DNA of 64,000 nucleotides from Pseudomonadota bacterium (GTDB lineage: Bacteria; Pseudomonadota; Gammaproteobacteria; Burkholderiales; Rhodocyclaceae). Location of the stretch: the NCBI GenBank assembly GCA_018240785.1, contig JAFEFC010000031.1, positions 211,502-275,501 of the forward strand, in the 5' to 3' direction. The position numbers and the translations under genes are program-made. The notes under the pieces were generated by a model, which was not told the DNA's origin, made no database searches, and saw nothing but the letters and a program-made list of their open reading frames with translations. The stretch's first letter is position 1; each line of letters starts with the position of its first letter. This document shows, piece after piece, positions 1-64,000 of the stretch.

Positions 1-1282
1 GGTAGCTGTCCACGCCGGCGCGATAGCGCGCGTCGGACAGCCGGTAGGTCTCGGCCGTGGCCGCCACCAGCTTGCGCCGCGCGTCGAGCTGCTCGGTCAC
101 CGTGGCGCGCACCGCCAGGCCATCGGCGACTTCGCGGAAGGCACTCTGGATCGCCTTCTCGTACTGCGCCACGTTGATGTCACGCTGGATCTCGGCGGCA
201 TCCAGGCTGGCCTGCAGGCGCCCGCCCTCGAAGATCGGGATGCGGATCTGCGGCAGGAAGCTCCAGGTGCCCGAGCCCCCCTGGAACAGGCCGTCGAGCG
301 AGGCGCTCGCGGTGCCGGCGGCGGCGGTCAGCGTGATGCTGGGGAAGAACGCGGCGCGCGCCGCGCCGATGCTGGCATTGGCGGCGCGCAGCGCGCGTTC
401 GGCCTGCAGGATGTCCGGCCGCCGCACCAGCACCTCGGAGGGCACGCCGGCGGGCAGCTCGGCCACCGTGGTGAGCGCATCGGTGAGCTTTTCCGGCAGC
501 GTCTCTTCCGGCAGAGGCGCGCCGACCACCAGCGCCAGCGCGTTGCCGTCCTGTGCGACCAGTGCGGTGTAGCGCGCCACGTCGGCGCGCGCGCCTTCGA
601 GCAGGGTTTCCGCCTGGCGCAGGTCGAGCGCCGACACCGCGCCGGCGTCGAAGCTGCGCCTGGTCAGGTCATAGGACTTCTGCCGCGTGCCGTAGGTGCT
701 GCGCGCCAGCGCCAGGCGCTCGCGGTCGGCCGCCAGCGTCAGCCAGGTGTTGGCCACCTCCGCCACCAGCGCAATCTGCGCGCTGCGGCGCGCCTCCTCG
801 GTGGCGAGGTATTGCTCCAGCGCCTGCTCCTCGAGACTGCGCACACGGCCGAAGAAGTCCAGCTCGTAGGCGGAGAAACCCAGCGTGGCACTGAACTGGC
901 GGCTGATGCGCGGTTCGCGGGTCACGCTCAGGTCGCCCGGCAGACGCTGCGCGTTTTCTGCGCCGGTGGCGCCGATCGCCGGGAACAGCGCGGCGCGCTG
1001 GATGCCGTATTGCGCGCGCGCCCTCTCGATGTTGAGCGCGGCCACGCGCAGGTCGCGGTTGCTGGTGAGCGCGAGCTCGATGACTTCGCGCAGCCGCGCG
1101 TCGGCGAAGTAGTCGCGCCAGGCCAGCGTGTCGGCCTGCGGCGCCGCGCTGGCGGCGTTGGACGACGCGTTCGGGAAGGCAGCCGGCACCGGCGCGGCAG
1201 GGCGCTGGTATTCGGGGATCAGCGAGCAGCCCCCGGCCAGCATGGCGGCGAGCGCGATCGTCGTGATGCGAAGGCGGTTCAT
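1..1282 (-). CDS. RND efflux outer-membrane factor lipoprotein (OprM/NodT family), partial
   Basis: Outer-membrane channel of a tripartite RND drug-efflux system, exporting what the adjacent pump delivers through the periplasm. The start ATG shares its A with the TAA stop of the pump gene (TAATG), so translation is probably coupled. The N-terminus begins [19 protein letters not shown], a lipoprotein signal with the lipidated Cys at residue 19. It is followed by the repeated helical OEP domain, with typical stretches such as [18 protein letters not shown] and [18 protein letters not shown]. About 427 codons are visible, against roughly 470 in the family, so only the C-terminal end is lost at the window edge. 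Third gene of the operon after adaptor and pump. Confidence 0.93.
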
Positions 1283-4200
1283 TACTTGAGCTCCTGTGCG
1301 GGGTTGGCCACAGCCGATTCCGCAGGTTTGTCCTTGAAGACGCGCTTGATGGCGACGTAGAACAGCGGCACGAAGAAGATGCCCAGCACGGTGGCGCCGA
1401 TGGTGCCGCCCAGCACGCCGGTGCCGATCGCATTCTGGCTGCCCGAGCCGGCGCCGGTGGCGATCGCCAGCGGCAGCACGCCGAGACCGAAAGCGAGCGA
1501 AGTCATCAGGATGGGGCGCAGGCGCATGCGCACCGCCTCGAGCGTGGCCGAGATCAAGTCCTTGCCCTCCTGCTCCATCTGCGCCTTGGCGAACTCCACG
1601 ATCAGGATCGCGTTCTTCGCCGACAGGCCGATGGTGGCGAGCAGGCCGACCTGGAAATACACGTCGTTCGACAGCCCGCGGCCGGTCGCCGCCAGCAGCG
1701 CGCCGAGCACGCCCAGCGGCACCACCAGCATCACCGCGAACGGCACCGACCAGCTCTCGTAGAGCGCCGCCAGGCACAGGAACACCACCAGCAGCGACAG
1801 CGCATACAGCGCCGGTGCCTGCGCGCCGGAGCGACGCTCCTCGAACGAGGTGCCGGTCCATTCGTAGCCCACACCCGCCGGCAGCTTGGCGATGATCTCC
1901 TCGACGGCCTTCATCGCCTCGCCGGACGACAGTCCGGGCGCCGCCTGGCCGAGAATCTCGACCGACGACTGGCCGTTGTAGCGCTCCACGCGCGGCGAGC
2001 CGTACACCCACTTCGCGGTGGTGAAGGCGGAGAACGGCACCATCTCGCCCGCCTTGTTGCGCACGTACCACTTGCCGAGATCTTCCGGCGCCATGCGTCC
2101 CGGGGCATCGGCCTGAAGGTAAACTTTCTTGATGCGGCCGCGGTCGAGGAAGTCATTGACGTAGATGCCGCCCCACGCGGTGCTCAGCGTGTCATTGATG
2201 TCGGCCACCGTGACACCCAGCGCGCCCGCCTTGGCATGGTCGATGTCGAGCTGGTACTCGGGCGTATCGTCCTGTCCGTTGGGGCGCACCCCCACCAGGC
2301 GCTTGTCCTGCGCCGCCATGCCGAGGAACTGGTTGCGCGCGTCGATCAGCGCCTTGTGGCCGATGCCGGCACGGTCCTGCAACTGAAGGTCGAAGCCGTT
2401 CGAGGTGCCCAGCTCGATCACCGCCGGCGGCACGAAGGCGAACACCATCGCCTCGCGGATCTGCGAGAAGGCGCCCATCGCCCGCGCCGCCACCGACTTC
2501 ACGTCCATGCCGGGCTTCTTGCGCTCCTCCCAGTCCTTCAGGTTGACGAAGCCGATGCCCATGTTCTGGCCGCTGCCGCCGAAGCTGAAGCCGGCGACGG
2601 TGAACACCGCCCGCACCGAGTCCTTCTCCTTTTCCAGATAGTGGTTCTCGACCTTCTTCAGCACCGCAAGCGTGCGTTCCTGCGTCGCGCCGGCCGGCAG
2701 CATGATCTGGTTGAACATCACGCCCTGGTCCTCTTCGGGCAGGAAGGAGGTGGGCATGCGCACGAACAGCAGGCCGAGCACCGCGACGATGGCGACGTAG
2801 ATCGCCAGGAAGCGCAGGCTGCGATGCAGGATACGGCCCACGGTCGATTCGTAGCGTTGCGTGCCGCTGGCGAACTTCGCGTTGAACCACTGGAAGAAGC
2901 CGCCGAGAACTCCTCTCTCGCCGTGCCCGTGGCCTTTCGCGATCGGCTTCAGCAGCGTCGCGCACAGCGCCGGCGTGAACACGATCGCCACCAGCACCGA
3001 CAGCGCCATCGCGGCGACGATGGTGATGGAGAACTGGCGGTAGATCACGCCGGTGGAGCCGCCGAAGAAGGCCATCGGCACGAACACCGCCGACAGCACC
3101 AGGCCGATCCCGATCAGCGCGCCGGTGATCTGATCCATCGAGCGCCGGGTCGCCTCCTTCGGCGGCAGGCCTTCTTCGGTCATCACCCGCTCGACGTTCT
3201 CCACGACGACGATGGCGTCGTCGACGAGCAGGCCGATGGCGAGCACGACGCCGAACATCGTCAGCGTGTTGATCGAGAAGCCGAACGCCGCCATCACGCC
3301 GAAGGTGCCGAGCAGCACCACCGGCACGGCGATGGTCGGGATCAGCGTGGCACGCATGTTCTGCAGGAAGAGGTACATCACCAGGAAGACCAGCGCCACC
3401 GCCTCGACCAGCGTCTTGACCACTTCCTGGATCGAGATCCGGACGAAAGGCGTGGTGTCGTAGGGCACGACGACCTTGACCCCCGCCGGGAAGTAGCGCT
3501 GCAGTTCATCGAGCCTGGCGCGCACGGCCTTGGCCGTGTCGAGCGCGTTGGCGCCGGCAGCGAGCTTGATGCCCACGCCACCGGCCGGCTGGCCGTTGAA
3601 GCGCGCCAGGGTGCCGTAGTTCTCGGCGCCGATCTCGACACGCGCGACATCCTTCAGGCGCACTTCGCCACCCTGCGCGGAGCTGCGCAGCAGGATCTGC
3701 TCGAACTGTCCGACGGTCTGCAGACGACTCTGCGCGGTGATCGTGGCGGAAAAACCCTGCCCAGGGACGGCCGGCGTGCCGCCGAGCTGGCCCGCCGACA
3801 CCTGGGTATTCTGCGCCAGCAGGGCAGCCTTGACGTCGGCCGGCACGAGCCGGTAGTTGGTCAGCTTCGCCGGGTCGAGCCACACCCGCATCGCGTACTG
3901 CGCGCCGAAGATCTGAACCTCACCGACGCCGGTCACCCGTGACAGCGGGTCCTGCACGGTCGACACCAGGAAGTCGGACAGGTCGACCTGCTGCAGGCCG
4001 CCGTCTTCCGACACGAAGCCGATCACCATGAGGAAGTTGCGCGCCGACTTGGCGACCTGCACGCCCTGCTGCTGCACCGCCTGCGGCAGCAGCGGCAGCG
4101 CCGTCTGCAGCTTGTTCTGCACCTGCACCTGGGCGATGTCCGGATTGGTGCCGGCATCGAAGGTCAGCGTGACGGTCGCATTGCCATAGGCATCGCTGGA

Positions 4201-4440
4201 GGAGTTCATGTACAGCAGGCCGTCGAGCCCGGTCATCTTCTGCTCGATGACCTGGGTGACGGAATCCTCCACCGCCTTCGCCGAGGCGCCAGGGTACTTG
4301 GCGTTGATGGCGACCGCCGGCGGAGCGATCGAAGGATACTGCGACACCGGCAGCTTCAGGATCGACAGCGATCCGAAGAGCATGATGACGATGGCGATGA
4401 CCCAGGCGAAGATGGGCCGGTCGATGAAAAAGCGGGCCAT
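1282..4440 (-). CDS. RND multidrug efflux inner-membrane pump (AcrB/MexB/AdeB, HAE1 family)
   Basis: Proton-driven inner-membrane pump that captures hydrophobic drugs from the periplasm or membrane and passes them to the outer-membrane factor. At 1052 aa it is full length for the HAE1 family. The N-terminus [20 protein letters not shown] is the usual cytoplasmic start plus TM1. The proton-relay pair lies in TM4 within [18 protein letters not shown] near residue 405. Two large periplasmic loops and the second TM bundle ([20 protein letters not shown]) are intact. It lies 11 bases after the adaptor gene and overlaps the outer-membrane factor by one base. Substrates cannot be read from sequence; multidrug export is a family inference. 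Confidence 0.96.
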
Positions 4441-4451
4441 GGCGGGTTACC

Positions 4452-5657
4452 TCACTTCGCCGCCGCCGGCGCGGCAGGCACCGCGGGTGCGGCCGCCGAC
4501 GCGGCGCCCGCATCCTGCGCCTGCACCTGCGTGCCCGGCCGGGCGCGCTGCAGCCCTTCGATGATCACGCGTTCTCCGTCGGCCAGGCCTTCGGTCACCA
4601 CCCACCTGTCGCCCAGCGACTGCTCTGCCTTGACCGGCCGCGCCTCGACCTTGCCCTCGCCATTGACCACCATGACCAGCGCATTGCCGCGGGGATCGCG
4701 GGTCACTGCGGCATGCGGCACCAGGAAAGCGGCCTCCTGCACACCTTGAGTCAGGCGCGCGCGCACGTACATGCCCGGCAGCAGCACGCCCTTCGGGTTG
4801 GGGAACACCGCGCGCAGCGTGATGCTGCCGGTGCCCTGGTCGACCGTGACTTCCGAGAACGCCAGCTTGCCCTCGGCGCCGTAAAGCGATCCATCTTCCA
4901 TCACCAGCCGCACCGGCACGGCATCGCTGCCGTTGCGCTGCACCTTGCCCGCCGCGATCTCGCGCTTCAGGCGCAGCAGGTCGGCGCTGGACTGCGTCAC
5001 ATCAACATAGATCGGGTCGAGCTGCTGCACCGTGGCCAGGGCGGTCGCCTGGTTCGCCGTGACCAGCGCACCCGGCGTCACCGCGGAACGGCCGATGCGA
5101 CCGGAGATGGGCGACGCCACGCGGGTGAATTCGAGGTCGATGCGCGCCTTGTCCGTCGCTGCGCGCGCTGCGGCGACGTCGGCGTCGGCCTGCTTCAGCG
5201 CGGCTACCGCATCGTCATTCTGCTGCCTGCTGACCGCCTCGATCTTCACCAGATCGGCATAGCGCTGCGCCTTCAGGCGCGCTGCGTAGACGTTGGCCTC
5301 GGCGCGCGCCAGGCTGGCCTTGGCGCTGTCGTAGGTCGCCTGGTAGGTGGCCGGATCGATCTGATAGAGCGACTGGCCGGCCTTGACTTCGCCGCCTTCG
5401 GTGAACTGCCGCTGCTTGACGATGCCGGTGACCTGCGGCCGCACTTCGGCGATCAGGGAGGGCGTGGTGCGGCCGGGCAGTTCGGTCACCTGCGGCACCG
5501 CCTCGCTCCTGACCGTCATCACGGTGACCGCGGGCGCCGCCGGCGCACCAGCTTGCTGCGGGCCGCCCTGCTTGCTGCCGCCGCAGCCTGCCAGCACCAG
5601 GGCGCCTGCCAGCGCCAGAGCGGCCGGTGTGAGCACGGAAATACGGGAAATCTGCAT
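4452..5657 (-). CDS. RND efflux periplasmic adaptor lipoprotein (AcrA/MexA family)
   Basis: Membrane-fusion subunit that links pump and outer-membrane channel. The chosen start (MQISRISVLT) has an AGAGGCG ribosome site about 8 bases upstream. A start 24 codons earlier is open but would place a hydrophilic extension before the signal peptide. The lipobox LVLAGC puts the lipidated Cys at residue 25. It is followed by the lipoyl/hairpin/beta-barrel arrangement of AcrA (GRTTPSLIAEVRPQVTGIV, then a long coiled coil, then VLLPGMYVRARL). 401 aa, normal for the family. First gene of the operon; its promoter region holds the palindrome at 5732-5765 shared with the divergent TetR gene. Confidence 0.95.
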   Translation of the reverse strand: MQISRISVLTPAALALAGALVLAGCGGSKQGGPQQAGAPAAPAVTVMTVRSEAVPQVTELPGRTTPSLIAEVRPQVTGIVKQRQFTEGGEVKAGQSLYQIDPATYQATYDSAKASLARAEANVYAARLKAQRYADLVKIEAVSRQQNDDAVAALKQADADVAAARAATDKARIDLEFTRVASPISGRIGRSAVTPGALVTANQATALATVQQLDPIYVDVTQSSADLLRLKREIAAGKVQRNGSDAVPVRLVMEDGSLYGAEGKLAFSEVTVDQGTGSITLRAVFPNPKGVLLPGMYVRARLTQGVQEAAFLVPHAAVTRDPRGNALVMVVNGEGKVEARPVKAEQSLGDRWVVTEGLADGERVIIEGLQRARPGTQVQAQDAGAASAAAPAVPAAPAAAK

Positions 5658-5731
5658 GGTTCGCCTCTCGCGATTGGGGCAGGGTGCAGGGAAGCGCACA
5701 CTCATGGTGTCCGCGTCCTGCGACCTCACAT

Positions 5732-5765
5732 TAGAATGTTGGTTCTAGATTGAACGCTCATTCTA
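5732..5765. promoter_or_regulatory. Palindromic operator between efflux operon and tetR
   Basis: A 34-base imperfect palindrome in the divergent intergenic region. Outer arms TAGAATG (5732-5738) and CATTCTA (5759-5765), and inner arms GTTC (5742-5745) and GAAC (5752-5755), share one centre at 5748/5749. Comparing the half-sites gives 12 matches of 17. It is A+T-rich against its surroundings. Position and symmetry fit the binding site of the adjacent TetR repressor controlling both directions, as for AcrR/MexR-type systems. Binding is inferred. Confidence 0.7.
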
Positions 5766-5831
5766 TGTTAGCCTTTCTCCCGGTGCAAGGTCGTCGAGAC
5801 GCATTCTCAATCACTCATCACTCTGGCCCAG

Positions 5832-6446
5832 ATGTCCGCTGAATACCGCAGCCCTTCCGAACAGCAGCGTGCCGAAGCCCGGCGCGAGCAGATCCTGTGT
5901 GCCGCCGCCACGTGCTTCCGCAACCATGGCTTCCATGGCGCCAGCATCGCGCAGATCTCCAAGGCGGCGGGGATGAGCGCCGGCCACATCTACCACTATT
6001 TCGACAACAAGGAAGCGATCATCGCCGCGATCGTCGAGCGCGACCTGGAGTACCTGCTGACGCTGAGCGCGCAGTTGCGCGCGGCACGGGACACGCGCGA
6101 GGCGATGATCGAGCACGTGACCGAGGGCGTGCGCAGGAGCCTGGAGCCGGACGACGCCGGCCTGAAGCTCGAAGTGGTGGCCGAGGCGGCGCGCAATCCT
6201 CAGGTGGCCGAGATCGTGCGCGAGGCCGACCGTGTCTGCCGCGCCAGCCTCGCGACCACGTTGCGCGCCATCCGCCGCGCCGACGGCCACGACGACGACG
6301 ACGGCGCGATCGACACCATGGTCGAATTGCTCGCCGCGATGTTCGAGGGGCTGATGATCCGCGGCATCCGCAATCCGCAGATGGATCGCGCCGCCGTGGC
6401 GCGTCGCTTCCAGGCCACCGTCCGCCAGTTGCTGACCCAGCCCTGA
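5832..6446 (+). CDS. TetR/AcrR-family transcriptional repressor of the efflux operon
   Basis: 204-aa TetR-type regulator. The N-terminal helix-turn-helix covers about residues 15-65, with the characteristic IAQISKAAGMSAGHIYHYF followed by DNKEAIIAAIVE. The C-terminal half is the variable helical ligand-binding and dimer domain. It is divergent from the RND operon with a shared palindromic operator, the classic arrangement for local repression relieved by pump substrates. No strong ribosome site precedes the ATG (CTCTGGCCCAG). The gene ends just before a hairpin terminator at 6482-6505. The family is certain; its target is inferred from context. Confidence 0.92.
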   Translation: MSAEYRSPSEQQRAEARREQILCAAATCFRNHGFHGASIAQISKAAGMSAGHIYHYFDNKEAIIAAIVERDLEYLLTLSAQLRAARDTREAMIEHVTEGVRRSLEPDDAGLKLEVVAEAARNPQVAEIVREADRVCRASLATTLRAIRRADGHDDDDGAIDTMVELLAAMFEGLMIRGIRNPQMDRAAVARRFQATVRQLLTQP

Positions 6447-6481
6447 ACGCACGACGGCGCGGAGCGAACGAGCGCGCAAAT

Positions 6482-6505
6482 AAGCCGCCTCGGCGAGGCG
6501 GCTTT
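6482..6505. terminator. Hairpin terminator between convergent tetR and lipoprotein gene
   Basis: Perfect stem AAGCCGCC / GGCGGCTT around a 7-base TCGGCGA loop, ending in CTTT. It sits 35 bases after the tetR stop and 33 bases beyond the stop of the convergent lipoprotein gene. The A and T flanks let it work in both directions. Confidence 0.75.
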
Positions 6506-6537
6506 GGAAACATCCAGCCTGCGGCCTGGCGGGCCGC

Positions 6538-7239
6538 TCAACGCTCCTGGACCTGCCTCAGGCGCTCGGCCCAGTCGCCGCGGTTTCGATCGCCCTGCTG
6601 GCGCGGATGGCCATCGTCGCCTGAATTCCGACGCTCCTGATCGCGCTCGCGGTTGCGCAACCACTCCGCGCGGCGGTCCTGCTCGCGCTGGCGGTCACGG
6701 TCCTGCGCGCGCTGGCGCTCCTGCTCCATGTCGCGCTGCCGTGCGCGATCCGCATCACGCTGACGCTCGCGCTCCAGGCGCATCTGCTGATCACGTTCGC
6801 GCTCCATGTCACGCTGGTGGTCGCGCTCCAGGCGCAACTGCTGATCGCGCTGGCGGTCACGCTCGCGGGCCCAGTCGCGTTCGCGATCTCGCGCTTGCTC
6901 GCGGTCCCGGCGCCACTCCTCCTCGCGCGCGCGTTCGCGCTGGCGGGCGATCGCGCGCTCGCGCTCGATGCGCTGCTGCAGGCGCCAGCGCTCACCCGGC
7001 GGCGCCCAGTAGCCCGGCTTCCAGTCGTAGCCACGGCCGGCGCGATCCCAGTAGCCGTCGATCCAGATGTAATCGACCGCCGGCGGATAGCCGCGGTATT
7101 CCACCCGCGGCGGCGGCGGCGCGACATAGACCTCGTCGTCGTAGTAAGGATCGACCGGCGCCACCACGCAACCGCTGAGCAGGGCGGCCGCCGCGAGGGA
7201 AAGAACCCAGATGCGCGAACCGGCAATGACGGACTTCAT
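6538..7239 (-). CDS. Lipoprotein with YXWGXW-type repeats and very long Arg/Glu/Asp/Gln-rich charged region
   Basis: 233 aa with a lipoprotein signal (LAAAALLSGC, Cys 24). Residues about 45-85 carry aromatic repeats of the YXWXGXW kind (VDYIWIDGYWD, YDWKPGYWAPPGERW) seen in small envelope proteins. From residue 88 to the end nearly every residue is R, E, D or Q in a heptad-like rhythm (units such as RERDQQMRLERERQRD), predicting one extended charged alpha helix or coiled coil. No catalytic motif is visible. Likely an outer-membrane-anchored structural or nucleic-acid/LPS-contacting protein, but function is unknown. Convergent with tetR. The charged region gives strong shadow frames on both strands. 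Confidence 0.8.
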   Translation of the reverse strand: MKSVIAGSRIWVLSLAAAALLSGCVVAPVDPYYDDEVYVAPPPPRVEYRGYPPAVDYIWIDGYWDRAGRGYDWKPGYWAPPGERWRLQQRIERERAIARQRERAREEEWRRDREQARDRERDWARERDRQRDQQLRLERDHQRDMERERDQQMRLERERQRDADRARQRDMEQERQRAQDRDRQREQDRRAEWLRNRERDQERRNSGDDGHPRQQGDRNRGDWAERLRQVQER

Positions 7240-7474
7240 GCTTGTGGCCCTCGGGTGGCGGGAAACGGCGCAGTCTCACCGGCGCGAGAAGTCGCACCGG
7301 TGCCTGCCTGCGCACGATAGGGCAATCGTTTCAGCAAGGGTGTTACGCCGGGTAATGAGTTGTAAAGGGCCATTTCATCACTCGGGCAACAAGTCGATGA
7401 ATCGGAGCGGCACCCGGCCAGAGCGCGATCCGGCGTGACGAACCGGGATGCCGCGCGCGGTCGGCCCCCCGTTT

Positions 7475-9100
7475 CTAGGAACCGCCACCGGACCGACCAA
7501 GGCGTGCGGTCTGCCGCCGCAGCAGTCCGTCGAGGGCCGGCAGCAACGACGGCCACGACACCGCCGCCGCCGTGTCCACCGCCAACGTCATGGCGTGCTC
7601 GTCATCCGCCAGCGGCTCGCGCTGCGCGAGCTGCATGTCGAGCACCGCCACGTCGGCCTCCGACGCATCGCCGCCCTGCGCCGCGCGCGCCGCCACCCGC
7701 GCGCGCAGCGTCGCCTCGGGCGCATCGAACGCAAGGATGGCGAAGGGCACCTGCAGCCGGCGCGCAAGCTCGGCGAAAGCGGCGCGCTGGACCCGGCGCA
7801 GGAAGGTGGCATCCGCCAGCACCGGCCAGCCGGCGATGAGTGCGACGGCGGTCACTTCCGCCAGCCGCGCGTAGGTGCGCCGGCTCGCCTCCGCCGTATA
7901 GATGCCGCCCGCCACCGCAGCGCTGGAATCCTCCGCCGCGAGGCCGAACAGGCGCTTGCGCTCGACATCGGCGCGCACGCGGATCACGCCGCGCGCCTCG
8001 ACGAGGCCCTGCGACTGGCTGGTCTTGCCCGAACCCGACACGCCGCTGGCGATGGCGAGGAACGGCTGCGCCGCCTGGCCCTGCGCCACCGCCAGCGCGA
8101 CGTAGGCGCGGCATTCCTGCAGGCACTCCGCGCGCGCCTCGCCGTCGAGCTGGCCGAGGCGGATCGCGGCGATCTTGGCGCGCACCATCGCGCGGTAGGC
8201 GATGTAGTAGCGCATCACGCGCAGGCTGTCGTAGTCGCCGGTGCGCTCCAGCCAGGCATTGACGAAGCGCGCGCCCAGATCGGGGCGGCCGCGACGCTGC
8301 AAGTCCATGACGAGGAAGGCGACATCGGCGGCGACGTCGATCCAGCGCAGTTCGGCGCTGAACTCGATGCCGTCAAACAGCCGCGGCTCGCCGTCGAGCA
8401 GGATCAGGTTGCCCAGGTGCAGGTCGCCATGGCATTCGCGCACCCGGCCCTCCGCCAGCCGGCGCTCGAACACTGGCGCCAGCAGCGCGAACTGCGCCTC
8501 GCTCCAGCGCTCGGCCGCTGCGGCCTGCGCCAGCAGCCCGGCCTCGTCGATGAACTCACGCAGTTGCGCGAAGTTCTGCCGCACCGGCGCGTGCACCGCC
8601 TGCGCGTCGCCGTAGCCATCACCCGGCGCAGCAATCGCCGCCGCCGCATGAAAATCCGCCACATGGCGCGCCAGGCGGTCGAGCAGGTCGGGCAGCAGCG
8701 CGCCCCGCTCCAGCGCATCGCCCAGCAGCGCCGACTGCGCGAAGCGGCGCATGCGCACCGCGTACTCGATCGGCTCGCCTTCGCCACCGATGTGCGGTGC
8801 CTCGACGCTGCCGGTGACCAGCACCACGTCCAGGTAGAGCTCGGGCGCGGTACGCCGGTTCAGCCGCAGCTCCTCGTCGCAGGCGGCGCGGCGCTTGTCC
8901 AGCGAACTGAAGTCGAGAAAGCCGAGATCCAGCGGCTTCTTCAGCTTGTAGGCGAAATCGCCCGCCAGCACCACCGACGAGATGTGCGTCTCGATGCAGG
9001 CAATGTCGGCGGCAGGATGCGGAAAGGCATCCGGCCGACGCAGGTTGCGGATCAGGCGCTGATGGCGTTCGAGTTCGCCGGTGCATGTGCTGTCGGTCAT
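7475..9100 (-). CDS. Bifunctional aminoglycoside phosphotransferase-like / P-loop kinase fusion (AAA family ATPase)
   Basis: 541 aa with two kinase-like halves, matching the COG2187 + COG0645 fusion. The N-terminal APH-like half has the catalytic loop VRECHGDLHLGNLILL near residues 230-245 and the metal-binding FDGIEF shortly after. The C-terminal half has a Walker A, SGVSGSGKTS, near residue 365 and resembles gluconate- or adenylylsulfate-kinase P-loop proteins. Start chosen at MTDSTCTGELERHQ; the open frame continues 64 codons upstream but with low-quality composition. Substrates are unknown. Annotation as aminoglycoside resistance would be misleading; this fusion is common in environmental proteobacteria. 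Confidence 0.85.
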   Translation of the reverse strand: MTDSTCTGELERHQRLIRNLRRPDAFPHPAADIACIETHISSVVLAGDFAYKLKKPLDLGFLDFSSLDKRRAACDEELRLNRRTAPELYLDVVLVTGSVEAPHIGGEGEPIEYAVRMRRFAQSALLGDALERGALLPDLLDRLARHVADFHAAAAIAAPGDGYGDAQAVHAPVRQNFAQLREFIDEAGLLAQAAAAERWSEAQFALLAPVFERRLAEGRVRECHGDLHLGNLILLDGEPRLFDGIEFSAELRWIDVAADVAFLVMDLQRRGRPDLGARFVNAWLERTGDYDSLRVMRYYIAYRAMVRAKIAAIRLGQLDGEARAECLQECRAYVALAVAQGQAAQPFLAIASGVSGSGKTSQSQGLVEARGVIRVRADVERKRLFGLAAEDSSAAVAGGIYTAEASRRTYARLAEVTAVALIAGWPVLADATFLRRVQRAAFAELARRLQVPFAILAFDAPEATLRARVAARAAQGGDASEADVAVLDMQLAQREPLADDEHAMTLAVDTAAAVSWPSLLPALDGLLRRQTARLGRSGGGS

Positions 9101-9200
9101 GACCCATCCCGGCGCCGTGTCCGGCGCGATGACATGAACAGCCGTAAGTGTTGCAGGACAAGCGGACGAAGTCGAACCGGTGAAGCTCTCGCGTCGGGTC

Positions 9201-9788
9201 TCACGCCCGGACGGCCAGCCCTGCCCACCACAGCCGCAGCCGCATCCCGAGCTCGGTGGTGAAGCCCACCGAAACCGAGCGGACGCGGCCATCGCCGCCG
9301 ATCACCACGATCGCCGGTACACCGCGCAGGCCGTAAGCGCTGGTGATCCGCCCGTCGGCATCGATCGCGGTGGGCCAGTCGAGCCCGCGCTCGCGCAACA
9401 CCTTCGCCACCGCAGGCGCATCGCCCGACTGCATCGCCACGGTCAGCACCGGCCAGTCGGCACGCAGCGACTCCACGCTGCGCTGCTGCGCCTTGCAGAT
9501 CGAGCACCAGTCGGCCCAGAAATACACCGCGACCGGCTGGCCCGGATAGGCGCCGCGCCACTCGGCCAGGCTGCCATGGCGGCCATCGGCGAAGGGCGCC
9601 TCGATCGCGGGCGCAGGCCCATCGGGCACGTTCCAGCTCTGCCACCACTGGATCGCGATCAGTGCCAGCACGAAGATCGCCAGCTCCACCAGCCAGCGGC
9701 GCCTGGGCTTGCGCGTTGGCGCGGCGGGCGCAGCGGCGGCGCTGACGCGTTCTTGCTGCATGCGTGTCTCCCTGTCGTCCGCCGTCAT
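9201..9788 (-). CDS. ScsD/TlpA-like membrane-anchored thioredoxin, protein disulfide oxidoreductase
   Basis: 195 aa. One N-terminal membrane anchor (residues 32-50, WLVELAIFVLALIAIQWW) is followed by a periplasmic thioredoxin fold. The redox site is WADWCSIC (Cys 95 and Cys 98) and the cis-Pro loop is GVPAIVV. The WCxxC spacing and length match the suppressor-of-copper-sensitivity protein D group. The ATG overlaps the TGA of the preceding gene (ATGA), so it is translationally coupled to the YdjM-like membrane protein. Probable role: periplasmic disulfide reduction or isomerisation, perhaps in metal stress. Target proteins are not evident. Confidence 0.86.
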   Translation of the reverse strand: MTADDRETRMQQERVSAAAAPAAPTRKPRRRWLVELAIFVLALIAIQWWQSWNVPDGPAPAIEAPFADGRHGSLAEWRGAYPGQPVAVYFWADWCSICKAQQRSVESLRADWPVLTVAMQSGDAPAVAKVLRERGLDWPTAIDADGRITSAYGLRGVPAIVVIGGDGRVRSVSVGFTTELGMRLRLWWAGLAVRA

Positions 9789-10921
9789 CGTGCGACGACC
9801 CACCGCCGCCCGTCCACCATGCGCTCGAACAGCCGCCACCCTCCCTCACGACTGCACAGCCCGTAGCGGAAGGGAATCTCGTCGCGCCCCGGCGTCAGGA
9901 AGCGAAGGTCCATGAAGTTCGCGCATCCGTTGCCGCCGGCACCATGCTCGGCGTGGTCCAGCACCGGGAACATCGCGAACCAGCGGTAGAAGGCGAAGTC
10001 TTCGGCGTTCCACACCGTCTGCGCCAGCGCTCGCGTCCCGCCGCGGCCGAAGCGTTCCCGCACCTCCCAGTGCGCCTGCGCCACCGGCAGGTAGGGCGCG
10101 GAAAAACGGCGGATGAAGTTGTCCTCGGCGCCGGCCACCAGCGCTTCGCTGCGCCGCGTGTTGATGTGCGCATAGTGGTAGCGTTCGCCGTCGAACACGA
10201 TCGCCGTCCAGTTGAAAGGCGAAGCCGGGCGCGGCGCGGCATCCACCTGCACCACCGGGAGGTGGTTGGCGGCTGCGTATGCGCGCGCCGCATCTATCGC
10301 CTCGGAACGCCCCAACCAGCCCACCCCCACCCAGCCGGCCAGCATCACCAGCGAGATCGCCGCCGGTACCCGGCTGCGCCGCCAGATCGCGCTCGCCACG
10401 AGACCTGCGACGATGATGCCGGTGAACACCAGGTCGATGATGAAGGTGGTGCCGATGCCGAAGCGCCGGTCCGAGAACGGCGCCAGGATCATGGTGCCGA
10501 ACTGGGTGATCAGGTCGCCAGCGATGTGGATCAGGATCGCGCTGCACACCACGAGGTAGAACGAGCGCCAGTTCGGCGCCCCGCCCGACTCCTGCTCCTG
10601 TCCGCCGCGCCCGCGATGTCGACCGAACGCCCGCGCCAGCAGCCAGGCGATCGCCAGACCCCACAGTGGCAGCAGCACGATGGAATGGGTGACGCCACGG
10701 TGCCCGCGCAGATAGGCGAGCTCCGACACCCAGCCGAGCACGAAATCGAGATCCGGAAAGGTCGCCGCCACGGTGCCGGCGACGACGAGCTGCCACACCG
10801 GCGGCACCTGCGCGGCGACGCCGGCAGGCGCTGCGCCACAACAAGGCGACGCCGCCACATTTCGACGCGCAAGCAGTCGTCCCACCAGGGCGCCGGAAAG
10901 GGCATGAGTCAGGGTATCCAC
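9785..10921 (-). CDS. YdjM/YbcI-family membrane-bound metal-dependent hydrolase-like protein (DUF457)
   Basis: 378 aa integral membrane protein. The start is taken as a GTG giving VDTLTHALSGALVGRLL, because members of this family begin M-D-x-x-T-H. The signature includes FPDLDFVLGW, HRGVTHSIVLLPLWG and HIAGDLITQFGTM, with His/Asp clusters between membrane helices that suggest a metal site. About five membrane helices are followed by a periplasmic-looking C-terminal domain. No good ribosome site precedes the GTG; a short upstream ORF (10909-11034) ends across it and could supply ribosomes. Coupled to the ScsD-like gene. The biochemical activity of the family is not established. Confidence 0.82.
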   Translation of the reverse strand: MDTLTHALSGALVGRLLARRNVAASPCCGAAPAGVAAQVPPVWQLVVAGTVAATFPDLDFVLGWVSELAYLRGHRGVTHSIVLLPLWGLAIAWLLARAFGRHRGRGGQEQESGGAPNWRSFYLVVCSAILIHIAGDLITQFGTMILAPFSDRRFGIGTTFIIDLVFTGIIVAGLVASAIWRRSRVPAAISLVMLAGWVGVGWLGRSEAIDAARAYAAANHLPVVQVDAAPRPASPFNWTAIVFDGERYHYAHINTRRSEALVAGAEDNFIRRFSAPYLPVAQAHWEVRERFGRGGTRALAQTVWNAEDFAFYRWFAMFPVLDHAEHGAGGNGCANFMDLRFLTPGRDEIPFRYGLCSREGGWRLFERMVDGRRWVVAR

Positions 10922-11034
10922 GGCGGGTTGGAGGAAAGGGGGATGACTTGGTTCCCGGCACGGCGCGGCAGGCCGGGCATGCGCCAGGCGCACTCGATCG
11001 GGCGCGGAGCGGCATAGGCACATGATTTACACAT
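10909..11034 (-). CDS. Possible small Cys-containing ORF upstream of the ydjM-like gene
   Basis: A 41-codon frame starting MCKSCAYAAPRPIECAWRMP, with Cys at 2, 5 and 15, whose TGA lies 13 bases inside the ydjM-like GTG start region. The codons have normal G/C third positions. The ribosome site is weak and I recognise no family. It may be a coupled leader for the next gene or chance; listed because it fills the gap and could explain initiation at the weak GTG. Confidence 0.25.
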   Translation of the reverse strand: MCKSCAYAAPRPIECAWRMPGLPRRAGNQVIPLSSNPPWIP

Positions 11035-11154
11035 GGCACCGAGCCCGTCGCCGTCGGGGCGGAGCAGCAGGGCTGCGCCGACAACGCCGCCAGCATCCAC
11101 GCGCGCTTGAAGAAGCGCTACTTCATCTGGCGCTGCGCCCGCAGCCCGCAGCCC

Positions 11155-11871
11155 TCAGGCCGGCCGGCAATACTGTTCGATCGCCCGCAGCGACACCGAA
11201 TACGAATGCCGCACCTGCTCCTCGTCATAGCGGTGCTCGCGGCCCACCGGGCAGGCATCACGTGCGACGCAGGTCGTGCGGCAGCGCGAATCCGGCTGCA
11301 GGCGGTAGCGGGCGCATTTGTCGAGCAGGAATTCGCCGTCCGCCATCGCCTGCGCCGGACAGGCGGCGACGCACGGCCGCCCGGCGCACGATGCGCACGG
11401 CGACGGCATCCGCAACGGCGCAGTCGGCGCCAGTTCGGTGTCGGCGAGCAAGGCAGCGCGGTAGCCGAACCACGAGCCCCACTGCGGCAGGATGCCGAGC
11501 TTGAACGGCGTCGGCTGATGCCAGCCGGCAAGCCGGCCGAGCGCCTGCAGGCCGACCGGCTTGTCGCCGGGATACAGCAGCGTGCAGCGATGCCCCGGGA
11601 ACTGCGCGGCAAACCACTGCATGACCGTGCGCACGCTGAAGTCATCGATCGGGTCTGCCGACTCGCTGCCCGCCGCCCGCAGTGCCGTCCACAGCGCGCG
11701 GCCGGCGTTGCCGATCAGGATGATCTGGCGGCAGGCATGCGCGGGTGCGAAGTCGCGTCGCAAGTCGGCAACAACCTGCGGCGGAAGGTCAGCAAGGTCG
11801 AGGACGGCATGCAGGTTCAACCCCGCCGCATCGAGCGCGGCGAAATCCGCGCTCAAAACCAGCACCCGCAC
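11155..11871 (-). CDS. Ferredoxin-like 4Fe-4S protein, QueG-C-terminus-like
   Basis: 238 aa. The C-terminal part has two cubane-type cysteine sets: CASCAGRPCVAACP and then C-x9-CRTTCVARDACP, arranged as in epoxyqueuosine reductase-like 4Fe-4S proteins. The N-terminal ~150 residues are a Rossmann-like region with LIGNAG and WGSWFGYRAALLADTEL, also QueG-like, but it lacks the cobalamin-binding half of true QueG (about 350 aa). The start is taken as the GTG at 11871, overlapping the previous small gene by 19 bases. Probably an electron-transfer or oxidoreductase protein of unknown substrate. Tandem with the 69-aa protein. Confidence 0.75.
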   Translation of the reverse strand: MRVLVLSADFAALDAAGLNLHAVLDLADLPPQVVADLRRDFAPAHACRQIILIGNAGRALWTALRAAGSESADPIDDFSVRTVMQWFAAQFPGHRCTLLYPGDKPVGLQALGRLAGWHQPTPFKLGILPQWGSWFGYRAALLADTELAPTAPLRMPSPCASCAGRPCVAACPAQAMADGEFLLDKCARYRLQPDSRCRTTCVARDACPVGREHRYDEEQVRHSYSVSLRAIEQYCRPA

Positions 11872-12062
11872 AGCCGGTGCGCGCCCGGTCGCAGCACCGC
11901 CTCGACGCGCGCGGCCTCGACCAGCATGAGCTCCTCGAGCGCGCGCAACTGGCCGGCGCAGTATGCGTCGTAGCGCCCGCCCTCGGCGGCGCGGATGAAA
12001 CCCGCCGCCGCGCGCTCGAACAGCGCTTCGGCCGCATCCGTGAGTGCCTCGCTCTGGTCCAT
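11853..12062 (-). CDS. Small conserved-looking protein, 69 aa, unknown function
   Basis: Starts MDQSEALTDAAEALFERAAA with a strong GGAGGA ribosome site six bases upstream, which is why it is called despite its length. It is mostly helical and amphipathic and ends in a Cys/Trp-containing tail (HRLCGCWF). Its stop lies inside the following Fe-S protein gene, so the two are probably translated together. It has no motif I can name and may be a partner or chaperone of the Fe-S protein. Confidence 0.6.
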   Translation of the reverse strand: MDQSEALTDAAEALFERAAAGFIRAAEGGRYDAYCAGQLRALEELMLVEAARVEAVLRPGAHRLCGCWF

Positions 12063-12273
12063 CGTGTCCTCCGGCTGCTGCGGTTGGTCGGTCGCTCTGC
12101 ACCGAGTGTACGACGACTGTCGCCCCCGGCGGGAACCACCTTCGACTGCCGCCCCGCGCCGGCGGCCGTCCGGGTCACGCGAACTGCATTCCTTGTGAGC
12201 TGGATCATGGCGGCACCCGAACCCGTCCGGCACAATGAAACGCCTTCATTCGACATGCATCGGAGCCCAGCTC

Positions 12274-12993
12274 ATGCCTCGCACATCGACTCTCCGGAAC
12301 TCGACTTTCCGAAACTCGACCTTCCGAAATGCCGCCGCCGTTGCCGTCCTGATCGGCAGTGCCGCCCTGCTGGCCGGCTGCGCCACCGAACAATCGCGCA
12401 CGCTGGAAGTGGCCAAGGTCGCCTCGGCCGGCACCACCTACAACGGGCCGCGCAGCCTCATCGCGGTGGGCAAGTTCGACAACCGCTCGAGCTTCATGCG
12501 CGGCATCTTCAGCGATGGTGTCGACCGGCTGGGCAGCCAGGCCAAGACGATCCTGATCACCCACCTGCAGCAGACCGGCCGCTTCAACGTGCTCGACCGC
12601 GACAACATGCAGGAGATCAGGCAGGAGGCGGCGCTCGCCAAGTCGGCACAGAACATCAAGGGCGCCAGCTACGTCATCACCGGCGACGTCACCGAGTTCG
12701 GCCGCAAGGAAACCGGCGACCGGCAGTTGTTCGGCCTCCTTGGCCGCGGCAAGTCGCAGGTCGCCTATGCCAAGGTCAACCTCAACGTGGTCAACGTCGA
12801 GACTTCGGAAGTCATCTACTCGACCCAGGGCGCCGGCGAGTACAGCCTCGACAACCGCGAGGTGATCGGCTTCGGCGGCACCGCCAGCTACGACTCCACG
12901 CTCAACGGCAAGGTGCTCGACCTCGCCATGCGCGAGGCGGTCAATCGCCTGGTCGAAGGCATCCAGTCCGGCGCCTGGCAGCCCGGCCGCTGA
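12274..12993 (+). CDS. CsgG/HfaB-family outer-membrane lipoprotein
   Basis: 239 aa. Start ATG at 12274 with CGGAGC upstream; an in-frame ATG 13 codons earlier has no ribosome site. The lipoprotein signal ends ALLAGC (Cys 36), preceded by an odd N-terminal extension of three STLRN/STFRN repeats. The body is the CsgG fold (LIAVGKFDNRSSFMRGIFSD, LGSQAKTILITHLQQTGRFN, ASYVITGDVTEFGRK). E. coli CsgG forms the curli secretion pore, but no curlin genes are present here. This copy heads the CsgG-DUF4810-DUF799 operon known from Neisseria and many proteobacteria, where it probably forms an envelope complex with the next two lipoproteins. Confidence 0.9.
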   Translation: MPRTSTLRNSTFRNSTFRNAAAVAVLIGSAALLAGCATEQSRTLEVAKVASAGTTYNGPRSLIAVGKFDNRSSFMRGIFSDGVDRLGSQAKTILITHLQQTGRFNVLDRDNMQEIRQEAALAKSAQNIKGASYVITGDVTEFGRKETGDRQLFGLLGRGKSQVAYAKVNLNVVNVETSEVIYSTQGAGEYSLDNREVIGFGGTASYDSTLNGKVLDLAMREAVNRLVEGIQSGAWQPGR

Positions 12994-13015
12994 ACGGATC
13001 GATGGGAAACCGACG

Positions 13016-13384
13016 GTGAAGCGCCTTTCCCTCGCCCGGTTCGCGGCCGGCCTTCCGCTCGCGGCCACCCTGCTCCTTGCCGGCTGCGCCACCGGGCCGC
13101 AGCCGCTGTATTACTGGGGCGACTACCAGCCCGCGCTGTATGGCCACTTCACCAAGGAGAAAGGGCCGCAGCAGCAGATCGCCGCCCTCGAGGCAGGCAT
13201 CGAGAAGGCGCGCGCCGCCGGCAAGCCGGTGCCGCCCGGCTACAACGCCCACCTCGGCCTGCTCTACGCCGAAGGCGAGCAGACGGACCAGATGCTGAAG
13301 TATTTCGAGGCCGAGAAGGCCCTTTACCCGGAAGGCGCAACCTACATGGACTTCCTGCTGGGCAAGTTCAAACGAGACAAATGA
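13016..13384 (+). CDS. DUF4810 lipoprotein
   Basis: 122 aa, GTG start preceded by GATGGGA. Lipoprotein signal LLLAGC (Cys 24), then the family pattern PLYYWGDYQPALYGHF and a short helical pair that may be TPR-like (HLGLLYAEGEQTDQMLKYFE). It is the middle gene of the CsgG-type operon, and its TGA overlaps the next ATG (ATGA). Function is unknown; the fixed association with CsgG-like and DUF799 proteins suggests one outer-membrane complex. Confidence 0.88.
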   Translation: MKRLSLARFAAGLPLAATLLLAGCATGPQPLYYWGDYQPALYGHFTKEKGPQQQIAALEAGIEKARAAGKPVPPGYNAHLGLLYAEGEQTDQMLKYFEAEKALYPEGATYMDFLLGKFKRDK

Positions 13385-14088
13385 AGCGCTCGACGATGCG
13401 AAACCCGATCCTCAAGGCCCGCCTCCCCTGGGCTGCCCTTGCCGCCACGGCCGCCGCCCTTCTCGCCACCGGCTGCGCCGCACCCGGCCCTTCCTACGAT
13501 TACAGCGCCTTCAGGCAGAGCCGGCCGGCGTCCATCCTCGTGCTGCCGCCGCTCAACAGCTCGCCGGACGTGGGCGCCACCTACAGCATGCTGTCGCAGG
13601 TCACCCTGCCGCTGGCGGAATCGGGCTACTACGTGCTTCCGGTCAGCCTGGTGGACGAGACTTTCCACCAGAACGGGCTGCACAACCCGGCCGAGATGCA
13701 CGACGTGAAGTTGCAAAAGCTGCGCGAGATCTTCGGCGCCGATGCCGCGTTGTACATCGACATCAAGCAGTACGGCACCACCTATGCGGTGTTCGCGAGC
13801 GAGAGCCGCGTCACCGCCGAGGCCAGGCTGATCGACCTGCGCTCGGAGCAGTTGCTGTGGCAGGGCTCCGCCACCGCCTCCAGCGCCGAAGGCCGCAACT
13901 CCAGTGGCGGCCTGGTCGGCCTGCTGTTGCAGGCGGTGGTGAGCCAGATCGTGGAGAGCGTCACCAACCAGTCTCACCCGGTCGCCGGCATCACCAGCAA
14001 CCGCCTGCTGGCCGCCGGCCGCCCCAACGGCATGCTGTACGGCCCGCGCTCGCCCAACTACCAGAAGGACGGCAACGCGCAACAGTGA
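13381..14088 (+). CDS. DUF799 / GNA1162-family lipoprotein
   Basis: 235 aa. Signal with lipobox LLATGC (Cys 32), then the GNA1162-type domain, an alpha/beta fold related to TolB N-terminal regions (RPASILVLPPLNSSPDVG, VLPVSLVDETFHQNGL, ALYIDIKQYGTTYAVF). Orthologues include the Neisseria surface lipoprotein GNA1162. Translationally coupled to the DUF4810 gene; last gene of the operon and convergent with alkA. Likely the third part of a CsgG-like envelope complex; transport or assembly role unproven. Confidence 0.9.
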   Translation: MKRSTMRNPILKARLPWAALAATAAALLATGCAAPGPSYDYSAFRQSRPASILVLPPLNSSPDVGATYSMLSQVTLPLAESGYYVLPVSLVDETFHQNGLHNPAEMHDVKLQKLREIFGADAALYIDIKQYGTTYAVFASESRVTAEARLIDLRSEQLLWQGSATASSAEGRNSSGGLVGLLLQAVVSQIVESVTNQSHPVAGITSNRLLAAGRPNGMLYGPRSPNYQKDGNAQQ

Positions 14089-14115
14089 TTCACCGTGGCG
14101 GCGGACGAGCGCCCG

Positions 14116-15066
14116 TCACGGCGCAGCCGCCGCCCCCGCCGCCCACAGGTGCGCGGCGACCAGCGCGCGCCAGGGCGAGAACTGGGCCAGCCAGGTACGC
14201 GCATCGGTCTCGCTGAGCCTGGCCTCGACGCCGAGCAAGGCCTGCAGCCCGCGCCGCACCGCGGCATCGCCGTGCAGCGAGCCGTCCATCCAGCCGAAGC
14301 CGCGCAGCAGCGTGTAATCGACTGTCCATGGACCGATGCCGCGCACCACCAGCAAGCGGTGGCGGATCTCGTCGACAGGGGGCTCCTGCAACCAGGCGTC
14401 GAGCGGCAGGCCGCCGTCGGCAGCAAGGCGCGCCACGGTGAGCAGGGTGTTCGCCTTGGCGGTGGAGAAACCCGCCTGACGCAAGGTCTCCACCGATATC
14501 GCCGCAACCCGGCCCGCGTCCGGATAGCACATCAGGCCGCAGGCGTGGCGCACGCCCGCCGCCAGGATCAGCTTGCGCCGCAAGGACACCGCCGCGCCCA
14601 GGCTGATCTGCTGACCGGTGACGGCCCAGGTCAGCGCCTCGAACGGCGTCGCCGCCACCGGCACGCGCAGGCCGGCCTGGCGCATGATCAGGGCGCCGAT
14701 CTGCGGATGGCCGCGATGCTGCCGCTCGAAGGTGTGGACATCCTGCGCCAGCCCCAGCATGCGACGCACCATGGCGCCGAAGCGGCCGTCGTGCACCGCG
14801 CCACCGGTATCATCGACCGCCATCGACGCCTCCACCCGGTCCGCCAGGAAACGCACCTGCAGGTACGCGGGCGCGCCGTTCCACATCATCCCCTTGCGCA
14901 GCAAGGCTTCGCCTTCCGGCTCGACGACGGATTCGGCGATCTCCTGCACATCGCGGCGATGAAAGACGAGGATTTCGCGACGCCGGAAAGTGGCGGGCAA
15001 GTCCATCGCACTGGACAACACGCCATTCCTTGCGCTCCGCTCACCGGACAGGACGTCAACCGCCAT
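14116..15066 (-). CDS. alkA: DNA-3-methyladenine glycosylase II (AlkA-like, HhH-GPD)
   Basis: Base-excision repair enzyme removing alkylated purines. 316 aa. The helix-hairpin-helix is LLVVRGIGPWTVDYTLLRG, followed by the catalytic Asp in SLHGDAAVRR about 20 residues on, as in E. coli AlkA (Asp 238). The N-terminal AlkA_N-like domain is present (VFHRRDVQEIAESVV). Start ATG at 15066 has GGAGGA ten bases upstream; an out-of-frame ATG lies closer. There is no Ada domain, so it is a stand-alone glycosylase. Convergent with the lipoprotein operon. Confidence 0.9.
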   Translation of the reverse strand: MAVDVLSGERSARNGVLSSAMDLPATFRRREILVFHRRDVQEIAESVVEPEGEALLRKGMMWNGAPAYLQVRFLADRVEASMAVDDTGGAVHDGRFGAMVRRMLGLAQDVHTFERQHRGHPQIGALIMRQAGLRVPVAATPFEALTWAVTGQQISLGAAVSLRRKLILAAGVRHACGLMCYPDAGRVAAISVETLRQAGFSTAKANTLLTVARLAADGGLPLDAWLQEPPVDEIRHRLLVVRGIGPWTVDYTLLRGFGWMDGSLHGDAAVRRGLQALLGVEARLSETDARTWLAQFSPWRALVAAHLWAAGAAAAP

Positions 15067-15127
15067 CGCATGTTCCTCCGTCTAGCAAGGCCCCGAGCCT
15101 ACCCCGCATATCGGGATGCTTCCTTCC

Positions 15128-16126
15128 CTACTGCGCGACCACCCTGATCAGGCCGAATCCGGCGAGCAGCAAGTAGGCCCACAGGATCAGTGCCAGCGCC
15201 CAGACCTTCAGCCCCGCGGCACGGACATCGGCCACGCGGGTGACCATGCCGAGCGCCACCAGGCCGACTGCCAGCAGCGCATCGGCCAGCAGCGCGCCCG
15301 ACTGGCGCCAGGAGGCCGGCACCGCACCGCCGAGGTTGAGCGCCAGCAGGCCCAGGAAAACCCAGAGAAATACCGGCACTCGCACCCGTGCGCCAGCCAC
15401 GGACGGGACGCGCTCGCCCTGCAGCGCGATCCAGAGCATGGCCGGTGCCAGCAGCATCACGCGCAGCATCTTTTCCACCAGTGCGGTGCTTGCCGCATCG
15501 GGCCCCACCATGGTCGCGGCCGCGACCACATGCCCGAGCTCATGCACGGTGAGCCCGATCCACATGCCGAACCGCGCATCGGACAACCCGGTCAACGGCA
15601 GCAGCAGCGGCATCAGATACATCGCCAGCGTACCGCAGATCACCACCGCCGCCACCGCCGAGGCCACCTGCCGCGCCCGCGCGCTGAGCACGCCATCGGC
15701 CGCAGCCACCGCGGCAGCGCCGCAGATGGCGCTGCCGGCCCCGATCAGCAGCGCCAGCGTGGGGTCCAGCCCCAGCCGGCGTCCCAGCAGGCGCGCCAGC
15801 AGCAGTGTCGAGGAAACCATCGCCAGCGCCAGCAGCACACCTTGCCAGCCCACCAGGGAGAGGTCGGAAAAGCCCAGCTTGAGCCCGTACAAGGCAATGC
15901 CGGCGCGCATCAGCGTGCCCCGCGCCAACGTGAGCCCGGCGGCGCCCGATTTCGCCAGGGCCGGCCACAGGTTACCCGCCACCATGCCGAGCACGATGGC
16001 CAGCGGCAGCCAGCCCAGGCCATGACTGGAAAAGACATCAAGGGACGCAAGCCGGGCGGACAGTGCCGCCAGCACGATGCAGATCAGCACGCCATGGCGC
16101 AGGTCCGGACGCAGGAAAGCGTTCAT
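15128..16126 (-). CDS. yeiH: YeiH-family putative sulfate exporter (UPF0324)
   Basis: 332 aa, about ten membrane helices. Family hallmarks are the near-N-terminal GLGWLPLAIVLGMVAGN, ALYGLKLGF, GAGSAICGAAAVAA and TVHELGHVVAAATMVG. Proposed inner-membrane anion (sulfate or sulfite) exporter. Divergent from a LysR regulator with a LysR-type box between, the same pairing as YeiH-YeiE in enterobacteria. Transport substrate is an inference from family annotation. Confidence 0.88.
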   Translation of the reverse strand: MNAFLRPDLRHGVLICIVLAALSARLASLDVFSSHGLGWLPLAIVLGMVAGNLWPALAKSGAAGLTLARGTLMRAGIALYGLKLGFSDLSLVGWQGVLLALAMVSSTLLLARLLGRRLGLDPTLALLIGAGSAICGAAAVAAADGVLSARARQVASAVAAVVICGTLAMYLMPLLLPLTGLSDARFGMWIGLTVHELGHVVAAATMVGPDAASTALVEKMLRVMLLAPAMLWIALQGERVPSVAGARVRVPVFLWVFLGLLALNLGGAVPASWRQSGALLADALLAVGLVALGMVTRVADVRAAGLKVWALALILWAYLLLAGFGLIRVVAQ

Positions 16127-16145
16127 ATTCTTCTTTCAACATATC

Positions 16146-16166
16146 GTTATTTCGAATGGTCATAAC
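16146..16166. promoter_or_regulatory. LysR-type T-N11-A operator in the yeiH-lysR intergenic region
   Basis: GTTAT (16146-16150) and ATAAC (16162-16166) form a perfect dyad with exactly 11 bases between the inner T and A, the LysR-family consensus T-N11-A. It lies in an A+T-rich 105-base divergent region, 20 bases from the yeiH start, so it would control both genes. Binding is inferred. Confidence 0.65.
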
Positions 16167-16231
16167 AATAAGGGAGCGACTAGAATTCATCCAGGCAATG
16201 GAAGTTAATCGAGCATTCCCTGGAGTTATGC

Positions 16232-17137
16232 ATGAACCTGCACCTGCTCAGGGTTTTCGTGCGCGTGGTCGAAGCGAACAGCTTTTCGCGCGCGGCCGAC
16301 ATCCTCGGCATCAGCCAGCCGGCTGCATCCAAGGCGGTCCGCGAGCTGGAGACCCAGCTCGATACCGTCCTGCTCGAACGGCGCGGGCGCTTCTTCGAAC
16401 CGACCGAAGCCGGTGCGGTGCTGCTGGAGTACGGTCGTAGCCTGTTCGCGCTCGAGCGTGAGGCCGACGAGGCCCTGCGCGCATTCAACGGTCTGGCCCG
16501 CGGCCGGCTGCGCATCGGTGCCAGCACCACGATCGCAAGCTACTGGCTGCCGGACGTCCTGCGCCGCTTCCACGCGCGGCATCCTGCCGTGGCACTGCAG
16601 GTCGTGGCCGCCAATACCGGTGCGATCACCCGGCAATTGCTCGATTTCAAGGTGGATGTCGCCCTCGTCGAAGGTGAAGTCGACGACGCGCGCGTGCAGA
16701 TCCGCCCGTGGCGCAGCGAAGAGATGATCCTGATCTCGCCGCGCGAATCCGCGCCGGGCGTCGATGCCGGGCCGGACACCTTCGGCCATGGCCGGACCTG
16801 GATCATGCGCGAACGTGGATCGGGCAGCCGGGCCGCCACCGATGCGCTGCTCGCCAGGCTGCGCATCGCGCCTGCGGACGTGATCGAAGTCGGCAGCAAC
16901 GAGGCGATCGTGCAGGCGGTGGCGGCCGGCATCGGGCTGGGAATGGTGCCGAAGATCTGCGCGCGCGACCCGCTCGCGCTCGGCCGCCTCTGCAGCCACG
17001 TTCCCGCCTCGGGGCGCGTCCAGCGCCAGCTATACCGCCTGCGCCTGCCTCACCGTCCGGTCAGTCCCGCCGCACTGGCCTTCGAGGCGATGCTGGCCAC
17101 ACCAGAGCATGTTGCAGGCGTCGACCAGGATCGATAG
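16232..17137 (+). CDS. LysR-family transcriptional regulator (CysB/YeiE-like)
   Basis: 301 aa. N-terminal winged HTH (VVEANSFSRAADILGISQPAASKAVREL, given here as its two parts VVEANSFSRAADILG and ISQPAASKAVREL) followed by the periplasmic-binding-like effector domain (RLRIGASTTIASYWLPDVL). Divergent from yeiH across a T-N11-A site, so it most likely controls that exporter and itself. The ribosome site is CTGGAG before the ATG. The effector is unknown; a sulfur compound is plausible by analogy with YeiE and CysB. Confidence 0.9.
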   Translation: MNLHLLRVFVRVVEANSFSRAADILGISQPAASKAVRELETQLDTVLLERRGRFFEPTEAGAVLLEYGRSLFALEREADEALRAFNGLARGRLRIGASTTIASYWLPDVLRRFHARHPAVALQVVAANTGAITRQLLDFKVDVALVEGEVDDARVQIRPWRSEEMILISPRESAPGVDAGPDTFGHGRTWIMRERGSGSRAATDALLARLRIAPADVIEVGSNEAIVQAVAAGIGLGMVPKICARDPLALGRLCSHVPASGRVQRQLYRLRLPHRPVSPAALAFEAMLATPEHVAGVDQDR

Positions 17138-17140
17138 CAC

Positions 17141-17159
17141 GGCGGGCGTCGCACCCGCC
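17141..17159. terminator. Putative hairpin between convergent lysR and ybaK genes
   Basis: GGCGGG / CCCGCC stem with a 7-base loop directly after the lysR stop, between convergent genes. There is no T tract, so a terminator role is uncertain. Confidence 0.35.
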
Positions 17160-17164
17160 GCGCG

Positions 17165-17653
17165 TCAAGCCTCCTGCCGGATGTCGGCCCAGGCCGCGCC
17201 GGTGAGCGCAGACAACTGCGACGGCGTGAGCGGAAAGACCGAGAACGGCGTTCCCGCCGCCGCCCAGATGCGATCGAAGCGCTGCAGGTCGGCATCGAGC
17301 AGCAGCCTCACCGGCCCGGCGTGCCCCAGCGGCGACACGCCGCCGATGGCGTAGCCGGTCGCCTCGCGCACGAAATCGGCATCGGCCCGCCCCAGCTTCT
17401 CGCCCACCAGGCGCGCCACCTTGTCCTCGGACACCCGGTTGTCCCCCGAGGCGACGACCACCACCGCACCGCCGCTTTGCTTGGCACGAAACACCACCGA
17501 CTTGGCGATCTCCGCCACCGTGCAGCCGATGGCCGCCGCCGCTTCGGCGCTGGTGCGCGTCGGCTGCTCGAACTCGACGACCTGGGTGTCGATGCCGGCC
17601 TCGGCGAGGAGGCGCTGGGTGCGGAGGGCGGTGGGGTGCTGGGCGGGCTTCAT
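17165..17653 (-). CDS. YbaK/EbsC-family aminoacyl-tRNA deacylase
   Basis: 162 aa single-domain editing protein related to YbaK, ProX and the insertion domain of prolyl-tRNA synthetase. It hydrolyses mischarged tRNAs in trans. Typical features: SAEAAAAIGCTVAEIAKSVV, the catalytic-lysine region KSVVFRAKQSGGAVVVVASG, and the family GGVSPLGH loop. The exact specificity (Cys-tRNAPro, Ala-tRNAPro or other) cannot be read from the sequence. Monocistronic, convergent with the LysR gene. Confidence 0.9.
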   Translation of the reverse strand: MKPAQHPTALRTQRLLAEAGIDTQVVEFEQPTRTSAEAAAAIGCTVAEIAKSVVFRAKQSGGAVVVVASGDNRVSEDKVARLVGEKLGRADADFVREATGYAIGGVSPLGHAGPVRLLLDADLQRFDRIWAAAGTPFSVFPLTPSQLSALTGAAWADIRQEA

Positions 17654-18286
17654 GATGACGAAAGGCCGGCGGCCATCCTCATTTGTCGTTGCGGAAGAGC
17701 CGGGATGCTACCAGCTTGGCCATGGGGGTCTCCATAGCGGATGCCAGTGCGTCCGCGAGCGCCGCAGAACTTACCGCAGGGCGATGCGCTGCATTGATCG
17801 CGCAGGCGAATCACTGTCGCGCAACGGCGACCCTAAGTGATTGTATTTTGTGCTAAACTGCGAAAATTCTCGTCGATCGAGCGTCGCATGACCCTGCCTG
17901 CCCACCGCCGCTTCGCCTCCTGCCGCGCACCGCTGCGCGCGGGTGGACGCGTGCGCGCGCGCAGCATGATGTCGCCGCTGCGCGACCTCGCGACCCAGCT
18001 CGCATTCAAGGTCACAGGGTCTCCCGCCGTGCTTTCCCAGGCCGTGCGGGGACTTCACCGGGGCTGAGCCCCACCCCCGCACGGCACCTTGCCCGGGACG
18101 CGCACACCGCGCCTCCCGTTCAACGTGCAGCCGCTGCGGGCCATGGTCCATAACCCCCGCTCATCGACCGCCAGCGCGGTCCGGCCCCGGTCCATCAGGG
18201 CCACCCGGCCATCGGCATTTCCCCGCAGGGCTGCATCCAAAGCGCCGCGCTCCATGCGCGGCGGTGCAATGCACGAGGGTGAAGCC
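17654..18286. other. 633-base region without a supported gene; promoter of the solenoid operon
   Basis: It contains an A+T-rich patch at about 17838-17875 with an extended -10-like TGCTAAACT, a plausible promoter reading right. A 59-codon frame from 17888 on the plus strand and a 66-codon frame from 18252 on the minus strand are open with G/C-rich third positions, but neither has a ribosome site or a recognisable motif, so I do not call them. The long untranslated leader before 18287 is unusual for this window. Confidence 0.4.
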
Positions 18287-19177
18287 ATGGTTCTCACACG
18301 CAGTTTCGTCAGGGCGAAGCGGCCCTGCACCGATGGATTCCGCTGGTTCGTCCGCCAGTTCGGCGAAGGCGGCAACTACCAGGAGCTGATCGACACGATG
18401 GTGGCCGCAGGTCGCGTCGGTGACGCCTGCTGGCTGCTCGAACAGTTCGGCCCCACCGACGAGGTGCGCGTGGTCGATGCCATCGAGGCCGATGCGGTCG
18501 TGTTCGCCGGCACGCTCGAGGTGCGCGGTGGCGTCGACGTCGACGGCATCGTCCGCGTCGGCCGCTCGCTGCACGTCGGCGGCGGCGTGCGCGTCGGCGG
18601 CGAGTTGAGCGTGGGCGCCGATCTGCGTGTGGAAGGCGGCATCCGTGTCGCGGCTCGCCTGAAGGTCGGCGGCGAGCTGCGCGCCGGCTGGGGCGTGGAT
18701 TGCGCCAGCGGCCTGCACTGCGACGGCGGGCTTCGCACCGGCTGGGATCTGCGCTGTGGCGCGCGGCTGCACATTGGCGGCACTGCCACCGTCGGCCTTG
18801 ATGTGCATGTGGCTGAGGAGATGCGTTGCGCCAAGGGCCTGCAGGCGGGCGGCGACATCCGCGTCGAGACCAGCTTGCACGCCGGCCAGGGCGTGGTCGC
18901 GGGCGGCTCGATCGAGGTCGGCATGCATCTCGAGGCCGGCTGGGGCATCAAGGCGGGCGGCGTGATCGGCGCGGGCGGTGCGATTCGCGCCGGCGAGAGC
19001 CTGAGCGCCGGCGAGGCGATCCGCGCAGGCAGCGGCTACGGCGTGTTTGCCGGCCTCGACCTGCGGATGGAAGCCTGGGAGCGCTGCGCGCAGGTGCGCG
19101 CGGCACAGCGCCCGGACGGGCTGATGAGCGGCTGGTGGGCCGGCCCGGCGGCATGCGGAGCGGAGGCGCGGACATGA
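18287..19177 (+). CDS. Beta-solenoid (bactofilin/hexapeptide-like) repeat protein, unknown function
   Basis: 296 aa. Start chosen at MVLTRSFVRAKRPC with GAGGGTGA upstream. After a ~55-residue helical N-terminus (RQFGEGGNYQELIDTMVAAG), residues about 65-260 are one run of short repeats with alternating V/L/I and G, such as VDVDGIVRVGRSLHVGGGV and GGSIEVGMHLEAGWGIKAGG. About 20 to 25 rungs of a right-handed beta helix are expected, resembling bactofilins or left-handed hexapeptide folds but matching neither exactly. No signal peptide or membrane helix, so probably cytoplasmic. First gene of an operon coupled by ATGA overlaps to a GNAT enzyme and an MscS channel. Possibly a scaffold or polymer. 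Confidence 0.75.
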   Translation: MVLTRSFVRAKRPCTDGFRWFVRQFGEGGNYQELIDTMVAAGRVGDACWLLEQFGPTDEVRVVDAIEADAVVFAGTLEVRGGVDVDGIVRVGRSLHVGGGVRVGGELSVGADLRVEGGIRVAARLKVGGELRAGWGVDCASGLHCDGGLRTGWDLRCGARLHIGGTATVGLDVHVAEEMRCAKGLQAGGDIRVETSLHAGQGVVAGGSIEVGMHLEAGWGIKAGGVIGAGGAIRAGESLSAGEAIRAGSGYGVFAGLDLRMEAWERCAQVRAAQRPDGLMSGWWAGPAACGAEART

Positions 19178-19980
19178 ACGCCATCGCCCTGAGCCCCCCC
19201 TCCACCTTTTCCCCGCGCTCGGCTCTCGCCTTCCCGCAGCCGCCGCCGCTGCGCGTGCTGCGCGCCGCGCTCGCCACCCGCCTGCGGCGGCTGGTGCAGC
19301 CGACGCGCATGGAATTGCGCATCGATGTGAACCAGCCGGACGAAAACATCGAAGTCGAACTCGACGCACTGCACCGCCGGCTGCACACCCCGGGTGACCC
19401 GATGAGCGCGTGCACCCGCCTGCCCGCACCGCTGCCCGGCCTGATCCTGCATCACCGCGAAGCCGACGGCGAGCACTACGTGTATGTCGAGGACACGATT
19501 CGCGGCTGCCTGGCCGGCTTCACCGTGTTCAGTCGCCTGATCGAGGTCGACCGCCGCACCGACCGCCATGTGCGTTCGCCGCACTCGAAGTACGCCCCCG
19601 CCTACCGCGGCCGCGGCATCGCCAGCGCGGTGTACGACTGGGCGCTGGGCCGCGGCTTCTGCCTCGTCAGCGGCGCCCGCCAGTCCGAAGGCGCGCATGC
19701 CCTGTGGCGTGCCCTCGCCCGCCGTCACCCGCTGCGCTGGGTCGCCCTGCGCGGCAAGCGCATGCACGACCTCGGCACGACCCTCCCGCCCGAGCGCGCC
19801 ACCGATCTCGACATCCGCATGATCCTTCTCGGCCACGGCTGGAGCCTCGCCCAGCTCCACGCCCGCAGCCTGCTGCACCCGGTCGCCAACACGACGACAG
19901 ACGACGCCCTTGCGCGGCGCCATGACCAGCGCTTGACCCGGGCCGACCTGGATCGCCTGCCGCACGGGGGGTTGCCATGA
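19174..19980 (+). CDS. GNAT-like N-acetyltransferase, family not recognised
   Basis: 268 aa. ATG overlaps the solenoid gene stop (ATGA). The central region has a GNAT motif A, SKYAPAYRGRGIASAVYDWAL, quoted in parts as KYAPAYRGRGIASAV and YDWAL, the acetyl-CoA pyrophosphate loop (R/Q-x-x-G-x-G/A). The preceding strand region YVYVEDTIRGCLAGFTVFSR fits the core beta sheet. The N-terminal ~65 residues are Pro/Leu/Arg-rich and unassigned. The C-terminus ends just across the start of the MscS gene. It could acetylate the solenoid protein, the channel, or a small molecule; no substrate signature is visible. Confidence 0.7.
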   Translation: MNAIALSPPSTFSPRSALAFPQPPPLRVLRAALATRLRRLVQPTRMELRIDVNQPDENIEVELDALHRRLHTPGDPMSACTRLPAPLPGLILHHREADGEHYVYVEDTIRGCLAGFTVFSRLIEVDRRTDRHVRSPHSKYAPAYRGRGIASAVYDWALGRGFCLVSGARQSEGAHALWRALARRHPLRWVALRGKRMHDLGTTLPPERATDLDIRMILLGHGWSLAQLHARSLLHPVANTTTDDALARRHDQRLTRADLDRLPHGGLP

Positions 19981-20912
19981 AGGCCACCGACCCGGTCAAG
20001 CCCATTTCATCTTCACTGCGCGCTGCGGCGGGTTTCACCGTCCTGCTGCTGATTGCCATGTTCGCGGAGCCGCTGGCGCACGCGCTGCAGCCGGATCACG
20101 CCGCGCGCGCCTGGGTCGAGCCGCTGCGCCATGCCGCCATTGCCCTGGCCACGTTCAGCGGAGCCCGCCTCATCCACACCCTGATTGCCGCGCAGCTCAC
20201 GCGCCATCGCACGGGGCGTCGACCGGTGCCCAGGGTGCTGCTGGATCTGCTGAGCGTGGCCCTGTTCGCGCTGGCCACCCTGATCAGCCTGTCGCTACTG
20301 TTCCGCCAGGATCTGTCCGGCATCCTGACCGGGTCGGGTCTGGTGCTGGCCGTGCTGGGGTTCGCCATCCGCAACGTGGTGGCCGACACCTTGTCTGGGA
20401 TCGCGCTCGGCATCGAGGCGCCGTTCCGCATCGGTGACTGGGTACGCATCGAAACGCTCGCTCAGGGGCGCGTGCAGGAGATCGGCTGGCGGACGACGCG
20501 GCTGGTCACGCGCGACAGCACCTATGTGATCCTGCCCAACAGCCAGATCTCGCGCCAGCGCATCACGAATCTCAGCGCGCCGCGCAAGGAATACCGCGAC
20601 AACGTGGAACTGACCCTGCCGGTGGATCTGCCCGTCGCCGCGGCCAAGGAACTGATACGCAAGGCGCTGTCCGGGGCGGAAAGCATCGTCGCCGGCAAGG
20701 CGCCGGAAGTGCACGTGCTGCGGTACGGGCCACAGGGGATCACTTATCGGGTGAAATACTGGATCCCCCAGCACGACCGGGAGCCGGTCTGTCGCAACGA
20801 GGTCTTCAGCCTGATCGACGCGGCGCTGCGCGAACGTGGCATTTCCCTCGTGCCCGCGGCGGGGGCTGCGCCGTGCGCGCCGCAAGACCCGAGATGGGAC
20901 GAGGCGGCCTAG
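19977..20912 (+). CDS. Mechanosensitive ion channel, MscS family
   Basis: 311 aa. Three membrane helices (about residues 12-32, 70-95, 105-135), then the TM3/pore and beta domain signature LVLAVLGFAIRNVVADTLSG and EAPFRIGDWVRIE, followed by the MscS beta domain with VTRDSTYVILPNSQ and the alpha/beta C-terminal vestibule. Releases solutes on membrane tension, or acts as a gated channel. The ATG overlaps the GNAT stop (ATGA). Linkage to a solenoid protein and acetyltransferase is unusual and suggests regulated gating or localisation. Confidence 0.92.
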   Translation: MKATDPVKPISSSLRAAAGFTVLLLIAMFAEPLAHALQPDHAARAWVEPLRHAAIALATFSGARLIHTLIAAQLTRHRTGRRPVPRVLLDLLSVALFALATLISLSLLFRQDLSGILTGSGLVLAVLGFAIRNVVADTLSGIALGIEAPFRIGDWVRIETLAQGRVQEIGWRTTRLVTRDSTYVILPNSQISRQRITNLSAPRKEYRDNVELTLPVDLPVAAAKELIRKALSGAESIVAGKAPEVHVLRYGPQGITYRVKYWIPQHDREPVCRNEVFSLIDAALRERGISLVPAAGAAPCAPQDPRWDEAA

Positions 20913-21001
20913 GCTGCGGGTCGGGCAGGCTGCAGCCAGTGGCCGACCGGGCGTTCTCGCGGCATCATGCCGCCGTTGTAGTGCGCTGTCGGAGAATCAT
21001 T

Positions 21002-22000
21002 TTGAGCCGGAATTTCTGCGCTTCACCTGCCGGGCCCACCCCGCTCTGCTGCCCCACCTGCGGATTTCGGCTGCATGCCGGCGCCCGCTTCTGCAGCGCG
21101 TGCGGCACGGTCCAGGCCACGCCAGCGCAGCATGAGGCGGCAACGATACGCAGCCAGTTCGGCGCCAGCAGCGCCGATCTGGCCGAGCTGCTGTCGGCCA
21201 GGGGCGATGTGTTCGCCTGTCCACGCTGCGACGCATTGAACAAGACCAGCGCAGCCTATTGCGGGCACTGCGGCCAGCGACTGGCGACCGCCGACAGCGC
21301 GCATCGGGCCACCCCGGTCGACGAGGCTCCGCGGGCACGCGAATCGCATCGTGCGGGCCCGGATGCGCCCATTCGGCCAGCCGCGCGCCCGCGCAGGCAG
21401 TCGGCTCGCCGCTACGGGTCCGCCATCGTCCTGACGCTACTGGGCGTGGTCAGCCTGGCCGCGTGGCAATGGAATGCGCCTGCGGTGCCAGCCAAACCGG
21501 CGACCGAGAGCGCCACCCTGCACAGCCTCCCCGCTCCATTGCCTGCCTCCCCATTGCCTGCCTCCCCATTGCCTGCCTCCCCATTGCCTGCCTCCCCATT
21601 GCCAGCCGCGTCGGTCGCCATTGCCGAGCCGGTCGAACCCGTCCCCACCGTCGAGCCGGCCGATCCAATTGCCCTCCTGATCGCCGCGCAATCGCCCGCG
21701 CCCGGAATCGATCCCGAGGAACAGGCACAGGCAACCCCACCCGTCCCGCCCCCCGCTGCGACGCACAGGCGCATGCCGCCGCGCGAGGAGGCGCGCAAGA
21801 AGGAAGTCGTGAGAACCGCGATGCGGCGCACCGCTGCGCCGACAGCCGTCGACGAGCTCTACCGCCGGCGTGCCGCCGAGCGCTGCGCCGAGGGCATGTA
21901 CGGCCTGGTGTGCCGCGAAGCGCTCCGGTTCGAGCTGTGCGAAGGCAAATGGAGCCGTGAAGCGCGGTCGGGCATGACGATCTGCCGGCTCAACGGCTAG
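21002..22000 (+). CDS. Double zinc-ribbon, single-membrane-helix protein with LPASP repeats
   Basis: 332 aa. The start is taken as a TTG (L/M-SRNFCASPAG) with GGAG eight bases before; no ATG lies nearby in frame. Two zinc ribbons occur at the N-terminus: CCPTCGFRLHAGARFCSACG and CPRCDALNKTSAAYCGHCG. A membrane helix (YGSAIVLTLLGVVSLAAW) follows near residue 145. Next is a low-complexity LPASP repeat region encoded by a 15-base tandem repeat and a Pro-rich stretch. The C-terminal domain has four Cys (RCAEGMYGLVCREALRFELC) and lies outside if the N-terminus is inside. Function unknown; similar layouts occur in envelope-linked sensing proteins. Confidence 0.72.
   Translation: MSRNFCASPAGPTPLCCPTCGFRLHAGARFCSACGTVQATPAQHEAATIRSQFGASSADLAELLSARGDVFACPRCDALNKTSAAYCGHCGQRLATADSAHRATPVDEAPRARESHRAGPDAPIRPAARPRRQSARRYGSAIVLTLLGVVSLAAWQWNAPAVPAKPATESATLHSLPAPLPASPLPASPLPASPLPASPLPAASVAIAEPVEPVPTVEPADPIALLIAAQSPAPGIDPEEQAQATPPVPPPAATHRRMPPREEARKKEVVRTAMRRTAAPTAVDELYRRRAAERCAEGMYGLVCREALRFELCEGKWSREARSGMTICRLNG
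21536..21605. repeat. 15-base in-frame tandem repeat, about 4.6 copies
   Basis: The unit CCATTGCCTGCCTCC occurs four times without change (21536-21595), plus a 10-base partial copy. It encodes LPASP repeats in the zinc-ribbon membrane protein. Because the unit is 15 bases, copy-number change keeps the frame and would alter linker length only. Confidence 0.95.
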
Positions 22001-22049
22001 TGGCGCCCCGCAAGCCGGGCGCCCGTGGCAGGGTCCGGCCCGGCGTTGC

Positions 22050-22124
22050 AAATCGGCCCTCATCACGCTGTTCCGTCGCCTGATGCAGCAGACACCGGCG
22101 GAGTTCCGCAAGGAGCGGGAATGA
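22050..22124 (+). pseudogene. Remnant of an AraC-family regulator C-terminus
   Basis: The frame KSALITLFRRLMQQTPAEFR followed by KERE and a TGA is the end of an AraC/XylS DNA-binding domain (consensus F-x-R-x-F-x-x-x-x-G-x-T-P-x-x-F-R). Only about 24 codons remain; upstream the frame reads into unrelated Pro/Arg-rich sequence with no start. It lies in the 256-base gap between the zinc-ribbon gene and the HD-domain gene and is probably a deletion relic. Confidence 0.55.
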
Positions 22125-22256
22125 GAGTGTCGCGCAGGCCCATCATTGCAGAGCAGACGGCCAATGGTGTCCAAGCGAGCCAGGGCGGTTCAAGGAGGGA
22201 GCTCGGTCGCTCTGGTAGACTCGCCCATCCAAGAATTCAAATGAGCCTGGAGCAAG

Positions 22257-22850
22257 GTGATCCTGTCCGACCTGGAACGACAACTGGCTTTCCTCAGGGA
22301 AATCGATCGGCTCAAGAGCGTCGTGCGCCTGTCGCCGCTGATCGATCGCTCACGCCGTGAAAACAGTGCCGAGCACTCGTGGCATCTCGCAATGTATGCG
22401 CTGGTTCTCTCCGAGCACGCCGCCGGTTCGGTTGACGTGCTGCGGGTCGTGAAGATGCTGTTGATCCACGACATCGTCGAGATCGACGCGGGTGACGTCC
22501 CTTTCCACGTACCGACGACGCATGTCGGCCAGGAGGAGCGCGAACGGCTGGCCGCCGAGCGCCTCTTCGGCTTGTTGCCGGACACGCAGGCCGCCGAATT
22601 CCGCGAACTGTGGTGTGAGTTCGAGGCCGCTGAAAGCGACGACGCCAAATTTGCGAAAGCGCTCGACCGTTTCCAGCCCATGCTGCACAACGCTGCGACC
22701 GGCGGCGGCACGTGGATAGAGTGCGAGGTGACGCTTGAGCAAGTGAAGGCACGCTGCCGGCCACCGATCGAGCGCGGCGCACCCGCACTGTGGGAAGTCG
22801 CGGCCGCGATGGCCGAAGATCATTATCGCGAGCGCTCACGGCAAGAATGA
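22257..22850 (+). CDS. HD-domain phosphohydrolase (YfbR/HDDC2-like 5'-nucleotidase family)
   Basis: 197 aa, GTG start with GGAGCAAG upstream. Metal ligands of the HD fold are visible: His 40 in SAEHSWH, the HD pair His 71-Asp 72 in LLIHDIVEID, and Asp 137 in KALDRFQ, the same spacing as E. coli YfbR, which dephosphorylates deoxyribonucleoside 5'-monophosphates. Length matches the family. It stands alone. Expected role: nucleotide pool housekeeping; exact substrate unknown. Confidence 0.88.
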   Translation: MILSDLERQLAFLREIDRLKSVVRLSPLIDRSRRENSAEHSWHLAMYALVLSEHAAGSVDVLRVVKMLLIHDIVEIDAGDVPFHVPTTHVGQEERERLAAERLFGLLPDTQAAEFRELWCEFEAAESDDAKFAKALDRFQPMLHNAATGGGTWIECEVTLEQVKARCRPPIERGAPALWEVAAAMAEDHYRERSRQE

Positions 22851-23300
22851 TCCGGTCAATGCTGTCGTAGCTGGCAAGTTGCAATGTCCGCGCCCTGCAA
22901 GCCCTCTCTCGGACTGGCGCAATCGGACATGAGCGGAACCCGGGCAATTTCCGCTTCGCGGCCATCGGACGTTTTCGCCTCTCGAGGCGACGATTCCAAT
23001 ACCCTGCACGCGCCCACCGCTACGCGCTCGATGGTCGACCGTGCAGGGTGTGGCGATGCCGTAGGCCCCGCATGGCATTCATGCACCATGCGGCCGCTCG
23101 AGCACGATCCCGACATCCACCAAGGTCAGCACGCCTCGGGTGCCTGGCAAGGCCCGTGCCGGCACGGTCAGGATGTCCTGCGAAAGCAGCGCAGGCCGGC
23201 CTCCAGCAGACTCCACTTCGGACCATCGATGCGCACGCGACGTGGCAGTTGCTTCGGAGCAGAGTCCATCGCCGCCCTTCCGGGGGCGCCGGCCGTCGCC
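22851..23300. other. 450-base gap, no supported gene
   Basis: Between the HD-domain gene and the end of the convergent ABC-exporter operon. It holds a 9-base inverted repeat, CCCTGCACG (23002-23010) and CGTGCAGGG (23040-23048), with a 29-base loop. On the minus strand a 60-codon open stretch ends in LTLVDVGIVLERPHGA with coding-like composition but no start or family, perhaps a gene remnant. Confidence 0.35.
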
Positions 23301-24434
23301 TCAATCCAGCGATTTCCTGAAGCGCAGCACCGCAATGGTCAGCAGGCTGAGGGCGATGGCGGCCAGCGCCAGCATCTGGGGCCACAGCACGTCGAGGCCA
23401 ACGCCTTTCAGGAAGGTCGCGCGGATGATCACCAGGAAGTAGCGCAGCGGGTCCGCGTAAGTGACCCACTGCAGGAACTGCGGCATGCTGGCGATCGGAA
23501 AGCTGAAACCCGACAGGATGAACATGGGATTGAGCACGAAGAAGTTCGACGCGAACGCCTGCTGCTGGGTGGTGCATAGCGTCGAGATCAGCAGCCCGAT
23601 CGCGAGCGCGCACAGCAGGAACAGGCTGGTCCCGAACAGCAGCACGAAGACATTGCCGCGGAATGGCACCTGGAACCACAGCATGCCGATCGACGCGACG
23701 ATGGACACCTCGAGCAGGCCGATGAGGAAGAACGGCAGTGTCTTGCCGATGATGAACTCGACTGGCCTGATGGGCGTGACGAGGATCTGCTCCAGCGTGC
23801 CCACCTCCCTTTCGCGCACGATGGCGAAGGCGGTCAGATTGACGATGGTGATCAGCGTCAGGGTGCCGATGACCCCCGGAACGAAGAACCAGCGGCTGTT
23901 GAGGTTGGGGTTGTACCAGTAGCGCTCTTCCAGGCTGACGCTCACCATCGGCCGGCCGAGGGCGCGGCCGGTGCGATGCGCGAGATCCTGCGCGTAATCC
24001 TGACCGAAGGCGCTGGCGATCTGTCCGACATAGCCGAGGGCGATGAGCGCGGTGTTGGAGTTGGTCCCGTCCACGATGGCTTGAACCGGCGAGGACTCGC
24101 CCTTCCTGAGAAGCTCGGAAAACCCGGGTGGAATCACCAGCCCGACCTGCACCTCGCTGGCCTCGACCGCCTGCCGGATGTCGCGCTGCGTCTCGGCACC
24201 GCGCGCAATCCGGAAGCGGGCGCTATGCACGAACGCCGCCGTCAGTGCCCGGCTCTCCTGGCTGCGGTCGAGGTCCAGTATCGCCGTCGATACATTGAAA
24301 ACCTCGAACGTGGCCGCGTAGCCGAACAGCAGCATCTGGATGACCGGCGGCACCAGCAGGCGGAAACGCGCCGAGCGATCCCGCTTGAGCTGGAGGAATT
24401 CCTTGATCAGGAGCTCGAGGATGCGCCGCAACAT
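23301..24434 (-). CDS. ABC-2 type exporter permease (YbhR/YbhS-like), second
   Basis: 377 aa. One N-terminal membrane helix (LLVPPVIQMLLFGYAATFEV), a periplasmic domain of about 150 residues, then five C-terminal helices ending in YADPLRYFLVIIRATFLKG, the ABC-2 permease pattern. Last gene of the exporter operon, six bases after the first permease. With the paired ATPases and HlyD-type adaptor it probably exports a hydrophobic drug or Na+/Li+ as reported for YbhFSR, but the substrate is not readable here. Confidence 0.92.
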   Translation of the reverse strand: MLRRILELLIKEFLQLKRDRSARFRLLVPPVIQMLLFGYAATFEVFNVSTAILDLDRSQESRALTAAFVHSARFRIARGAETQRDIRQAVEASEVQVGLVIPPGFSELLRKGESSPVQAIVDGTNSNTALIALGYVGQIASAFGQDYAQDLAHRTGRALGRPMVSVSLEERYWYNPNLNSRWFFVPGVIGTLTLITIVNLTAFAIVREREVGTLEQILVTPIRPVEFIIGKTLPFFLIGLLEVSIVASIGMLWFQVPFRGNVFVLLFGTSLFLLCALAIGLLISTLCTTQQQAFASNFFVLNPMFILSGFSFPIASMPQFLQWVTYADPLRYFLVIIRATFLKGVGLDVLWPQMLALAAIALSLLTIAVLRFRKSLD

Positions 24435-24440
24435 GGCTCT

Positions 24441-25577
24441 TCAGTCCAGGGTCTTGCGGAAGGCGCGCGCCGCGAGCACGACGAGGACGAGCGCATAGAG
24501 CGCGAGGCACAGGATGGGCAGCGCCAGTGCGGTGAGGCCAGAGCCCTTCAGGAACACCGCCTTCAGGATCAGGATGTAGTAGCGCGCACTGACGAGAAAG
24601 GTGACCCCCTGCACCAGGGCGGGCATCTGGTCGATGGGGAAGGCGAAGCCCGACAACAGCGTGGTCGGCAGCATGGTGAGCAGCAATGCGATCTGGCTCG
24701 CCCCCACCTGGCTGCGGATGGAAACCGACACGATGTAGCCGATGCTGAGCACCACCAGCAGGAACAGGCTGGTGGTGAAGAACAGCGTGGCCACCGTGCC
24801 GCGGAAGGGCACGTCGAACCAGAACACCGCCAGCGCCAGACAGATCGCGGCATCGGCCAGACCGACGCAGAAATAGGGCAGCAGCTTGCCGATCATCAGC
24901 TCCATGGGCTGCACCGGCGTCGAGATCAGCAGCTCCATGGTGCCCCGCTCCCATTCCCGTGCGATCGTCAGCGACGTGAGCTGCGCACCGACGATCGCCA
25001 TCACCAGCGCGACGATGCCGGGCACGATGAAATTCCGGCTTTCCAGTTCCTCGTTGAACCACACGCGGGCCTCGACATCGACCGGGGTCAGCGATTGCGG
25101 CACGCCCCCCTTGCGCTGCACCGTCTCGAGCTGGAGTGAGATCGAGAACGCGGAGACCACCGCCTTCGCGTAGTTGGCCGCGATGTTGGCGGTGTTGGAG
25201 TCGGTACCGTCGAGGAGCGCCTGCAGCCTGCCCGCCCCCGTGTCATTCAGGCTGCGCGAGAAGTCCGACGGAATGACCAGCACGATGCGGCAAGTGCCGT
25301 CGTCGAGTCGCGGCGCAATGTCCCGCTGGCCCCCCAGAGCCCGCACCAGAGAGAAATACCGCGAAGCCGCGAAGCGCCCGATCAGATCCCTCGACTGCTG
25401 GCTCGCCTCGTTGTCCAGCACGCACAGGGGGATGCGCTGGACATCCAGGCTGACGCCGTAGCCGAACATGAACATCTGCATCAGCGGCAGCAGCAGGGCG
25501 ATCATCAGGCTGCGCGGGTCGCGCACGATCTGCAGCCCTTCCTTGACGGCGATCGCCTTGATGCGGCGCAGCCTCAT
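24441..25577 (-). CDS. ABC-2 type exporter permease (YbhS/YbhR-like), first
   Basis: 378 aa, same topology as its downstream partner: helix 1 (SLMIALLLPLMQMFMFGYGV), large periplasmic region with SRDLIGRFAASRYFSLV, and a C-terminal five-helix bundle with SGFAFPIDQMPALVQGVTF. The two permeases are diverged paralogues and should form a heterodimer. Its ATG overlaps the stop of the preceding ATPase gene (ATGA). Operon context identifies it as the first of the YbhS/YbhR-type pair. Confidence 0.93.
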   Translation of the reverse strand: MRLRRIKAIAVKEGLQIVRDPRSLMIALLLPLMQMFMFGYGVSLDVQRIPLCVLDNEASQQSRDLIGRFAASRYFSLVRALGGQRDIAPRLDDGTCRIVLVIPSDFSRSLNDTGAGRLQALLDGTDSNTANIAANYAKAVVSAFSISLQLETVQRKGGVPQSLTPVDVEARVWFNEELESRNFIVPGIVALVMAIVGAQLTSLTIAREWERGTMELLISTPVQPMELMIGKLLPYFCVGLADAAICLALAVFWFDVPFRGTVATLFFTTSLFLLVVLSIGYIVSVSIRSQVGASQIALLLTMLPTTLLSGFAFPIDQMPALVQGVTFLVSARYYILILKAVFLKGSGLTALALPILCLALYALVLVVLAARAFRKTLD

Positions 25578-26527
25578 GCCGCCCCCTCCGGCGAGCGCCC
25601 TGCCCGGCCGACGAGATGGACGAAGCTGTCCTCCATGGTGGGCAGGATGCGCTCGGTCCGCACGCCCGCCATGCCCAGCGCGTTCAGCCGGGCCTTCAAC
25701 TCCGACGCGCGCGCAGCCGCATCGTCGACCACCACGTGAAGAAGCCGGCCGAAGACGGCGACGTTGCGCACGCCCGGAGCCTCGCGCAGCGCGGCGATCG
25801 CGCGGCCCACATCCTCGGCTTCCACCGCCAGCAACTCGCCGGCTACCGAGCGCGCCTTGATTTCATGAGGCGTGCCAAGCGTAATGAGGCGGCCGCGGTT
25901 GATGAGAGCGATGCGGTTGCAGTATTCCGCCTCGTCCATGTAATGGGTCGACACCAGCACGCTGACGCCGTCGGCACCAAGCCGGTGGATGAGATCCCAG
26001 AAACGCCGGCGCGATTGCGGATCCACCCCGGAGGTGGGCTCGTCCAGAAACAGCACCGACGGCCTGTGCAGAATGGCGGCGCCAAGCGCGAGACGTTGCT
26101 TCCAGCCGCCGGCGAGCGTGGCCACCAGGGAATCCTCCCGGCCCTGCAGCCCGGCCATTTCGACGACGAAGGCGACCTGCCCGTCGAGCGCGCTGCGTGG
26201 CACGCCGTAGATGCCGCCGAAAAAGCGCAGGTTCTCGACCACACTGAGATCGCCATAGAGCGAGAACTTCTGCGACATGTAGCCGATGCGCCGGCGCACG
26301 CCTTCGGGGTCGCTTGCCACGTCGATGCCGGCGACGCTGGCCTGCCCGCCGCTGGGGCGCAGCAAACCGCACAGGATGCGGATCAGGGTCGATTTTCCGG
26401 CGCCATTGGGCCCCAGGAAACCCATGATCTCGCCCGCGCCGACCGCGAAGCTGATGCCGTCCAGCGCGACGAAGTCGCCGAAGCGCTTGATCAGTCCATC
26501 GACGGTAATGCGCGACTCGGAGGTCAT
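25574..26527 (-). CDS. ABC exporter ATPase subunit (equivalent to one half of YbhF)
   Basis: 317 aa. Walker A GPNGAGKST, Q-loop MSQKFSLYGDLSV, Walker B VLFLDEPTSGVDP, and an ABC signature that reads LAGGWKQRL rather than LSGGQ, a substitution shared with the C-terminal half of YbhF-like proteins. The DRA-type C-terminal extension is present. ATG overlaps the stop of the first ATPase (TGATG), so the two are coupled and probably form a heterodimer replacing the fused two-domain YbhF of E. coli. Confidence 0.93.
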   Translation of the reverse strand: MTSESRITVDGLIKRFGDFVALDGISFAVGAGEIMGFLGPNGAGKSTLIRILCGLLRPSGGQASVAGIDVASDPEGVRRRIGYMSQKFSLYGDLSVVENLRFFGGIYGVPRSALDGQVAFVVEMAGLQGREDSLVATLAGGWKQRLALGAAILHRPSVLFLDEPTSGVDPQSRRRFWDLIHRLGADGVSVLVSTHYMDEAEYCNRIALINRGRLITLGTPHEIKARSVAGELLAVEAEDVGRAIAALREAPGVRNVAVFGRLLHVVVDDAAARASELKARLNALGMAGVRTERILPTMEDSFVHLVGRAGRSPEGAA

Positions 26528-27462
26528 CAGTCGCGCTTCCCGTTCAGTTCCAGCAGCGCGACAAAGAGATCCTCGATGCTCGGGCTCACACGGGCGATCC
26601 GGCTCGCCGCCACGCCGGCCGCACCGATGGCCTGCTCGATCTCGGGCAGCCGCCTGTCGGCGTCATCGACATGCGCATGCACTCCCGTGCCCACCAGCAG
26701 CACTTCCTTCACGCCGGGCAGCGTGCGCACGATTTCCCACAGGGGGCGCGGATCGGCAGCCATGATCTCGATCATCGCCCCGGGCATGCGGGCCTTCAGA
26801 CCGGCCGGCGTGTCGCAATGGACCATCGCGCCACGGTGCAGCAAGGCCAGGCGGTCGCAGCGCTCCGCCTCGTCGAGATAGGCGGTGGAGATCACCATCG
26901 CCACGCCTTCGCCGCGCAGGCCGTAGAGGATCTCCCAGAACTCGCGCCGCGACACCGGATCGACGCCGGTGGTGGGCTCATCCAGCAGCAACACCCCGGG
27001 CGTATGCACGAGCGCGCAGATCAAGCCCAGCTTCTGCTTCATGCCCCCGGAAAGCTGACCCGCCAGTCGCGCGCGAAAAGTCGTCATGTCCGAAGCGGTG
27101 AGCATCGCATCCGCGCGCGACCGCCACACCTGCGGCGGGACCTCGAACAGGTCAGCATAGAAGCGGATGTTCTCGTCCACCGTCAGGTCCTCGTAGAGGC
27201 CGAAACGCTGCGGCATGTAGCTGACATGCTGCTTGGTGCGCTCCGGGTGGCGGAGGACGTCGATACCGTCGATTTCGATCTGCCCGTCGTCCGGTAGCAT
27301 GACGCTCGCCAGCATGCGCATGGTGGTCGTCTTGCCCGCGCCGTCCGGCCCCACCAGTCCGAAGATCTCGCCCCGCCTCACGGTGAAGTCGAGCCGGTCC
27401 ACTGCCGTCAGCGCGCCGAAGCGCTTCGATAGTCCGCGAGCCTCGACAACGACGTCGGCCAT
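26527..27462 (-). CDS. ABC exporter ATPase subunit (equivalent to the other half of YbhF)
   Basis: 311 aa from MADVVVEARGLSKRFG; a 20-codon upstream extension overlaps the hlyD stop region and is unlikely. Walker A GPDGAGKTTTMRML, signature LSGGMKQKLGL, Walker B VLLLDEPTTGVDP, His-switch region present. It starts 10 bases after the adaptor gene. It is the canonical-signature partner of the LAGGW subunit, so the pair probably contains one consensus and one degenerate catalytic site. Confidence 0.93.
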   Translation of the reverse strand: MADVVVEARGLSKRFGALTAVDRLDFTVRRGEIFGLVGPDGAGKTTTMRMLASVMLPDDGQIEIDGIDVLRHPERTKQHVSYMPQRFGLYEDLTVDENIRFYADLFEVPPQVWRSRADAMLTASDMTTFRARLAGQLSGGMKQKLGLICALVHTPGVLLLDEPTTGVDPVSRREFWEILYGLRGEGVAMVISTAYLDEAERCDRLALLHRGAMVHCDTPAGLKARMPGAMIEIMAADPRPLWEIVRTLPGVKEVLLVGTGVHAHVDDADRRLPEIEQAIGAAGVAASRIARVSPSIEDLFVALLELNGKRD

Positions 27463-27472
27463 GGCATTCGCA

Positions 27473-28456
27473 CTATTGAAGTTCGATCCTGACGTCGGCG
27501 GGCATGCCCGGAACGAGCTCATGAGACGGATTGGCGATGTCCACCTTCACCCGATACACCAGGGTGACGCGCTCGGCATGCGTCTCGACGGTCTTGGGGG
27601 TGAACTCCGCCTTCGAGGCGATGAAGGAAATGCGCCCCTGGTATCGCTTGCCGGGGTGGCTGTCGGTGGTGGCCGTCACCTCCTGGCCGAGCCTTGTCCG
27701 CCCGAGGTCCTTCTCGTTCAGGTATGCCCGCACCCACACGTGGTCGAGGTCGGCGATGGTCACGACCGGCGTGCCCGGCACCACCACTTCGCCGACCTCG
27801 GCCTGGCGCACCGTCACCACACCGTCGAAGGGCGCCGTCAGCGTGGTGTAGGCTAGGACGATGTGCGCGAGCCGCACCGCCTCGTCGGCGCTATGGACGG
27901 CCGCCTCGGCCGACTTCACGTTGCGTTCGGCGGCGGCGACCAGGGCGCGGTCCCGCTCGAGCACTGCGCTGCTCTGCTTGAGCGCGGTTTCGGCCTGGTC
28001 GAGCACTGCGGCGGAGACGAAGCCCTGCTGGCGGAGATCGGCGTTGCGCCGCAGATCGAGCCGATGCTGGGCCTTCACCGCCTCGTCGGCCAGCACGGTC
28101 TTGCCCGCGGCCGCCAGCACCTCGCGGGCAGCATCGAGCTGGCGGGCCTGAAGCGTACGGTTCGCCTCCGCAATCACGACCTGCTGCCGGTAATCGGCAT
28201 CATCCAGCCGTGCCACGACGGTACCCTGCTTCACCCACTCGCCTTCGTTGAAGGGCAGTTCGATGATGCGCGACTGGACCGACTTGAAGCTCAGGACGCT
28301 CTCGTGCGCCTCGATGTTGCCCGACAGGGTCAGTTCATGATGAGCGCCCGACGAGAGTCCCGGCCACGCGCCCGTCCGGACGACGTAGCCGATGCTCGCG
28401 CCGATCAGGATCAGCAGGGCGATGAGGGCCACAACGGGTCTTCTGGCGGGAAACAT
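27473..28456 (-). CDS. HlyD/YbhG-family membrane-fusion protein of the ABC exporter
   Basis: 327 aa. N-terminal anchor helix (RRPVVALIALLILIGASIGYV), then lipoyl half-motif and a long coiled-coil hairpin (residues about 80-200), then the beta barrel with VRAYLNEKDLGRTRLGQEV. Matches the YbhG/EmrA group of periplasmic adaptors. First gene of a five-gene operon (adaptor, ATPase, ATPase, permease, permease). An outer-membrane channel is not encoded here and would be borrowed, for example a TolC-like protein. Confidence 0.92.
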   Translation of the reverse strand: MFPARRPVVALIALLILIGASIGYVVRTGAWPGLSSGAHHELTLSGNIEAHESVLSFKSVQSRIIELPFNEGEWVKQGTVVARLDDADYRQQVVIAEANRTLQARQLDAAREVLAAAGKTVLADEAVKAQHRLDLRRNADLRQQGFVSAAVLDQAETALKQSSAVLERDRALVAAAERNVKSAEAAVHSADEAVRLAHIVLAYTTLTAPFDGVVTVRQAEVGEVVVPGTPVVTIADLDHVWVRAYLNEKDLGRTRLGQEVTATTDSHPGKRYQGRISFIASKAEFTPKTVETHAERVTLVYRVKVDIANPSHELVPGMPADVRIELQ

Positions 28457-28565
28457 GCACTTTCAGCCGTTCAACGCTTGTCGTGACAAGCAGCATATCG
28501 CCGCGGTCCGGCGCTGTCGTGCTCGAGATCACGATGCCTCGGTTCGAGCCGGCAGGGCGCAAACG

Positions 28566-29012
28566 TCAATCCGGAATCTCCGGCTCCACCAGCCGCGCCA
28601 GGTGCTCGAGCGACTCCTGCCACCCGAGGTAGCAGAGTTCCACCGGAATCGCCTCCGGGATGCCCTCCTGCACGACGTTCAGCTCCGCCCCGCACACCAC
28701 CGCGCGCAGCGTGACCGTCGTCACCATCTCGCCGGGCAGCTTGGCGTCGTCGAACTGGTCGGTGTAGCGGATGCGTTCGTTCGGCACGAGTTCCAGATAG
28801 CGGCCGCCGAAGGCATGGCTGTTGCCCGTGCTGAAATTCCGGAACGCCATCCTGAACGTGCCGCCCACCTTCGCATCCAGGTGGTCGGCCCTGCAGGTGA
28901 AGCCGTTGGGCGGCAGCCAGCGGGCGAGCGCCTCCGCATCGAGGAAGGCACGGTAGATCTTGTCGGGTTTTGTGCGCAGCACGCGGTGCAGGCGGACGGT
29001 ACCGGTCGGCAT
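28566..29012 (-). CDS. SRPBCC (AHSA1/START-like) domain protein
   Basis: 148 aa, one START-like fold. Begins MPTGTVRLHRVLRTKPDKIY with the ALARWLPPNGFTCR and GEMVTTVTLRAV patterns of AHSA1/polyketide-cyclase-like proteins, and ends with the typical WQESLEHLARLVE helix that closes the ligand cavity. Proteins of this type bind hydrophobic ligands or act as stress-related accessory proteins; no ligand can be inferred. Monocistronic, upstream of the exporter operon on the same strand but 109 bases away. Confidence 0.88.
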   Translation of the reverse strand: MPTGTVRLHRVLRTKPDKIYRAFLDAEALARWLPPNGFTCRADHLDAKVGGTFRMAFRNFSTGNSHAFGGRYLELVPNERIRYTDQFDDAKLPGEMVTTVTLRAVVCGAELNVVQEGIPEAIPVELCYLGWQESLEHLARLVEPEIPD

Positions 29013-29196
29013 GGAGCTCTCCTTTCGTCGGGACGGGATTCGCGGCGGGTCTCGTCGCTTTCTTCAGCCTAGCTTGTAAGGGACGCTTGTGCCGGTCACG
29101 ATCAGCTTGGCCCGCCACTGAAGCTCGCCAATGAGCGCCCAAATGGAGGCGCACAGAGCGGCAACGAGCCTGTGCGGGAGTGGCGTTTGTCCGGTA

Positions 29197-29212
29197 ATAA
29201 CAAATTTGTTAT
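29197..29212. promoter_or_regulatory. Perfect 16-base palindrome, probable operator of the DUF4258/DUF2283/XRE module
   Basis: ATAACAAATTTGTTAT is a perfect dyad ending nine bases before the first ATG of the three-gene module. It is strikingly A+T-rich for this region. A binding site in this position fits autorepression by the XRE-type protein encoded third. Overlap with the ribosome site suggests it blocks initiation of transcription close to the start. Confidence 0.7.
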
Positions 29213-29221
29213 CGTTCGCGG

Positions 29222-29476
29222 ATGCATTCGACCCGATTCGATCGAGCCATCATCGTCACTCGCCATGCCGCGCAACGCATGGCCGAGCGTGCCATCAGTG
29301 AAACCGACCTGGTGACGGTGATCGATCGGGGCAAGACGCGCTACCACGACGCCACGCACCTATGGGCGTACCGGCACTTCCCCGCACGCAACGACAATCT
29401 GGTGTGCGCGGTCTTGGTGCTCGAGGATGTAGTGGTGGTCAAGACGGTGATGCACCATTTCGAGCTGGAGGGCTGA
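29222..29476 (+). CDS. DUF4258 protein, possible toxin-like component
   Basis: 84 aa, beginning MHSTRFDRAIIVTRHAAQRM and containing the family pattern H-A-x-x-R-M-A-E-R-x-I followed by VIDRGKTRYHD and a C-terminal VVVVKTVMHHFE strand. The fold is RelE/BrnT-like by family relation, with conserved H/R residues. First in a three-gene unit with DUF2283 and XRE proteins. Toxicity is inferred from this arrangement and has no direct support in the sequence. Confidence 0.75.
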   Translation: MHSTRFDRAIIVTRHAAQRMAERAISETDLVTVIDRGKTRYHDATHLWAYRHFPARNDNLVCAVLVLEDVVVVKTVMHHFELEG

Positions 29477-29480
29477 AGCC

Positions 29481-29675
29481 ATGCGGAGCACCTACTACGA
29501 CGACGATGACATCCTGGTCATCCGCCTCAGCGACAAGCCCATTGCGCGTGAGGTGTCGCAAGACTGGAACACCCACATCAGCTATGCCGAAGACGGAACC
29601 GCAGTCGAGGTGGTGGTCCTCGACGCCCGCGCATCGGGCGTGCTTCCAGTGGAAGTGACCCATGCCCATGCTTGA
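29481..29675 (+). CDS. DUF2283 protein
   Basis: 64 aa: STYYDDDDILVIRLSDKPIA and SYAEDGTAVEVVVLDAR are the beta-strand pattern of DUF2283. This small acidic family often sits next to DUF4258 genes. Only four bases separate it from the DUF4258 stop, and its last codons overlap the XRE gene. It could neutralise the basic DUF4258 partner or be part of the same complex. Confidence 0.8.
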   Translation: MRSTYYDDDDILVIRLSDKPIAREVSQDWNTHISYAEDGTAVEVVVLDARASGVLPVEVTHAHA

Positions 29676-29865
29676 CGCCCTGCTCGATGCGCGCATCGAA
29701 GCGGGCCTGACGCAGGCTCAGGTAGCCGAGCGCATGGGCACCAAGGCACCCGCCGTGGCGCGGCTCGAAAACTCACTGGTCACCGGCAAGCATTCACCCT
29801 CGATCGCCACCCTGCAAAAGTACGCCGCAGCGGTTGGCAAGCGGATCGAGGTGCGGTTCGTCTGA
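29662..29865 (+). CDS. XRE-family HTH protein (antitoxin-like)
   Basis: 67 aa. Helix-turn-helix GLTQAQVAERMGTKAPAVAR covers residues 15-34, and the tail SPSIATLQKYAAAVGKRIEV is typical of Xre/HigA-type antitoxins. The frame overlaps the DUF2283 gene by 14 bases; a second in-frame ATG two codons on is also possible. Likely binds the palindrome at 29197-29212 and represses the module. Confidence 0.85.
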   Translation: MPMLDALLDARIEAGLTQAQVAERMGTKAPAVARLENSLVTGKHSPSIATLQKYAAAVGKRIEVRFV

Positions 29866-29895
29866 TGCGCGCCGCCCAGTTCAAAGAACAGCGGA

Positions 29896-29913
29896 CCACG
29901 GTTTCGACCGTGG
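29896..29913. terminator. UUCG-loop hairpin after the DUF4258/DUF2283/XRE module
   Basis: CCACGGT / ACCGTGG perfect 7-base stem closed by a TTCG tetraloop, 31 bases after the XRE stop. It has no T tract, so it may protect the 3' end or terminate weakly. Confidence 0.5.
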
Positions 29914-30080
29914 CCCAAAGAATGTGGTCTCAGCGAGGGCGACAACGCTGACCGACCGCTGCTGAGCATTGCTACGGACGTGGGGCGCGCTGTTCACAGG
30001 TGCGGGAAATCAGACGCCGAAGGCGCGCACCACCTCATTTCAATCCTCCCTGCCGGCCAACTGCCGGCAAGCAAACCCAT

Positions 30081-30112
30081 CGCTTTCCTGTTCAGCCGCT
30101 TTCCTGTTCAGC
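30081..30112. repeat. Direct 16-base duplication at the pentapeptide gene stop
   Basis: CGCTTTCCTGTTCAGC occurs twice back to back. The second copy covers the TGA stop of the pentapeptide-repeat gene, so the duplication also supplies a second TGA 16 bases on. A simple replication-slippage duplication. Confidence 0.9.
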
Positions 30113-32303
30113 CGCCTCCACCCTGCATCTGCAACATCGCCCTCAACCGCTCGATCTCCGCATCTTTCGCCTTCAGCTCATCCTCAAGGCCCGCCTGCTT
30201 CGTCGCGCCCGCCTCCCACGCCGCCACCGGCGCCAGGATGGCCTGTTGCACGTTGTCGAGCAGGTCGGCCTGGTCGCGGTATTGGTAGACCGGGAGCATG
30301 GTGCGGTAGCTGGTCCAGTGCTCGAACATCGCGTAGCCGGGGTCGCCGCGCAGCAGGATGGGCTGCACCGGCACCGAGGGCAGGCGCGGGACGATTTCGG
30401 AGAGTTCCTGGGGGATGCTCCTGGCGTCGGTGACGTCGGCGACGACGAAGCGCGACATGCCGGCGAGCAGCGCGACGGTTTCGGTCAGGTCGCGGCTGGT
30501 GGGCTTGTCCCAGTCGAAGACGATGGGCACGAGATCGAACTCGCGCAGCCTGACCTTGAGCGCGTCGAGCAGCGCTTTGCGCTCGGCGTAGAAGCGGCCG
30601 AGGATCAGCACGGCCTTGCGCCCGATGGTGTCGATGATTCCGCGGATCTTCTCGTTGTGCACCATCAGGTACACAAACTGCGCCAGTTCCAGATTGTCCA
30701 CCGTGAGCCCGGCGCGGCCATCGGGCGTGATGTGCAGACTGGTCTGGTCGCGCACCTTCGACAAGTCCAGCCCCCACGCCGCCACGCCGTAGACGCTGGC
30801 GCCGGCGAGCCGGGCGCCGTCGACGATGGTCTCGACCATCTGCGCATAGGTGAGCATCGCATCGCTGAGGTCGGCGTCGGTCAGGTTCGCCCCCCGCAGG
30901 TTGGCGCCCGACAGGCAGGCCTGGGTGAGGTCGGCCCCGGACAGGTCGGCGCGACTGAGGTCGGCCTCGCGCAGCATGACGCGGCTGAGCCGGGCTCCCG
31001 CGAGCTTCGCGCCGCAAAGGTCGGTGTGCTCGAGATTCGCGCCGATGAAGGACGCGCCCGCGACGCTTGCCCAGCGCAGGTCGGCGCGGGTCAGGGTCGC
31101 CAGGGCAAAGTTCGCGCCGTCCAGCCGGGCGGCCATGAGCCTGGCGTCGACCAGCGTGGCCGCGGTGAGGTCGGCACCCGCAAGCCGGGCCTCGTACGAG
31201 TCGATGCGGCTCAGGTGGGCACGCGCCAGGTTCGCGCCGGTGAGGTCTTCGCGCAGCAGGCGATAGCCGATGAGGTTGGCGCCGCGCAGATCGGGCGTCA
31301 GCGCCGGGCAGCGGATGCGCCAGTCGTTCCACTCGTCGCCATCTTCGTAGAAGTAGGCAAGATGCAGCGCGTTGCCTTCGAAGAAGTCGGCTTCCTCGAG
31401 ATGGGCGTCGTCCAGGTCTGCGCCGTAGAGCTGCGCACCCGTCAGGTTGGCTTCTGCAAGGCTCGCGCCGTTGAGCCTGGCGCGGCGCAGGTCCGCGCCG
31501 GTGAGGTCGGCGCGCACGAGGTCCACGCACACGGCGGAGACGTCGCTGAGGTCGGCCCAGCACAGCCAGGCTTCGCACAGGTCGGCTCCGCCCAGATCGG
31601 CCGCGCGCAGGTTGGCGCCGGTGAGGCGGGCGCCGCGGAGCGATGCGCCCGACAGGTTGGCGCCCGCGAGCGCAGCGCCGGTGAGGTCGACTCCGTCGAG
31701 CCGCGGCGCGATGCCCGGGTTCTCGCTGCGCCACGCGTTCCAGTCGTCGACTCCCGCCAGCAATCGCGCCAGATGGGTGTCGTCGAACCGTCGCGAGTCG
31801 AAAGGGTCGTCGGCGTTGACGCCCGCGTCCACCTTGTCCCGCGCCAGTGCCTGCAGCGTGCGCTGGAGCTTGGCGAGCTGCGCATCCAGCGGCAGATCCG
31901 GCAGGAAAGGGGCGTTATCGCGCGCGAAGCGCCGCCAGGAGTCGGCACCGCGCAGCACGGCGGCGAGCTGGGTGGCATCGCCCATTTCCTCTTCGTGCCT
32001 GACGAAGGCCGCGCCGTCAAACCGGCAGCGCGTCATCTGTGCGCCCCCGAGCCGCGCCTGCGCAAGGCGCGCGCCGCGCAGATCGGCGCCGTCGAGCCAG
32101 GCTTCCCTCAGGTAGGCACCTTCGAGGTCGCAGCCTTGCAGATTTGCGCCGCGCAGATCGGCGGCGAAAAGTTCGATGCCCGCGAGCGAGCGCCCGGACA
32201 GGTCGGCACCTTCGAGGTCGGGCAGGTCGGCGGCCTGCCGCCGTGCCGCATTCCACGCCTCGACGCCTTGGTCGAGCACTGCCAGGTGGGCCGGGTTCGC
32301 CAT
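30108..32303 (-). CDS. Large pentapeptide-repeat protein with C-terminal TIR-like/nucleotide-binding domain
   Basis: 731 aa from MANPAHLAVLDQGVEAW, with AGGA upstream. Three blocks of A(D/N)LxX pentapeptides form right-handed beta helices; each is entered by a similar module with a W-N/W-R and P-x-L-x-G-x-(D/N)-L pattern (near residues 12, 155 and 320). From about residue 545 the sequence becomes an alpha/beta domain: KAVLILGRF, a helix, FDLVPIVFDWDKP, then MSRFVVADVTDARSIPQEL, the order seen in TIR and deoxyribosyltransferase-like domains. A short coiled coil ends the protein. Downstream of sbcDC on the same strand (79-base gap), possibly the same transcript. Role unknown; effector-like architecture. 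Confidence 0.78.
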   Translation of the reverse strand: MANPAHLAVLDQGVEAWNAARRQAADLPDLEGADLSGRSLAGIELFAADLRGANLQGCDLEGAYLREAWLDGADLRGARLAQARLGGAQMTRCRFDGAAFVRHEEEMGDATQLAAVLRGADSWRRFARDNAPFLPDLPLDAQLAKLQRTLQALARDKVDAGVNADDPFDSRRFDDTHLARLLAGVDDWNAWRSENPGIAPRLDGVDLTGAALAGANLSGASLRGARLTGANLRAADLGGADLCEAWLCWADLSDVSAVCVDLVRADLTGADLRRARLNGASLAEANLTGAQLYGADLDDAHLEEADFFEGNALHLAYFYEDGDEWNDWRIRCPALTPDLRGANLIGYRLLREDLTGANLARAHLSRIDSYEARLAGADLTAATLVDARLMAARLDGANFALATLTRADLRWASVAGASFIGANLEHTDLCGAKLAGARLSRVMLREADLSRADLSGADLTQACLSGANLRGANLTDADLSDAMLTYAQMVETIVDGARLAGASVYGVAAWGLDLSKVRDQTSLHITPDGRAGLTVDNLELAQFVYLMVHNEKIRGIIDTIGRKAVLILGRFYAERKALLDALKVRLREFDLVPIVFDWDKPTSRDLTETVALLAGMSRFVVADVTDARSIPQELSEIVPRLPSVPVQPILLRGDPGYAMFEHWTSYRTMLPVYQYRDQADLLDNVQQAILAPVAAWEAGATKQAGLEDELKAKDAEIERLRAMLQMQGGGG

Positions 32304-32382
32304 GGGTGCGGGGTCCTGTGGGGATAGGGTCAGCATAGGAAGCGGAACGCGCCTTGCGCAAGACGCGGGTGGCGCAGGTGCA

Positions 32383-35300
32383 TCAGGCCCGCACCCGCAC
32401 CCTGCTCCCCCTCACCCCCTGCACCACCTCGATCGCCACGTCGATCTGCTGCTTCATCTCCTCGACGTGTGAGATCACGCCGACCATGCGGCCGCGCTGT
32501 TGCAGGTCGATCAGCGCCTTCATCGCCATGTCGAGCGATTCGGGGTCGAGGCTGCCGAAACCTTCGTCGATGAACAGGGTGTCGAGCTGGATGCCGCCGG
32601 CGTAGGCCTGGACGACGTCGGACAGACCCAGCGCGAGCGACAGCGAGGCCATGAAGCCTTCGCCACCCGACAGCGTACTGGCCGGGCGGGCGCGGCCGGT
32701 GTAGTCGTCGAACACTTCGAGATCCAGCCCGGCGGCGCGGCGCGCGTCGGCGACGTCCTCGCGCCGCTGCAGCAGGTAGCGGCCGCGGCTCATCGCCTTC
32801 AGGCGCAGCGAGGCGGCGCGCAGCACGTCGTCGAGCAGCGCGGCGAGCACGTAGCGCTGGAAGGTGAGCTTGCGGCCGTTGTCGCCGTTGGCGATGTCGG
32901 CGAGGTGGCCGACGACGCGGTATTCGGCCTCGATGGCGCCGGATTCACGCGCGATGTCGTCGAGCGCGGCAAGCAGCTTCGCCAGCCGGGCCTGTTCGCC
33001 GTGGCTGTGCTGGATGCGCCCGACAACCGCCTCGACTGCGCTGCGGCAGGCGGCGGCGCGGGACTCGAGCGCGGCCAGATCGGGCGCGACGAGGCCGGCG
33101 ATGGCGCGGGTGGCGCGCTCGGCGCGTTCGCGGGCGGCGGCGAGCTGTTCGTCGGCGCTGCGGATGCTGCGCGCGAGGCGCTCGACGTCCGGCGCGGGCA
33201 GCACGGCGGCGCGCCAGGCGGCCTCGGCGCGTTGCAGCGCGTCGGCTTCGAGCGGCGCGGCAGGACGTGCGTCGGAATCGGCGGCCGGATCGCCGAAGCC
33301 GGCGGTGAGCAGCGCCCGCGCGAACAGCTCGCCAGCCTCCGCCACGCGGCCTGCGGCGGCCTGCGCCGCCTCGGCCAGGGTTTCGCGCTGCGCGCCGAGC
33401 GCGGTGGCGCGGGCGGCGGCGGCCTGCTGCGCGGCCTGGGCGGACTGCAGCGCGGCCTCCAGTTGTGCGCGCTTCGCTGCAGCGGCGGTGATGGCCGCGT
33501 CGAGCGCGGCGCGCGCACGCAGGTTCTCCGGCACGGCGGCGCGGCGTTCCTCCGCCAGGCCCAGCGCGGCCTGCGCGGCGGACGCGGCGGCGGCAGACGC
33601 TTCACGTGCCTGCTCGAAGGCGGCACCGGCCGCGGCGATGTCGGCATCGAGCGCCTGCAGCGCGTCACGCAGCGGGCCGATGTCGGCCGCGGCGGCGCGC
33701 GCCGCCTGCAGCGCGGCACGCAACTCCGCCAGCGACGCAGGCGCGCCCTCCTCTGCGCCGACGCCCTCCACGCTGCCCTCTTCCACCTGCAGGGCCGCCT
33801 CGCGCGTGGACACTTCGGCCTGCGCCGCGGCGCGCGCCTGTGCGGCGGCATCGAGCTTGCGGCGCGCAGCTTCGGCGGCAGTCTCGGCCTCGCGCACCGA
33901 CGTGCTCGCCGCCTGCAGCCCCTGCTCGGTGGGCAGTTCGCCGTCGAAGCGGGCGGGTGCGGGGTGCTCGGCGCTGCCGCACACCGGGCAGGCGCCGCCG
34001 TCGTGCAGGTGGCGGGCGAGGATGGCGGCCTGGGCCTGGCGCCAGCGCGCATCGAGCGCGTCGAATTGCGTGCGGCGCTGCTGCAGCGCCTGCTGCGCGC
34101 CGTCGAAGGCCTGCCGCTGCCGGGCTTCGGCCGCCTGTTGCGACGCCAGTTGACGGGTGCTGGCGGCAAGGCCGGCGGCGGCCTGCTCGCGGCGCTCGGC
34201 GCGCTGCACGCGCAGGGCCAGCGCGTCGGCCTGCGCGGCCTGCGGCTGCAGCGCGTCGATGCGGGCGGCGAGCGTGCTGCGGCGCGCCGCCAGTTCGTCG
34301 CGCCGCGCGGCGGCAGCCGTGAGCTTGCGCCCGGCTTCGGCACGCGCAGCTTCATGTGTACGCAGTGCGTCTTCGGCCTGGCTCAGGCGCGAAACGGCAT
34401 CGGCCAGCGCTTCGAGCCGCATCAGCTCGCGCTGCGCGGCGTCGCGCGCGGGCGCGCGGGCAGTCTGCGCCTGCAGGCTGGCGTCGGCCTGCTGCAGCGC
34501 CTCGCCGGCGCGGGCGAGGTCGGCGACGACCTGCGCGTCGCGCTGGCGCGCCTCGGTGGCAGTGCGCCGGGCGGCGGCGAGCGCGGTCCCGGCGGGCTGC
34601 ACCTGCTGCGCGCGTTGTGCCAGGTGCAGCCGTGCGCGTTGCGCCTCGACTTCGCCGGCGCGGGCGGTCAGCGCCTGCAGTGCCGCCTTGGCGGCCTCGG
34701 CTTCGGCGAACAGCGCGGCGCTGGCCTGGCCCTGCTGCAGCGCGGCGCGTGCAGCGGCGTCCTCTTCGCGGGCGCGCTGCTCCTCTTCCGCCAGCGTGGC
34801 GAGCGCCGCGGCCAGTTCGGCCTGCTGCGTGACCAGCGCTTCCGGCGTGGCGGCGCCGGCCTGCTGCAGCAGGGTTTCGCGCCGCAGCCGCGCCTGCTCG
34901 CCGCGCTCGCGCAGCGCATTGGCCTCGGTCTTCAGCGCGTCCTGCAGGCGCTTGTAGGTGGCGGTGCCGAACAGGGTTTCGAGGATCTTCTCGCGCTCGC
35001 CCGAGCCGGCGGCGAGCAGCTTGCGGAACTGGCCCTGCGGCAGCAGCACGACCTGGCGGAACTGGTCGGCCTTGAAGCCGAGCAGCGCCTCGACCTGGGC
35101 CGTCACTTCGGTGGTCTTCTGCGCGAGCGGCGTCCAGGTATCGCCATCGAAGCGGGACAGCTCGGCCTTCGCCAGCACCTTGGCGAGGCCGGAGCCGCGC
35201 AGCGCGGCACGTTCCTGCTCCGGCACGCGCTTCACCCGGTAGCGGCGCTCGCCGAGCGCGAACTCGAACTCGATCTCGGTCTGCAGCGCGTCGTCGGCGT

Positions 35301-35508
35301 GGTGGCTGCGCATCTCGCGCGCGCTGCGCTCGCCGCCCGAGGTGTCGCCGTACAGCGCGTAGGTGATGCCGTCGAGGATGGAGGTCTTGCCGGCGCCGGT
35401 GGGGCCGGAGATCAGGAACAGCGCGCCGGCGGGCAGGCGGGTGAAATCCACTTCCTCGCGCCCGGCGAAGGGGCCGAAGGCCTGCAGCGTGAGCTTGAGC
35501 GGCTTCAT
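32383..35508 (-). CDS. sbcC: Exonuclease subunit SbcC (Rad50-like)
   Basis: ATPase subunit of the SbcCD nuclease, which cuts hairpins and processes broken or palindromic DNA ends. 1041 aa. Walker A GPTGAGKTSILDGITYALYG near residue 34, two very long Ala/Arg/Gln/Glu-rich coiled-coil arms, and the zinc hook CPVC near residue 505. The C-terminal lobe has the ABC signature LSGGEGFMASLSLALGL and Walker B DTLFIDEGFGSLDPESL. Its ATG overlaps the sbcD stop (ATGA). The coiled coils produce very long misleading antisense frames. Confidence 0.96.
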   Translation of the reverse strand: MKPLKLTLQAFGPFAGREEVDFTRLPAGALFLISGPTGAGKTSILDGITYALYGDTSGGERSAREMRSHHADDALQTEIEFEFALGERRYRVKRVPEQERAALRGSGLAKVLAKAELSRFDGDTWTPLAQKTTEVTAQVEALLGFKADQFRQVVLLPQGQFRKLLAAGSGEREKILETLFGTATYKRLQDALKTEANALRERGEQARLRRETLLQQAGAATPEALVTQQAELAAALATLAEEEQRAREEDAAARAALQQGQASAALFAEAEAAKAALQALTARAGEVEAQRARLHLAQRAQQVQPAGTALAAARRTATEARQRDAQVVADLARAGEALQQADASLQAQTARAPARDAAQRELMRLEALADAVSRLSQAEDALRTHEAARAEAGRKLTAAAARRDELAARRSTLAARIDALQPQAAQADALALRVQRAERREQAAAGLAASTRQLASQQAAEARQRQAFDGAQQALQQRRTQFDALDARWRQAQAAILARHLHDGGACPVCGSAEHPAPARFDGELPTEQGLQAASTSVREAETAAEAARRKLDAAAQARAAAQAEVSTREAALQVEEGSVEGVGAEEGAPASLAELRAALQAARAAAADIGPLRDALQALDADIAAAGAAFEQAREASAAAASAAQAALGLAEERRAAVPENLRARAALDAAITAAAAKRAQLEAALQSAQAAQQAAAARATALGAQRETLAEAAQAAAGRVAEAGELFARALLTAGFGDPAADSDARPAAPLEADALQRAEAAWRAAVLPAPDVERLARSIRSADEQLAAARERAERATRAIAGLVAPDLAALESRAAACRSAVEAVVGRIQHSHGEQARLAKLLAALDDIARESGAIEAEYRVVGHLADIANGDNGRKLTFQRYVLAALLDDVLRAASLRLKAMSRGRYLLQRREDVADARRAAGLDLEVFDDYTGRARPASTLSGGEGFMASLSLALGLSDVVQAYAGGIQLDTLFIDEGFGSLDPESLDMAMKALIDLQQRGRMVGVISHVEEMKQQIDVAIEVVQGVRGSRVRVRA

Positions 35509-36650
35509 GCGTGGCGTTCCTCGTGTTCCAGGCGGCCGATGATGCGTTCCAGCGCGGCGGCGGCCTCCGCTTCGAGGGCGAGGCCGGTGGTTTCCTCGTG
35601 AAAGCTGGTGAAAAGGTCCTGCATGCGGATGCGGCGGTGGTCGGCGGCGGCGCGGCCCGGGCCGTCGCCCACCATGTCGGGGCGCTCGATGGCGAGCGCG
35701 TTGGGATAGGCGGTGCGCAGCTTGCCCATGGCGTCGAGCAGCGCGCCACGATCGGTGAGACGCGCCAGCAGGTAGTCGTCGCGTGCCGGGTCGGCGGCCG
35801 CGGTGGCGATCAGCGCATCGAGTTCGCCTTCGACGATGCGCAGCTCGCGCCGCGGCACGAGCGGAATGCGCTGCACCGTGCAGCGGCCCTGCGCATCCAT
35901 GTCGACGAGGTTCACCGACTTCACATGATCGGCCTCCGCAAACGAATACTTCAGCAGCGAGCCGGAATACTGGATGCGCTCGTTGCCGGCCTGCTGCGGC
36001 CGGTGCAGGTGGCCGAGGGCGACATAGTCGAAGCCGTCGAACAGCCCGGCGCCGACCGCGCCGCTGCCGCCCACCGACAGCGGCCGCTCCGATTCGCTCT
36101 CGCTGCCGCCCAGCACGAAGGCGTGCGCCACCACCACCGAGCGCATGCCGGCCGGCTGCCTGGCGCGTGCCGCCTGCAGTTGCGCGGCGAGCGCCGCGTG
36201 ATGGTCGGCGATCGCCTCGTCGCCAAAGGCGCCGCGCACCACCGCAGGCTCGCCGTAGGGCAGCGCGTGCACCGCGACTTGGCCGTGCGCGTCGCGCAGG
36301 AGCAGCGGTGGCGCCTCGGCATCGACCGGCCCGCGCACGGTGAGCCCGGCGCGCGTCAGCAGCTCCGAGCCGAAACCGAGGCGGTCCGGGCCGTCGTGGT
36401 TGCCGGCGATCATCACCACCGGAATCTTCAGCTCCAGCACCAGCTCGGTCAGCACCAGGTCGAGCAGGCGCACCGCCTCGGCCGGCGGCACCGAGCGGTC
36501 GTAGATGTCGCCGGCGATCAGGATGGCGTCGGGCCGCGTGTCGGCGGCCAGCCGGATGAAGCCCTGCAGCACGTGGGCCTGGTCTTCGAGCAGGGAAACG
36601 CCGTGGTAGACACGGCCGAGGTGCCAGTCGGCGGTGTGGAGGAAGCGCAT
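35505..36650 (-). CDS. sbcD: Exonuclease subunit SbcD (Mre11-like)
   Basis: Mn-dependent nuclease partner of SbcC. 381 aa from MRFLHTADWHLGR, with the phosphoesterase motifs in order: HTADWHLGR (Asp 8, His 10), IAGDIYDR, IAGNHDGPDRL, and LGHLHRPQ. A 54-codon upstream extension is open but begins inside the divergent promoter region and lacks sense. The family start at MRFLHTADWHLG is certain. First gene of the sbcD-sbcC(-pentapeptide) unit. Confidence 0.96.
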   Translation of the reverse strand: MRFLHTADWHLGRVYHGVSLLEDQAHVLQGFIRLAADTRPDAILIAGDIYDRSVPPAEAVRLLDLVLTELVLELKIPVVMIAGNHDGPDRLGFGSELLTRAGLTVRGPVDAEAPPLLLRDAHGQVAVHALPYGEPAVVRGAFGDEAIADHHAALAAQLQAARARQPAGMRSVVVAHAFVLGGSESESERPLSVGGSGAVGAGLFDGFDYVALGHLHRPQQAGNERIQYSGSLLKYSFAEADHVKSVNLVDMDAQGRCTVQRIPLVPRRELRIVEGELDALIATAAADPARDDYLLARLTDRGALLDAMGKLRTAYPNALAIERPDMVGDGPGRAAADHRRIRMQDLFTSFHEETTGLALEAEAAAALERIIGRLEHEERHA

Positions 36651-36829
36651 CGGGGAAGGAGTCTCGGAGCGGAGAGGGGCAACGGCGGGGGCGCGCTGCA
36701 GGACGAATCCTACAGCGACATCCGCGCCGTCGGACATGACGCCGCCAATCCCTCGTCTATATTGAAGTGGCGTAACGCGACAAGAGCACATGCCGCGCAA
36801 CGACATCCACAACCAGGAAGGAGCTCGAC

Positions 36830-37141
36830 ATGAAACACACTGCCGCCACCCTCGCCCTGTCCGGCCTGCTCGCCTTCACCGCCGTCGGCTGCGCCGTCAC
36901 CCGTGACCAATCGACCGTGGGCGAATACGTGGACGACGCCACCATCACCACGCGGGTGAAAGCCAAGTTCGCCGAGGACCCGACCGTCAGCGCGATGGCG
37001 ATCAGCGTCGAGACGCTGCGTGGCACGGTGCAGCTCTCGGGCTTCGCCAAGAGCGCGACGGAGAAGAGCCACGCCGAGAAGATCGCGCGCAGCACCTCGG
37101 GCGTGAAGGGCGTGAAGAACGACATCGTGGTTCGCCCGTAA
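36830..37141 (+). CDS. BON-domain lipoprotein (OsmY-like)
   Basis: 103 aa with a strong AGGAAGGAG ribosome site. Signal peptide with a lipobox-like AVGC (Cys 21), then one BON domain: VDDATITTRVKAKFAEDPTV and TLRGTVQLSGFAKSATEK, ending GVKGVKNDIVV. Likely envelope stress or phospholipid-interacting periplasmic protein. Divergent from sbcD; followed at once by a strong terminator, so monocistronic. Confidence 0.92.
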   Translation: MKHTAATLALSGLLAFTAVGCAVTRDQSTVGEYVDDATITTRVKAKFAEDPTVSAMAISVETLRGTVQLSGFAKSATEKSHAEKIARSTSGVKGVKNDIVVRP

Positions 37142-37161
37142 TCCGGCCTGCGTGCAGCGGC

Positions 37162-37191
37162 AAAGGGGGATGGTTCGCCATCCCCTTTTTT
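37162..37191 (+). terminator. Rho-independent terminator after the BON lipoprotein gene
   Basis: AAAGGGGGATGG, a TTCG loop and CCATCCCC followed by six T. This is the clearest intrinsic terminator in the window and separates the lipoprotein gene from the histidine kinase. Confidence 0.93.
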
Positions 37192-37224
37192 GCATGCACG
37201 CGCGGCGCCTGGAGGATCCGCCCC

Positions 37225-38592
37225 ATGGCACTGGAACCTGCCCTTCCGCAGCGACCGCGGCCGGCGCGCGCGCTGCTCGCACTGGTCGCGGTGAGCCTGG
37301 CGTTTGGCCTGGCCTGGCTCGTCGCCACGCAGTGGCAATCGACCTCGAGCCGGTCGGCGCTCGAGCGCCTGCGCGCCGACGCCAGCCGGCTGCACCACCT
37401 CGACGCGCTGCTGCTGCAACTGCTCGATGCCGAAAGCAGCGTGCGCGGCTACCTGCTGAGCGGCAATCCGGTGTATCTCGGGCCGTATCAGGACGGCGGC
37501 CTGCGCGTGGCGGAAACGCTGGCCACGCTGCGCGCCGACGACTGGCGCGACGAGGCACAGCGCGCAAAGCTGGCCGAGCTGGCGCAGATGGTCGACAGGA
37601 AGCTGGCCGTGCTCGCGAGTGCCGTGCAAAAGGGCGTGAGTCCGGGCATGGACGCGCCGGAAGGCGGCCCCGGCAAGCAGACCATGGACGACATCCGCCG
37701 CGTCATCGGCGAACTGCGCAGCGACACGCTGGCCGAGATCGACCAGTCGCTGGTCGCCTCCTTCGCCCGCTTCGGCAACGCGCGCGAGCTCAACCTGGTG
37801 CTCGGCGCCGGCGCGCTGGCGCTGCTGCTGGCGCTGCTCGTCGCCGTGTACCGGCAGGGCCTGCTGCGCGAGCAACTGGCGGCGATACTGCGCTCGGAGA
37901 ACGAGCGCCTGCAGGCCGAGGTGGAGCAGCGCACCACCGAACTGAGCAGCCTCGCCACCTACCTGACCAACGCGCGCGAGCAGGAACAGGCCCGTCTCGC
38001 GCGCGAGCTGCACGACGAACTGGGCGCGCTGATGACCGCCGCCAAGCTCGACGCCGGCTGGATCGCACGCAAGCTGCCGGCCGACGTGATGGCGACGCTG
38101 CGCGAACGCTTCGACCGCCTGCTCGACACGCTGAACCAGGGCATCGCGATCAAGCGCAAGGTGGTGAACGACCTGCGCCCACCACTGCTGGCCGACCTCG
38201 GCCTGGTCGAGGCGCTGCTCTCGCTGGCCGATTCCGCCGCGATCGGCGACCGCGAGGGCCGCATCGAGCTCGACCTGCCGGAGCAGGCGCCCGAGCTGCC
38301 GGCGGACACCGCGCTGGCGCTGTTCCGCATCGCCCAGGAAGCGCTCACCAACGTGCGCCGCCATGCGAAGGCGACGCACGCGACGCTGGCGATGCGGGTG
38401 GAGCCTGCTGCGATCGTGCTGCGCGTCGCCGACAACGGCATCGGCTTCGATCCGGCGCGGCTCGGCCGCGCACGGCACGGGCTGGCAGGCATCGCCCACC
38501 GCGTGCAGATGCTGTCGGGCCGGCTGCAGGTGAAGAGTGCGCCGGGAAAGGGCACGGTGATCCAGGCGCGCATCCCCTACGCACCGACGTGA
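37225..38592 (+). CDS. Sensor histidine kinase, NarX/DesK type with CHASE3-like periplasmic domain
   Basis: 455 aa. TM1 about residues 16-36 (ALLALVAVSLAFGLAWLVAT), periplasmic helical CHASE3-like region 40-190 (LLDAESSVRGYLLSGNPVYL), TM2 190-210, then a coiled coil and HisKA_3 with phospho-acceptor His 263 in LARELHDELG. The HATPase N-box is EALTNVRRHAKATHA, followed by VADNGIGFD and RHGLAGIAHR. Convergent with two response-regulator genes, its likely partners. The signal it senses is unknown; CHASE3 detects small molecules or membrane state. Confidence 0.93.
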   Translation: MALEPALPQRPRPARALLALVAVSLAFGLAWLVATQWQSTSSRSALERLRADASRLHHLDALLLQLLDAESSVRGYLLSGNPVYLGPYQDGGLRVAETLATLRADDWRDEAQRAKLAELAQMVDRKLAVLASAVQKGVSPGMDAPEGGPGKQTMDDIRRVIGELRSDTLAEIDQSLVASFARFGNARELNLVLGAGALALLLALLVAVYRQGLLREQLAAILRSENERLQAEVEQRTTELSSLATYLTNAREQEQARLARELHDELGALMTAAKLDAGWIARKLPADVMATLRERFDRLLDTLNQGIAIKRKVVNDLRPPLLADLGLVEALLSLADSAAIGDREGRIELDLPEQAPELPADTALALFRIAQEALTNVRRHAKATHATLAMRVEPAAIVLRVADNGIGFDPARLGRARHGLAGIAHRVQMLSGRLQVKSAPGKGTVIQARIPYAPT

Positions 38593-38626
38593 ATCGAGCC
38601 GCGGGCGCCTGTGGGAGCAGCGAGGC

Positions 38627-39025
38627 TCACTCCCCTGCGACCGCGGCCTCGATGTAGTCCAGCAGCTCGTCCATCTGGAAGGACTTGTCGAAGAAGCGCT
38701 CCACGCCGAGCTGTTCGCAGCGCGCGCGCACCGCCTTGTGGCCATGGTTGGACAGCACCACCGCGCGCGGCGCACCGAAACGCTGGGGCTCGGCCTGCAG
38801 CGTACGCAGCACGCCCAGCCCACTGCCTTCGCGCAGTTCGAGGTCGACGATGGCCAGATCGGCCCGGTGCCGTTCCAGTTCGGAGAGGGCGCTGCGCTCG
38901 CCGTCGGCGGCGGCCACGACCTCGACGCCGGGCAGCTCGCCCAGCATGTCGCGCAGCATCGCGCGCAGCTTGGGCGAGTCCTCGATCAGCACGACGCGGA
39001 AGGCGGTGGGCGCGGCATCGTTCAT
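38627..39025 (-). CDS. Stand-alone receiver-domain response regulator
   Basis: 132 aa, only a receiver: acidic pair Glu 15-Asp 16 in VLIEDSPK, phospho-Asp 61 in LAIVDLELREGSG, Ser 92 (VVLSNHG), Lys 114 (FFDKSF). No output domain. Start MNDAAPTAF with GAGGAGC just upstream. It lies downstream of the NarL-type regulator (17-base gap, same strand), so it is probably co-transcribed with it. It may be a phosphate sink or act by protein contact. Confidence 0.88.
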   Translation of the reverse strand: MNDAAPTAFRVVLIEDSPKLRAMLRDMLGELPGVEVVAAADGERSALSELERHRADLAIVDLELREGSGLGVLRTLQAEPQRFGAPRAVVLSNHGHKAVRARCEQLGVERFFDKSFQMDELLDYIEAAVAGE

Positions 39026-39042
39026 GCTCCTCATCCCCCGCA

Positions 39043-39678
39043 TCAATCGACGATCAGGCCGTGGCGCAACGCGTACGCGGCCAGCTCGGCATTGCTCGCC
39101 ACGCCCAGCTTTTCCAGCAGGCGGGTACGGTAGGTGCTGACCGTCTTCACGCTCAGGTGCAGCGAATCGCCGATGTCGGACACCGATTCCCCGCGCGCCA
39201 GGCGCAGGAAGACCTGCAGCTCGCGGTCGGACAGGCGCTCGTGCGGCGCGCCCACCGCGCCGCCGGCCAGTTCCTCGGCCAGCAGCTCGGCGGTGCGCGG
39301 CGACAGGTAGCGGCGCCCCTGGGCCACGGTGCGGATCGCCTGCACCAGTTGCTCGCGGTCGCAGTCCTTGCACAGGTAGCCGTCGGCGCCGTTGCGGATC
39401 ATCGCCAGCGCGTAGCGGTCTTCGGGAAAGCCGCTCAGTACCACGATGCGCAAGGCCTCGAAGCGCTGGCGCGCGGCGCGCAGCACGTCCACGCCGCTCA
39501 ACCCCGGCAGGGAGAGGTCGAGCAGCAGCACGTCCGTGTCGTTCTCGCGCAGCCGCTCCATCGCCTCCTCGCCGGTCGCGGCCTCGAAGGACACGCGGAA
39601 ATCGAGCTCCTCGGCGAGCAGCTCGCGAAACCCGGCACGCACGATCTGGTGGTCATCGACGATGGCGATTCGCAACAT
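39043..39678 (-). CDS. NarL/FixJ-family response regulator
   Basis: 211 aa from MLRIAIVDDHQIVRAGF (GGAG five bases before). Receiver with Asp 8/Asp 9 and phospho-Asp 54, then the LuxR-type HTH LSDRELQVFLRLARGESVSD and SLHLSVKTVSTYRTRLLEKL. Partner of the convergent NarX-type kinase. Target genes are not evident; the regulon may include local genes. Confidence 0.95.
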   Translation of the reverse strand: MLRIAIVDDHQIVRAGFRELLAEELDFRVSFEAATGEEAMERLRENDTDVLLLDLSLPGLSGVDVLRAARQRFEALRIVVLSGFPEDRYALAMIRNGADGYLCKDCDREQLVQAIRTVAQGRRYLSPRTAELLAEELAGGAVGAPHERLSDRELQVFLRLARGESVSDIGDSLHLSVKTVSTYRTRLLEKLGVASNAELAAYALRHGLIVD

Positions 39679-39781
39679 GGGAACTCCGTACCGGCGCAGC
39701 CGGACGTCCGGCATGTCGAGCCTGCAGCCCGCCCGCCGCGCCGCCGGGGCGTGCGGGCAAGTCTGCCGCTGCGGCGGCCGC

Positions 39782-39946
39782 TCATCGGCCGCGGGCGATG
39801 TTGGCGAGGAAGCTTAGCACCGCCAGCACCAGGAACAGGAAGAACAGGATCTTGGCGATGCCCGCCGCACCGGCAGCGATGCCGCCGAAGCCGAAGATGG
39901 CGGCAACGATGGCGATGATGAAGAACACCACGGCGTAATGCAGCAT
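39782..39946 (-). CDS. DUF1328 small membrane protein (YtjA-like)
   Basis: 54 aa, [20 protein letters not shown] with AAGGAGA upstream. Two hydrophobic helices with a [14 protein letters not shown] middle. Small, widespread inner-membrane family of unknown function, often induced in stress or biofilm. The gene lies 104 bases after the NarL start region. Confidence 0.9.
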
Positions 39947-40123
39947 GATCGTCTCCTTGGAAAAGGGCGCGCGAGCCTGGTGGGTGGAGCCCCCGTCACT
40001 GCAGGACATCCCGCCCGGCGCTCGATTCCACTGTAGGCGCGTCGCCGCCGCGCCCCCATCGGTCGCATCCGAAACCGGCGTCGGACAATTCCGACAAGGG
40101 GGCGGCGCGTTGCGGACTGGCGA

Positions 40124-41338
40124 TCAGCGGCTGGAATGGCGGAACAGCATCAGACCGAGCATCGACAGGCTGGCGGTGGCGGTGATCACGCCCGCCATGG
40201 GCAGGCCGCTGCCGTCGTGCAGGGCACTGACGCCCGCGCTGGCCAGCATACCGAGTCCGAACTGCCCGGAGACGAACAGCGCGGCGGCGGCCCCGGTGTT
40301 GAGCGGGTAGCGCTCCATCAGCAGGCCGACGCAGTTGGCGCCGAGCAGGCCGGTCACGCTGACCATCAGGAACAGGCCGAGCACGACCGCGGGCACGTAG
40401 TCGTGCAGCGAGACTCCCAGCAGCAGGGTCAGTGCGCCTGCGAAGCCTGCGACGCAGCCGCCGCCGATCATGGTGACGGCACCGCAGCGGCGCAGCAGGC
40501 GGCTGTTGGCATAGTTGGCGGCGAAGATGCCGAGCGCGTTGGCGGCGAAGAGCACGCTGTAGGCGCGCGGCGAGAAGCGCTGCAGTTCGATGAAGTAGTA
40601 GGGGCTGGCGGAGATGTAGGCGAACATGCCGGCGAAGGACATGCCGCCCGCCAGCAGCAGGCCCACCGCGACCGGATCGCCGAGCAGCCGCAGGTAGGCG
40701 GAGAAGGCCTTCCCCAGCGACAACTGGCCGCGACGCTCGGCCGGCAACGTCTCGGGGAGCAGGAAGAACACCGTCGCCAGGCTGAGGATGCCCCACGCCA
40801 GCACGGCGGCGAACGTGGCCCGCCAGCCGCCGAGGTCGAGGATCACGCTGCCCAGCAGCGGCGACAGCAGCGGCGCGATCGCGGTGATCATGGCCAGCAG
40901 CGACAGCTTGCGCAGGGCTTCGGTCTGGGAGAAGACGTCCCGCACCACGGCGCGCGCCAGCACCGAAGCGGCGCCGCCGCCCAGGGCCTGGACGAAACGG
41001 GCGACGATCAGTTGCTCGACCGAGGTGGCCAGCAGGCAGGCCAGGCTGGCCACCATGAACAGGCCGATGCCGCCGAGCATCACCGGCCGCCGCCCGTAGC
41101 GGTCGGAGACGGGGCCGTAGCCCAGCATGCCGATCGAAAACCCGCCGAGGAACACGGTGATCGACAATTGCACGGCCTCCGGCGTGGTGCCGAGGCCCGC
41201 ACGGATGGCCGGCAGCGCCGGCAGGTAGAGGTCGGTGGCCAGCGGCCCGAAGGCCACCAGCATGCCGAGCAGCAGCAGGAAGCGCCCGCCCCCGATCCGG
41301 TCGTGAGTGTTCGAGGCCTTGCCCTCGCCGCGTGCCAT
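40124..41338 (-). CDS. Bcr/CflA-family MFS drug-resistance transporter
   Basis: 404 aa with 12 predicted membrane helices, hallmarks LLGMLVAFGPLATDLYLPAL and GFSIGMLGYGPVSDRYGRRP of the Bcr/CflA group (bicyclomycin/chloramphenicol-type drug efflux). It lies 10 bases after the AAHS-type transporter, so it is at the end of the aromatic operon and may export a toxic pathway intermediate or an unrelated compound. Confidence 0.92.
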   Translation of the reverse strand: MARGEGKASNTHDRIGGGRFLLLLGMLVAFGPLATDLYLPALPAIRAGLGTTPEAVQLSITVFLGGFSIGMLGYGPVSDRYGRRPVMLGGIGLFMVASLACLLATSVEQLIVARFVQALGGGAASVLARAVVRDVFSQTEALRKLSLLAMITAIAPLLSPLLGSVILDLGGWRATFAAVLAWGILSLATVFFLLPETLPAERRGQLSLGKAFSAYLRLLGDPVAVGLLLAGGMSFAGMFAYISASPYYFIELQRFSPRAYSVLFAANALGIFAANYANSRLLRRCGAVTMIGGGCVAGFAGALTLLLGVSLHDYVPAVVLGLFLMVSVTGLLGANCVGLLMERYPLNTGAAAALFVSGQFGLGMLASAGVSALHDGSGLPMAGVITATASLSMLGLMLFRHSSR

Positions 41339-41348
41339 TGCGGGGCGC

Positions 41349-42719
41349 TCAGTGAGCGGCCTGCAGCACCGCGGCGTCGGGTGCTTCCGGCGTCTCGGGC
41401 GGCAGGTCCGGGTTCTCGGTGAGGCCGCGGTAGGTGCGATCGAGCAGCAGCACTGCGATGCCGGCGACCACCAGCACGGCGGCGAAGAACTGATAGAGGT
41501 CCTGCGGCGTCCAGTCGGACTTGAGCAGATAGCCGGTGAAGATCGGCGCGACGATGGCCACGCCGCGCCCGAAGCCGATCATCAGGCCCACGCCGGTGCC
41601 GCGCACCGAGGTGGGGTAGATGAACGGGCTGATCGCATAGAAGGCCGCCAGACCGCCGTTGGCGCAGGCACCGACGGCCAGCGCGAGGACCACCGCCAGG
41701 CCCGCATCGTTGAAGTTGCCGGCAAACAGCATGTAGGCCAGGGAGCCGCAGAACATGATCAGGGCGGTGACGATGCGCGGCCGGATGGCCATGCTCAGGC
41801 CGGCGAACAGCAGCGAGCCGAGCACGCCGCCGATGGCGATCAGCACCCCGGTACGGCCGCCGAGGGCGGCATTGCCGGTGGCATCGGCGATGAGCTTGGC
41901 GGTCCACGTGTTGGCGAAGTAGAAGGCCGCGGTCAGGCTGGCGTAGCCCAGCCACAGCAGCAACGTGCGCGGCAGCATGATGCCGTGGAACAGGGCCTTG
42001 CTGGCGACGTGCATGTCGGCGCTCTCGACCGGCTGGGGCAGCGCCGTGGCGCCGGGATAGCCCAGCTTTGCGGCGATCCTGTTGTACTGGTCGAGAGCTC
42101 CCTCGGGACGCTCCTCGATCAGGTATTCGATGGACTCCGGCAGGGCCGCCAGCACCCACAGCAGGCTCAGGAAGGTGAGCACCGCGCCGAACACGAAGGG
42201 CGCGCGCCAGCCGAATTCGGCGATCAGCGGGGTGGTGATGGCGCCGCCCAGGGCCACGCCGGCGGGCAGGCCCATGCCGTAGATGCCCATCACCGTGCCA
42301 CGCCGCTTGTCCGAGCTGTATTCGGAGACGACGATGTTGAGACTGGAGACGATGGCGCCGATGAACAGGCCGGCGAAGGCGCGGAAGCCGACCAGTTGCC
42401 ACAGGTTGGTCGCCACGGCGGACAGCACCATGCCGATGACGATCAGCGACAGGCACAGGACGATGTGGCGCCGCCGGCCGATGCGGTCGGCCAGGGGCGA
42501 GAGGAAGGTCGCGCCGATGGCCATGCCGAAGATGCCGGCGCTCAGCAGGTAGCCCACTTCCACCGGGCCGAGGCCCCAGGCGCGTGCAACGTGGGGGGCG
42601 ACGAAGGCCATGACCAGCACTTCGTAGCCGTCGATCATGCACAGGACGATGCACAGCGCGATGATTCCGAACTGGAACCGGCGCATGGGCTGCGTCAGGA
42701 TGGCTTCACGTAGATCCAA
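41349..42719 (-). CDS. MFS transporter of the aromatic acid:H+ symporter (AAHS) type
   Basis: 456 aa, 12 helices, with the two MFS loops (SPLADRIGRRRHIVL) and the AAHS hallmark DGYEVLVMAFVAPHVARAWG. Similar to PcaK/BenK/MhpT-type uptake systems for hydroxylated aromatic acids. Follows the flavin reductase gene by 124 bases on the same strand, so it most likely imports the substrate of the operon. Confidence 0.9.
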   Translation of the reverse strand: MDLREAILTQPMRRFQFGIIALCIVLCMIDGYEVLVMAFVAPHVARAWGLGPVEVGYLLSAGIFGMAIGATFLSPLADRIGRRRHIVLCLSLIVIGMVLSAVATNLWQLVGFRAFAGLFIGAIVSSLNIVVSEYSSDKRRGTVMGIYGMGLPAGVALGGAITTPLIAEFGWRAPFVFGAVLTFLSLLWVLAALPESIEYLIEERPEGALDQYNRIAAKLGYPGATALPQPVESADMHVASKALFHGIMLPRTLLLWLGYASLTAAFYFANTWTAKLIADATGNAALGGRTGVLIAIGGVLGSLLFAGLSMAIRPRIVTALIMFCGSLAYMLFAGNFNDAGLAVVLALAVGACANGGLAAFYAISPFIYPTSVRGTGVGLMIGFGRGVAIVAPIFTGYLLKSDWTPQDLYQFFAAVLVVAGIAVLLLDRTYRGLTENPDLPPETPEAPDAAVLQAAH

Positions 42720-42843
42720 TTTTCTGTCTCCGGATTGTTGAGGAGCGGACGGGCGGAACCCGTCGGGGGCCGGCGCGAACGCCGATCATGTTCTTGTTTT
42801 GGGGGGCCGGACGGGGTGCCCGGCGCCCGGGCACGGTCGAGCT

Positions 42844-43410
42844 TTACTGCGGGATGCGGCGGAAACCGCCATTGAGATACACCAGGGCTTCGCCGTCGCT
42901 GCGTTCGCGCACCGCGAGCACCTCGCACAGGAAGGCGTGGTGGGTGCTCTCGTCGAACATCCTGATGACGCGGCAATCGAAGCTCGACAAGGTGTTCTCG
43001 AGGATCGGGGCGCCGCTCACCAGCGTGGTCCACGTGCCGGTGCCGAAGCGGTCCTCGCCCTGCACGCCTTCGACCATGCCGGCGAAGACGCGGGCCACGT
43101 CTTCCTGCTCGCCGGCCAGCACATTCACCGCAAGCGCGGCGCTGGCCTGGATCAGCGCGTTGGCGAAGACGTTCTTGTTGACGAAGACCACCAGGCGCGG
43201 CGGATCGGTCGTCACCGAGCACACGGCGGTGGCGGTCAGGCCGGCGCGCTGGCTGCCGTCGGCGGCGGTGATGATGGACACGCCGGCAGCCAGGTGGCGC
43301 ATGCCGTTGCGCTGTCCCACGGGAGTGACGAGGGGCAGGTCGGCGAGGCCCGGCGCAACCATGTCCTGGGCCGGCGTCTGGTGCACCACGTTACGGGTGA
43401 GGTCGGTCAT
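42844..43410 (-). CDS. Flavin reductase of a two-component monooxygenase
   Basis: 188 aa flavin reductase-like FMN-binding domain: MRHLAAGVSIITAADGSQRA, GLTATAVCSVTTDPPRLVVF and ALAVNVLAGEQEDVARVF are the HpaC/HsaB pattern. Supplies reduced flavin to the adjacent acyl-CoA dehydrogenase-like monooxygenase. The ribosome site is AGAGAGAAAGAAG. The gene starts 65 bases after the monooxygenase stop. Confidence 0.9.
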   Translation of the reverse strand: MTDLTRNVVHQTPAQDMVAPGLADLPLVTPVGQRNGMRHLAAGVSIITAADGSQRAGLTATAVCSVTTDPPRLVVFVNKNVFANALIQASAALAVNVLAGEQEDVARVFAGMVEGVQGEDRFGTGTWTTLVSGAPILENTLSSFDCRVIRMFDESTHHAFLCEVLAVRERSDGEALVYLNGGFRRIPQ

Positions 43411-43475
43411 CTTCTTTCTCTCTGCGGATCGTTGCAGGGGCCCGGCGTCACCGCCGGCCCCCTGCCCCCGGTGAC

Positions 43476-44669
43476 TCAGGCGCGGACGCCGAACGGGTTG
43501 GCCTTGGGCAGCGGGTTGCCCAGCAGGTGGCCGCCCAGCAGGTCGCCGATGTTGTCCTGGTTCTGGGTGATGTGGTTGGCCCCCACCAGCAGGTCGCGCA
43601 TCTGGCGCTGCATCGGGCAGTTCAGCCACACGCCGCGGGTGGAAGTCTTCTTGAAGATCATGTGCGCAGCATCGAAGACTTCGCCGCCGGTGAACTGGTT
43701 GGTGGCGAACTGGCGGATGCGCAGCTCCAGCGGCACCAGCTTGCCCCGCGAGGCGTAGCGCCAGGCTTCGTCGGTGTTCTGCAGCACGCGGGCGGTGGCG
43801 CCCAGGATCTTGGCGTAGGCTTCGCCGAGCTTGCCCTTGATGAACGGATCCTGCACCGCGGCGCCGACCGCCTGGTTGATGTTCTGGCGCGGCACCATGT
43901 GCTCGATGTAGAGGTCGACCATGCCGCGCGCCATGCCGATCAGCACCGACGACACGGCGGCGTAGAAGACGTAGAAGAACGGCATCTTGTAGAGGTTGTT
44001 CACGTCGCCGTGGGATTCCTCGTCGTAGGCGGCGATCACGTGGCTGCGGTAGTCCGGGACGAAGACTTCCTTGACCGACAGCTTCTTGCTGCCGGTGCCG
44101 GCCAGGCCGACCACGTGCCAGTCGTCGATGATGTCGAAGTCGGCGCGCTGCACCCAGAAGGAACGGAACACCTGCTCGCCGTTTTCCGCGACGCGCCCGC
44201 CGAGGAAGGCGCCGCCATCCGCATGATCGCAGCCGCTCGAGGTCAGCCATTCGCCATTCAGCACATAGCCGCCGTCGACCCTGGTGACGGTGCCGAAGGG
44301 CGCGTAGGAGGAGGACACTAGGCGGGTGCTGTCCTCGCTCCACAGCTCGTCGCCGCAGCGCTCCGGCAGCAGGCCGACTTCGAAGGGGTGGACGCCCAGC
44401 ACCATCACGTTCCAGGCGCTCGAAGGGCAGCCGCGTGCCAGTTCCATCAGCACCTTGTTCAGCACGTTGGGGTGCATCTCGTAACCGCCCCAGCGCCGCG
44501 GCTGCAGGATGCGGAAGAAGCCGGCGTCCTTGAACTTCTGGATGGTCTCGGGGGAGACCATGCGGGCTTTCTCGCAGGCGTCCGCGCGCTCGCGCAGCCA
44601 CGGGATCATGGCTTCGGCGCGGGCGACGATTTCGGTTTCGGTCGGGATCAGGGTGTCGATACTGCCCAT
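43476..44669 (-). CDS. Group D flavin-dependent monooxygenase (HsaA/HpaH-C2/DszC-like, acyl-CoA dehydrogenase fold)
   Basis: 397 aa with the acyl-CoA dehydrogenase fold but the oxygenase subgroup pattern: FKDAGFFRILQPRRWGGYEM, ELARGCPSSAWNVMVLGVHP, the flavin region GWLTSSGC-type (LNGEWLTSSGCDHADG), and a C-terminal CPMQRQMRDLL arm. The catalytic Glu of dehydrogenases is not obvious. With the flavin reductase it should ortho-hydroxylate a phenol to the catechol that the MhpB-like enzyme then cleaves. The substrate cannot be read from the sequence; 3-hydroxyphenylpropanoate-like or other arylpropanoid compounds are possible. Confidence 0.85.
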   Translation of the reverse strand: MGSIDTLIPTETEIVARAEAMIPWLRERADACEKARMVSPETIQKFKDAGFFRILQPRRWGGYEMHPNVLNKVLMELARGCPSSAWNVMVLGVHPFEVGLLPERCGDELWSEDSTRLVSSSYAPFGTVTRVDGGYVLNGEWLTSSGCDHADGGAFLGGRVAENGEQVFRSFWVQRADFDIIDDWHVVGLAGTGSKKLSVKEVFVPDYRSHVIAAYDEESHGDVNNLYKMPFFYVFYAAVSSVLIGMARGMVDLYIEHMVPRQNINQAVGAAVQDPFIKGKLGEAYAKILGATARVLQNTDEAWRYASRGKLVPLELRIRQFATNQFTGGEVFDAAHMIFKKTSTRGVWLNCPMQRQMRDLLVGANHITQNQDNIGDLLGGHLLGNPLPKANPFGVRA

Positions 44670-44735
44670 GGTCGTGTCTTCCTTGAGGTGTGTCTTCGAT
44701 TCGGTTGCGGGGGTGTTGCGGTCGGTCGTTGCGGT

Positions 44736-45674
44736 TCAGGCCTGTTCGGCGCTGATCACGCCGTAGCCGGCGATCCATTCGTTGATCGGGCGGTAGTAGT
44801 CCTTGCGCGCGGTGTAGGGGCCGGCGGCGGCAAGGGCGGCGAAGGCGGCCACCCAGGTGCGGATCTCGTGGGTGGAGCGGCCGGCGGCCTTCGAGATCTC
44901 ATCGATGCTGAAGTCGTCGATCGCGTCGAACCGTCCCTCCACCAGCAGGCGAATGAAGTCCTCGTCCCACGCGGGGTTGAGGGGCGTTTGCGCGCTTGCC
45001 GGCGTGCCGTAGATCTTGCCGGCGGCGATGGTGCGGGCCTGGCGGGCGGCGCGCGCCTCGGGCGTCGGATTGCGGCCGGCGATCAGGAAGCTGGCGACCT
45101 CCTCGGGCGCGCTGGCCAGCAGCGGCACCGGAGGCTCGTGCGACAGGCCGCCAGTGCCCAGCACCAGCACGCGCCTGTCGAGCCGGGCGAGGAAGCGGCC
45201 CACCGCGGCGCCGAGCTTGCGGATGCGGCGGTAGGGGCCAAAGGGCGGCGCGACCGAATTGATGATGATGGGGATCACCGGGTAGCGCGTCAGGCTGCCG
45301 GTCAGCTCTTCCAGCGTCTGCGTGCAGCCGTGGTCCACCTGCAGGCGGTGGGACAGGGCGATGTCGAGATCGCTGTCGAGCAGGTGCCGGGTCAGGTCCA
45401 TCGCCAGGTCGGCGGGGACCGACAGCGGGCCGCTCATGGTCCGATAGTCGCCCACGGATTCGGCCGCGGTGGCGATCACGAAAGGCGGCATCAGGTCATA
45501 GAACAGGCCGTTGTAGTGATCGGGCGCGAACACCACGATCAGCTCGGGATCGAAGGCCTCCACGTCGGCGCGAGCCTGCGCCAGGACCTCATCCACTTCG
45601 CGCACCACATCGGCGCCGGGGTCGTTGAGGCCGCGCAACGGGGTGTGAGACAGGCATTTCAGTTTGATGCTCAT
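44736..45674 (-). CDS. mhpB: Class III extradiol dioxygenase, MhpB-like (2,3-dihydroxyphenylpropionate 1,2-dioxygenase family)
   Basis: 312 aa. Fe(II)-dependent meta-cleavage of a catechol carrying a side chain. Similarity to E. coli MhpB is clear along the length: CLSHTPL, FDPELIVVFAPDHYNGLFYD, and the active-site residues fall at identical positions, His 115 in QVDHGC and His 179 in GTGGLSHEPPVP. The C-terminus keeps STHEIRTWVAAFAAL and YYRPINEWIAGYG. First enzyme gene of the operon, with AAGGAAG upstream. The MhpC hydrolase and MhpDFE functions are absent nearby, so downstream metabolism is encoded elsewhere. Confidence 0.88.
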   Translation of the reverse strand: MSIKLKCLSHTPLRGLNDPGADVVREVDEVLAQARADVEAFDPELIVVFAPDHYNGLFYDLMPPFVIATAAESVGDYRTMSGPLSVPADLAMDLTRHLLDSDLDIALSHRLQVDHGCTQTLEELTGSLTRYPVIPIIINSVAPPFGPYRRIRKLGAAVGRFLARLDRRVLVLGTGGLSHEPPVPLLASAPEEVASFLIAGRNPTPEARAARQARTIAAGKIYGTPASAQTPLNPAWDEDFIRLLVEGRFDAIDDFSIDEISKAAGRSTHEIRTWVAAFAALAAAGPYTARKDYYRPINEWIAGYGVISAEQA

Positions 45675-45713
45675 GGTTCTTCCTTGCGGACGAATTCGGA
45701 CAAGCCGTTCCCC

Positions 45714-45737
45714 TTCGGGCGCGCAGGCGCGCCCGAA
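45714..45737. promoter_or_regulatory. Strong hairpin in the mhpB 5' leader
   Basis: TTCGGGCGC / GCGCCCGAA perfect stem (up to 11 pairs) with a small loop, about 40 bases before mhpB and after the short leader frame. No T tract on the transcribed side. It may be an attenuation or stability element, or just a G+C-rich palindrome. Confidence 0.45.
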
Positions 45738-45781
45738 ATCAGGGACATGCGGAATTGGGGAGTGCGCGTGAGAGGGGCGAC

Positions 45782-45811
45782 TCAGCCCGAGGCGCTGCGA
45801 TCCGTGTTCAT
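45782..45811 (-). CDS. Possible 9-aa leader peptide of the mhpB operon
   Basis: ATG-led frame MNTDRSASG followed by TGA, with an excellent GAGGAGACGGCA ribosome site, between the promoter region and a strong hairpin, about 110 bases before mhpB. The ribosome site is better than that of most genes here, yet only nine codons follow. Either a leader peptide with a regulatory role or a relic of a lost gene start. Confidence 0.35.
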   Translation of the reverse strand: MNTDRSASG

Positions 45812-45882
45812 TGCCGTCTCCTCGTTGTTCTGTATGTGTGAAGCGATTTTAGAGACCACGTGCAGAGCAAGGAAAATTTATC

Positions 45883-45905
45883 GTGCAGTCGTCCACTGAG
45901 TGCAC
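45883..45905. promoter_or_regulatory. Dyad GTGCA-N13-TGCAC and A+T-rich promoter region of the mhpB operon
   Basis: GTGCA (45883-45887) and TGCAC (45901-45905) form a dyad; a further GTGCAG copy lies at 45860. On the minus strand the dyad lies between a -35-like TTGTGC and a -10-like GATAAA. The region from 45841 to 45945 is the most A+T-rich part of the window. A repressor or activator site is likely, but no regulator gene is adjacent. Confidence 0.5.
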
Positions 45906-46188
45906 AACATTGTTTTAAATGATATTTTTTACATTCCGTGTTGCTTGCCGGGAACGGAAGCCTCACCACACTTCCTCACCCGCCGCAGTTCCTCGCCAAC
46001 GCAGCGGGGATGGCGGGCACCGATTCGCCGCCCTTTTCCCGGCGCTCCCATCGCTGCAGCTGCGGCAGCCGCGCGAGCCTGCCCGTGTACAATGCGGGCG
46101 GACTCCCTGAAAGGGCGCATCTGCAGCCGCGCCACTCGCTCGCGCCGCCGCCCTGCGCAGTGACACCCCCTCCCCCAGAGTGCAAACC
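45906..46188. other. Intergenic region between mhpB operon and frnE
   Basis: No gene supported. An A+T-rich stretch to about 45945, then G+C-rich sequence. TACAAT at 46088-46093 is a plausible -10 element for the rightward frnE gene; its -35 is weak. Confidence 0.4.
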
Positions 46189-46857
46189 ATGATCCTCGAC
46201 ATCGATCTCGTCTCCGACTTCGTCTGCCCCTGGTGCTTCCTCGGCAAGACCCGCCTCGAGCAGGCGCTGGCCGAACTGAAGGCGTCGCGGCCGGACATCG
46301 AGGTGCGCATCAACTGGCTGCCCTTCTTCCTCAACCCCGACACGCCGCCCGAAGGCGAGCCCTACCGCGCCTTCCTCGAGGCCAAGTTCGGCGGACCGCT
46401 GAAGGTGGACGAGACGCTCGGCCGCATCGCCGAAGCCGCCGCGCCCGACGGCCTCGTCTTCGCCTTCGACCGCATCCAGACCCGCCCCAACACGCTGAAG
46501 GCGCATCGCCTGTGCTACCGCGCACAGTCGCTGGGCTGGGCGCAGGACAAGGTGCAGGCGCTGACCCAGGCGCTGTTCTCGGCCCATTTCCAGCAAGGCC
46601 AGGACCTCGGCGACAGCGCGGTGCTGGCCGACATCGCCGCCGCCTGCGGCGACAAGCGCGACGAAGTGCTCGCCTGGCTCGACGGCAACGCGGACACCGA
46701 CAAGGTTCAGCGCATGGCCGACGGCATCCGCCGCCAGGGCATCAACGGCGTGCCCTTCTTCATCCTCAACCGCAAGCTGGCAGTGTCGGGTGCGCAGACC
46801 ACCGCGGTGCTGGGCGCGGCGATCCTGCAGTCGCTGGAGACGGGCAAGCCGTCGTGA
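46189..46857 (+). CDS. DsbA-family oxidoreductase, FrnE-like (2-hydroxychromene-2-carboxylate isomerase-like)
   Basis: 222 aa, MILDIDLVSDFVCPWCFLGK with the redox motif CPWC at residues 13-16. No signal peptide, so cytoplasmic. The C-terminal pattern IRRQGINGVPFFILNRKLAVSGAQ, quoted as GINGVPFFILNRKLAVSGAQ, contains the cis-Pro loop. FrnE-type proteins act as cytoplasmic disulfide oxidoreductases in stress. A GTG three codons earlier is an alternative start. Monocistronic. Confidence 0.92.
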   Translation: MILDIDLVSDFVCPWCFLGKTRLEQALAELKASRPDIEVRINWLPFFLNPDTPPEGEPYRAFLEAKFGGPLKVDETLGRIAEAAAPDGLVFAFDRIQTRPNTLKAHRLCYRAQSLGWAQDKVQALTQALFSAHFQQGQDLGDSAVLADIAAACGDKRDEVLAWLDGNADTDKVQRMADGIRRQGINGVPFFILNRKLAVSGAQTTAVLGAAILQSLETGKPS

Positions 46858-46968
46858 GGCTGCGACGCGATCGATGACCGGGAAAGAGCCGGACCCACCC
46901 ACCTGCCTTCAAAAGTCGTCCAGCGCGCCCTCGGCAATAGGGCGGTCCAGCCCGCAGCCATCGAGAGG

Positions 46969-47172
46969 CTATCGGCGATCGTCGTAGCGCCGGTACCCGT
47001 CGCCACGATCGCGGTCGCCCCAGTCGTGCCTGTGCCCGTAACCGCGGTCCCGATATCGGTCGTAATGGTCATCGTACCGGTAGCCGTGGTCGTGATAGGG
47101 GTAGTCCAATGGCAGGACGACACACCCGCCAAGCAGGGCGACGATGCATATCACGATGGCGGAGCGCGTCAT
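46969..47172 (-). CDS. Small Tyr/Asp/Arg/His-rich lipoprotein
   Basis: 67 aa with AGGGGA upstream. Signal MTRSAIVICIVALLGGC (Cys 17), then a mature part made almost only of Y, D, R, H and G (HDHGYRYDDHYDRYRDRGYG). No fold or family recognised; such proteins are common small envelope proteins and may bind metals through His/Asp. Convergent with frnE. Confidence 0.7.
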   Translation of the reverse strand: MTRSAIVICIVALLGGCVVLPLDYPYHDHGYRYDDHYDRYRDRGYGHRHDWGDRDRGDGYRRYDDRR

Positions 47173-47374
47173 GGCTGTCCCCTTTCTCGTTGATCGGTGC
47201 TGATTCGACCGGGCGGACCCTGCTTCGTCATACCGGGATTGTAAGACCGTGTACCTGGCGCAAGACCGTGGCGTGCTGGACGATAGAACCGGATGGCGAT
47301 CACGCCTGTCCACCGCATCCGTTCATTTCGTTCTTCCGCCCGCTCGCGCGGCGGTTTTCCTGCAGGATCAAGTC

Positions 47375-48382
47375 ATGACCCCCGAACAAACCCGCGCCAT
47401 CGCATCCCTCTGCCTGTTCGCCGCCTTCGCCGACAAACACCAGGACGACCGCGAGCGAGCACAGATCCGCCGCGTCGTCGAGTCGCTGTCGGCCGACAGC
47501 GGGCTCGACCTGATGAAGCTCTACCAGGACGTGCTGCTCGGCCGGGTGAAGCTGGAACAGGCCGCCGCCACGCTCGACTCGCCGGAACTGCGCCAGTTGG
47601 CGTTCGAGATGGCGGTGGGCGTGTGCGATGCCGATGGCGTGCAGAACGCGGCCGAGACTGCCTTCCTCGACCGCCTGCGCGGCGCGCTCGGGCTCGACGC
47701 GGCGCAGGCGGAGGGCTACACGCGGCAGGCGGACGAGATCGCGAGTCTGCCCCTGGAGGTGGCGTCGGCCGGCAGCGGACAGGCCTCCGCGCCCGCCTCA
47801 CCCTCCTCGTCGGCCTCGACGTTGCCGCAGACGACCGCGGGCGCTGGCCCGCGCGTCGCCAACCTGAGCGACGCCGAGCTCGACCGGATGATCCTCAATG
47901 CCGCGATCCTGAACGGCGCACTCGAGCTGCTGCCGCAGTCGCTGGCGTCGATGGCGATCATCCCGCTGCAGACGCGGCTGGTGTATCGCGTGGGCAAGGC
48001 GCATGGCTACGAACTCGACCGCGGCCACATCACCGACTTTCTCGCCACCGTGGGCGTGGGGCTGACGTCGCAGTACGTCGAGCAGTTCGGCCGCAAGCTG
48101 ATCGGCGGCCTGCTCGGCAAGATGCTGGGCAAGACCGGCCGCGCCATCGGCAGCGCCGCCACCGGCTCGGCCTTCTCCTTCGCCAGCACCTGGGCGCTGG
48201 GCCAGGTGGCCAGGCGCTACTACGCCGGCGGCCGCTCGCTGAGCGGCGAGGCGCTGAAGTCGTCATTCTCCGGCCTGGTCGGCGAGGCGCGCGGGCTGCA
48301 GCAGCGCTACATGCCCGAGATCGAGCAGCGCGCGCGCACGCTGGACGTGGGCAAGCTGATGCAGGAACTGCGCGCCGGTTGA
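47375..48382 (+). CDS. TerB-like N-terminal / DUF697-like membrane-associated protein
   Basis: 335 aa from MTPEQTRAIASLCLFAAFAD. The N-terminal ~130 residues are a helical TerB-like domain with acidic clusters (AVGVCDADGVQNAAETAFLD). An Ala/Ser/Pro linker follows. The C-terminal half has SLASMAIIPLQTRLVYRVGK and LGKMLGKTGRAIGSAATGSA, resembling DUF697/YcjF-like membrane-inserting regions. Followed 13 bases later by an EcsC-family gene, likely co-transcribed. Function unknown; envelope or metal stress is an inference from TerB relatives. Confidence 0.7.
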   Translation: MTPEQTRAIASLCLFAAFADKHQDDRERAQIRRVVESLSADSGLDLMKLYQDVLLGRVKLEQAAATLDSPELRQLAFEMAVGVCDADGVQNAAETAFLDRLRGALGLDAAQAEGYTRQADEIASLPLEVASAGSGQASAPASPSSSASTLPQTTAGAGPRVANLSDAELDRMILNAAILNGALELLPQSLASMAIIPLQTRLVYRVGKAHGYELDRGHITDFLATVGVGLTSQYVEQFGRKLIGGLLGKMLGKTGRAIGSAATGSAFSFASTWALGQVARRYYAGGRSLSGEALKSSFSGLVGEARGLQQRYMPEIEQRARTLDVGKLMQELRAG

Positions 48383-48395
48383 GAGGGGGAGCGAC

Positions 48396-49175
48396 ATGGA
48401 ACTGTCCGACCTGCGCGCGCTGGCCGACGCGCGCGCGCTGCTCGAGCGGCCCAGCCTCGCTGCGCGCCTGAGCGACTTCGTCGGCAGCCCGCTGGAAAAG
48501 GGCATGGCGCGGCTGCCGGCGGGCTGGCGCGAGCGCATCGCCTCGGTGACGCACGACGCGCTTGGCCGCGCGATGAACACGGCCGGGAAGACGCTGGACG
48601 AGGCGCCGCAGCCCGCTTCGCCGCGCCTGCACAAGGCGCTGGGCACGCTCAGCGGCGGCGTCGGCGGCGCCTTCGGGCTGGCGGGGCTGACGCTGGAGAT
48701 TCCCGTCTCCACCGTGCTGATCATGCGCTCCATGCTCGACATCGCCCGCGCCGCGGGCGAGTCGCCCACCGGCGCGGCGACGCGGCTGGCCGCGCTGGAG
48801 GTGTTCGCGCTCGGCGGCCGCGCCGATAGCGACGACGCCGCCGAATCCGGCTATTACGCGATGCGCGCGGCGCTCGCGGGCGCGGTGAGCGAAGCCGCGC
48901 GCCACCTGGCGCAGAAGGGACTCACCCAGGAAGGCGCGCCGGCGCTGGTGCGGCTGGTGGCGATGGTGGCCGCGCGCTACAAGGTGCAGCTCACGCAGAA
49001 GGCGGCCGGCATGCTGGTGCCCGGCATCGGCGCCGCCGCCGGCGCGTCGATCAACCTGATGTTCATGAGCCACTTTCAGGACGTCAGCCGCGGCCACTTC
49101 ACCATCCGCCGGCTGGAACGGCGCTATGGGGCCGAGGCGGTACGCGACGCGTATCTGGACGCCATGCCGCGCTGA
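48396..49175 (+). CDS. EcsC-family protein
   Basis: 259 aa with a strong GGGGGAG ribosome site. EcsC pattern: a long amphipathic N-terminus, GGVGGAFGLAGLTLEIPVST, ARAAGESPTGAATRLAALEV, and a C-terminal KAAGMLVPGIGAAAGASINL with FMSHFQDVSRGHFTIRRLE. Named after the B. subtilis ecs operon, but function is unknown. Co-transcribed with the TerB-like gene, which suggests one membrane-associated system. Confidence 0.88.
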   Translation: MELSDLRALADARALLERPSLAARLSDFVGSPLEKGMARLPAGWRERIASVTHDALGRAMNTAGKTLDEAPQPASPRLHKALGTLSGGVGGAFGLAGLTLEIPVSTVLIMRSMLDIARAAGESPTGAATRLAALEVFALGGRADSDDAAESGYYAMRAALAGAVSEAARHLAQKGLTQEGAPALVRLVAMVAARYKVQLTQKAAGMLVPGIGAAAGASINLMFMSHFQDVSRGHFTIRRLERRYGAEAVRDAYLDAMPR

Positions 49176-49182
49176 ACCCGCG

Positions 49183-51711
49183 CTACGCCGGAAACGCCTC
49201 GGCCGCCACCGGCGGGCTGAAGTGGAAGCCCTGCACGAAATCGCAGCCGTGGCTGGCCAGCGTGTCGAGCTGCGCCGCCGTCTCGACGCCTTCGCCGACC
49301 ACGCACAGGCCCAGGCTGTGGCCGATCGAGATGATGGCGGCAGCGAGCGCAGCATCGCGCGGGTTGCGGTCGATGTCGCGCACGAACAGGCGGTCGATCT
49401 TGAGCTCGTCGATCGGGAAGCGCTTCAGGTAGCCGAGCGACGAGTAGCCGGTGCCGAAGTCGTCCAGCGCGACGCGCAGGCCCAGCAGGCGCAGCTCCTC
49501 GAGCAGCACGATGCCCTGGCGGGTGTCGTCCATCAGGATGCTTTCGGTCAGCTCCAGCGTCAGCAGGTGCGGCGGCATGCCGGTCTCGCGCAATACGCGG
49601 CGCACCATATCGACGAAGCCGTGGTCACGGAACTGACGCGCCGAAATGTTCACCATCATGCGGATCGGCAGGCGGCCGGCGGCGCGCCAGGCGGCGTGCT
49701 GCGCGCAGGCGGTGCGCAGCACCCATTCGCCGATCGGCACGATGAGGCCGGTTTCTTCGGCGATGGGGATGAACTCCGCTGGCGACACCAGGCCGAGGTC
49801 GGGATGGCGCCAGCGCAGCAGCGCCTCGGCGGCGACGATGTTGCGCCCGTCGACGCTGATGATGGGCTGGTAGTGCAGCAGCAACTCATCGGCCGGCAGC
49901 GCACGGTGCAGCGCCGCCTCCAGCGCCAGATGTTCGAGCGAGCGCGCGTTCATCGCCGGCTGGTAGAGCTGGAAGGCATTGCGCCCCTCGTCCTTGGCGC
50001 GGTACATGGCGACGTCGGCGTTCTTGATCAGCGTGCTGGAATCCGCGCCATCGTCGGGATACAGGCTGATGCCGATGCTGCAGGTCACCACCAGCTCGCG
50101 ACCGTCGACGGCGATGGGGTCGCGCAGGGCGTCCGCCATGCGCCCGGCGGCGTGAACCGCGCCTTCGGGGCCGTCGAAATCGCTCATCACGACGACGAAC
50201 TCGTCGCCGCCCATGCGCGCCACCGTGTCGTCCTCGCGCAGGCAACTGCGCAGCCGCCGTGCGACTTCCACCAGCAACTGGTCGCCCACTTCGTGGCCCA
50301 GGCTGTCGTTGATGCGCTTGAAGCGGTCGAGGTCGACGAACATCACCGCCACGCGGCCGTGCTGGCGGCTGGCGTGCGCCAGCTCCACCTGCAGGCGGTC
50401 GTCGAGCAGGCGGCGATTGGGCAGGCCAGTGAGCGGATCGTAGTAGGCCAGGTCGCGGATGCGCTGCTCGCTTTCCTTCACTTGCGAGATGTCGCTGAAC
50501 AGCGCCGCGTAGTTGGTCAGGCGCCCATCGTGGTCGGTGATGGCATTGATGGTGAGGAACTCGGGGAAGATCTCGCCGTTCTTGCGCCGGTTCCACACTT
50601 CGCCCTGCCAACTGCCATCGGCGTGGATGCTCTCCCACATGCGCTCGTAGAACGCCGCATTCTGCCGGCCCGAACTCAGCATCGCCGGGTTGCGGCCAAT
50701 CACCTCCTCGGCGGTGTAGCCGGTCAGGTGGGTGAAGGCAGGGTTGACCGAGATGATGCGCGCCTGGTCATCGGTGATCAGGATGCCTTCGAGCGAGTTC
50801 TCGATGACTTTTTCAGCGAGGTAGAGGTTGCGCTGCGAGGCGCTCAGCGCGCGGTCGCGCTCGGCCAGCGCGCTCTGCAGCTCGTGCACATACACGAGCT
50901 CCATGCCGGTGAGGATGTCGCTGAAGTTGATCAGGTCGACGAGCGCGCCATTCTCATCGACGACGCCGACGTGGCGCATGCGGCGCTCGGCCAGCAGGCT
51001 GCGCACGCGATACAGGCTGGTGCGCGCATCGACCGTCAGCAGCGGTCGGCTGGCCAGCCCGCCCACTGCGCAGTCGGTGGTGCCGGCCGCCACCAGCCGG
51101 GTGACGTCACGCTCGGTGAGGATGCCGTAGCCCTCGGCATAGGCCACCACCACCGCATCCACGCCGCCTTCGCGCATGCGTCGGGTCGCTTCGCTGAGAG
51201 GCGCCGATTCGGACAGCGGCTGGATGCTGCCCTTGATGACCGAATCGACCTTGCGCAGCTTGAGGTAATGCTCGATACCCTGGTTCATCACCACGTCGGT
51301 CTGCGACACGATGCCGCAACGCCGGCCGCGGTCATCGACGACGAGGTAGTGGCGCAGATGCTCCTCGCGGAAGCGCACCGCCAGCTCCTGCAGCGTGATG
51401 CTGCGCGGCACGCTGCGCACCGGGGCACTCATCGCGTGCGAGATCGGCCACTCGAAGGCGGCGGCATCGGTGAAGTCGACCCGCAGCGCGTCACGCTCGG
51501 TCCAGATGCCAAGGACTTCGCCGCCGGCAACGACGAGGATGGAGCTGACGCGCGCCGCGTTCATCCTGCGCGCCGCCTCGCGCAGCGACATGTCGGGCGG
51601 ACATTCGAGGATGTCCGGACGGACGATCTCGCCCAGCGTCAGTTCGGCATTGCCGGTTTTGCTCGACAGCGCGCTTTCGAGCTGGACAGGCAATGAGTCA
51701 GGGTCACGCAT
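49183..51711 (-). CDS. c-di-GMP turnover protein: four CBS + PAS + GGDEF + EAL
   Basis: 842 aa. Residues about 25-280 hold two CBS pairs, which usually bind adenine nucleotides. Then a PAS domain (EGILITDDQARIISVNPAFT), a GGDEF domain with intact RMGGDEF, and an EAL domain with AEALLRWRHP and LDDFGTGYSSLGYLKRFP. No signal peptide, so cytoplasmic. Both catalytic motifs are intact, so it could make or degrade c-di-GMP depending on the CBS/PAS input. Start at ATG 51711; TTG at 51723 is possible. Divergent from the PanE-like gene. Confidence 0.93.
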   Translation of the reverse strand: MRDPDSLPVQLESALSSKTGNAELTLGEIVRPDILECPPDMSLREAARRMNAARVSSILVVAGGEVLGIWTERDALRVDFTDAAAFEWPISHAMSAPVRSVPRSITLQELAVRFREEHLRHYLVVDDRGRRCGIVSQTDVVMNQGIEHYLKLRKVDSVIKGSIQPLSESAPLSEATRRMREGGVDAVVVAYAEGYGILTERDVTRLVAAGTTDCAVGGLASRPLLTVDARTSLYRVRSLLAERRMRHVGVVDENGALVDLINFSDILTGMELVYVHELQSALAERDRALSASQRNLYLAEKVIENSLEGILITDDQARIISVNPAFTHLTGYTAEEVIGRNPAMLSSGRQNAAFYERMWESIHADGSWQGEVWNRRKNGEIFPEFLTINAITDHDGRLTNYAALFSDISQVKESEQRIRDLAYYDPLTGLPNRRLLDDRLQVELAHASRQHGRVAVMFVDLDRFKRINDSLGHEVGDQLLVEVARRLRSCLREDDTVARMGGDEFVVVMSDFDGPEGAVHAAGRMADALRDPIAVDGRELVVTCSIGISLYPDDGADSSTLIKNADVAMYRAKDEGRNAFQLYQPAMNARSLEHLALEAALHRALPADELLLHYQPIISVDGRNIVAAEALLRWRHPDLGLVSPAEFIPIAEETGLIVPIGEWVLRTACAQHAAWRAAGRLPIRMMVNISARQFRDHGFVDMVRRVLRETGMPPHLLTLELTESILMDDTRQGIVLLEELRLLGLRVALDDFGTGYSSLGYLKRFPIDELKIDRLFVRDIDRNPRDAALAAAIISIGHSLGLCVVGEGVETAAQLDTLASHGCDFVQGFHFSPPVAAEAFPA

Positions 51712-51844
51712 GGGCGGGGGCAAGAGCAGGAGCTGGTATCGTAGGGATGAAAAAGCGAAGGGCCGCGAGCGAAAGCACCGGCGCGACCCTTTTAACGGCC
51801 TGGATTTTAAAAGATGCAGCGATTTTCAACAAATATCGACGCAC

Positions 51845-52780
51845 ATGAGGACCTTGTCATTGTCGCTGAAAGACTCCCGCGCGCCGGCGTTGCGGCGCTA
51901 CCCGCTCGCCATCATCGGCGCCGGCGCGCTCGGCCTGAGCTTTGCCGCACGGCTGGCAGCCAGCATGCAGGTCGCGGTCGTCGCGCGCAGCGCCGCCCGT
52001 GCCGGACAATTGCGTGCCGGCGTGCTGGTCGGCGATGCGCGGTTCCAGGCCGATGCGCACGCCCCCGACGCCCTGCCCGAGGCGGATTGGGTGATCGTGC
52101 TGGTGAAGGCGGCGGACACCGCGGACGCCGGTCGCCTTGCCGCCGCCATGCGCCCGCTGGGCGTGCTGTCGCTGCAGAACGGGCTCACCGGCGAGGTGCT
52201 GCGTGACGCGGTACATGCCTCCTGGCCCGAAGAGGACATCCCGCCGCCCCAGGTGGAGCAGGGCATCACCACCGAAGGCGCCTTCCGCGACGGCGACCGC
52301 GTCACGCCCTCCGGCGCGGGCGACACGCTGCTGCCGCCGGGCTTCGAGGCGGTGGCCGAGCTTCTTTCGCGCGCGGGGTTCCGCGCCCGCGTCGAGCCTG
52401 ACATCGCCGCCGCGCGCCTGGCCAAGCTGCTGGTGAATCTGGCGCTCAACCCGCTCGCGGCCTTGTTCCGGGTGCCCAATGGGGCGCTGTGCGAGCCGCC
52501 TTACCGGGTCCACCTCGACGCCCTGGTGCGCGAGGCCTGGCCGGTACTGCGCGCCGAGGGGCTGGCGCTCGACGAAGCCGCCGCCCACGCCCGCGTCATT
52601 GCGGTGGCCCGGGCCACCGGCGCCAACCGCGCGAGCATGCTGCAGGACGTGCTCGCCGGACGCCGCACCGAGATCGACGCCATCACCGGCGTCTTCCTCG
52701 ACATGGCGGCCCGCCACGGCGCCGAGGTTCCCACGCACCATGCCGTATTCACGCTGGTGAAGCAGATCGAGGCCGGGTGA
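51845..52780 (+). CDS. Ketopantoate reductase-family protein (PanE/ApbA)
   Basis: 311 aa. NADPH-binding Rossmann motif LAIIGAGALGLSFAARLA, then VIVLVKAADTADAG, and the C-terminal domain KLLVNLALNPLAALFRVPNG with catalytic Lys and Asn. Ends with SMLQDVLAGRRTEIDAITG, the classic PanE C-terminal block. The pantothenate role is probable but several paralogues exist in such genomes. No ribosome site is visible before the ATG. Confidence 0.88.
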   Translation: MRTLSLSLKDSRAPALRRYPLAIIGAGALGLSFAARLAASMQVAVVARSAARAGQLRAGVLVGDARFQADAHAPDALPEADWVIVLVKAADTADAGRLAAAMRPLGVLSLQNGLTGEVLRDAVHASWPEEDIPPPQVEQGITTEGAFRDGDRVTPSGAGDTLLPPGFEAVAELLSRAGFRARVEPDIAAARLAKLLVNLALNPLAALFRVPNGALCEPPYRVHLDALVREAWPVLRAEGLALDEAAAHARVIAVARATGANRASMLQDVLAGRRTEIDAITGVFLDMAARHGAEVPTHHAVFTLVKQIEAG

Positions 52781-52858
52781 AGCAGGCACAATCGCGTCTA
52801 TGCTGAACGTATCGGGCGCGTCGCCGCCGCGCGGTTGCACCTCTGCGGGAGACCCTGC

Positions 52859-54829
52859 ATGAAACCCCACGCCTTCGTCGCCATGCCCTTCGGCACCAAG
52901 CCCGGCCCCGACGGGCAGCCGATCGACTTCAACCGGGTGTACGACGACTACATCGCGCCGGCGCTGGCGGACGCCGGCTTCGACGTCATCCGCGCCGACC
53001 GCGAACAGCGCGCGGGCGACATCCGCACCGACATGTTCCAGGAACTGCTGATGTCCGACCTGGTGGTCGCCGACCTGACGCTGGACAACCCCAACGTGTG
53101 GTACGAGCTCGGCGTTCGCCACGCGCTGCGCAAGCGCGGCGTGATCCTGGTGCAGGGGCCGCGGCCGACCCAGCCCTTCGACCTGTACACCGATCGCAAG
53201 CTGCACTACGCGCTGAAGGACGGCGCGCCCGACGACGCGACGCTGGAGGACGACCGCAAGGCGCTCGCCGCAATGGCGCGGGCGACGCTGGCCGAATGGG
53301 TGGACGAGCGCGTCAGCCCCGTCTACAGCCTGCTGCCCAACCTGCGCGAGCCCGACTGGAGGACCCTGCTGCTGACGCAGGCCAACGCCTTCAACGCGGC
53401 GTATCGCGAGTGGGCGAGCCGCACCGAGGTCGCGCGCCAGAAGCTGCGCCCCGGCGACATCCTGGTGCTGGCCGACGAGACGCCGACGCGCGCGCTGCGC
53501 ATCGAGGCCAAGATCACTGCCGGCGAGGCGCTGCTCAAGCTGCGCCATTACGACTTCGCTCTCGAGCAGTTCGAGGATGCGCTCGAGCTCGACCCGTCGT
53601 GCAAGCGCGCGCGCGAGAAGAAAGCCGTCTGCCTCGGCCGCCTCGGCCGCTACGAGGAGGCACGCGAATGGGTGCGCCGGCTCACCGAGGACTACCCGGT
53701 CGACCCGGAAGTGTGGGCCCTGCTCGGCCGCGTCGAGAAGGACAACTGGATCGGCCGCTGGCGCCGCGAGGGCGCTTCCAGTGCCGAGCTGCGCGCGGCG
53801 GCGAGCGGCGAGGATGCCGCGCTGGCCGAGGCGATCGAGCCTTATCACAAGGCCTTCATCGCCGACCCCGCGCATCATTACTCGGGCATCAACGCGCTGA
53901 CGCTCGCCCTGCTGCGCCGCCATCTCGGCGGCAAGACCCGCGGCACCGTCATCGACAACCTGATCGGCGGCGTGCTGTGGGCGGCGCTGACCGCGCAGGA
54001 ACGCGACCGCAAGGACTACTGGGCGCGGGCGAGCTATGCCGAGCTATGCCTGCTGGTGAATCCGCTCGACGCGGTGCGCGAGGAATACGGCGCCACCGTC
54101 GCCGCCGCAAACCGCGACTGGTTCGCGCTCGATTCCAGCCGCCAGACACTCGCCCTGCTGCGCGACCTCGAGTTTCGCCCGGCGGAAACGGCCGCCGCGC
54201 TGGACATCGTCGATCGCGAGATCGCGCGCAGCACACCGCCCTTCGAGCCGCGCCAGGTGTTCCTGTTCAGCGGCCACATGATCGACGATCCGCAGCGGCC
54301 GGTGCCGCGCTTCCCTGCCGACAAGGAAGGCATCGCCGCGCACAGGATCGCCGCGGCGCTGGACGCGCTCGGCGCCGGCCCCGGCGACCTCGCCCTGACG
54401 CAGGGCGCCAGCGGCGGCGACACCCTGTTCCTGGAAGCCTGCCAGGCCCGCGGCCTGCGCCTGCACCTGATGCTGCCGCTGGACGAGCCGGAGTTCATCG
54501 ACCGTTCGGTGATGCCCTCCGCCGATGGCCAGAAATGGCGCGACCGCTACTACGCGATCCGCACAGCGCTGAAGGATCCGCCTCGCATCATGCCCGCCGA
54601 GCTCGGGCCGCCGCCGAAGATCGGCCCCGACCGGCGCGCCAGCCCCTTCGAGCGCTGCAACCTGTGGCTGCTCTACACCGCGTTGGCGTGGGGCGTGGAC
54701 AAGGTGCGCTTCATCTGCCTGTGGAACGGCGAAGGCGGCGACGGCCCCGGCGGCACCGCGCACATGCACCGCGAAGTGAAGCGGCGCACCGGGCGGGTGA
54801 CCTGGCTGGATACGCGGACGCTGTGGTAG
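52859..54829 (+). CDS. TIR/nucleoside-deoxyribosyltransferase-like + TPR (TRAFs-binding-like) + SLOG-like fusion protein
   Basis: 656 aa. Residues 1-115 form a TIR/NDT-like alpha-beta domain: HAFVAMPFGTKPG, DAGFDVIRADREQRAGDI, SDLVVADLTLDNPNVWYELG, with the conserved Glu of YELGVRHAL in the catalytic region. Residues about 190-430 are TPR-like helices (HYDFALEQFEDALELDPSCK) as in MAP3K TRAFs-binding-type bacterial proteins. From about residue 463 a second Rossmann domain has VFLFSGHMIDD and LTQGASGGDTLFLEACQARG, a glycine-rich loop and GGD motif as in SLOG/DprA-like nucleotide binders, ending in KVRFICLWNGEGGDG. No signal peptide. Solo gene, 78 bases after the PanE-like gene. Confidence 0.75.
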   Translation: MKPHAFVAMPFGTKPGPDGQPIDFNRVYDDYIAPALADAGFDVIRADREQRAGDIRTDMFQELLMSDLVVADLTLDNPNVWYELGVRHALRKRGVILVQGPRPTQPFDLYTDRKLHYALKDGAPDDATLEDDRKALAAMARATLAEWVDERVSPVYSLLPNLREPDWRTLLLTQANAFNAAYREWASRTEVARQKLRPGDILVLADETPTRALRIEAKITAGEALLKLRHYDFALEQFEDALELDPSCKRAREKKAVCLGRLGRYEEAREWVRRLTEDYPVDPEVWALLGRVEKDNWIGRWRREGASSAELRAAASGEDAALAEAIEPYHKAFIADPAHHYSGINALTLALLRRHLGGKTRGTVIDNLIGGVLWAALTAQERDRKDYWARASYAELCLLVNPLDAVREEYGATVAAANRDWFALDSSRQTLALLRDLEFRPAETAAALDIVDREIARSTPPFEPRQVFLFSGHMIDDPQRPVPRFPADKEGIAAHRIAAALDALGAGPGDLALTQGASGGDTLFLEACQARGLRLHLMLPLDEPEFIDRSVMPSADGQKWRDRYYAIRTALKDPPRIMPAELGPPPKIGPDRRASPFERCNLWLLYTALAWGVDKVRFICLWNGEGGDGPGGTAHMHREVKRRTGRVTWLDTRTLW

Positions 54830-54860
54830 CGACCGGTGCGCGGCACGACGGCACGCGCCG

Positions 54861-55508
54861 TCAGGGCAGAAAGTCGCCATTCGACGCCGGCAGGCGTGCG
54901 GCGCCGAAATAGTCCGCACCGAGCTCGGATCGCGCTGCCGCATCGCAACGCAGGGTCGCAAGCCGCTTGCCGCCTTGCTCGACCGCGACGCCGGCGGTCT
55001 CGCCCTTGCCCTGCAGCCAGAACGAGAACACCACGTAACGGTACGGCGGGCGGGTGAACTCCACCCACGCACCGCCCCCCCCGGCCAGCGTCGCGGTGCT
55101 GGCCGAGAAGACCGGCGATTCCTCGCCCGGGCCGGGGTAGACCATCTCCGACGGCGACCCTGGCCTGCCGATGCGGTATTGCAGCGCGGCGGAGCCCTCG
55201 CCGCTGGCGGGCCGCTCACACAGCGCGATGTGCTTCTGCCCGCTGCGGCACGCGAACACGCTGCGCTCGCCTTCTGCGCACGCGGCTGAGCTTGCCTCGC
55301 TTGCCGCACCTGCCGCACCTGCCGCACTTGCCGCACTTGCCGCCGAATTTCCGCTCGCCGTTGGTGGGGCACTCGCCGGCGTGGTTGGCGCTTCGACGCT
55401 CGCCGCCGCGGGGCGTGCCGGTGCGGGAGTTGGCGCATCCGCCGAGCAGGCCGGCAACGCCAGCAGCACGGCGCAGCAGACGATGCCGAGACGCAGGCGC
55501 GGCCTCAA
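54861..55508 (-). CDS. Ala-rich lipoprotein, unknown function
   Basis: 215 aa. The start is taken as TTG at 55508, overlapping the stop of the endolysin-like gene (TTGA). Signal LRLGIVCCAVLLALPAC (Cys near 21), a low-complexity Ala/Ser/Thr/Pro linker encoded by 9-base repeats, then a compact domain with CAEGERSVFACRSGQKHIALC, PPYRYVVFSFWLQGKGETAG and ATLRCDAAA. Four Cys suggest two disulfides. No family recognised; translational coupling to the endolysin-like gene suggests a related cell-wall function, perhaps an inhibitor or immunity-like partner. Confidence 0.6.
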   Translation of the reverse strand: MRPRLRLGIVCCAVLLALPACSADAPTPAPARPAAASVEAPTTPASAPPTASGNSAASAASAAGAAGAASEASSAACAEGERSVFACRSGQKHIALCERPASGEGSAALQYRIGRPGSPSEMVYPGPGEESPVFSASTATLAGGGGAWVEFTRPPYRYVVFSFWLQGKGETAGVAVEQGGKRLATLRCDAAARSELGADYFGAARLPASNGDFLP

Positions 55509-56311
55509 ATCAGCTTTTCCCCGCGCAGGTAGGCCGTCTGGAAATTGCCCAGGCCGTGCGTGCCGCCATTGACCTGTCGTCGCGCGCGGGCGAAGTCGCG
55601 TTCGATCAGGGCGGCCTTGATGTTCAGCTCCTTGTCCTTCAGGAAGCAGGCGAGGATCAGCCCGGCAGTGGCCACCTCGTTGGCCTTGTCCGGCTGGTTC
55701 TCCAGGTCGACGCCGATCTTCTCGCCATAGGCCCGATAGTTGCTGCGCCCGGTCAACTGGATGAAGCCGCGCCCCTTGTAGCGGGCACCATCCGGCGCGC
55801 CCCGGTTGCCGAGGTCGCGGCGATTGTCGTAGAGGTCGAAGGGCTGGCCGCCGGGCGAAGTGTTGAAGCGCGACAGGAACTCGTCGAGCGGCCTGAAGCC
55901 CGCCGATTCCGCGGCGATGGTGGCGAGCGCCATCAGCACCATGGTCTTGTCGGTGAGGCCGAAGCGACGCAGGCCGTCGAGCACTGGCCCGAGATTGGCC
56001 TTGATGTTGTCGATGGGTGCATCCGGCAGCATGCGGGCCACGATCAGCGGCGTGACCTTGTCCGCCACCGACGGCAGGGCCGCATCCTGGGCAAGACCCA
56101 GCCGCGCCAGAGTGCGCGGCCCGGCCTGGCCATCGACCAGCAGATCGCCCTCGCTGCGCTGGAAGGCGCGCACTGCCGCATCGGTGCCGGCGCCGAAGAC
56201 GCCGTCCATGCTGCCGGGCGAAAAACCCTTGTCTGCCAGGGCCTGTTGCAGCGCCTTGACGTCGTCGCCCTGCATCAGCTCGCCGTCCAGAATCAGTTCG
56301 AGTGTGCGCAT
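55505..56311 (-). CDS. Peptidoglycan-binding domain + GH19-type muramidase/chitinase-like protein
   Basis: 268 aa from MRTLELILDGELMQGDDVK with GGAGACC upstream. Residues 1-70 are a PG_binding_1-like domain (ALADKGFSPGSMDGVFGAGT). Residues about 100-268 resemble GH19 chitinase-type endolysins: ATIAAESAGFRPLDEFLSRF, ARYKGRGFIQLTGRSNYRAY and a final GLGNFQTAYLRGEKLI. The catalytic Glu of AESAG is present. There is no signal peptide, as in phage endolysins, so it may be of phage origin or act as a bacteriocin-type effector. Coupled to the downstream lipoprotein gene. Confidence 0.78.
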   Translation of the reverse strand: MRTLELILDGELMQGDDVKALQQALADKGFSPGSMDGVFGAGTDAAVRAFQRSEGDLLVDGQAGPRTLARLGLAQDAALPSVADKVTPLIVARMLPDAPIDNIKANLGPVLDGLRRFGLTDKTMVLMALATIAAESAGFRPLDEFLSRFNTSPGGQPFDLYDNRRDLGNRGAPDGARYKGRGFIQLTGRSNYRAYGEKIGVDLENQPDKANEVATAGLILACFLKDKELNIKAALIERDFARARRQVNGGTHGLGNFQTAYLRGEKLI

Positions 56312-56616
56312 GAATTTGGTCTCCGGGTGGGGGAATGGGCGGCGCGACGGCCGACGTGGCATGCCCACCGCCAGTGTGCCGGAAAGGAGAGCGACGGTGC
56401 CGGGTCGGCACCCATTCCGGTGACACCTCGCAGACACGGGCCGAGGCACACTCGCCGTCACATGCCCGGTGACGTCGCGCCCCGCTGACTGCGGTCTAGC
56501 ACAGGCCGCACCTATTGCAAGGCGAGGCGTCGGGCCGCAGCCCTCGCTGTCGATGCGCCACGTGACACCGCGACCGGCTACCATCGAGTTTCCACCATGC
56601 TGGAGCAAGATCGGCC
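56312..56616. other. Divergent intergenic region with a hairpin
   Basis: 305 bases between the endolysin-like and creA genes. It has GGTGCC / GGCACC (56396-56401, 56407-56412) around a 5-base loop. No gene or clear promoter box seen. Confidence 0.4.
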
Positions 56617-57099
56617 ATGAAGCCATCCACCCGGGGCGCGCTTGCCCTGCTGCTGCTCGCCTCCCTGCCCGCCGCCGCCGACGAAGTCGGCTGTGTCACC
56701 ACCACCTGGAAGCTCATCGGCGCCAATCACAAGGTCTGCGTCGATGCCTTCTCCGACCCGAAAGTGCCCGGCGTGACCTGCCACGTGAGCCAGGCTCGCA
56801 CCGGCGGCGTGAAGGGCTCGTTCGGCCTGGCGCAGGACCCATCGCAGTTCTCGCTCGCCTGCCGCCAGACGGGGCCGATCACGCTGCCGGCGAAGCTGCC
56901 CAAGGACGAGGTGGTGTTCTCGGAGGACACCTCGCTGCTGTTCAAGGAGACGCGCATCGTGCGCATGTGGGACGAGGCCCACCGCACGCTGGTATATCTG
57001 GCGATCAGCCGCAAGATCATCGAAGGCGCGCCCGCCAACGCGATCTCGACGGTGCCGGTGATGCCCTGGGGCGGGACGAGGTCGGCCGACGGCTCCTGA
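56617..57099 (+). CDS. creA: CreA-family periplasmic protein
   Basis: 160 aa with a cleavable signal (LALLLLASLPAAADE) and the CreA pattern DEVGCVTTTWKLIGANHKVC, CVDAFSDPKVPGVTCHVSQA, GGVKGSFGLAQDPSQFSLAC and VYLAISRKIIEGAPANAIST. Periplasmic, function not established in E. coli. Four Cys are present. GGAG lies about 11 bases before the ATG. Confidence 0.92.
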   Translation: MKPSTRGALALLLLASLPAAADEVGCVTTTWKLIGANHKVCVDAFSDPKVPGVTCHVSQARTGGVKGSFGLAQDPSQFSLACRQTGPITLPAKLPKDEVVFSEDTSLLFKETRIVRMWDEAHRTLVYLAISRKIIEGAPANAISTVPVMPWGGTRSADGS

Positions 57100-57219
57100 A
57101 CGCGCCCGGCGATGATCTTGGCCGGGTCGCGTCGATTGGTGCATACTGCAACTATCAACCGGCGGCGCGCCTGCGCTGGCCGCCATCCCTGCACAGCACG
57201 GACCGGCCTCGATACCCAG

Positions 57220-57675
57220 ATGAAAAAGAACGAAACGCCCTACCTGACCTACAAGCTCGATCTGATCAAGACGATCGTCATGAAGGCGGGCAACACCGCG
57301 TACAAGAAAGCATTGAACCTGGGAGTGCGCGAGCTGCGCGTGCTGCGGCTGGTGCATGACTTTCCCGGCATCACCGCCACCGATCTCGGCAACCGGCTGG
57401 TGCTGGACAAGACGCTGCTGTCGAAGAACATCTCCTTCCTCGAGAGTCGCGGCCTGATCTCGCGTTGCACCAATGCGCAGGACAACCGCCAGCAATGCCT
57501 GACGCTCACCGAGGAAGGCATGCGTGCCTGGTACGAGGGCGAGCGCATCGGCCGCGGGCTGGAGGCGGAGCTGTTCGCCGACTTCAGCGAGGCGGAATGG
57601 ACCCGGCTGCACGAGATGCTGGACCGCCTGCTGCTGTCCATCGACCACTGGAAGGCGCGCAGCAAGACGAAGTGA
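57220..57675 (+). CDS. MarR-family transcriptional regulator
   Basis: 151 aa from MKKNETPYLTYKLDLIKTIV. Winged helix GITATDLGNRLVLDKTLLSK plus the wing LESRGLISRCTNAQDNRQQC and LTLTEEGMRAWYEGERIGRG. Convergent with the pot operon and downstream of creA. MarR proteins often respond to phenolic compounds and could control the distant aromatic operon, but no local target is obvious. Confidence 0.9.
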   Translation: MKKNETPYLTYKLDLIKTIVMKAGNTAYKKALNLGVRELRVLRLVHDFPGITATDLGNRLVLDKTLLSKNISFLESRGLISRCTNAQDNRQQCLTLTEEGMRAWYEGERIGRGLEAELFADFSEAEWTRLHEMLDRLLLSIDHWKARSKTK

Positions 57676-57696
57676 GACACGCTCGCCAGGGTCGGT

Positions 57697-58542
57697 TCAG
57701 CCGCGCAAGGCCGCGTGCATCGCGGCGCGGCGGCGCCGTTGCGCGCGCTGCATGACGCGGTTGGCGACCAGCACCGCGATCGACACCACCACCACGATCA
57801 CCGTCGCCAGCGCATTGATCTCCGGCTTGAGGCCGTGGTGCAGGCGCGCGAACACCAGCACCGGCAGCGTCGTGCTGCCGGGGTCGGACAGCATCGCGGC
57901 AAGCACGAAGTCGTCCATCGACAAGGTGAAGGCCAGCAGCCAGCCCGCCACCAGCGCCGGCGCGATCACCGGCACGGTGATGACGAAGAAGACTTTCCAC
58001 GGCGGGCAGCCGAGATCCAGCGCCGCCTCTTCCAGCGCGCGGTCCATCTCGCGCAGCCGCGACTGCACCAGCACGCTGACGTAGGCCGCGCACAGCGTGG
58101 TGTGTGCCGCCCAGATCGCCGCCACGCCGCGCCCGCCGAGCACCGGCTGCAGCATCGGGTGGGTGAACAGCAGCACCAGCGACAGGCCGACCACCACCTC
58201 GGGCATCACCATCGGCGCGGTCGCCATCGCGGCGAATACGCCGCTGCCCGCGCCCGGCCGGAAGCGCGCCAGCACCACCGCCGCGGCCGTGCCGACGACC
58301 ACCGCAGCGGTCGCCGCCAACGCGCCCACCTGCAATGACAGACGCACCGCCGCGCCGAGCTCGTCGTCGTGCCGCAGGGCCGCGTACCAGCGCAGCGACA
58401 GGCCATCGAGCTGGGTGGTGATCTCGCCGGCGGTGAAGGAGAACACCACCAGGCACAGGATGGGTACGTAAAGAAAAGCGTACACGAGCAGCAGCCAGGC
58501 GCGGGCACCCCAGCGTCGCTCGAGCGTTGCGGCGCGCGTCAT
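57697..58542 (-). CDS. potI: Putrescine ABC transporter permease (PotI-like)
   Basis: 281 aa, six membrane helices and the binding-protein-dependent permease EAA loop EEAALDLGCPPWKVFFVITVP, given as EEAALDLGCPPWKVFFV. The start is ATG 58542 overlapping the stop of the previous permease (ATGA); the open frame runs further upstream only as overlap. Last gene of potFGHI. Confidence 0.93.
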   Translation of the reverse strand: MTRAATLERRWGARAWLLLVYAFLYVPILCLVVFSFTAGEITTQLDGLSLRWYAALRHDDELGAAVRLSLQVGALAATAAVVVGTAAAVVLARFRPGAGSGVFAAMATAPMVMPEVVVGLSLVLLFTHPMLQPVLGGRGVAAIWAAHTTLCAAYVSVLVQSRLREMDRALEEAALDLGCPPWKVFFVITVPVIAPALVAGWLLAFTLSMDDFVLAAMLSDPGSTTLPVLVFARLHHGLKPEINALATVIVVVVSIAVLVANRVMQRAQRRRRAAMHAALRG

Positions 58543-59537
58543 GGCCCGGCCTCGCCAGCGCCATCGCCGCGGCCGCCGTGGCGGTGGAAGACCATGATCG
58601 GCACGATCAGCAGCAGCACCATCACCACCGCCACCGCCGCCGCCATCGGCCAGTCCTGGTTGGGGCCGAAGTCGTCCCAGATGCGCCGGCCTATCATCAG
58701 CACGCCGCCACCGCCGAGCAGGTCCGGGATCACGAACTCGCCCACCGCCGGGATGAACACCATCATCGAGCCGGCGACGATGCCGCGCCAGGACAGCGGC
58801 AGCGTGATCGACACGAAGGCCGTCCACGGCCGCGCCCCGAGGTCGCGCGCCGCCTCCAGCAGGCGCATGTCCAGCTTCACCAGGTTGGCGTATAGCGGCA
58901 GCACCATGAAGGGCAGGTAGCTGTAGACCATGCCGATCAGCACCGCGCCGCTGTTGTAGAGCAGTTGCAGCGGCGCGTCGATCAAGCCGAGCGCGAGCAG
59001 CGCCTGGTTGATGAGACCGGATTCGCTGCTGTCGAGCAGCCCCATCCACGCATACACGCGCAGCAGGAAGGAAGTCCAGAACGGCAGCATGACCAGCATC
59101 AGCAGGGTGTTGCGCGTGCCCTCGGCGGAGCGGGCGATGTGCCAGGCGAAGGGGTAGCCGACCAGCAGGCAGCACAGCGTGGTCAGCGCCGCGAGCAGCA
59201 GCGAGTTGCCGAAGGCGCGCAGGTACTGCAGCTCGGCGCCCGGTCTCGCCAGGTCCGCCACTTCGTCGCCGAGGCGGCGGTAGCTGCCGAGATCGGGGTT
59301 GAAAGCGGGAGGGAAAACCGGCCGTCCTTCCGCCTGAGGCTGCGAGAAGGGCGACACGTAGGGCGGCACCGCCAGATCCGGCGTCGACAGGCTGACGTTG
59401 ACGATCAGCACGAAGGGCAGCAGGAAGAACAGCAGCAGCCAGGCCCAGGGCAGGGAGGCGACCCAGAAGCGCCCACGCAACAGGAAGAAGGGGCGCCGCG
59501 GCGGAGCAGGAACCGGCGCTGCAGGCCCGGAGCTCAT
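58539..59537 (-). CDS. potH: Putrescine ABC transporter permease (PotH-like)
   Basis: 332 aa with a longer N-terminal part (LPWAWLLLFFLLPFVLIVNV) and the EAA loop EAARDLGARPWTAFVSITLP. Six membrane helices. Start MSSGPAAPVPAP overlaps the ATPase stop (ATGA). Forms a heterodimeric channel with PotI. Confidence 0.93.
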   Translation of the reverse strand: MSSGPAAPVPAPPRRPFFLLRGRFWVASLPWAWLLLFFLLPFVLIVNVSLSTPDLAVPPYVSPFSQPQAEGRPVFPPAFNPDLGSYRRLGDEVADLARPGAELQYLRAFGNSLLLAALTTLCCLLVGYPFAWHIARSAEGTRNTLLMLVMLPFWTSFLLRVYAWMGLLDSSESGLINQALLALGLIDAPLQLLYNSGAVLIGMVYSYLPFMVLPLYANLVKLDMRLLEAARDLGARPWTAFVSITLPLSWRGIVAGSMMVFIPAVGEFVIPDLLGGGGVLMIGRRIWDDFGPNQDWPMAAAVAVVMVLLLIVPIMVFHRHGGRGDGAGEAGP

Positions 59538-60670
59538 CGCGTCAGCACCACGCCGTCGGGCGCCAGCCACCACGCCCACACCCGCTCGCCGCGCGCCGGC
59601 GCGCTCGCCTCGCCCCAGTGCGCGCTGGGCACGCTGGCGATCATGCGGCGCCCGCCTCCGCCCAGGCGCAGGTGGTAGACGGAATGGCTGCCGAGATAGG
59701 CGATCTCGTCCACTTCGCCCTGCGCCGCGTTGATCGACACATTGCCGTTGACCGCTGCGGGCGGCTGGCGGCCCAACACGACGCGCTCCGGCCGCACCGA
59801 CAGCCAGACTTCGGTACCCGGCGCCGGCATGGCTTCGGCGGCGATCGCCAGCGGCGCCGGGAAATCACTGCCGTTGAGCCGCCCATCCTCAAGGCGGCCG
59901 TGGAACAGGTTGGTCTCGCCGATGAACTCGGCGGTGAAGCGGCAACTGGGGTGCTCGTAGATCTCGTCGGGCGTGCCGACCTGCAGCAGCACGCCCTCGG
60001 ACATGACGCCGATGCGACTGGCCATGGTCATCGCCTCTTCCTGGTCGTGGGTGACGAGGATGCAGGTGACACCGACGCGGCGGATCAGGCTGACCAGTTC
60101 GAGCTGGGTATGCTGGCGGATCTTCTTGTCGAGCGCGGCGAGCGGCTCGTCGAGCAGCAGCAGCTTGGGCTCCTTCGCCAGGCTGCGCGCAAGCGCCACG
60201 CGCTGCTGCTGGCCGCCGGAGAGCTCGTGCGGCTTGCGCGCGGCGTAGCGCTGCAGTTGCACCAGCTCCAGCATTTCGGCGACGCGCGCGTCGATCTGCT
60301 CGCGCGTCAACCGCGGCCGTTCCTGGCGCAGGCCGAAGGCGACGTTGCCGGCGACGCTCATGTGCGGGAACAGCGCGTAGGACTGGAACATCATGTTGGT
60401 CGGCCGGCGGAAGGCGGGCACCTCGGCGAGGTCTTCGCCGTCGAGCACGATGCGCCCTGCCGTGGGCCGCTCGAGGCCGGCGATCATGCGCAGCAGGGTG
60501 GATTTGCCGCAGCCCGAGCTGCCTAGCAGGGCGAAGATCTCGCGCCGGCGCACGCCGAGGGTGACGTTATCCACCGCGAGCGCGTCGTCGAAGCGCTTGC
60601 TGATGCCTTCGATGCGCAGGTAGTCGGGTTCGGCCGGGAAATGAGGGGCGGAATCGGCGCGCGCGCTCAT
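59534..60670 (-). CDS. potG: Putrescine ABC transporter ATPase (PotG-like)
   Basis: 378 aa. Walker A GSSGCGKST, signature LSGGQQQRVALARS, Walker B LLLLDEPLAALD, then a TOBE_2-like C-terminal domain (LSVRPERVVLGRQPPAAVNG). Energises uptake via PotH/PotI. It starts 13 bases after potF. Confidence 0.95.
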   Translation of the reverse strand: MSARADSAPHFPAEPDYLRIEGISKRFDDALAVDNVTLGVRRREIFALLGSSGCGKSTLLRMIAGLERPTAGRIVLDGEDLAEVPAFRRPTNMMFQSYALFPHMSVAGNVAFGLRQERPRLTREQIDARVAEMLELVQLQRYAARKPHELSGGQQQRVALARSLAKEPKLLLLDEPLAALDKKIRQHTQLELVSLIRRVGVTCILVTHDQEEAMTMASRIGVMSEGVLLQVGTPDEIYEHPSCRFTAEFIGETNLFHGRLEDGRLNGSDFPAPLAIAAEAMPAPGTEVWLSVRPERVVLGRQPPAAVNGNVSINAAQGEVDEIAYLGSHSVYHLRLGGGGRRMIASVPSAHWGEASAPARGERVWAWWLAPDGVVLTR

Positions 60671-60683
60671 GGCTGCTTCGCGC

Positions 60684-61784
60684 TTACCGCGCGCTCTTGA
60701 AGCGCCCCAGCGCCTGCGTCATGTCGCGCTGCACGTCCTTGGCGAGCACCGGCTTGGGGTGCAGGTTGCGCTTGAGGTCGTCAGGGACGTTGATCATCGG
60801 GTCGTCGGTGAGCGCCTTCGACATCAGCGGTAGCGCGGCGCGGTTGGCGCTGAGGTAGAAGGTTTCGTTGGAGATCTGCGCGATGGTCGCCGGGTCCAGC
60901 ATGGCGTTGATCCAGGTGTGGGCGTTGCCGGCGTGCGGAGCATCGCGCGGGATGGCCATGACGTCCACCGACATCATGGCGCCAGCCTTCGGGATCAGGT
61001 AGCGGATGTGCGCGCCGGTGCCGGACTCGGCAGCGCGGCGGGCGGCGATCATGGCGTCGCCCGAGAACATCATGGCGGCGCACAGGCTGCCCTTGGCCAT
61101 CTGGTCGATGGGGGCGGTGATGAAGGTGCGGATGTGGCTGCGCACCGGCTGGATGCGGTCGATGGCGGCGCGGATGTCGGCGGGGTCCATCCTGGTGGTG
61201 TCCTTGCCGGCGTAGATCATGGCGGCGGGGATGACGTCGCTGGCTTCGTCCATCAGGGCGATGCCGCAGGCTTCGAGGCGGGCGGCGGTGGCGGGGTCGA
61301 AGAGGAGGTCCCAGGCGTTGTCGGGGAGCTTGCCGCCGAGGGCTTTCTCGACCTTGTCGATGTTGATGGCGACACCGGTGGTGTACCACATGTAGGGGAC
61401 GAGGTAGCGGTTGCCGGGGTCGGCAGTTTCGATGGCCTTGAGGATGAGGGGGTCGAGGTTCCTGAGGTTCGGCAGGCGGGTCTTGTCGAGGGGCTGGAAG
61501 ATGCCGGCCTGGATCTGTTTGCCGGCGTATTCGACGCTGGGGTAGACGACGTCGTAGCCGCTCTGGCCGGTGAGCAGCTTGCCTTGCAGGGTGGCGTTGC
61601 TGTCGTAGAGGTCGTATTTGACGGCGATGCCGGTGGCTTTCTGGAACGCGGGGATGGTGTCGCGGGCGATGTAGTCGTTCCAGTTGTAGACGTTGAGCTG
61701 GGGGGCTTCGGCCCGAATCGCTGGACTCGACAGCGAAAGGATCGTCACCGTCAGCACCCGGATCATCGCTCGCACTTTCTTCAT
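60684..61784 (-). CDS. potF: Periplasmic putrescine-binding protein (PotF-like)
   Basis: 366 aa, GGAG upstream. Signal peptide (about residues 1-25), then the PotD/PotF hallmark LNVYNWNDYIARDTIPAFQK, GYDVVYPSVEYAGKQ and YMWYTTGVAINIDKVEKALG. Binds putrescine in the periplasm (family inference) and delivers it to PotGHI. First gene of the operon. Confidence 0.93.
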   Translation of the reverse strand: MKKVRAMIRVLTVTILSLSSPAIRAEAPQLNVYNWNDYIARDTIPAFQKATGIAVKYDLYDSNATLQGKLLTGQSGYDVVYPSVEYAGKQIQAGIFQPLDKTRLPNLRNLDPLILKAIETADPGNRYLVPYMWYTTGVAINIDKVEKALGGKLPDNAWDLLFDPATAARLEACGIALMDEASDVIPAAMIYAGKDTTRMDPADIRAAIDRIQPVRSHIRTFITAPIDQMAKGSLCAAMMFSGDAMIAARRAAESGTGAHIRYLIPKAGAMMSVDVMAIPRDAPHAGNAHTWINAMLDPATIAQISNETFYLSANRAALPLMSKALTDDPMINVPDDLKRNLHPKPVLAKDVQRDMTQALGRFKSAR

Positions 61785-61854
61785 GGCGCATCTCCTTCGC
61801 GCGCGCTTACTGAAGCGCAGGCTCTAAGCGGTCTCAGCCCGAAGGCCCTTGCGC

Positions 61855-62403
61855 TCAACCCGCCGGAGCCGCCACCGGGCTTCGTTCCGTCGGGCTGCGG
61901 AACTCGCCCTCGCTACGCTCGGTGCTTGGACAGTCCTCGCCCGCTCCACGAAGCCCGGTGCCGTCTCCGGCTAGCCATTGTCGTGCCCATCGGACGGCGG
62001 CTTCGAGGTTGCTCAGGGCAGTTGGTGAAGGCGCCTCCCCCAGTTCCCATTGATTCCCGCGTATGCCCAGCAGCCATGCGGGTGGAGGTTCGCCGTCCTG
62101 CGTGTCGGCGTAGACCTGCAGGATAGCCTCGGGAGTCATCGCGTGGGTGGTGAAGCTGGCGTCGCGCTGCGGGGCGATGCGACGGACGCTGAACGGGACG
62201 TCCGCTGCCATCGACGCGTCGACGAACAGCACGCGCGTGCGGCCGACGAGGTCGAGCGCGTGTTCGACCTGGAGCTGGAAGTCGGTGAGGCATTCGACGC
62301 CGGGGAGCTGCAGCGCGTCTATGGCATCGGCGAAGAACGGGCCGAGGGCGTCGTCGCCGCGGCTGGGGTTGCCCCAGGAGAAGACCAGGGTGTCGGGTTT
62401 CAT
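61855..62403 (-). CDS. hoxW: [NiFe]-hydrogenase maturation protease (HoxW/HyaD family)
   Basis: Endopeptidase that removes the C-terminal extension of HoxH after nickel insertion. 182 aa from MKPDTLVFSWGNPSRGDDAL with the Asp of GDDALGP and ECLTDFQLQVEHALDLVGRT, both typical of the HoxW group, plus LFVDASMAADVPF and THAMTPEAIL. From residue 148 the family sequence stops and an Arg/Glu/Ser-rich tail (GEDCPSTERSEGEFRSPTER) follows, encoded by the inverted-repeat element. About 62 bases after hoxH on the same strand. Confidence 0.88.
   Translation of the reverse strand: MKPDTLVFSWGNPSRGDDALGPFFADAIDALQLPGVECLTDFQLQVEHALDLVGRTRVLFVDASMAADVPFSVRRIAPQRDASFTTHAMTPEAILQVYADTQDGEPPPAWLLGIRGNQWELGEAPSPTALSNLEAAVRWARQWLAGDGTGLRGAGEDCPSTERSEGEFRSPTERSPVAAPAG
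61873..61960. repeat. 88-base element with perfect 13-base terminal inverted repeats inside the hydrogenase protease gene
   Basis: CACCGGGCTTCGT (61873-61885) and ACGAAGCCCGGTG (61948-61960) flank a stretch with further short repeats (CTCGCTACGCTCG). It covers the codons from about residue 148 of the maturation protease and encodes a Ser/Glu/Arg-rich tail. It looks like a small palindromic repetitive element (REP/MITE-like) that has been read through. Confidence 0.8.
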
Positions 62404-62464
62404 GGGGGCGTCCGGAAGTGGCCGAGCGGGCGCCGCGGGAGTGAGCGGCGTCCGCCGGGGGTGG

Positions 62465-63931
62465 TCAGTGCTTGTACTTGCGGTCGAGTTCGTGGCCTTC
62501 GGCATCCACCAGCGTCACTTCGAGCGGCATCTTGCCGAGCGCGTGGGTGGCGCAGGACAGGCAGGGGTCATAGGCGCGGATGGCGACTTCGATGTGGTTG
62601 AGCAGACCTTCGGTGATTTCCTTGCCATCGAGGTACTGCCTGGCGACCTCGCGCACCGCGGTGTTCATCGCCTGGTTGTTGTTGGTGGTGGAGACGATGA
62701 GGTTGGCCATCGTCACCAGGTCGTCGTCGCCCACCTGGTAGTGGTGGAACAGGGTGCCGCGTGGCGCCTCGATGACGCCGACGCCCTCACGGCGGCGCTC
62801 GCCGGTCACCACGAGGTCGCTGCCTTCGATGTCGTCGTCGTGCAGCAGCGCCTTGATGGTTTCGGCGGCGAACAGCATCTCGATCATGCGCGCCCAGTGG
62901 AAGCCGAGGGTGGCGTGCATCGGCTGGCCGCCGGCGTAGGCGACGAATTCGCGGCGCTCGTGTTCGGCGAAGGGGGTGGGGATGCTGTCGCAGTTCTGCA
63001 CGCGGGCGAGCGGGCCGACCTTGTACCAGCCCTGCTCCGGGCCCATGGAGGTGAAGTACGGAAACTTCATGTAGCTCCAGGGCTTCACTTCCTCGGTGAT
63101 CAGCGTGTCGTAGGTCTGGTAGTCGACGTGGTCGAACAGGATGTTGCCGGCGGCGTCCTTGGCGCGCAGCACGCCGTGGTAGAGGTCGAGGCTGCCGTCG
63201 GGCGCGACCATGCCCATGAAGTTGGACGGGAAGTTGCCGAAGCGGTCGTACAGCGCCGGGTTTTGCTCGTGCAGTTCGCGGATGATCTTCACCGCATCGC
63301 GGCTCCAGGCGATCATCTGGTAGGCGTCCTTCAGCAGCTCGGCGCGCTCGGCGGCGGTCAGCGACTTGTTGACGCCGCCCGGGATGGAGCCGGTGCCGTG
63401 CACGCGCTTGCCGGCGGTGTGGCGGATCACTTCCTGGCCGTACTTGCGCAGCAGGATGCCTTTCCTGGCGATGTCGGGGTACTTCGCGGCGACGCCGACG
63501 ATGTTGCGCTGGGCCACTTCCGAATCGAAGCCGAACAGCAGGTCGGGCGAGGACAGGTGGAAGAAGTGCAGCGCGTGCGACTGCAGGATCTGGCCGTAGT
63601 GCATCAGGCGGCGCATCTTCTCGGCGGTGGGCGTCAGGCGGTCGGCGCCGACGATCACGTCCAGCGCCTTGCTCGCCGCCAGGTGGTGCGACACCGGGCA
63701 GATGCCGCACAGGCGCTGCACCATGACCGGCAGCTCCCAGTACGGCCGGCCCTGGACGAAGCGTTCGAAGCCGCGGAACTCGACGATGTGCAGGCGCACC
63801 TGGTGCACCTTGTTGTGCTCGTCGAGCAGGATCGTGACCTTGCCATGGCCTTCGACGCGGGACACGGGGTCGATGGCGACGCGGCGCAGGCTGTCGCTGG
63901 CGACGGTGGCGGTTTCGAGTTCGAAGCTCAT
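62465..63931 (-). CDS. hoxH: [NiFe]-hydrogenase large subunit, bidirectional NAD-type (HoxH)
   Basis: Catalytic subunit holding the Ni-Fe site. 488 aa. N-terminal motif RLCGICPVSHH (Cys 75, Cys 78) and C-terminal DPCLSCATH (Cys 457, Cys 460, His 463) supply the four Cys ligands. The 25 residues after His 463 should be cleaved by the neighbouring protease. Similar to HoxH of soluble NAD-reducing hydrogenases. GAAGGA precedes the ATG; the previous gene stops three bases before. Confidence 0.95.
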   Translation of the reverse strand: MSFELETATVASDSLRRVAIDPVSRVEGHGKVTILLDEHNKVHQVRLHIVEFRGFERFVQGRPYWELPVMVQRLCGICPVSHHLAASKALDVIVGADRLTPTAEKMRRLMHYGQILQSHALHFFHLSSPDLLFGFDSEVAQRNIVGVAAKYPDIARKGILLRKYGQEVIRHTAGKRVHGTGSIPGGVNKSLTAAERAELLKDAYQMIAWSRDAVKIIRELHEQNPALYDRFGNFPSNFMGMVAPDGSLDLYHGVLRAKDAAGNILFDHVDYQTYDTLITEEVKPWSYMKFPYFTSMGPEQGWYKVGPLARVQNCDSIPTPFAEHERREFVAYAGGQPMHATLGFHWARMIEMLFAAETIKALLHDDDIEGSDLVVTGERRREGVGVIEAPRGTLFHHYQVGDDDLVTMANLIVSTTNNNQAMNTAVREVARQYLDGKEITEGLLNHIEVAIRAYDPCLSCATHALGKMPLEVTLVDAEGHELDRKYKH

Positions 63932-63934
63932 TGC

Positions 63935-64000
63935 ATTAATCCTTCGCAGTATTGCGCTCGTCTGGCAACCGGATTCCGTAGGAGATGTAATGGACGCCTC
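63935..64000 (-). CDS. C-terminal end of the gene before hoxH (hydrogenase operon), partial
   Basis: The minus strand is open from the right edge to a TAA at 63937-63935, ending in SGCQNERNTAKD. By operon logic this should be the small subunit HoxY or a related subunit, but the 21 visible residues carry no signature. Only the tail is present. Confidence 0.35.

Follow-up and report, generated by a model that had tools for sequence, protein, structure and literature searches.

A conserved DrHyd/TIR-like, TPR-S and SLOG protein of Thauera, probably the hub of a little-studied defence system

A gene of a Thauera genome encodes a well-conserved hub protein that joins a DrHyd/TIR-like domain, a tetratricopeptide repeat (TPR) scaffold and a YpsA-like SLOG domain on one chain. 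Most of its surveyed relatives are not single-gene systems, and the system to which they belong is a variant of a predicted kind. The protein is probably the hub of a little-studied defence system and not a stand-alone defence gene. On balance we favour its being the centre of a nucleotide-signal conflict system, probably anti-phage and of the suicide type, that exchanges its effectors among relatives and acts in trans in this Thauera. Coordinates below are those of the window, the whole stretch of 64,000 nucleotides that was analysed.

Domain architecture and conservation of the hub

Table 1 Features of the hub gene in the window
Feature	Position	Strand	Basis
DrHyd/TIR-like - TPR/TPR-S - SLOG gene, 656 aa	52859..54829	+	Translation, relatives, purifying selection
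Rossmann-like DrHyd/TIR-like domain, residues 1-125	52859..53233	+	PADLOC TIR, Rcl/DNPH1 profile matches, Pfam, model
Glu83 codon (YELG), predicted catalytic glutamate	53105..53107	+	Invariant; aligned with YELG of Rcl
All-helical TPR superhelix, residues 129-457	53243..54229	+	AlphaFold secondary structure, Foldseek TPR matches
TPR-S (Tetratricopeptide Repeats-Sensor) region, residues 231-350	53549..53908	+	Pfam PF20308
YpsA-like SLOG domain, residues 464-656	54248..54826	+	AlphaFold, Foldseek, Pfam YAcAr in members
GASGGDTLFLEA loop of the SLOG domain, residues 516-527	54404..54439	+	G519, G520, D521, E526 invariant

The frame translates into 656 amino acids followed by a stop codon, and its start ATG at 52859 agrees with the starts of its relatives (MKPHAFVAMPFG and close variants). 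The motifs FVAMPFG, YELG and GASGGDTLFLEA lie at residues 6-12, 82-85 and 516-527. When the window protein is aligned with 53 of the 80 relatives fetched (A1; 54 rows, 52-86% identity to the window protein), conservation extends over the entire length and E83, G519, G520, D521 and E526 are invariant, which shows that the frame is not a product of chance. Estimates of dN/dS of about 0.09 against L079, 0.14 against L080 and 0.23 against L083 indicate purifying selection. The genome is assigned to Thauera by its kin, the closest named relative being the protein of Thauera sp. 2A1 (98% protein identity) and the Thauera propionica protein being 78% identical. The three-domain chain is kept in relatives whose labels span several phyla, most of these being metagenome bins.

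Sequence comparisons support an N-terminal domain of the TIR/DrHyd kind. The PADLOC TIR effector model matches it (E 9.8e-8), and a profile built from 45 members matches the deoxynucleotide N-hydrolases Rcl/DNPH1 (E 0.002-0.07), placing the YELG glutamates in register. The corresponding glutamate is catalytic in Rcl/DNPH1, and Glu83 is invariant in all 54 rows of A1 as well as in all 45 rows of the N-domain members. Per-sequence Pfam matches at E<=1 are weak, comprising TIR_2 in 24 of the 45 members, Nuc_deoxyrib_tr in 6 and an implausible Tim54 in 12. In the AlphaFold model of this domain, strands alternate with helices at moderate confidence (pLDDT blocks of 52-75 at residues 41-110). The domain thus shares the YELG glutamate and its surrounding pattern with Rcl/DNPH1 and the nucleoside deoxyribosyltransferases, but differs from them in being fused to TPR-S and SLOG.

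The central region matches the Pfam TPR-S family PF20308 (E 6e-23; 81.8 bits against a gathering cut-off of 27.6), and ten-residue pLDDT means are at least 82 from residue 181 onward. Among the best 50 matches listed when the full-length model was compared with the PDB by Foldseek, TPR proteins alone occur. Residues 266-441 also match MAP3K_TRAF_bd (PF13281; 34 bits against a cut-off of 24.1), a likeness to the N-terminal half of the animal ASK kinase MAP3K5 that is joined by a faint match of the N-domain profile to human MAP3K5 (E 1.4). Unlike ASK, the hub has no kinase domain in Pfam searches of the chain, a SLOG domain standing in its stead, and the TPR-S profile does not match MAP3K5 at E <= 10. 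Burroughs and Aravind reportedly proposed in 2020 that TPR-S is a scaffold for NAD+-derived signals.

The C-terminal part was compared by fold. Its AlphaFold model (residues 459-656) reaches a pLDDT of 94.7 and a pTM of 0.92, and the best Foldseek match is Bacillus subtilis YpsA (2nx2; E 4e-6, probability 1.00, TM 0.61/0.67). Three matches have E <= 0.001, the second and third being the Moco carrier protein; ShosA (E 0.007) and DprA (E 0.008) rank lower, amid unrelated folds. Pfam YAcAr (PF10686) matches 12 of 62 SLOG-domain members, with a best E of 7.7e-4, while the window's own domain has no Pfam match, and a search of PDB sequences with A2, the alignment of SLOG domains, returned nothing better than E 0.09. 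When compared with viral models by Foldseek, the domain matches phage proteins, some of them annotated as SLOG or DprA-like. The fold is that of the YpsA/YspA (YAcAr) SLOG proteins, from which the hub domain differs in two respects: W, R, N and GGT residues of the C-terminal half, among them G631, G632 and T633, are also invariant, and the domain is fused to or stands beside conflict genes.

A preliminary description of this DNA had proposed this reading frame, with its motifs where they are found here, as a fusion of a TIR/deoxyribosyltransferase-like domain, TPR helices and a SLOG/DprA-like domain. Translation, conservation and dN/dS uphold the frame, PF20308 confirms the TPR helices, and the three-part reading is right, the SLOG part having been tested by fold and the TIR/NDT part by sequence alone.

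Effector genes beside the relatives of the hub

Neighbourhoods were surveyed around the best 80 of 242 relatives in named genomes. Many of the 80 come from metagenome bins, with species labels that may be incorrect; because they are the best-scoring of the 242, these loci lean toward close kin. Partner families were counted by tblastn. Its queries came from the 80 loci themselves, and the counts are independent of the survey's gene calls, which were made from codon usage and leave some starts and small neighbours unsure. Two loci cut by contig ends (L097, L152) and a broken one (L150) were kept among the 80.

At least one of six partner families lies within 8 kb of the hub in 59 of these 80 relatives. 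Patatin is found at 31 loci, CHAT at 28, caspase at 23, nSTAND at 4, SLATT at 3 and TIR at 3; CHAT or caspase together account for 31 loci, and 4 loci have both patatin and CHAT/caspase. A partner lies on the hub strand and no more than 1 kb away at 50 of the 80 loci, and when the nearest match of each family at each locus is considered, 91 are on the hub strand and 1 is on the opposite strand. The argument for linkage rests on this strand agreement, on distance and on repetition. Patatin starts less than 200 bases downstream of the hub in 22 loci, and CHAT stands upstream of it in 9 of the 28 CHAT loci. No recognised partner was found at 21 of the 80 loci, 14 of which are among the 63 whose flanks extend 3 kb or more in both directions.

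The partner frames largely retain their characteristic motifs. GxSxG and DGGGI are intact in all 30 patatin frames on the hub strand, the GHG motif is present in 21 of 23 caspase frames and the cysteine motif sought in 17 of 23, and the HG motif occurs in all 12 CHAT frames inspected of 26. Three CHAT proteins were inspected for domains: all have DUF7379, and those of L138 and of Thauera, but not that of L090, have TPR-S as well. For the linked patatin, the best match to a PADLOC 'Effector, Phospholipase' model has E 9e-42.

Effector type follows the phylogeny of the hub in part. On one quick tree (LG+G4; support below 80 on 20 of 77 inner branches; L150 omitted), parsimony counts 8 switches between patatin and CHAT/caspase over 50 labelled tips, setting aside 27 rows with the label 'none', 2 that bear both effectors and 2 that bear nSTAND and TIR. 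Since 200 shuffles of the labels gave 12-22 switches, the linkage is in part inherited yet not fixed. The gene next to the hub differs within the sister pair L122 and L146, being a caspase in one member and a patatin in its sister, but the two contigs end as soon as 1221 and 319 bases downstream. A SIR2_2-TIR gene adjoins L158, and the gene upstream of L089 has a ThsB_TIR match. A third type of partner was observed in Nitrosospira (L126), where a TIR-nSTAND1-WD40 gene of 1471 aa (9991-14406) lies directly downstream of the hub.

The preliminary description had placed the gene in a conflict or anti-phage setting, and the survey finds such a setting around the relatives, though not at the window locus. 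Its remark that no partner is adjacent likewise holds for the window and fails for the family. The suggestion that the gene may be a single-gene system finds no backing in the partner-bearing majority or in the unfused clusters described below, and a single-gene system is unlikely for this family.

Spread of the fused and unfused forms, and the Thauera genome

The distribution of the hub is patchy. Within the order, the SLOG profile has matches in 20 of 300 genomes, one of which is the genome of the window. Within the family, the protein query reaches E <= 1e-20 in 60 of 297 genomes; the match spans almost the whole protein in about 23 of these, and in the rest it covers one part or is a distant copy. 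The full hub protein is present in 6 of 29 Thauera-genus genomes. The uniform core-gene distribution that the preliminary description had set against its own reading is thus not what is seen. Matches to the hub query number 71 among plasmid records, 0 of them covering over 80% of the query, and an IMG/VR scan with two short patterns found a sole relative, a viral contig whose N-domain-like stretch is 30% identical (L159, IMGVR_UViG_3300045049_000283).

In other genomes the same parts occur as separate genes. Of the Thauera-genus genomes, 13 contain a match to SLOG as a stand-alone gene. In 8 of them a DUF7379-CHAT-TPR-S gene follows it on the same strand, at a distance of 103-930 bases. Among the others, a CHAT start follows 129 bases downstream at the contig end in G026, a caspase follows directly in G022 (L042), the only CHAT of G028 is a 39% identical one 55 kb away, and the contigs around the SLOG gene of G019 and G001 do not show the CHAT. 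At L048, SLOG, caspase and CHAT are consecutive. Of 15 stand-alone SLOG loci fetched from outside Thauera, 8 have a partner family within the stretch retrieved (L190, L192, L193, L194, L197, L198, L199 and L200), on the opposite strand and more than 4 kb away in L197. No partner family was found at the other 7 (L184-L189 and the short L191), of which L185, L186, L187 and L189 are alike and belong to one genus; some stand-alone SLOG genes stand among ordinary-looking genes.

Unfused clusters extend beyond SLOG and CHAT. L190 comprises SLOG, patatin and a 469-aa DrHyd as three consecutive separate genes, and a Rhizobium leguminosarum plasmid (L160, CP050566.1) carries SLOG, DrHyd annotated in pieces, SLATT, DUF3380, patatin and DrHyd-TPR-S. 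Domains that are fused in one species and encoded side by side in another are recognised as likely to share a function. The L160 cluster is preceded, at a distance of a few kb, by an IS4 transposase. On a 9.9-kb Acinetobacter johnsonii plasmid (L164, NZ_CP140719.1), a DrHyd-TPR gene was observed near three genes annotated as TIR and a RelE/ParE-HigA-type pair.

CHAT of the 57-61% identity class tends to be found together with SLOG: both are present in 14 of the 29 Thauera-genus genomes, CHAT only in 1, SLOG only in 5 and neither in 9 (Fisher p 0.0017, with kinship uncorrected and the identity class chosen after the list had been seen). Weaker CHAT homologues are near-ubiquitous in the genus (26 of 29 genomes at E <= 1e-10). 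Each of the six fusion-bearing Thauera genomes has a CHAT homologue at another site; in four it is of the 57-61% type, and G005 and G010 have a CHAT of 40% identity only.

At the window locus itself, a panE/ApbA-like ketopantoate reductase gene (51857-52780) ends 78 bp upstream of the hub on the same strand, and an ORF with no Pfam match and a peptidoglycan-binding/chitinase-like gene follow on the opposite strand. Co-transcription of the panE-like gene with the hub is possible. A defence island was considered and rejected, as PADLOC returned mad3, mad8, LmuB, DndD and PbeC matches alone, each in 1-2 genes, among 25 genes of the right half of the window (30-64 kb), with Thoeris and CBASS models absent from the matches. 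In T. propionica, the hub adjoins a gene of 1174 aa.

Elsewhere in the window genome, a caspase gene is followed by a DUF7379-CHAT-TPR-S gene (G000:C21, L174, 6063-12485). Sister Thauera carry a SLOG gene upstream of the corresponding CHAT(-TPR-S) operon, while no SLOG was found in the 18-kb stretch around the G000 operon; the fused SLOG would therefore act in trans. A whole-protein search of the genome found the C-terminal SLOG domain in the window gene alone. That the hub works in trans with this operon is what co-occurrence within one genus suggests, and it is the weakest step of our reading. A patatin on another contig was dismissed as the missing partner, being too distant at 39% identity, and patatin matches occur in 3 of the 29 Thauera-genus genomes. 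The same genome holds a second DrHyd-TPR protein that has no SLOG and is 32% identical to the window protein (L006, G000:C16:153215-154531), as well as a 349-residue frame (L007, G000:C27:24262-24519 and upstream) that, judging by sequence, apparently has SLOG and then a DrHyd/TIR-like domain, in reverse order and without TPR.

Proposed mechanism, alternatives and implications

No published description of this system was found in the literature searched, from which subscription journals were largely missing, and we know of no activity, signal or phage protection for any member. According to passages of one article, TIR, DrHyd and SLOG form one fold group that makes and reads NAD+-derived signals, and the SLOG of ThsA reads variant cADPR (PMC9503650). 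The hub resembles Thoeris (ThsB TIR with ThsA SIR2-SLOG) in the TIR-type NAD+ chemistry and SLOG sensor that passages of the literature describe there (PMC9503650, PMC11204291). It differs from Thoeris in having the TIR-like and SLOG domains on one chain with TPR-S, and in being linked to patatin or caspase/CHAT effectors, not to ThsA. Caspase-using Thoeris exists. CBASS also has a patatin effector, CapV, and the phospholipase models matched by the hub-linked patatin recall it, but the gene linked to patatin here is a DrHyd/TIR-like and SLOG hub. Burroughs and Aravind are said to have predicted TPR-S/DrHyd/SLOG conflict systems, in J Bacteriol in 2020 and in NAR in 2015; these reportedly resemble the present system in having TPR-S read NAD+-derived signals, TIR/DrHyd and SLOG as partners, and suicide-type effectors.

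In the mechanism that we propose, a cue of invasion would lead the DrHyd/TIR-like domain to cleave the N-glycosidic bond of NAD+ or another nucleotide by means of Glu83 and so to make a signal. The TPR-S scaffold, the YpsA-like SLOG domain or both would bind that signal or a related one. The hub, whose gene is linked to those of its effectors, would then switch on a separately encoded effector, either a patatin phospholipase attacking membranes or a caspase together with a DUF7379-CHAT(-TPR-S) protein cleaving proteins. Cell death would be the outcome and phage the presumed trigger. In the window Thauera the hub stands apart from its partners, and the caspase and CHAT-TPR-S operon elsewhere in the genome is the best candidate.

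The linkage to effectors bears on the chief alternatives. If the protein were a single-gene abortive-infection NADase, its SLOG or TPR part would sense a phage-made or host nucleotide and free the N-domain to deplete NAD+, and the neighbours would be bystanders. Such a role, which we think unlikely, would agree with the invariant glutamate, with the window locus and with the well-flanked relatives that have no recognised partner, but it leaves unexplained both the same-strand coupling to two unrelated effector types and the unfused clusters, and the CHAT homologues of the fusion-bearing Thauera genomes also count against it. The role of the C-terminal domain could also be the reverse of a sensor, with SLOG degrading or sequestering the signal of the DrHyd/TIR-like domain and thus keeping caspase, CHAT and patatin off until infection. 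The hub C-terminus contains a GGTxHMxxE stretch with the invariant G631-T633, which we take to resemble the motif of LOG enzymes, and in several Thauera a stand-alone SLOG gene directly precedes CHAT or caspase. Passages of published work, on the other hand, link YpsA-like SLOG domains to cADPR sensing, and a brake of this kind seems to us improbable.

A housekeeping or stress role would make the protein a regulator of nucleotide metabolism, set among ordinary genes in Thauera. The proximity of the panE-like gene in the window and of the long gene in T. propionica suits this account, which is nevertheless at odds with the patchy spread and with the effector linkage in the relatives, and we hold it to be very unlikely.

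A hub that makes and senses a nucleotide signal and works through exchangeable effectors remains our preferred reading. A bolder version, to which we give tentative and less than even credence, is that of a widespread immune pathway in which one chain both makes and reads the nucleotide signal and drives interchangeable patatin or caspase-CHAT effectors, on a scaffold that is kin to that of ASK and in trans in Thauera. If this is true, the family would offer a compact, clonable hub with signal making and sensing on one chain and a killer that can be swapped between lipase and protease. It would also provide a route to what TPR-S and YpsA-like SLOG domains bind, and to whether bacterial immunity holds a counterpart of the animal ASK stress pathway.
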